DNA of 10,417 nucleotides from Candidatus Zixiibacteriota bacterium (GTDB lineage Bacteria; SM23-81), in the NCBI GenBank assembly GCA_030628225.1, contig DAOVRJ010000069.1, positions 1 through 10,417 on the forward strand. The letters run 5' to 3'. Position numbers and translations under genes: made by a program. The notes below the pieces were generated by a model. It had not been told where the DNA came from. It worked only from the letters and a program-made list of their open reading frames with translations, and ran no database searches. This document shows positions 1-10,417 of this stretch, piece by piece. How positions within the stretch are numbered: position 1 is the stretch's first letter; every line of letters begins with the position of its first letter.

Positions 1-74
1 ATTTCTATAAGATCCGGGCTAAATGGGAGAACCAAACAGTCCACAAGACGGGCAAGCTGGCCATTCTCAAATAA
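1..74 (+). CDS. C-terminal end of a protein with a T9SS/FlgD-like tail (5' partial)
   Basis: Reading from base 3, an open frame runs off the left edge and stops at TAA 72-74, giving a 23-residue end that begins FYKIRA and closes KTGKLAILK. The pattern (aromatic-aromatic, basic, polar stretch, then a basic residue followed by a short hydrophobic run and a final Lys) is the usual last strand of FlgD-like Ig domains and of type A T9SS sorting domains, which commonly end like FYRL...TKKMVLLK. The two bases before it (AT) would fit a Tyr codon, as in the family's GxYFY motif. In T9SS organisms such tails direct export across the outer membrane and are removed or coupled to a surface glycan. Only 23 codons are visible, so the body of the protein is unknown and T9SS versus plain FlgD-like cannot be decided. 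It ends 13 bases before the PorV-like gene. Confidence 0.55.
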   Translation, partial: FYKIRAKWENQTVHKTGKLAILK

Positions 75-87
75 ACGGAAGGGCGCA

Positions 88-1137
88 ATGCCGCAGAACC
101 GGGAAAACGGATTGAGACGAACATACCAAAAAAACTGGCCTGCTATCGCTGCGGCCATCTGCATGGTCTGGGTGCTGAGTCTGGCCCCGGCCGTCAGGGC
201 CGACCATTACGCCGGGGAGTTCCTGCAGGTGGCTGTGGGCGCCCGGGCCCTGGGCCTTGGAGGGGCTTATTGCTCCCTGACACAGGACGGATGGGGCCCT
301 TACTGGAACCCGGCGGGCAGCGCCTACCAGGAGCGAGTGGAGCTCTCGCTGATGCACGCCACCCTGTTTGACCTGGCCCAGCACGAATACCTCAACCTGG
401 CCTTACCCTTGCCCAACCGGGCCACTTTTAGCTTAAGCTGGATACGGCTCGGCGTCGACGATATACCCGTGTTCCCGGATCCCGGCCGGACCTCAGATGG
501 AGAGCTTCGTCCCGTTGAGGAGTGGGCCATCGACCCGGAAGAGTTCTTCAACGATTCCGAGGATGCCTTCATCTTCACATTTGCTAAGATGATTAACGTG
601 AACCTGGATCTGGGCTGGCAGTATTTTGTCGTACCCCTGAAGATACCCGTGGGCTTGAACCTGAAGTACATACATCAGAGCCTGGGAGATGCCTCCGCTA
701 CCGGCATGGGCGTTGACCTGGGTGCGCAATTAGGATTCGGTATGGACAGGCTCCTGGACTTCGATCCATTGGGAGACTTCGCCGCCGGCTTGAACCTGCA
801 GAATATAGGCAAAACGGCCCTCAGTTGGGATACAGAGACCCGGCATCGCGACCACATACCCTTCAACCTCAAGTTCGGCTTCAGCTACCTGCAACCCCTG
901 TCCGCCGCGGGAACAGAGGCCATATTCGCCTACGACCGCGATACCGTTTACGGCGGCAAGAACCACTTTGGTCTGGAATTTGCCTACCGGAACTTGCTGG
1001 CCCTGCGCATAGGGGCGGAGGGAAAGGAATTGACCATGGGGGCGGGACTGCACATCTGGCAACTTAACCTGGACTATGCCTTCATATCCTACAGTCTCGG
1101 GAACATCCACCGGATCAGCGGTTCGGTGAGTTTTTGA
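88..1137 (+). CDS. PorV/PorQ-family outer-membrane beta-barrel protein
   Basis: A 349-residue exported barrel protein. Residues 1-38 look like a signal peptide: a long basic n-region, a hydrophobic core around residues 19-33, and likely cleavage after V-R-A38. The mature start (AGEFLQVAVGARALGLGGAY, then DGWGPYWNPAGSA) is the hallmark of the PorV/PorQ (UPF0164-like) family, whose consensus is FL..G.GARA.GMGGA followed by NPAG. The rest alternates amphipathic strands and turns, and the protein ends SGSVSF with a terminal Phe, as expected for a BAM-recognised barrel. PorV proper is a T9SS outer-membrane component that shuttles cargo; many family members in FCB phyla have unknown roles. The frame is open to the window edge, but ATG 88 has a GGAAGGG site (77-83) just upstream and gives a sensible signal peptide. 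It probably forms an operon with the downstream lipoprotein (21-base gap). Confidence 0.85.
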   Translation: MPQNRENGLRRTYQKNWPAIAAAICMVWVLSLAPAVRADHYAGEFLQVAVGARALGLGGAYCSLTQDGWGPYWNPAGSAYQERVELSLMHATLFDLAQHEYLNLALPLPNRATFSLSWIRLGVDDIPVFPDPGRTSDGELRPVEEWAIDPEEFFNDSEDAFIFTFAKMINVNLDLGWQYFVVPLKIPVGLNLKYIHQSLGDASATGMGVDLGAQLGFGMDRLLDFDPLGDFAAGLNLQNIGKTALSWDTETRHRDHIPFNLKFGFSYLQPLSAAGTEAIFAYDRDTVYGGKNHFGLEFAYRNLLALRIGAEGKELTMGAGLHIWQLNLDYAFISYSLGNIHRISGSVSF

Positions 1138-1144
1138 CCGCAAC

Positions 1145-1150
1145 AGGAGG
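1145..1150 (+). promoter_or_regulatory. Shine-Dalgarno site fixing a TTG start
   Basis: AGGAGG lies 8 bases before TTG 1159. It supports this TTG as the true start, because that start places the lipoprotein signal peptide exactly at the N-terminus. Confidence 0.8.
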
Positions 1151-1158
1151 ATAGATCG

Positions 1159-1908
1159 TTGCCCAGAAAATACCAGCACATACTTCTCGGATTTCTCCTG
1201 ACGGCGTATCTATTGGGCCTGGCCGGCTGTTCCGACAAAAGCACGCCGGCAGACACCACTCCACCGGACCCGCCGGTGCTGTTGCCTTCGCCGGCGGACA
1301 GCTCCTGGGACGAAACGGGCACGGACGCCATCCCCGATGAAAATTACATCCAGCTGGTCTGGTTGATGGGAACGGAGGACGACCTGAGCGGCTACAAAAT
1401 CTATCGGTCGTCGCCTCCTCTGGAGATGTTGACCCTTCTGGCCACCAAAACCCTGGGCAGCGGAGTTTGCGATACCGTCTACGATGACCAATCCGTTGAA
1501 ATCGGAGTGCGCTATTTGTACACGGTAACCGCCTTCGACCAGGCCGGCAACGAGAGCGAGTGGTCGGGGGAAGTGGACTACATGCTCATCCCCAAGCTGA
1601 GCGATGAATCTCTCACCTCTCCTCGGGGAGAGATCGGGGAAAGACAGCCGACTTTCATCTGGATATCCACGGGAGAATCCATGGCGAACTATCTCCGGGT
1701 TTACGACGTTTTGGATGAACGCACCGTGTGGGTGAGCCCGGGGCAGAATCCCTTCTCCTCACCCCACTCGGTTTTCTACAACGAAGACGGAACCGCCGCC
1801 GATACGCTGTTGACCCCGGGCCGCCAATACTGGTGGCGAGTGGACCGGCAGGGCAGCGAGCTGCGCTCGGGGTCGGAGTCGAGATGGGTGAGTTTTACTG
1901 TGAAGTAA
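1159..1908 (+). CDS. Lipoprotein with two fibronectin-III-like domains
   Basis: A 249-residue protein with a TTG start. The n-region MPRKYQ, a hydrophobic core (residues 8-21) and lipobox L21-A-G-C24 predict cleavage by signal peptidase II and lipidation on Cys24; the S-D after Cys could matter for sorting. A Pro/Thr-rich linker (about 27-45) precedes a first FN3-like domain (about 36-142) with GYKIYRSS, YLYTVTAFDQAGNES and a closing WSG. A second FN3-like domain (about 153-249) has PTFIWIS, then YWWRV and a final strand WVSFTV. No catalytic motif is visible, so this is probably a surface or periplasmic adhesion or scaffold protein. It directly follows the PorV-like gene, suggesting the two act in the same outer-membrane process. 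I do not recognise a named family beyond the FN3 fold, and the substrate or partner is unknown. Confidence 0.8.
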   Translation: MPRKYQHILLGFLLTAYLLGLAGCSDKSTPADTTPPDPPVLLPSPADSSWDETGTDAIPDENYIQLVWLMGTEDDLSGYKIYRSSPPLEMLTLLATKTLGSGVCDTVYDDQSVEIGVRYLYTVTAFDQAGNESEWSGEVDYMLIPKLSDESLTSPRGEIGERQPTFIWISTGESMANYLRVYDVLDERTVWVSPGQNPFSSPHSVFYNEDGTAADTLLTPGRQYWWRVDRQGSELRSGSESRWVSFTVK

Positions 1909-2038
1909 GAGATAGAGCGTTGAGAAAGTTAAGCGAGTTGAGAGTTTAAAGAGTTCTGAGAGATCAATCTTTCCACGATTCACGACACCCGATTCGCGTA
2001 ATGCACTTCGAAGCCGATAAACGACTTTCCAATTCTTT

Positions 2039-2055
2039 CACGGACACGGATCACG
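2039..2055 (+). repeat. Short CACG-unit repeat cluster
   Basis: Two perfect tandem CACGGA units (2039-2044 and 2045-2050) are followed by TCACG (2051-2055), so CACG recurs three times in 17 bases. A related stretch, CACGATTCACGACAC, starts at 1975 in the same gap. The units could be a regulator-binding array or the remnant of a dispersed intergenic repeat. Confidence 0.4.
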
Positions 2056-2090
2056 ATGTTAGCTCGAATCCTATTATCCCAACTATCAAC

Positions 2091-2096
2091 AAGGAG
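2091..2096 (+). promoter_or_regulatory. Shine-Dalgarno site choosing ATG 2104
   Basis: AAGGAG sits 7 bases before ATG 2104. The longer possible frame from TTG/ATG codons near 2056 has no such site and would bury the signal peptide behind 16 extra residues, so ATG 2104 is preferred. Confidence 0.75.
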
Positions 2097-2103
2097 CACC
2101 TTC

Positions 2104-2613
2104 ATGCTGAAAAACTGGCGGGGCTGGGCAGCGGCTCTTCTCCTGATGGCCCTGGGGCTCCAGCTGGGCATATCTCCCCTTCTGGGGCAGGAAGATAGGG
2201 AGTATTCCGGAACTTCCGGAGCTCGATCTCCGCGGTATTACCTTTCTCTGGGCACCGAGGATGCCTTGACGATCAAGATCTTCATCTGGGGGCAGGTAGA
2301 ACAACCTGGTGTATATGAGGTGCCGGATGGCACAGATCTCATCGCCGCCCTCTCCCTGGCCGGTGGTCCCACAGACTATGCCAAGCTCAGCGAGGTGCGG
2401 GTCATCCGCTCCGACGGCACAGATTCGGAGGTGTTGACGATCAACGTCAAAGAATACATGGATACCGGGGATATCAGCTTAATTCCCGTGCTCAAGCCAA
2501 GAGACACGGTGGTCGTCTCCGCAACCGTCTTTCGCATGTTTTACAGATTTGCCGCATTTGTCTCTCAGATAGCCATCGTGGCTAACGTCATCTGGCTCGT
2601 TTCGAACCGATGA
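2104..2613 (+). CDS. Small SLBB-domain polysaccharide export protein
   Basis: A 169-residue protein. Residues 1-28 form a Sec signal peptide (basic start, hydrophobic core 9-23, cleavage near LLG28/Q29); no lipobox Cys is present. An SLBB beta-grasp domain spans about residues 55-138. Its signature includes KIFIWGQVEQPGVYEV (58-73), the helix DLIAALSLAGGPTDYA (78-93), the strand EVRVIRSDG (97-105) and the PRDTVVV end strand (132-138). Residues 146-166 (around QIAIVANVIWLV) form a single hydrophobic C-terminal helix. Proteins of the Wza/OPX class normally carry a Poly_export domain before SLBB; that part is absent here, so this is a minimal form. It lies 24 bases before the Wzc-type kinase, its usual partner, which supports a role in exporting a surface polysaccharide. 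It may be an accessory or periplasmic ring protein rather than the outer-membrane channel itself. Confidence 0.85.
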   Translation: MLKNWRGWAAALLLMALGLQLGISPLLGQEDREYSGTSGARSPRYYLSLGTEDALTIKIFIWGQVEQPGVYEVPDGTDLIAALSLAGGPTDYAKLSEVRVIRSDGTDSEVLTINVKEYMDTGDISLIPVLKPRDTVVVSATVFRMFYRFAAFVSQIAIVANVIWLVSNR

Positions 2614-2624
2614 CAAGTATCCTT

Positions 2625-2631
2625 AAGGAGG
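2625..2631 (+). promoter_or_regulatory. Strong Shine-Dalgarno site fixing TTG 2638
   Basis: AAGGAGG lies 6 bases before TTG 2638. The protein from this TTG begins directly with the Wzz domain (ERPVALNDYLRVFYRGRW), so the rare start is well supported. Confidence 0.8.
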
Positions 2632-2637
2632 TTAAAC

Positions 2638-4899
2638 TTGGCGGAATTAGAAGAGCGCCCAGTGGCATTGAATGACTATCTGCGCGTCTTTTATCGGGGC
2701 CGTTGGATCATCGCCCTGGCTTTCTTTAGCACAGTTATCGCTGCGCTTATCTTTTCTTTCGCGATCAGCCCGGTCTACGAGGCCAAAACCACCTTGATGA
2801 TCGAGAAGGACGGGGGCATGCAGCGCTCCCTGTTCGGAGTCTCCGGCTTTATGGAGCGGGAGACGGAGATCAACAACCAGGTGGAGATCCTGAAAAGCAG
2901 AACTCTGGCCGAGGAGATCGTGGCCAGGCTCAAAAAAGCACCGGAACGGGACCGGTTCGGCCTGCTCAGGGCCATGGACGAAGGGGCCACTGAAGATGAC
3001 ATGGTCAGGACCCTGCGAAGCAATTTGACCATCGTACCGCTCAGGGACACCGATATCATCGAAATACGATATCGGGCCGTCACGCCCTGGGAGGTTTCCT
3101 ATATCGCCAATGCCTATGCCGATCAGTATTACCGGCGTGATCTGGAGGTCTCCCGCGGTGAGATCACAGAGGTGCGCCAGTTTCTCAAGGAGCAGTTGAA
3201 AAACATCCAGGAGATCCTGCAGCAATCAGAGGAGGATTTGCGCCAGTTCAAGGAGCAGAAGAAGGTGGCCGCCCTGTCGGAGGAGACCGAGGCACTGGTC
3301 AAGCAGTTGGCCGAATTCGAGGGCCTTTACAACGAGGCTAAAACCTCGCGGGATGCCACCCAGAAGCGCCTGGACTACATAAAGGGGAAGCTGGCCAAAA
3401 CCAAGAGCACCATGGTAGAGGACATCACCCAGGTTTCCAGTCCCCTTATTCAGAAGCTGCGCAAGGAGATCTCCAGCCTGGAGGCCATCAGGGCAGGGTT
3501 TATCGCCCGGGGGTACACCGAGGATTTCGACAAGATGGTGGAGATCCAATCTCAGGTCGAGAAGACCAAGACCAAGATGAAGGAGGAGACCAGCAAACTG
3601 ATCTCCAGAGATCTGGCGCCGGAGAACCCTCTGGCCTATTGTCAAGACCTGATCGACCGGATCCTCTCCCTGCAGATCGAGGTCAGCTCTCTGAACGCCA
3701 AGGTTCAGGCTCTGGGCAGCGTGGTCAAGACATACGAGATAAAACTCCAGTCCCTTCCGGAGAAAAGCCTTCGCTTAGCCCGGCTGGAGCGAGCGGCCAA
3801 GGTGAACGAGAACATCTACCTGATGATGCGGGAGAAATACGAGGAGGCCCGGATCACCGAGGCCGGCCAGATAGGCATGGTACGCATCATCGACCGGGCC
3901 AAGGAACCCCGTTACCCCATTCGCCCCAAAAAGAAACTCAACCTCCTCCTAGGGGCTATCATCGGGTTGGGCCTGGGCATCGGCATCACCCTGCTTTTGG
4001 ACTATATGGACGATTCCCTCAAGAGCATCGAGGATGTGGAGCGCCACACCGGCCTGCGGATCCTGGGCTCTATTCCGGAGATCAAGACCAGCGAGAAGGT
4101 AAAATCTCGGCGAAGGGCCCGGGATGTGTCTCCAGAGCGCACGGTTAAACAGATCGCCTCGCGAATGGTCACTCACTTCGAGCCCAAATCGCCCGTCTCG
4201 GAGGCGTATCGCACCTTCCGCACCAACATCCAGTTCGCCCGGTTCGAACACCCACTCAAGACCCTGCTGGTCACCAGCGCCGGCCCCGGCGAGGGCAAAT
4301 CCACCACCGTGGCCAACCTGGCCATCACCATGGCCCAGATGGGGACAAAAACCCTTCTGGTCGATGCCGACCTGAGGCGACCGGTATTGCATTCCATATT
4401 CGAGCAGGAGAAAAACCTGGGACTCACCAATGTCCTTCTGGGCAACACCCATGTAGACGATGCCATACATGAATTGGGGGTGAAAAACCTGAACCTTCTC
4501 TGCTGCGGCACCCTGCCACCCAACCCCTCTGAGCTGCTGGGCTCAGAAGCCATGAGAAAGCTGATGGAACAGCTCAAGGAAAAATATGACATCATCCTGT
4601 TTGACTCTCCGCCGGTGGTGGCCGTCACAGATGCTGCGGTACTTAGCGCCCAGATCGACGGTGTCATCCTGGTCATCTCCTCAGGAGAAACTACCCGTAA
4701 CGCCGAGATTCGCGCCAAGACGTTGCTGAACAACGTCCGCGCCCAGATCCTGGGAGCGGTGTTGAACAATGTGAAGATGGCCGGCCGTTACGGCTCCTAC
4801 TATTATTACTACTACTATCACTACTACGGACCCCGGGGCGAAACCGACAGGAAAGGAAAAAAGAAGAGAAGGAAAGGAAAGAAAAGAACCCACTATTAA
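2638..4899 (+). CDS. Wzc-type chain-length regulator fused to a BY tyrosine kinase
   Basis: A 753-residue inner-membrane protein. The N-terminal Wzz domain (about 8-100) includes the first membrane helix (23-43). A long periplasmic region rich in charged heptads (about 170-400) predicts coiled coils. A GNVR-like segment and the Pro-rich PRYPIRP (424-430) lead into the second membrane helix (about 434-454). The cytoplasmic kinase has the EX2RX2R oligomerisation motif (E522, R525, R528), Walker A GPGEGKST (549-556, Lys554), Walker A' LLVDADLRRP (573-582) and Walker B IILFDSPP (652-659). The tail has Tyr718, seven consecutive Tyr (721-727), Tyr729-730 and a terminal Tyr753. In this family, autophosphorylation of the Tyr cluster in trans cycles the octamer and sets polymer length and export. 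Between cluster and end lies an unusual basic stretch (738-750, 11 of 13 Lys/Arg). No cognate phosphatase lies in the window. TTG start supported by a strong SD. Confidence 0.95.
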   Translation: MAELEERPVALNDYLRVFYRGRWIIALAFFSTVIAALIFSFAISPVYEAKTTLMIEKDGGMQRSLFGVSGFMERETEINNQVEILKSRTLAEEIVARLKKAPERDRFGLLRAMDEGATEDDMVRTLRSNLTIVPLRDTDIIEIRYRAVTPWEVSYIANAYADQYYRRDLEVSRGEITEVRQFLKEQLKNIQEILQQSEEDLRQFKEQKKVAALSEETEALVKQLAEFEGLYNEAKTSRDATQKRLDYIKGKLAKTKSTMVEDITQVSSPLIQKLRKEISSLEAIRAGFIARGYTEDFDKMVEIQSQVEKTKTKMKEETSKLISRDLAPENPLAYCQDLIDRILSLQIEVSSLNAKVQALGSVVKTYEIKLQSLPEKSLRLARLERAAKVNENIYLMMREKYEEARITEAGQIGMVRIIDRAKEPRYPIRPKKKLNLLLGAIIGLGLGIGITLLLDYMDDSLKSIEDVERHTGLRILGSIPEIKTSEKVKSRRRARDVSPERTVKQIASRMVTHFEPKSPVSEAYRTFRTNIQFARFEHPLKTLLVTSAGPGEGKSTTVANLAITMAQMGTKTLLVDADLRRPVLHSIFEQEKNLGLTNVLLGNTHVDDAIHELGVKNLNLLCCGTLPPNPSELLGSEAMRKLMEQLKEKYDIILFDSPPVVAVTDAAVLSAQIDGVILVISSGETTRNAEIRAKTLLNNVRAQILGAVLNNVKMAGRYGSYYYYYYYHYYGPRGETDRKGKKKRRKGKKRTHY
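4798..4827 (+). repeat. TAY-codon run encoding the poly-Tyr cluster
   Basis: Ten consecutive codons are TAC or TAT, except one CAC in eighth place. They encode Tyr x7, His, Tyr x2 near the end of the kinase. The mixture of TAC and TAT shows that the Tyr run is kept by selection rather than being a fresh slippage product. Confidence 0.75.
4849..4888 (+). repeat. Forty-base homopurine tract
   Basis: From 4849 to 4888 the + strand contains only A and G, with repeated GGAAA/GAAAA units. It encodes the Lys/Arg/Gly tail of the kinase and ends 14 bases before the ribosome site of the next gene. Such tracts can slip during replication or form triplex structures. Confidence 0.7.
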
Positions 4900-4911
4900 A
4901 GGGAGGAATAC

Positions 4912-5631
4912 GTGAAGGGAATAGTTTTGGCGGGTGGCTTGGGAACCAGGATGTTGCCCCTGACGAAAATCACCAACAAGCATCTTCTGCCCGTTTTCAA
5001 CAAACCGATGATCTATTACCCCATTCAAACTCTGGTGGACGCAGGCATCGAGGACATCCTCTTGGTCACCGGGGGCACCAATGCCGGGGACTTTCTACGT
5101 CTGCTGGGCAACGGCAAGGAGTTCGGCCTGAAGCATCTCAACTACACCTACCAGGAGGGGGAAGGCGGCATCGCCGAGGCCCTGGGGCTGGCCGAATATT
5201 TCGCCGCTGGTGAAAAGATCGTGGTCATCCTGGGAGATAATCTTCTCCAGCAAGGGATCAAAAAAGCTGTGGACAACTTTCAGCGCCAGGAGAGGGGAGC
5301 AAAAATACTGCTCAAGGAGGTTTCCCAACCCCAGAGATTCGGGGTCGCCGAGATTAGTGGAGACCGCATCGTGAGCATCGAGGAGAAACCCGAGGCTCCC
5401 AAAAGCAACTTCATCGTCACCGGCTTCTACATGTACGACAGCCAGGTCTTCGACATCGTCAAGGCCCTGAAGCCTTCGGCCCGAGGCGAGCTGGAGATCA
5501 CCGACGTGAACAACGCATATATCGAACAGGGAACCATGACCTTTGAAATCTTAGAGGGCTGGTGGACGGATGCCGGCACCTTCGAATCCCTGTACAACGC
5601 CACCTGTCTTATAGCCGAGAAAACCCTTTGA
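4912..5631 (+). CDS. RmlA-like sugar-1-phosphate nucleotidyltransferase, short form
   Basis: A 239-residue enzyme with a GTG start 5 bases after GGAGG (4902-4906). It joins an NTP to a sugar-1-phosphate, releasing pyrophosphate, in the cytoplasm. The nucleotide-binding signature GGLGTRMLPLTKITNKHLLPV (8-28) is intact. VILGDN (105-110) supplies the metal-binding Asp109, EEKP (157-160) carries the substrate-contacting Lys159, and TGFYMYD (170-176) and WWTDAGTFES near the end are typical of glucose-1-phosphate thymidylyltransferases. RmlA of the dTDP-rhamnose pathway is usually about 290 residues; this one lacks roughly the last 50, matching the compact group of sugar nucleotidyltransferases. 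No rmlB, rmlC or rmlD homologue is nearby, so dTDP-glucose is the best guess but the product is not settled. It sits 12 bases after the kinase gene and 14 before the dehydrogenase, within one operon. Confidence 0.88.
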   Translation: MKGIVLAGGLGTRMLPLTKITNKHLLPVFNKPMIYYPIQTLVDAGIEDILLVTGGTNAGDFLRLLGNGKEFGLKHLNYTYQEGEGGIAEALGLAEYFAAGEKIVVILGDNLLQQGIKKAVDNFQRQERGAKILLKEVSQPQRFGVAEISGDRIVSIEEKPEAPKSNFIVTGFYMYDSQVFDIVKALKPSARGELEITDVNNAYIEQGTMTFEILEGWWTDAGTFESLYNATCLIAEKTL

Positions 5632-5632
5632 C

Positions 5633-5638
5633 AAGGAG
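5633..5638 (+). promoter_or_regulatory. Shine-Dalgarno site choosing ATG 5646
   Basis: AAGGAG is 7 bases before ATG 5646. A longer frame opens at GTG 5562, but that would overlap the preceding gene by 70 bases and add 28 residues unlike any dehydrogenase. ATG 5646 is therefore chosen. Confidence 0.85.
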
Positions 5639-5645
5639 CTGTTGC

Positions 5646-6950
5646 ATGGAGAATCTGCGGCATAAGATCGAGAAGATGCGAGCCCTGGTGGGCGTGATTG
5701 GTCTGGGCTATGTTGGCCTTCCTCTTGCCGTAGAGTTCGCCAAGGTCGGGTTCAAGGTCACGGGCATCGACCGCTGGAAAAAAAAGGTGGTCACCATCAA
5801 TGCCGGTAAATCGGATGTTGAAGATGTGCCCGGCTCCACCGTGGCCACACTGGTGGCCTCCAAGAAATTGACGGCCACCACCAGCTACACAGCCATCCAG
5901 GAACTCGACGTGATCCTCATCTGCGTGCCCACACCTCTGGGAAAAACCAAAGACCCGGACGTCTCGTTCATCCTCGCGGCAGTGAGAGGAATCAAAAAAC
6001 ACCTTCATCCCGGGCAATTGATCATCCTGGAGAGCACCACTTACCCTGGTACCACCGATGAGCTGATCCTGCCCATTCTGGAGGAAACCGGACTGAAGGT
6101 GGGCCAGGATTTCTTTTTGGCCTTTTCTCCTGAACGTATCGATCCGGGCAACAAGACATTTGGAGTGAAGAACACCCCCAAGGTTGTGGGTGGCATCACC
6201 AAACTATGCACTCAGATGGGCAAGCTGTTCTATGAACAGGTCATCTCAGAAGTAGTCAGCGTTTCCTCCACTAAGAGCGCAGAGATGGTCAAGCTGCTGG
6301 AAAACACCTTCCGCAGCGTCAACATCGGCCTGGTCAACGAGACTGCCCTGATGTGCGACCGGCTGGGCATCGACATCTGGGAGGTGATCGATGCGGCAGC
6401 AACCAAACCTTTCGGGTACATGCCCTTCTATCCGGGGCCCGGGCTGGGCGGCCATTGCATTCCTATCGACCCCCACTATCTCTCCTGGAAGCTGAAAACC
6501 CTGAACTACTGGGCCCGCTTCATCGAGCTGGCCGGGGACATCAACGCCAACATGCCCGCCTACGTGGTCGGCAAGGTCAGCGACGCCCTGAATCGGGAGT
6601 GCAAGAGCATCAGGGGATCCAAGATCCTCATCCTGGGAGCGGCATACAAGCCGGACACCTCCGACGTGCGGGAGTCGCCGGCCCTGGACGTAATCGAGCT
6701 CCTTCAGAAAAAAGGCGCTCAGGTCCAGTACAACGACCCCCATGTGCCCAAATTGCCCATGGATAAGAGCAACCTGTCCTCAGCAGAGCTCACCGTCAAA
6801 CTGGTCAAAGAGGCGGATTGCGTGGTAATCATCACCGACCACAGCATATACGATTATCAGTGGATCGTCGACAATGCCCGGTGCGTGGTGGACACCAGAA
6901 ATGCCACCAAAGGAACGCTGGGCAACGAGAAAAAGATCATCAAACTCTAA
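5646..6950 (+). CDS. wbpA: UDP-N-acetylglucosamine 6-dehydrogenase (WbpA type)
   Basis: A 434-residue NAD-dependent nucleotide-sugar dehydrogenase of the UDP-Glc/GDP-Man family. It oxidises C6 of the sugar twice to give a uronic acid. The N-terminal Rossmann fold has GLGYVGLP (19-26) with Asp42 after the second strand. ESTTYPGTT (129-137) is the conserved active-site loop, and the catalytic Cys271 lies in GPGLGGHCIPIDP (264-276). The C-terminal domain has ILGAAYKPDTSDVRESPA, the usual UDP-binding stretch. SPERIDPG (161-168) is typical of dehydrogenases that act on UDP-N-acetyl sugars (WbpA, WecC, TviB) rather than on UDP-glucose, where NPEFLREG is found. With the WbpB, D, I and E homologues immediately downstream, UDP-GlcNAc is the most likely substrate and UDP-GlcNAcA the product. 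All catalytic elements are present and the length is normal. Confidence 0.93.
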   Translation: MENLRHKIEKMRALVGVIGLGYVGLPLAVEFAKVGFKVTGIDRWKKKVVTINAGKSDVEDVPGSTVATLVASKKLTATTSYTAIQELDVILICVPTPLGKTKDPDVSFILAAVRGIKKHLHPGQLIILESTTYPGTTDELILPILEETGLKVGQDFFLAFSPERIDPGNKTFGVKNTPKVVGGITKLCTQMGKLFYEQVISEVVSVSSTKSAEMVKLLENTFRSVNIGLVNETALMCDRLGIDIWEVIDAAATKPFGYMPFYPGPGLGGHCIPIDPHYLSWKLKTLNYWARFIELAGDINANMPAYVVGKVSDALNRECKSIRGSKILILGAAYKPDTSDVRESPALDVIELLQKKGAQVQYNDPHVPKLPMDKSNLSSAELTVKLVKEADCVVIITDHSIYDYQWIVDNARCVVDTRNATKGTLGNEKKIIKL

Positions 6951-6975
6951 TCGGTAAGCATTCCCAGGAGGAACA

Positions 6976-7986
6976 ATGGTACGTCTTGCCGTTGTGGGAT
7001 CCGGAGCGTGGGGATTCAATCACGTGCGCACCTTCAATCAGCTGCCAGATTGCAAGCTCCAGGTGGTAGTGGACAGGGACGAGGGGGCGCTGGCCAGGGT
7101 GAGGGGAAGCTTCCGCGATCTGGAAACGGAAAGGGATTATCGCACCGTGGTCAGCCGAGGGAACCTTGATGCCGTCGTGGTGGCCTCCAGCGCTGAGAGT
7201 CATTACGAGATCGCCAAAGCCGCCCTGATGGCCAACAAGCACGTGCTGGTGGAGAAACCCCTGGTCCTGCAGACACAGCAGGGAGAGGAGCTGGTCCGGC
7301 TGGCCGAGGACAAAGGCCTGGTGCTCATGGTGGGTCACCTGCTGCTTTATCACCCTGCCGTCCGCAAGCTGAAGGAATACGTGGATGGTGGGGAGCTGGG
7401 CCAGGTTTACTACATGTACTCCAGCCGCATCAACCTGGGAAAGGTACGCACCGCCGAAAACGCTCTCTTGAGCTTTGCTCCTCACGATATCTCTGTTATG
7501 CTCTTCCTGCTGGGGATGATGCCGGATCTGGCCTCGGCCACAGGCCAGTCCTATCTCAACCCGGGGGTGGAAGATGTGACCTTCTTCAGCCTCCATTTTC
7601 CCAACAACGTCATAGGCCACGGGCAGGTTAGCTGGCTGGACCCGCACAAAGTCCGCAAGATCACTGTGGTGGGCAGCAAAAAGATGGTCGTATTTGACGA
7701 CATGGAGAGCGCCGAGAAGATCAAACTGTACGATAAAGGGGTAGATGCTCCGCAGTCTTATGATACCTACGGAGAGTATCAGACCCTGAGGATCGGGGAC
7801 ATCCTCATCCCCAAGATCCAGATGTCCGAGCCGCTGAAGAACGAGTGCCAGCACTTTTTAGACTGCGTGCAGCGTGGTGAAAAACCGATCAGCGATGGCC
7901 AGGACGGGCTGCGGGTGCTGCGCGTCTTAGAGGCTACCCAGAAGTCCCTGGACAACCGGGGGCAGCCCGTGGAGCTGAAATTCTAG
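6976..7986 (+). CDS. wbpB: Gfo/Idh/MocA oxidoreductase, WbpB-like UDP-GlcNAcA 3-dehydrogenase
   Basis: A 336-residue protein of the Gfo/Idh/MocA family. The N-terminal Rossmann domain shows VVGSGAWGFNHVRTF (6-20) and Asp33 at the end of the second strand. VEKPL (92-96) holds the family's conserved Lys94, and FAPHDISV (167-174) supplies the likely catalytic His170. YYMYSSRINLGKVR fits the WbpB/WlbA subgroup. These enzymes oxidise C3 of UDP-GlcNAcA to a 3-keto sugar; in Pseudomonas, WbpB recycles its NADH with 2-oxoglutarate and depends on the WbpE aminotransferase to pull the reaction. Both partners are present here. The start ATG 6976 follows AGGAGG (6966-6971). The gene lies 25 bases after wbpA. 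Family assignment is certain; the exact substrate is inferred from the neighbours. Confidence 0.9.
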   Translation: MVRLAVVGSGAWGFNHVRTFNQLPDCKLQVVVDRDEGALARVRGSFRDLETERDYRTVVSRGNLDAVVVASSAESHYEIAKAALMANKHVLVEKPLVLQTQQGEELVRLAEDKGLVLMVGHLLLYHPAVRKLKEYVDGGELGQVYYMYSSRINLGKVRTAENALLSFAPHDISVMLFLLGMMPDLASATGQSYLNPGVEDVTFFSLHFPNNVIGHGQVSWLDPHKVRKITVVGSKKMVVFDDMESAEKIKLYDKGVDAPQSYDTYGEYQTLRIGDILIPKIQMSEPLKNECQHFLDCVQRGEKPISDGQDGLRVLRVLEATQKSLDNRGQPVELKF

Positions 7987-8036
7987 GACAAGCCGGACCC
8001 CACGTCAGGCATCGGGTTCGTGAAAAAGGAGGGGCA

Positions 8037-8786
8037 GTGACAAAAATCATCCATGCCACGGCCATGGTCGGAGAGAACACCACCATCGGAGAGAATACCA
8101 TCATCTCCCAGGGTGTGACCATCGGCACGGATTGTCTCATTGGCCATGGAGTGATCATCCACCCCCATGTCCGCATCGGAAAAAATGTGCGCATCGATGA
8201 CCATACCGTCATCGGCAAACAACCCATGCGGGCGGCCAATAGCATCCTCAAGACGGAGGACCATCTCCCGCCGGCGGTGATCGGCGACGACTGCACTATA
8301 GGCACCTCTGTGATCATCTACACCGGCTGCCAGATCGGACAGAAGGTGCTGGTGGCCGATTACGCCTCGGTGCGCGAGAACACGAGGGTGGGCGACTACA
8401 CCATCGTGGGCCGGGGGGTAACCGTGGAGAACTACTGCACCGTGGGCCGCTACTGCAAGTTAGAAACCGAAAGCTATATCACCGCTTACTCGGTCCTGGA
8501 GGACCGGGTCTTCATAGCTCCCCAGGTGACCACCTCCAACGACAACTACGTCGGGCGCACCAAGGAGCGATTTAAGCATTTCAAAGGCATCACCGTGAAA
8601 AAGGGCGGCCGGATCGGCGTCGGAGCGGTGGTGCTGCCCGGCAAGGTCATCGGCGAGGACGCCCTGGTGGCCGGCGGATCGGTGGTCACCAGAGACGTGC
8701 CGCCCAGAAAGATCGTCCGCGGGGCACCGGCGCGGGTAGTGAGAGATGTGCCCAAGGAACAGTTGCTGGAGAACCAAGGTTGGTGA
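8037..8786 (+). CDS. wbpD: Left-handed beta-helix N-acetyltransferase, WbpD-like, extended form
   Basis: A 249-residue hexapeptide-repeat acyltransferase. Repeats of the [LIV]-G-x-x-x-x type run through the protein: a first block at residues 5-60 (VGENTTIGENTIISQGVTIG and onward), an irregular loop at about 61-79 (KQPMRAANSILKTEDHLPP), a second block at 80-165, a loop with TSNDNYVGRTKERFKHF (166-182), and a last block ending GGSVVTRDVPPRKIVRGAPARVV. The loop and end match WbpD/WlbB enzymes, which acetylate the 3-amino group of UDP-GlcNAc3NA with acetyl-CoA. Those are about 190 residues; here extra N-terminal coils lengthen the helix. The GTG start follows AGGAGGGG (8027-8034). It overlaps the next gene. 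Acetyltransferase activity is likely; a different acyl group is possible. Confidence 0.85.
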   Translation: MTKIIHATAMVGENTTIGENTIISQGVTIGTDCLIGHGVIIHPHVRIGKNVRIDDHTVIGKQPMRAANSILKTEDHLPPAVIGDDCTIGTSVIIYTGCQIGQKVLVADYASVRENTRVGDYTIVGRGVTVENYCTVGRYCKLETESYITAYSVLEDRVFIAPQVTTSNDNYVGRTKERFKHFKGITVKKGGRIGVGAVVLPGKVIGEDALVAGGSVVTRDVPPRKIVRGAPARVVRDVPKEQLLENQGW

Positions 8787-9922
8787 GACCCGGAGCAAAA
8801 ATCTTCCTGGTGGCCGGGGCCCGACCCAACTTCATGAAGATCGCCCCTATCCTGGACCAGTTGAGGAAGCGAGCCCAATTCCGGCCAATATTGATCCATA
8901 CCGGTCAGCACTACGACGACGTCATGTCGCGGGCCTTCTTTCGGGACCTGGATCTTCTGTCTCCGGACGTGAACTTAGGGGTGGGCTCGGGCAGCCAGGC
9001 TCAGCAGACCGGCCGTATCATGCAGGAGTTCGAGCGGGTGGTTGTGAAGAGACCGCCTGATCTGGTAATGGTGGTGGGAGATGTTAACTCCACGGTGGCC
9101 TGCTCGTTGGTGGCGGCCAAGCGACACATCCCCGTGGCTCACGTGGAGGCGGGACTACGCAGTTTCGACCGCCGCATGCCGGAGGAGATCAACCGGGTGC
9201 TTACCGACGCCATCTCCGACTACCTGTTCACCTCCTGCTCAGATGCCGACGAGAACCTGCTCCGTGAGGGTGTGCCCGGGGAGAAAATTTTCTTCGTGGG
9301 CAACGTGATGATCGACTCCCTGCTGAAGTTTCGGGAGAAGTCCAAAAGCTCCACCATCATGGAGAATCTAAGCCTCCGCCGGCGGGAATATGTCCTGATG
9401 ACCCTGCATCGGCCCTCTAACGTTGACGAACCCAAGATCCTGCGGGGCATTCTCCGCGCCGTGGGGCAAATTCAGCAGCGCATGCCGGTCGTCTTTCCCA
9501 TCCACCCGCGTTCCCGGAAAATGCTGCAGAAATTTGGACTGGAGAAGGAAATCGCCGGGGTCTCCAACCTGCGGGTCATCGACCCAATGGGCTATATCGA
9601 TTTCCTGAGATTGATGGATCAGGCCCGGCTGGTGCTCACCGATTCCGGCGGGATCCAGGAGGAGACCACCGTGCTGGGCATCCCCTGCCTGACTCTGAGG
9701 GAGAACACCGAGCGGCCCATCACCGTCCGTGAGGGCACCAACCGGGTGGTGGGCACAGATCCGCAGCGGATCATCCGGGAGACCGAAGCCATCCTGGAGG
9801 GTCAGCCGGTGAGGCCCCGAAAACCCAAGTTCTGGGATGGCCGGGCCGCCGCCAGAATCGTGGATATACTGTCGAAAACGATGAATTTCCCCCAAGCCCC
9901 GGAAAAACGGAGGAGACGATGA
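8780..9922 (+). CDS. wbpI: UDP-N-acetyl sugar 2-epimerase (WbpI/WecB family)
   Basis: A 380-residue GT-B-fold non-hydrolysing epimerase that inverts C2 of a UDP-HexNAc-type sugar. Visible motifs are [14 protein letters not shown] (11-24), HTGQHYD (40-46), VGDVNST (99-105; Asp101), [19 protein letters not shown] (121-139; Glu123 and Glu135/136), the catalytic-type His210 in [17 protein letters not shown] (288-295) and RENTERP. They correspond to the catalytic Asp, Glu and His of E. coli WecB. Context favours UDP-GlcNAc3NAcA as substrate, giving the manno form as in Pseudomonas WbpI, but plain UDP-GlcNAc cannot be excluded. The start is TTG 8780 (8 bases after GGAG 8768-8771) or GTG 8783, which makes a GTGA stop-start overlap with the preceding gene; the two differ by one codon. 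Its last codons encode Arg x4 because they contain the ribosome site of the next gene. Confidence 0.92.
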
Positions 9923-10417
9923 ATGTTCCCCTGCTGGATCTGAAAGCCCAGTACGCAACCATCAAAGACGAGCTCAGGACGGCGGTGGACGAGATCATGG
10001 AAAGCTGCCGCTTTATCCTCGGCCCCTACGTACAGAATTTCGAGGAGGCGGTGGCTGCCTATTCGAAAACAAAATATGCCGTGGGGGTTGCCTCTGGTAC
10101 GGACGCTCTGCTCCTCTCCCTGCGAGCCTGCGGGGTCGGCGACGGCGATGAGGTGATCACCACTCCCTACACCTTCTTCGCCACGGCGGGAGTGATCTCC
10201 CGGCTGGGAGGTGTCCCCGTCTTCGTGGACATCGATCCCCAAACTTACAACATCAACCCGGATCTCATCGGCGAGAAGATCACGCCGCGCACCAAGGTCA
10301 TCATGCCGGTCCATCTGTTCGGCCAGTGCGCCCGGATGGATCCCATCCTGGCCCTGGCCGAGAAGCACAACCTGAAGGTGGTGGAGGACGCCGCTCAGGC
10401 CATTGGAGCGGAGTATC
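9919..10417 (+). CDS. wbpE: DegT/DnrJ/EryC1/StrS aminotransferase, WbpE-like (3' partial)
   Basis: The first 166 codons of a PLP-dependent sugar aminotransferase, cut by the window end. The N-terminus [10 protein letters not shown], the segment [17 protein letters not shown] (32-48), the phosphate-binding [10 protein letters not shown] (59-68), [11 protein letters not shown] (81-91), FVDIDP (102-107), PVHLFGQ (130-136) and [11 protein letters not shown] (156-166) are all family hallmarks. Asp157 and Gln160 match the residues that hold the PLP ring. The Schiff-base Lys, expected about 25 residues further on, lies beyond the window. In the Wbp pathway this enzyme aminates the 3-keto sugar made by WbpB using glutamate, which also regenerates 2-oxoglutarate. 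ATG 9919 follows GGAGG (9909-9913) and overlaps the epimerase stop in ATGA, so translation is probably coupled. Confidence 0.93.

Follow-up and report, generated by a model that had tools for sequence, protein, structure and literature searches.

A possible second T9SS attachment module at the head of a polysaccharide locus in a relative of Zixibacteria

In Porphyromonas, A-LPS is presented by PorZ, and the pathway to its linking sugar includes an amine-adding Vim step, VimE being a deacetylase and VimA acting in amino-acid transfer. PorU, PorV and PorZ attach cargo to this A-LPS, the linking sugar of which is made by the Wbp pathway (PMC8545088, PMC7468200). The T9SS is described in the literature with one PorU sortase, and is still described as Bacteroidetes-specific (e.g. 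PMC7463736). The DNA studied here (the window, 10,417 nucleotides) is one whole contig (C298) in a 306-contig, 92%-complete genome bin, the nearest named relative of which is a Zixibacteria genome, outside Bacteroidota; Zixibacteria SM23_81 served as the sister genome for comparison. The original prediction, made from the letters alone, was that a T9SS-like tail, a PorV-like barrel, a lipoprotein, polysaccharide export parts and a Wbp sugar pathway lie together as a locus that may anchor cargo to a surface glycan through the diacetamido-uronic acid or a derivative of it. We propose that the window carries the rear portion of a second module for T9SS attachment, which heads a Wzc-type polysaccharide locus and by which cargo may be joined to an acidic polysaccharide; for this statement as a whole we would put the probability at about 0.45. 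The earlier gene calls hold, every part named being present within 1-10417 and on the + strand:

3 to 74, + strand: 3' end (last 23 codons and stop, read in frame 3) of a PorU-family (C25) sortase gene, the remainder lost at the contig edge
88 to 1137, + strand: outer-membrane barrel of the PorV/PorQ family, the PorV that goes with the second sortase clade (NF033709 and PorV tree)
1159 to 1908, + strand: third gene of the module and conserved, a lipoprotein with Ig/Fn3-like domains (lipobox LAGC, conserved family, weak Pfam match to Ig_Rha78A_N)
2056 to 2613, + strand: small SLBB protein, conserved fourth gene of the module (PF10531, 44 bits; family consensus)
2638 to 4899, + strand: Wzc-type chain-length determinant with tyrosine autokinase (PF02706, PF13807; TIGR01007 226 bits, cut-off 108)
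4912 to 5631, + strand: RmlA-like sugar-1-phosphate nucleotidylyltransferase, short form of 239 aa (PF00483; TIGR01207 246 bits, below the cut-off of 361)
5646 to 6950, + strand: NDP-sugar dehydrogenase, WbpA-like (TIGR03026 447 bits, cut-off 190)
6976 to 7986, + strand: Gfo/Idh oxidoreductase, WbpB-like (PF01408; NF040723 192 bits, below the cut-off of 450)
8037 to 8786, + strand: left-handed beta-helix (LbH) acetyltransferase, WbpD-like (PF00132; QdtC and 3mqg matches)
8780 to 9922, + strand: WbpI-type UDP-2,3-diacetamido-2,3-dideoxyglucuronate 2-epimerase (331 bits to solved enzymes so named)
9919 to 10417, + strand: DegT-type aminotransferase, WbpE-like, truncated by the contig end (PF01041; the SM23_81 orthologue matches)

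The tail at the left edge is genuine. It belongs, however, to a PorU-family sortase truncated at the contig edge and not, as first supposed, to a cargo protein. Its codons (3-71, stop 72-74) read FYKIRAKWENQTVHKTGKLAILK, and 87% of these 23 residues are identical in the corresponding end from SM23_81. As 23 residues are too short for a profile score of their own, the 94-residue SM23_81 version was scored instead: it gives 35 bits with FlgD_ig (cut-off 27), 36 bits with the C-terminal 90 positions of the PorU model and 21 bits with TIGR04183 (cut-off 23), and by the first two of these matches the second sortase itself carries a C-terminal domain of T9SS type. Two contig ends of SM23_81 share a 77-bp overlap (75 identical) located within the sortase frame, which, together with the SM23_81 match, leads us to reject the cargo reading. 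The front half of what is likely the same gene lies in the window genome on contig C26, 72% identical to the SM23_81 sortase on C38; no overlap was found between C26 and C298, so that the window-genome sortase remains split in two contigs.

The C38 sortase contains a C25 peptidase domain (PF01364, 300 bits) and a C25-propeptide domain. When the complete paralogues are aligned with canonical PorU, the catalytic His (GHG) and Cys (TC) are retained; the pair is intact in the SM23_81 orthologue, and the C26 piece stops before that region. PorU is the best model match, although the scores with NF033707 (289 bits for the SM23_81 orthologue, 388 for the SM23_81 paralogue on C9, 335 for the window-genome sortase on C43) all fall below its cut-off of 420, which the canonical PorU of the window genome (on C166) passes with 742. 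The sortase tree has two clades, with supports of 100 and 98, and two PorV clades match them. The window barrel belongs, as predicted, to the PorV/PorQ family (NF033709, 106 bits, cut-off 90), but the suggested nearness to true PorV is not supported by the tree, in which it sits apart from canonical PorV, in the clade that accompanies the separate sortase clade, because it is the partner of the second sortase. It reaches 38 bits with the T9SS PorV model NF033710 (cut-off 250) and 114 with the PorV2 model NF052325 (cut-off 325), and these profile scores and the tree rule it out as canonical PorV, PorQ or PorV2. That the module might be the NCBIfam pair PorU2/PorV2 (NF052324/NF052325) was likewise rejected, on 238 of the 450 bits needed for the sortase, on the same 114 of 325 for the barrel, and on a different gene order. 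Single-sequence structure prediction gave no useful model (mean pLDDT 30 for the PorV-like protein and 53 for the SLBB protein).

The order sortase, PorV, Fn3-like lipoprotein, SLBB protein is found in another phylum at all 15 of the second-clade loci that could be read, and at none of 28 canonical PorU loci, where PorV is present and the lipoprotein and SLBB protein never are; at further module loci, PorV and the lipoprotein occur in 8 of 8 and the SLBB protein in 5 of 8. A search of the literature on PorU paralogues, PorU2, and SLBB with PorU found no published description of the four genes together, which thus form an apparently undescribed conserved set. The lipobox bears out the predicted lipoprotein. 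The SLBB domain is a usual feature of proteins for polysaccharide export; the present protein has a signal peptide, this domain and a C-terminal hydrophobic stretch, with no Wza pore domain, and it may really start further in, at an ATG near 2104, where the SM23_81 orthologue begins. With the Wzz/GNVR/tyrosine autokinase protein, it accounts for the export parts that had been called.

The WbpA, B, D, I and E homologues do form one run, as had been read from the sequence. The nearest solved relatives of the WbpA-like dehydrogenase are Cap5O and UDP-ManNAc dehydrogenases; the model to which the WbpB-like protein scores below cut-off is that of UDP-GlcNAc 3-dehydrogenase; and the WbpD-like protein is nearest to QdtC (97 bits), with 55 bits to 3mqg, a lipopolysaccharide biosynthesis acetyltransferase. 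The epimerase prefers its best solved namesake to the WecB-type entry 1vgv (192 bits), and the SM23_81 orthologue of the aminotransferase scores 315 bits against WbpE and 331 against QdtB. These are good calls, best for WbpI and WbpE, from which enzyme specificities may be deduced, and the pathway of the window's family would be expected to make UDP-ManNAc(3NAc)A.

The sortase end, the PorV-like barrel and the Wbp genes are linked physically, in an order that SM23_81 conserves. The gene-order comparison is favourable only this far: Wbp and Wzc genes beside the module are seen only in the window's bacterial family, outside which its neighbours are housekeeping genes, in most lineages with no adjoining polysaccharide locus, and none of the related module loci that were read from other lineages showed a Wbp block, for which reason the linkage could be a coincidence confined to one family. 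The genome itself contains the SprA/Sov translocon (TIGR04189, 632 bits, cut-off 200), canonical PorU and 61 sorting tails over cut-off; the absence of Sov/SprA or PorU, named beforehand as grounds against the original prediction, is therefore no objection to it. Two other expected components did not appear: PF12081 (GldM), used for PorM, is without match in the window genome and SM23_81, and inspection of the 20 kb SM23_81 locus by eye revealed no recognisable VimA, VimE or WbpS. The VimA-related TIGR03019 is over cut-off only at an exosortase locus on contig C173 of the window genome, and below it in SM23_81.

In the mechanism that we propose, the PorV paralogue would take selected T9SS cargo from SprA and hand it to the paralogous sortase, which would cut off the C-terminal domain and couple the newly exposed C-terminus to an amine carried by a surface polysaccharide. 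Presentation of this polysaccharide would fall to the lipoprotein and the SLBB protein, as that of A-LPS falls to PorZ in Porphyromonas, and the polysaccharide would, in the window's family, be the acidic product of the adjoining genes. That the module is a second attachment system is in our view quite probable, given the C25 domains, the kept His and Cys, SprA and the tails, the paired sortase and PorV clades and the order of the module. Its link to the neighbouring polysaccharide, suggested by its junction with acidic surface polysaccharide genes in this family, stands at about even odds; it is supported by the SLBB protein within the module and by SM23_81, where both PorU paralogues, and not the canonical PorU, stand at the head of polysaccharide loci. 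Against the explanation count the missing Wbp block elsewhere, the unrecognised VimA and VimE, the undetected PorM and the split sortase.

Those two supports are also what tells against the strongest alternative, that the four genes are a T9SS accessory for a cargo subset on ordinary LPS and the adjoining genes chance neighbours in this family; it gains from the absence, in most lineages, of a polysaccharide locus beside the module and from the lack of a recognised Vim step in the locus, and we regard it as possible, well short of an even chance. We think it unlikely that the sortase paralogue attaches nothing covalently and serves instead as a protease that matures secreted proteins or the polysaccharide machinery: family C25 does include the gingipain proteases and 289 bits is below the PorU cut-off, but PorU is nevertheless its best match, and it adjoins PorV as canonical PorU does. 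An exosortase-type system that sorts at the polysaccharide locus, the PorU-like genes being incidental, is very improbable. The window genome has one exosortase and a FemAB gene on C173, and the C9 locus of SM23_81 has XrtA-associated genes, including an XrtA-associated ATPase over its cut-off; however, C173 is not joined to the window, and no match to an exosortase occurs in SM23_81, which has the same loci, so that an exosortase as the sorter in both genomes was rejected.

We suggest, tentatively and at somewhat less than even odds, that in several lineages part of the cargo is tied by a second T9SS attachment machine to a polysaccharide that the cell exports, instead of to A-LPS. Each of the PorU paralogues in the window's family would have been taken over by one particular polysaccharide locus, in parallel with exosortase loci. 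A second sortase clade, together with the PorV that belongs to it and two new partners, makes three questions open to test: how cargo is distributed among anchors, what fills the part of PorZ outside Porphyromonas, and whether capsule or exopolysaccharide can serve to fix proteins. The lipoprotein and SLBB families are useful markers for finding such systems.

The closest described counterpart is the attachment complex of P. gingivalis (PorU, PorV, PorQ, PorZ; PMC8545088, PMC5562754), which resembles the present module in that a C25 sortase with its own tail adjoins a barrel of the PorV family and the genome also encodes SprA and numerous sorting tails. The module differs in being a separate sortase clade and PorV clade alongside canonical PorU, not replacing it, and in that the places of PorQ and PorZ would be filled by the Fn3-like lipoprotein and the SLBB protein. 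The Wbp/Vim pathway (PMC7468200) is matched by the WbpA, B, D, I and E homologues, whereas here they are joined to a sortase module, with an extra RmlA-like gene and Wzc, and with no VimA, VimE or WbpS recognised. PorU2/PorV2 likewise pair a PorV-like barrel with a second PorU-like sortase, similar in size to that of the module, but a genome over those cut-offs has PorV2 before PorU2, without the lipoprotein or the SLBB protein. Finally, exosortase/PEP-CTERM (XrtA) loci are alike in that a C-terminal sorting enzyme heads polysaccharide genes; here, in contrast, that enzyme is of the PorU/C25 type and is accompanied by PorV.

The window is one entire contig (C298) of a 2.34 Mb bin (306 contigs, 92% complete). 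The gene list of the original prediction was correct, the named parts all being read on the + strand, and the resulting 11-gene order is identical in the nearest named relative, Zixibacteria bacterium SM23_81.

Genes of the window, in order
3-74, +, 3' end of a gene (23 codons), read as that of a PorU-family sortase
88-1137, +, PorV/PorQ-family barrel
1159-1908, +, lipoprotein
2056-2613, +, SLBB protein
2638-4899, +, Wzc-type kinase
4912-5631, +, RmlA-like transferase
then, +, WbpA-like dehydrogenase
then, +, WbpB-like oxidoreductase
then, +, WbpD-like acetyltransferase
then, +, WbpI-type epimerase
last gene, +, WbpE-like aminotransferase, truncated

At 239 aa the RmlA-like gene product is short; RmlB, RmlC and RmlD genes are absent from the 10,417 bp.

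The identity of the 23 codons comes from SM23_81, where the equivalent position holds a 94-residue FlgD_ig/T9SS-type tail. Among NCBIfam models this tail fits the last 90 positions of PorU best, and its best other matches, with both genomes searched, are the tails of PorU-like sortases. The end of SM23_81 contig C38 overlaps the start of the tail-bearing contig inside an open sortase frame (75 of 77 bases matching; the overlap was seen by eye on the contig ends, as an exact-match search tolerates no mismatch). Near base 100 of the tail-bearing contig the tail frame is interrupted, possibly through a sequencing error. In the window's own genome, contig C26 carries the first half of the sortase orthologue, with 72% identity to C38 and the same gene upstream. 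Taken together, these comparisons indicate that the window opens with the final residues of a PorU-family sortase, which would be divided between C26 and C298, two contigs without overlap. The tail is thus of T9SS type, as originally proposed, and the protein to which it belongs is a sortase.

A sortase profile search over 39 genomes of another phylum, in which neighbouring genes played no part, led to 60 loci whose neighbours were examined. Trees were built by a quick method with SH-aLRT as the sole support measure, and several rows have odd composition or long branches. In the sortase tree, 32 rows, including the own sortase on C166, form a canonical PorU clade (support 100), separate from a second clade of 23 rows (support 98) that contains the window's sortase, a paralogue found on SM23_81 C9 and own C43, and 19 sortases from the other phylum. 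Four of these 19 loci are cut by contig ends, and in all 15 with enough sequence a PorV, the lipoprotein and the SLBB protein follow directly downstream, in this order. PorV is also present at the canonical loci, whereas the lipoprotein and SLBB protein occur at none of 28, 27 of them readable over at least 3.7 kb. The PorV tree splits in parallel with the sortase tree, and the window's barrel, originally likened to PorV, falls inside the module clade, apart from canonical PorV. Another eight second-clade loci, in further families, came from an additional 386 sampled genomes, with PorV and lipoprotein at 8/8 and the SLBB protein at 5/8; neither lipoprotein nor SLBB protein was found at 12 other PorU-like loci of this sample. 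The catalytic His and Cys are retained, in the alignment, in those paralogues whose sequence covers that region. The small SLBB protein carries a signal peptide and a hydrophobic stretch at its C-terminus; it contains no Wza pore domain.

One family (f31) has three conserved genes after the module (L102, 9412-13674; also L101 and L104), coding for a FlgT_N-domain protein, a weak outer-membrane barrel match and a DUF6175 protein. It also has a third PorU-like protein of about 1180-1210 aa (L100, L103, L106, L108, L109), with conserved neighbours of about 730, 1560, 126, 123, 213, 200 and 167 aa and no PorV match nearby.

The genes that come after the module in the window's family are Wzc and the Wbp set. 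Downstream of the C9 paralogue of SM23_81 lie PorV, GalE, a Wza-type export protein, Wzz, an XrtA-associated ATPase (330 bits, cut-off 324.5), a kinase, glycosyltransferases, WecA, Wzy and Wzx. Both SM23_81 PorU paralogues therefore head polysaccharide loci, unlike canonical PorU; the C9-type locus is seen in SM23_81 alone, since own contig C43 stops within the PorV gene. Outside the window's family the four-gene module adjoins housekeeping genes, so the Wbp link is particular to this family and could be due to chance. Other PorU-like sortases adjoin WecA, glycosyltransferase, GalE/LegB or DegT genes (L165, G086:C7; L173, G359:C58; L179, G083:C4; L166, G086:C211), and sortase-polysaccharide neighbourhoods may therefore extend past the window's family.

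The Wbp pathway yields UDP-ManNAc(3NAc)A, which is accordingly the product expected of the window's genes; the WbpI and WbpE calls are well supported via closest solved relatives, and WbpA, WbpB and WbpD at family level. The linking sugar of P. gingivalis and T. forsythia additionally requires VimE and VimA (PMC7468200). Neither was recognised by eye in the 20 kb SM23_81 locus, and the VimA-related family exceeds its cut-off in the own genome solely at an exosortase locus on C173, so that the step that would supply a free amine is missing from the linking-sugar pathway originally proposed. At that locus (L184, 4327-7748) the exosortase (PF09721, 252 bits) lies directly 3' of the FemAB/VimA-related gene (TIGR03019, 377 bits) and a glucuronyl C5-epimerase, with glycosyltransferases around; SM23_81 has no exosortase match. 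C173 has a GC of 52% and a lower tetranucleotide correlation, and may have been acquired or mis-binned.

The own genome also encodes SprA (632 bits), a canonical PorU (743 bits) with two PorV genes behind it, and sorting tails, 61 of them above cut-off. PF12081 (GldM/PorM) gave no match in this genome or in SM23_81 although SprA and PorU are present, which would fit a divergent motor or one that has been replaced. On C89 (L064, 188-5250), a PorV2-like barrel (NF052325, 183 bits, cut-off 325) comes directly after the type IV pilus genes PilQ and PilM.

PorU cuts the tail and attaches A-LPS delivered by PorZ, with PorV as a shuttle (PMC8545088). The second sortase, together with its own PorV, would by analogy perform the same cleavage and attachment for some cargo, and the lipoprotein and SLBB protein might present the acceptor. 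We found no published description of the module in the open-access literature, which is no proof that there is none. NCBIfam models exist for PorU2 and PorV2; the module proteins score far under the cut-offs of both. A single genome exceeds these, with a different gene order and without lipoprotein or SLBB protein, so that the module can be ruled out as PorU2/PorV2.
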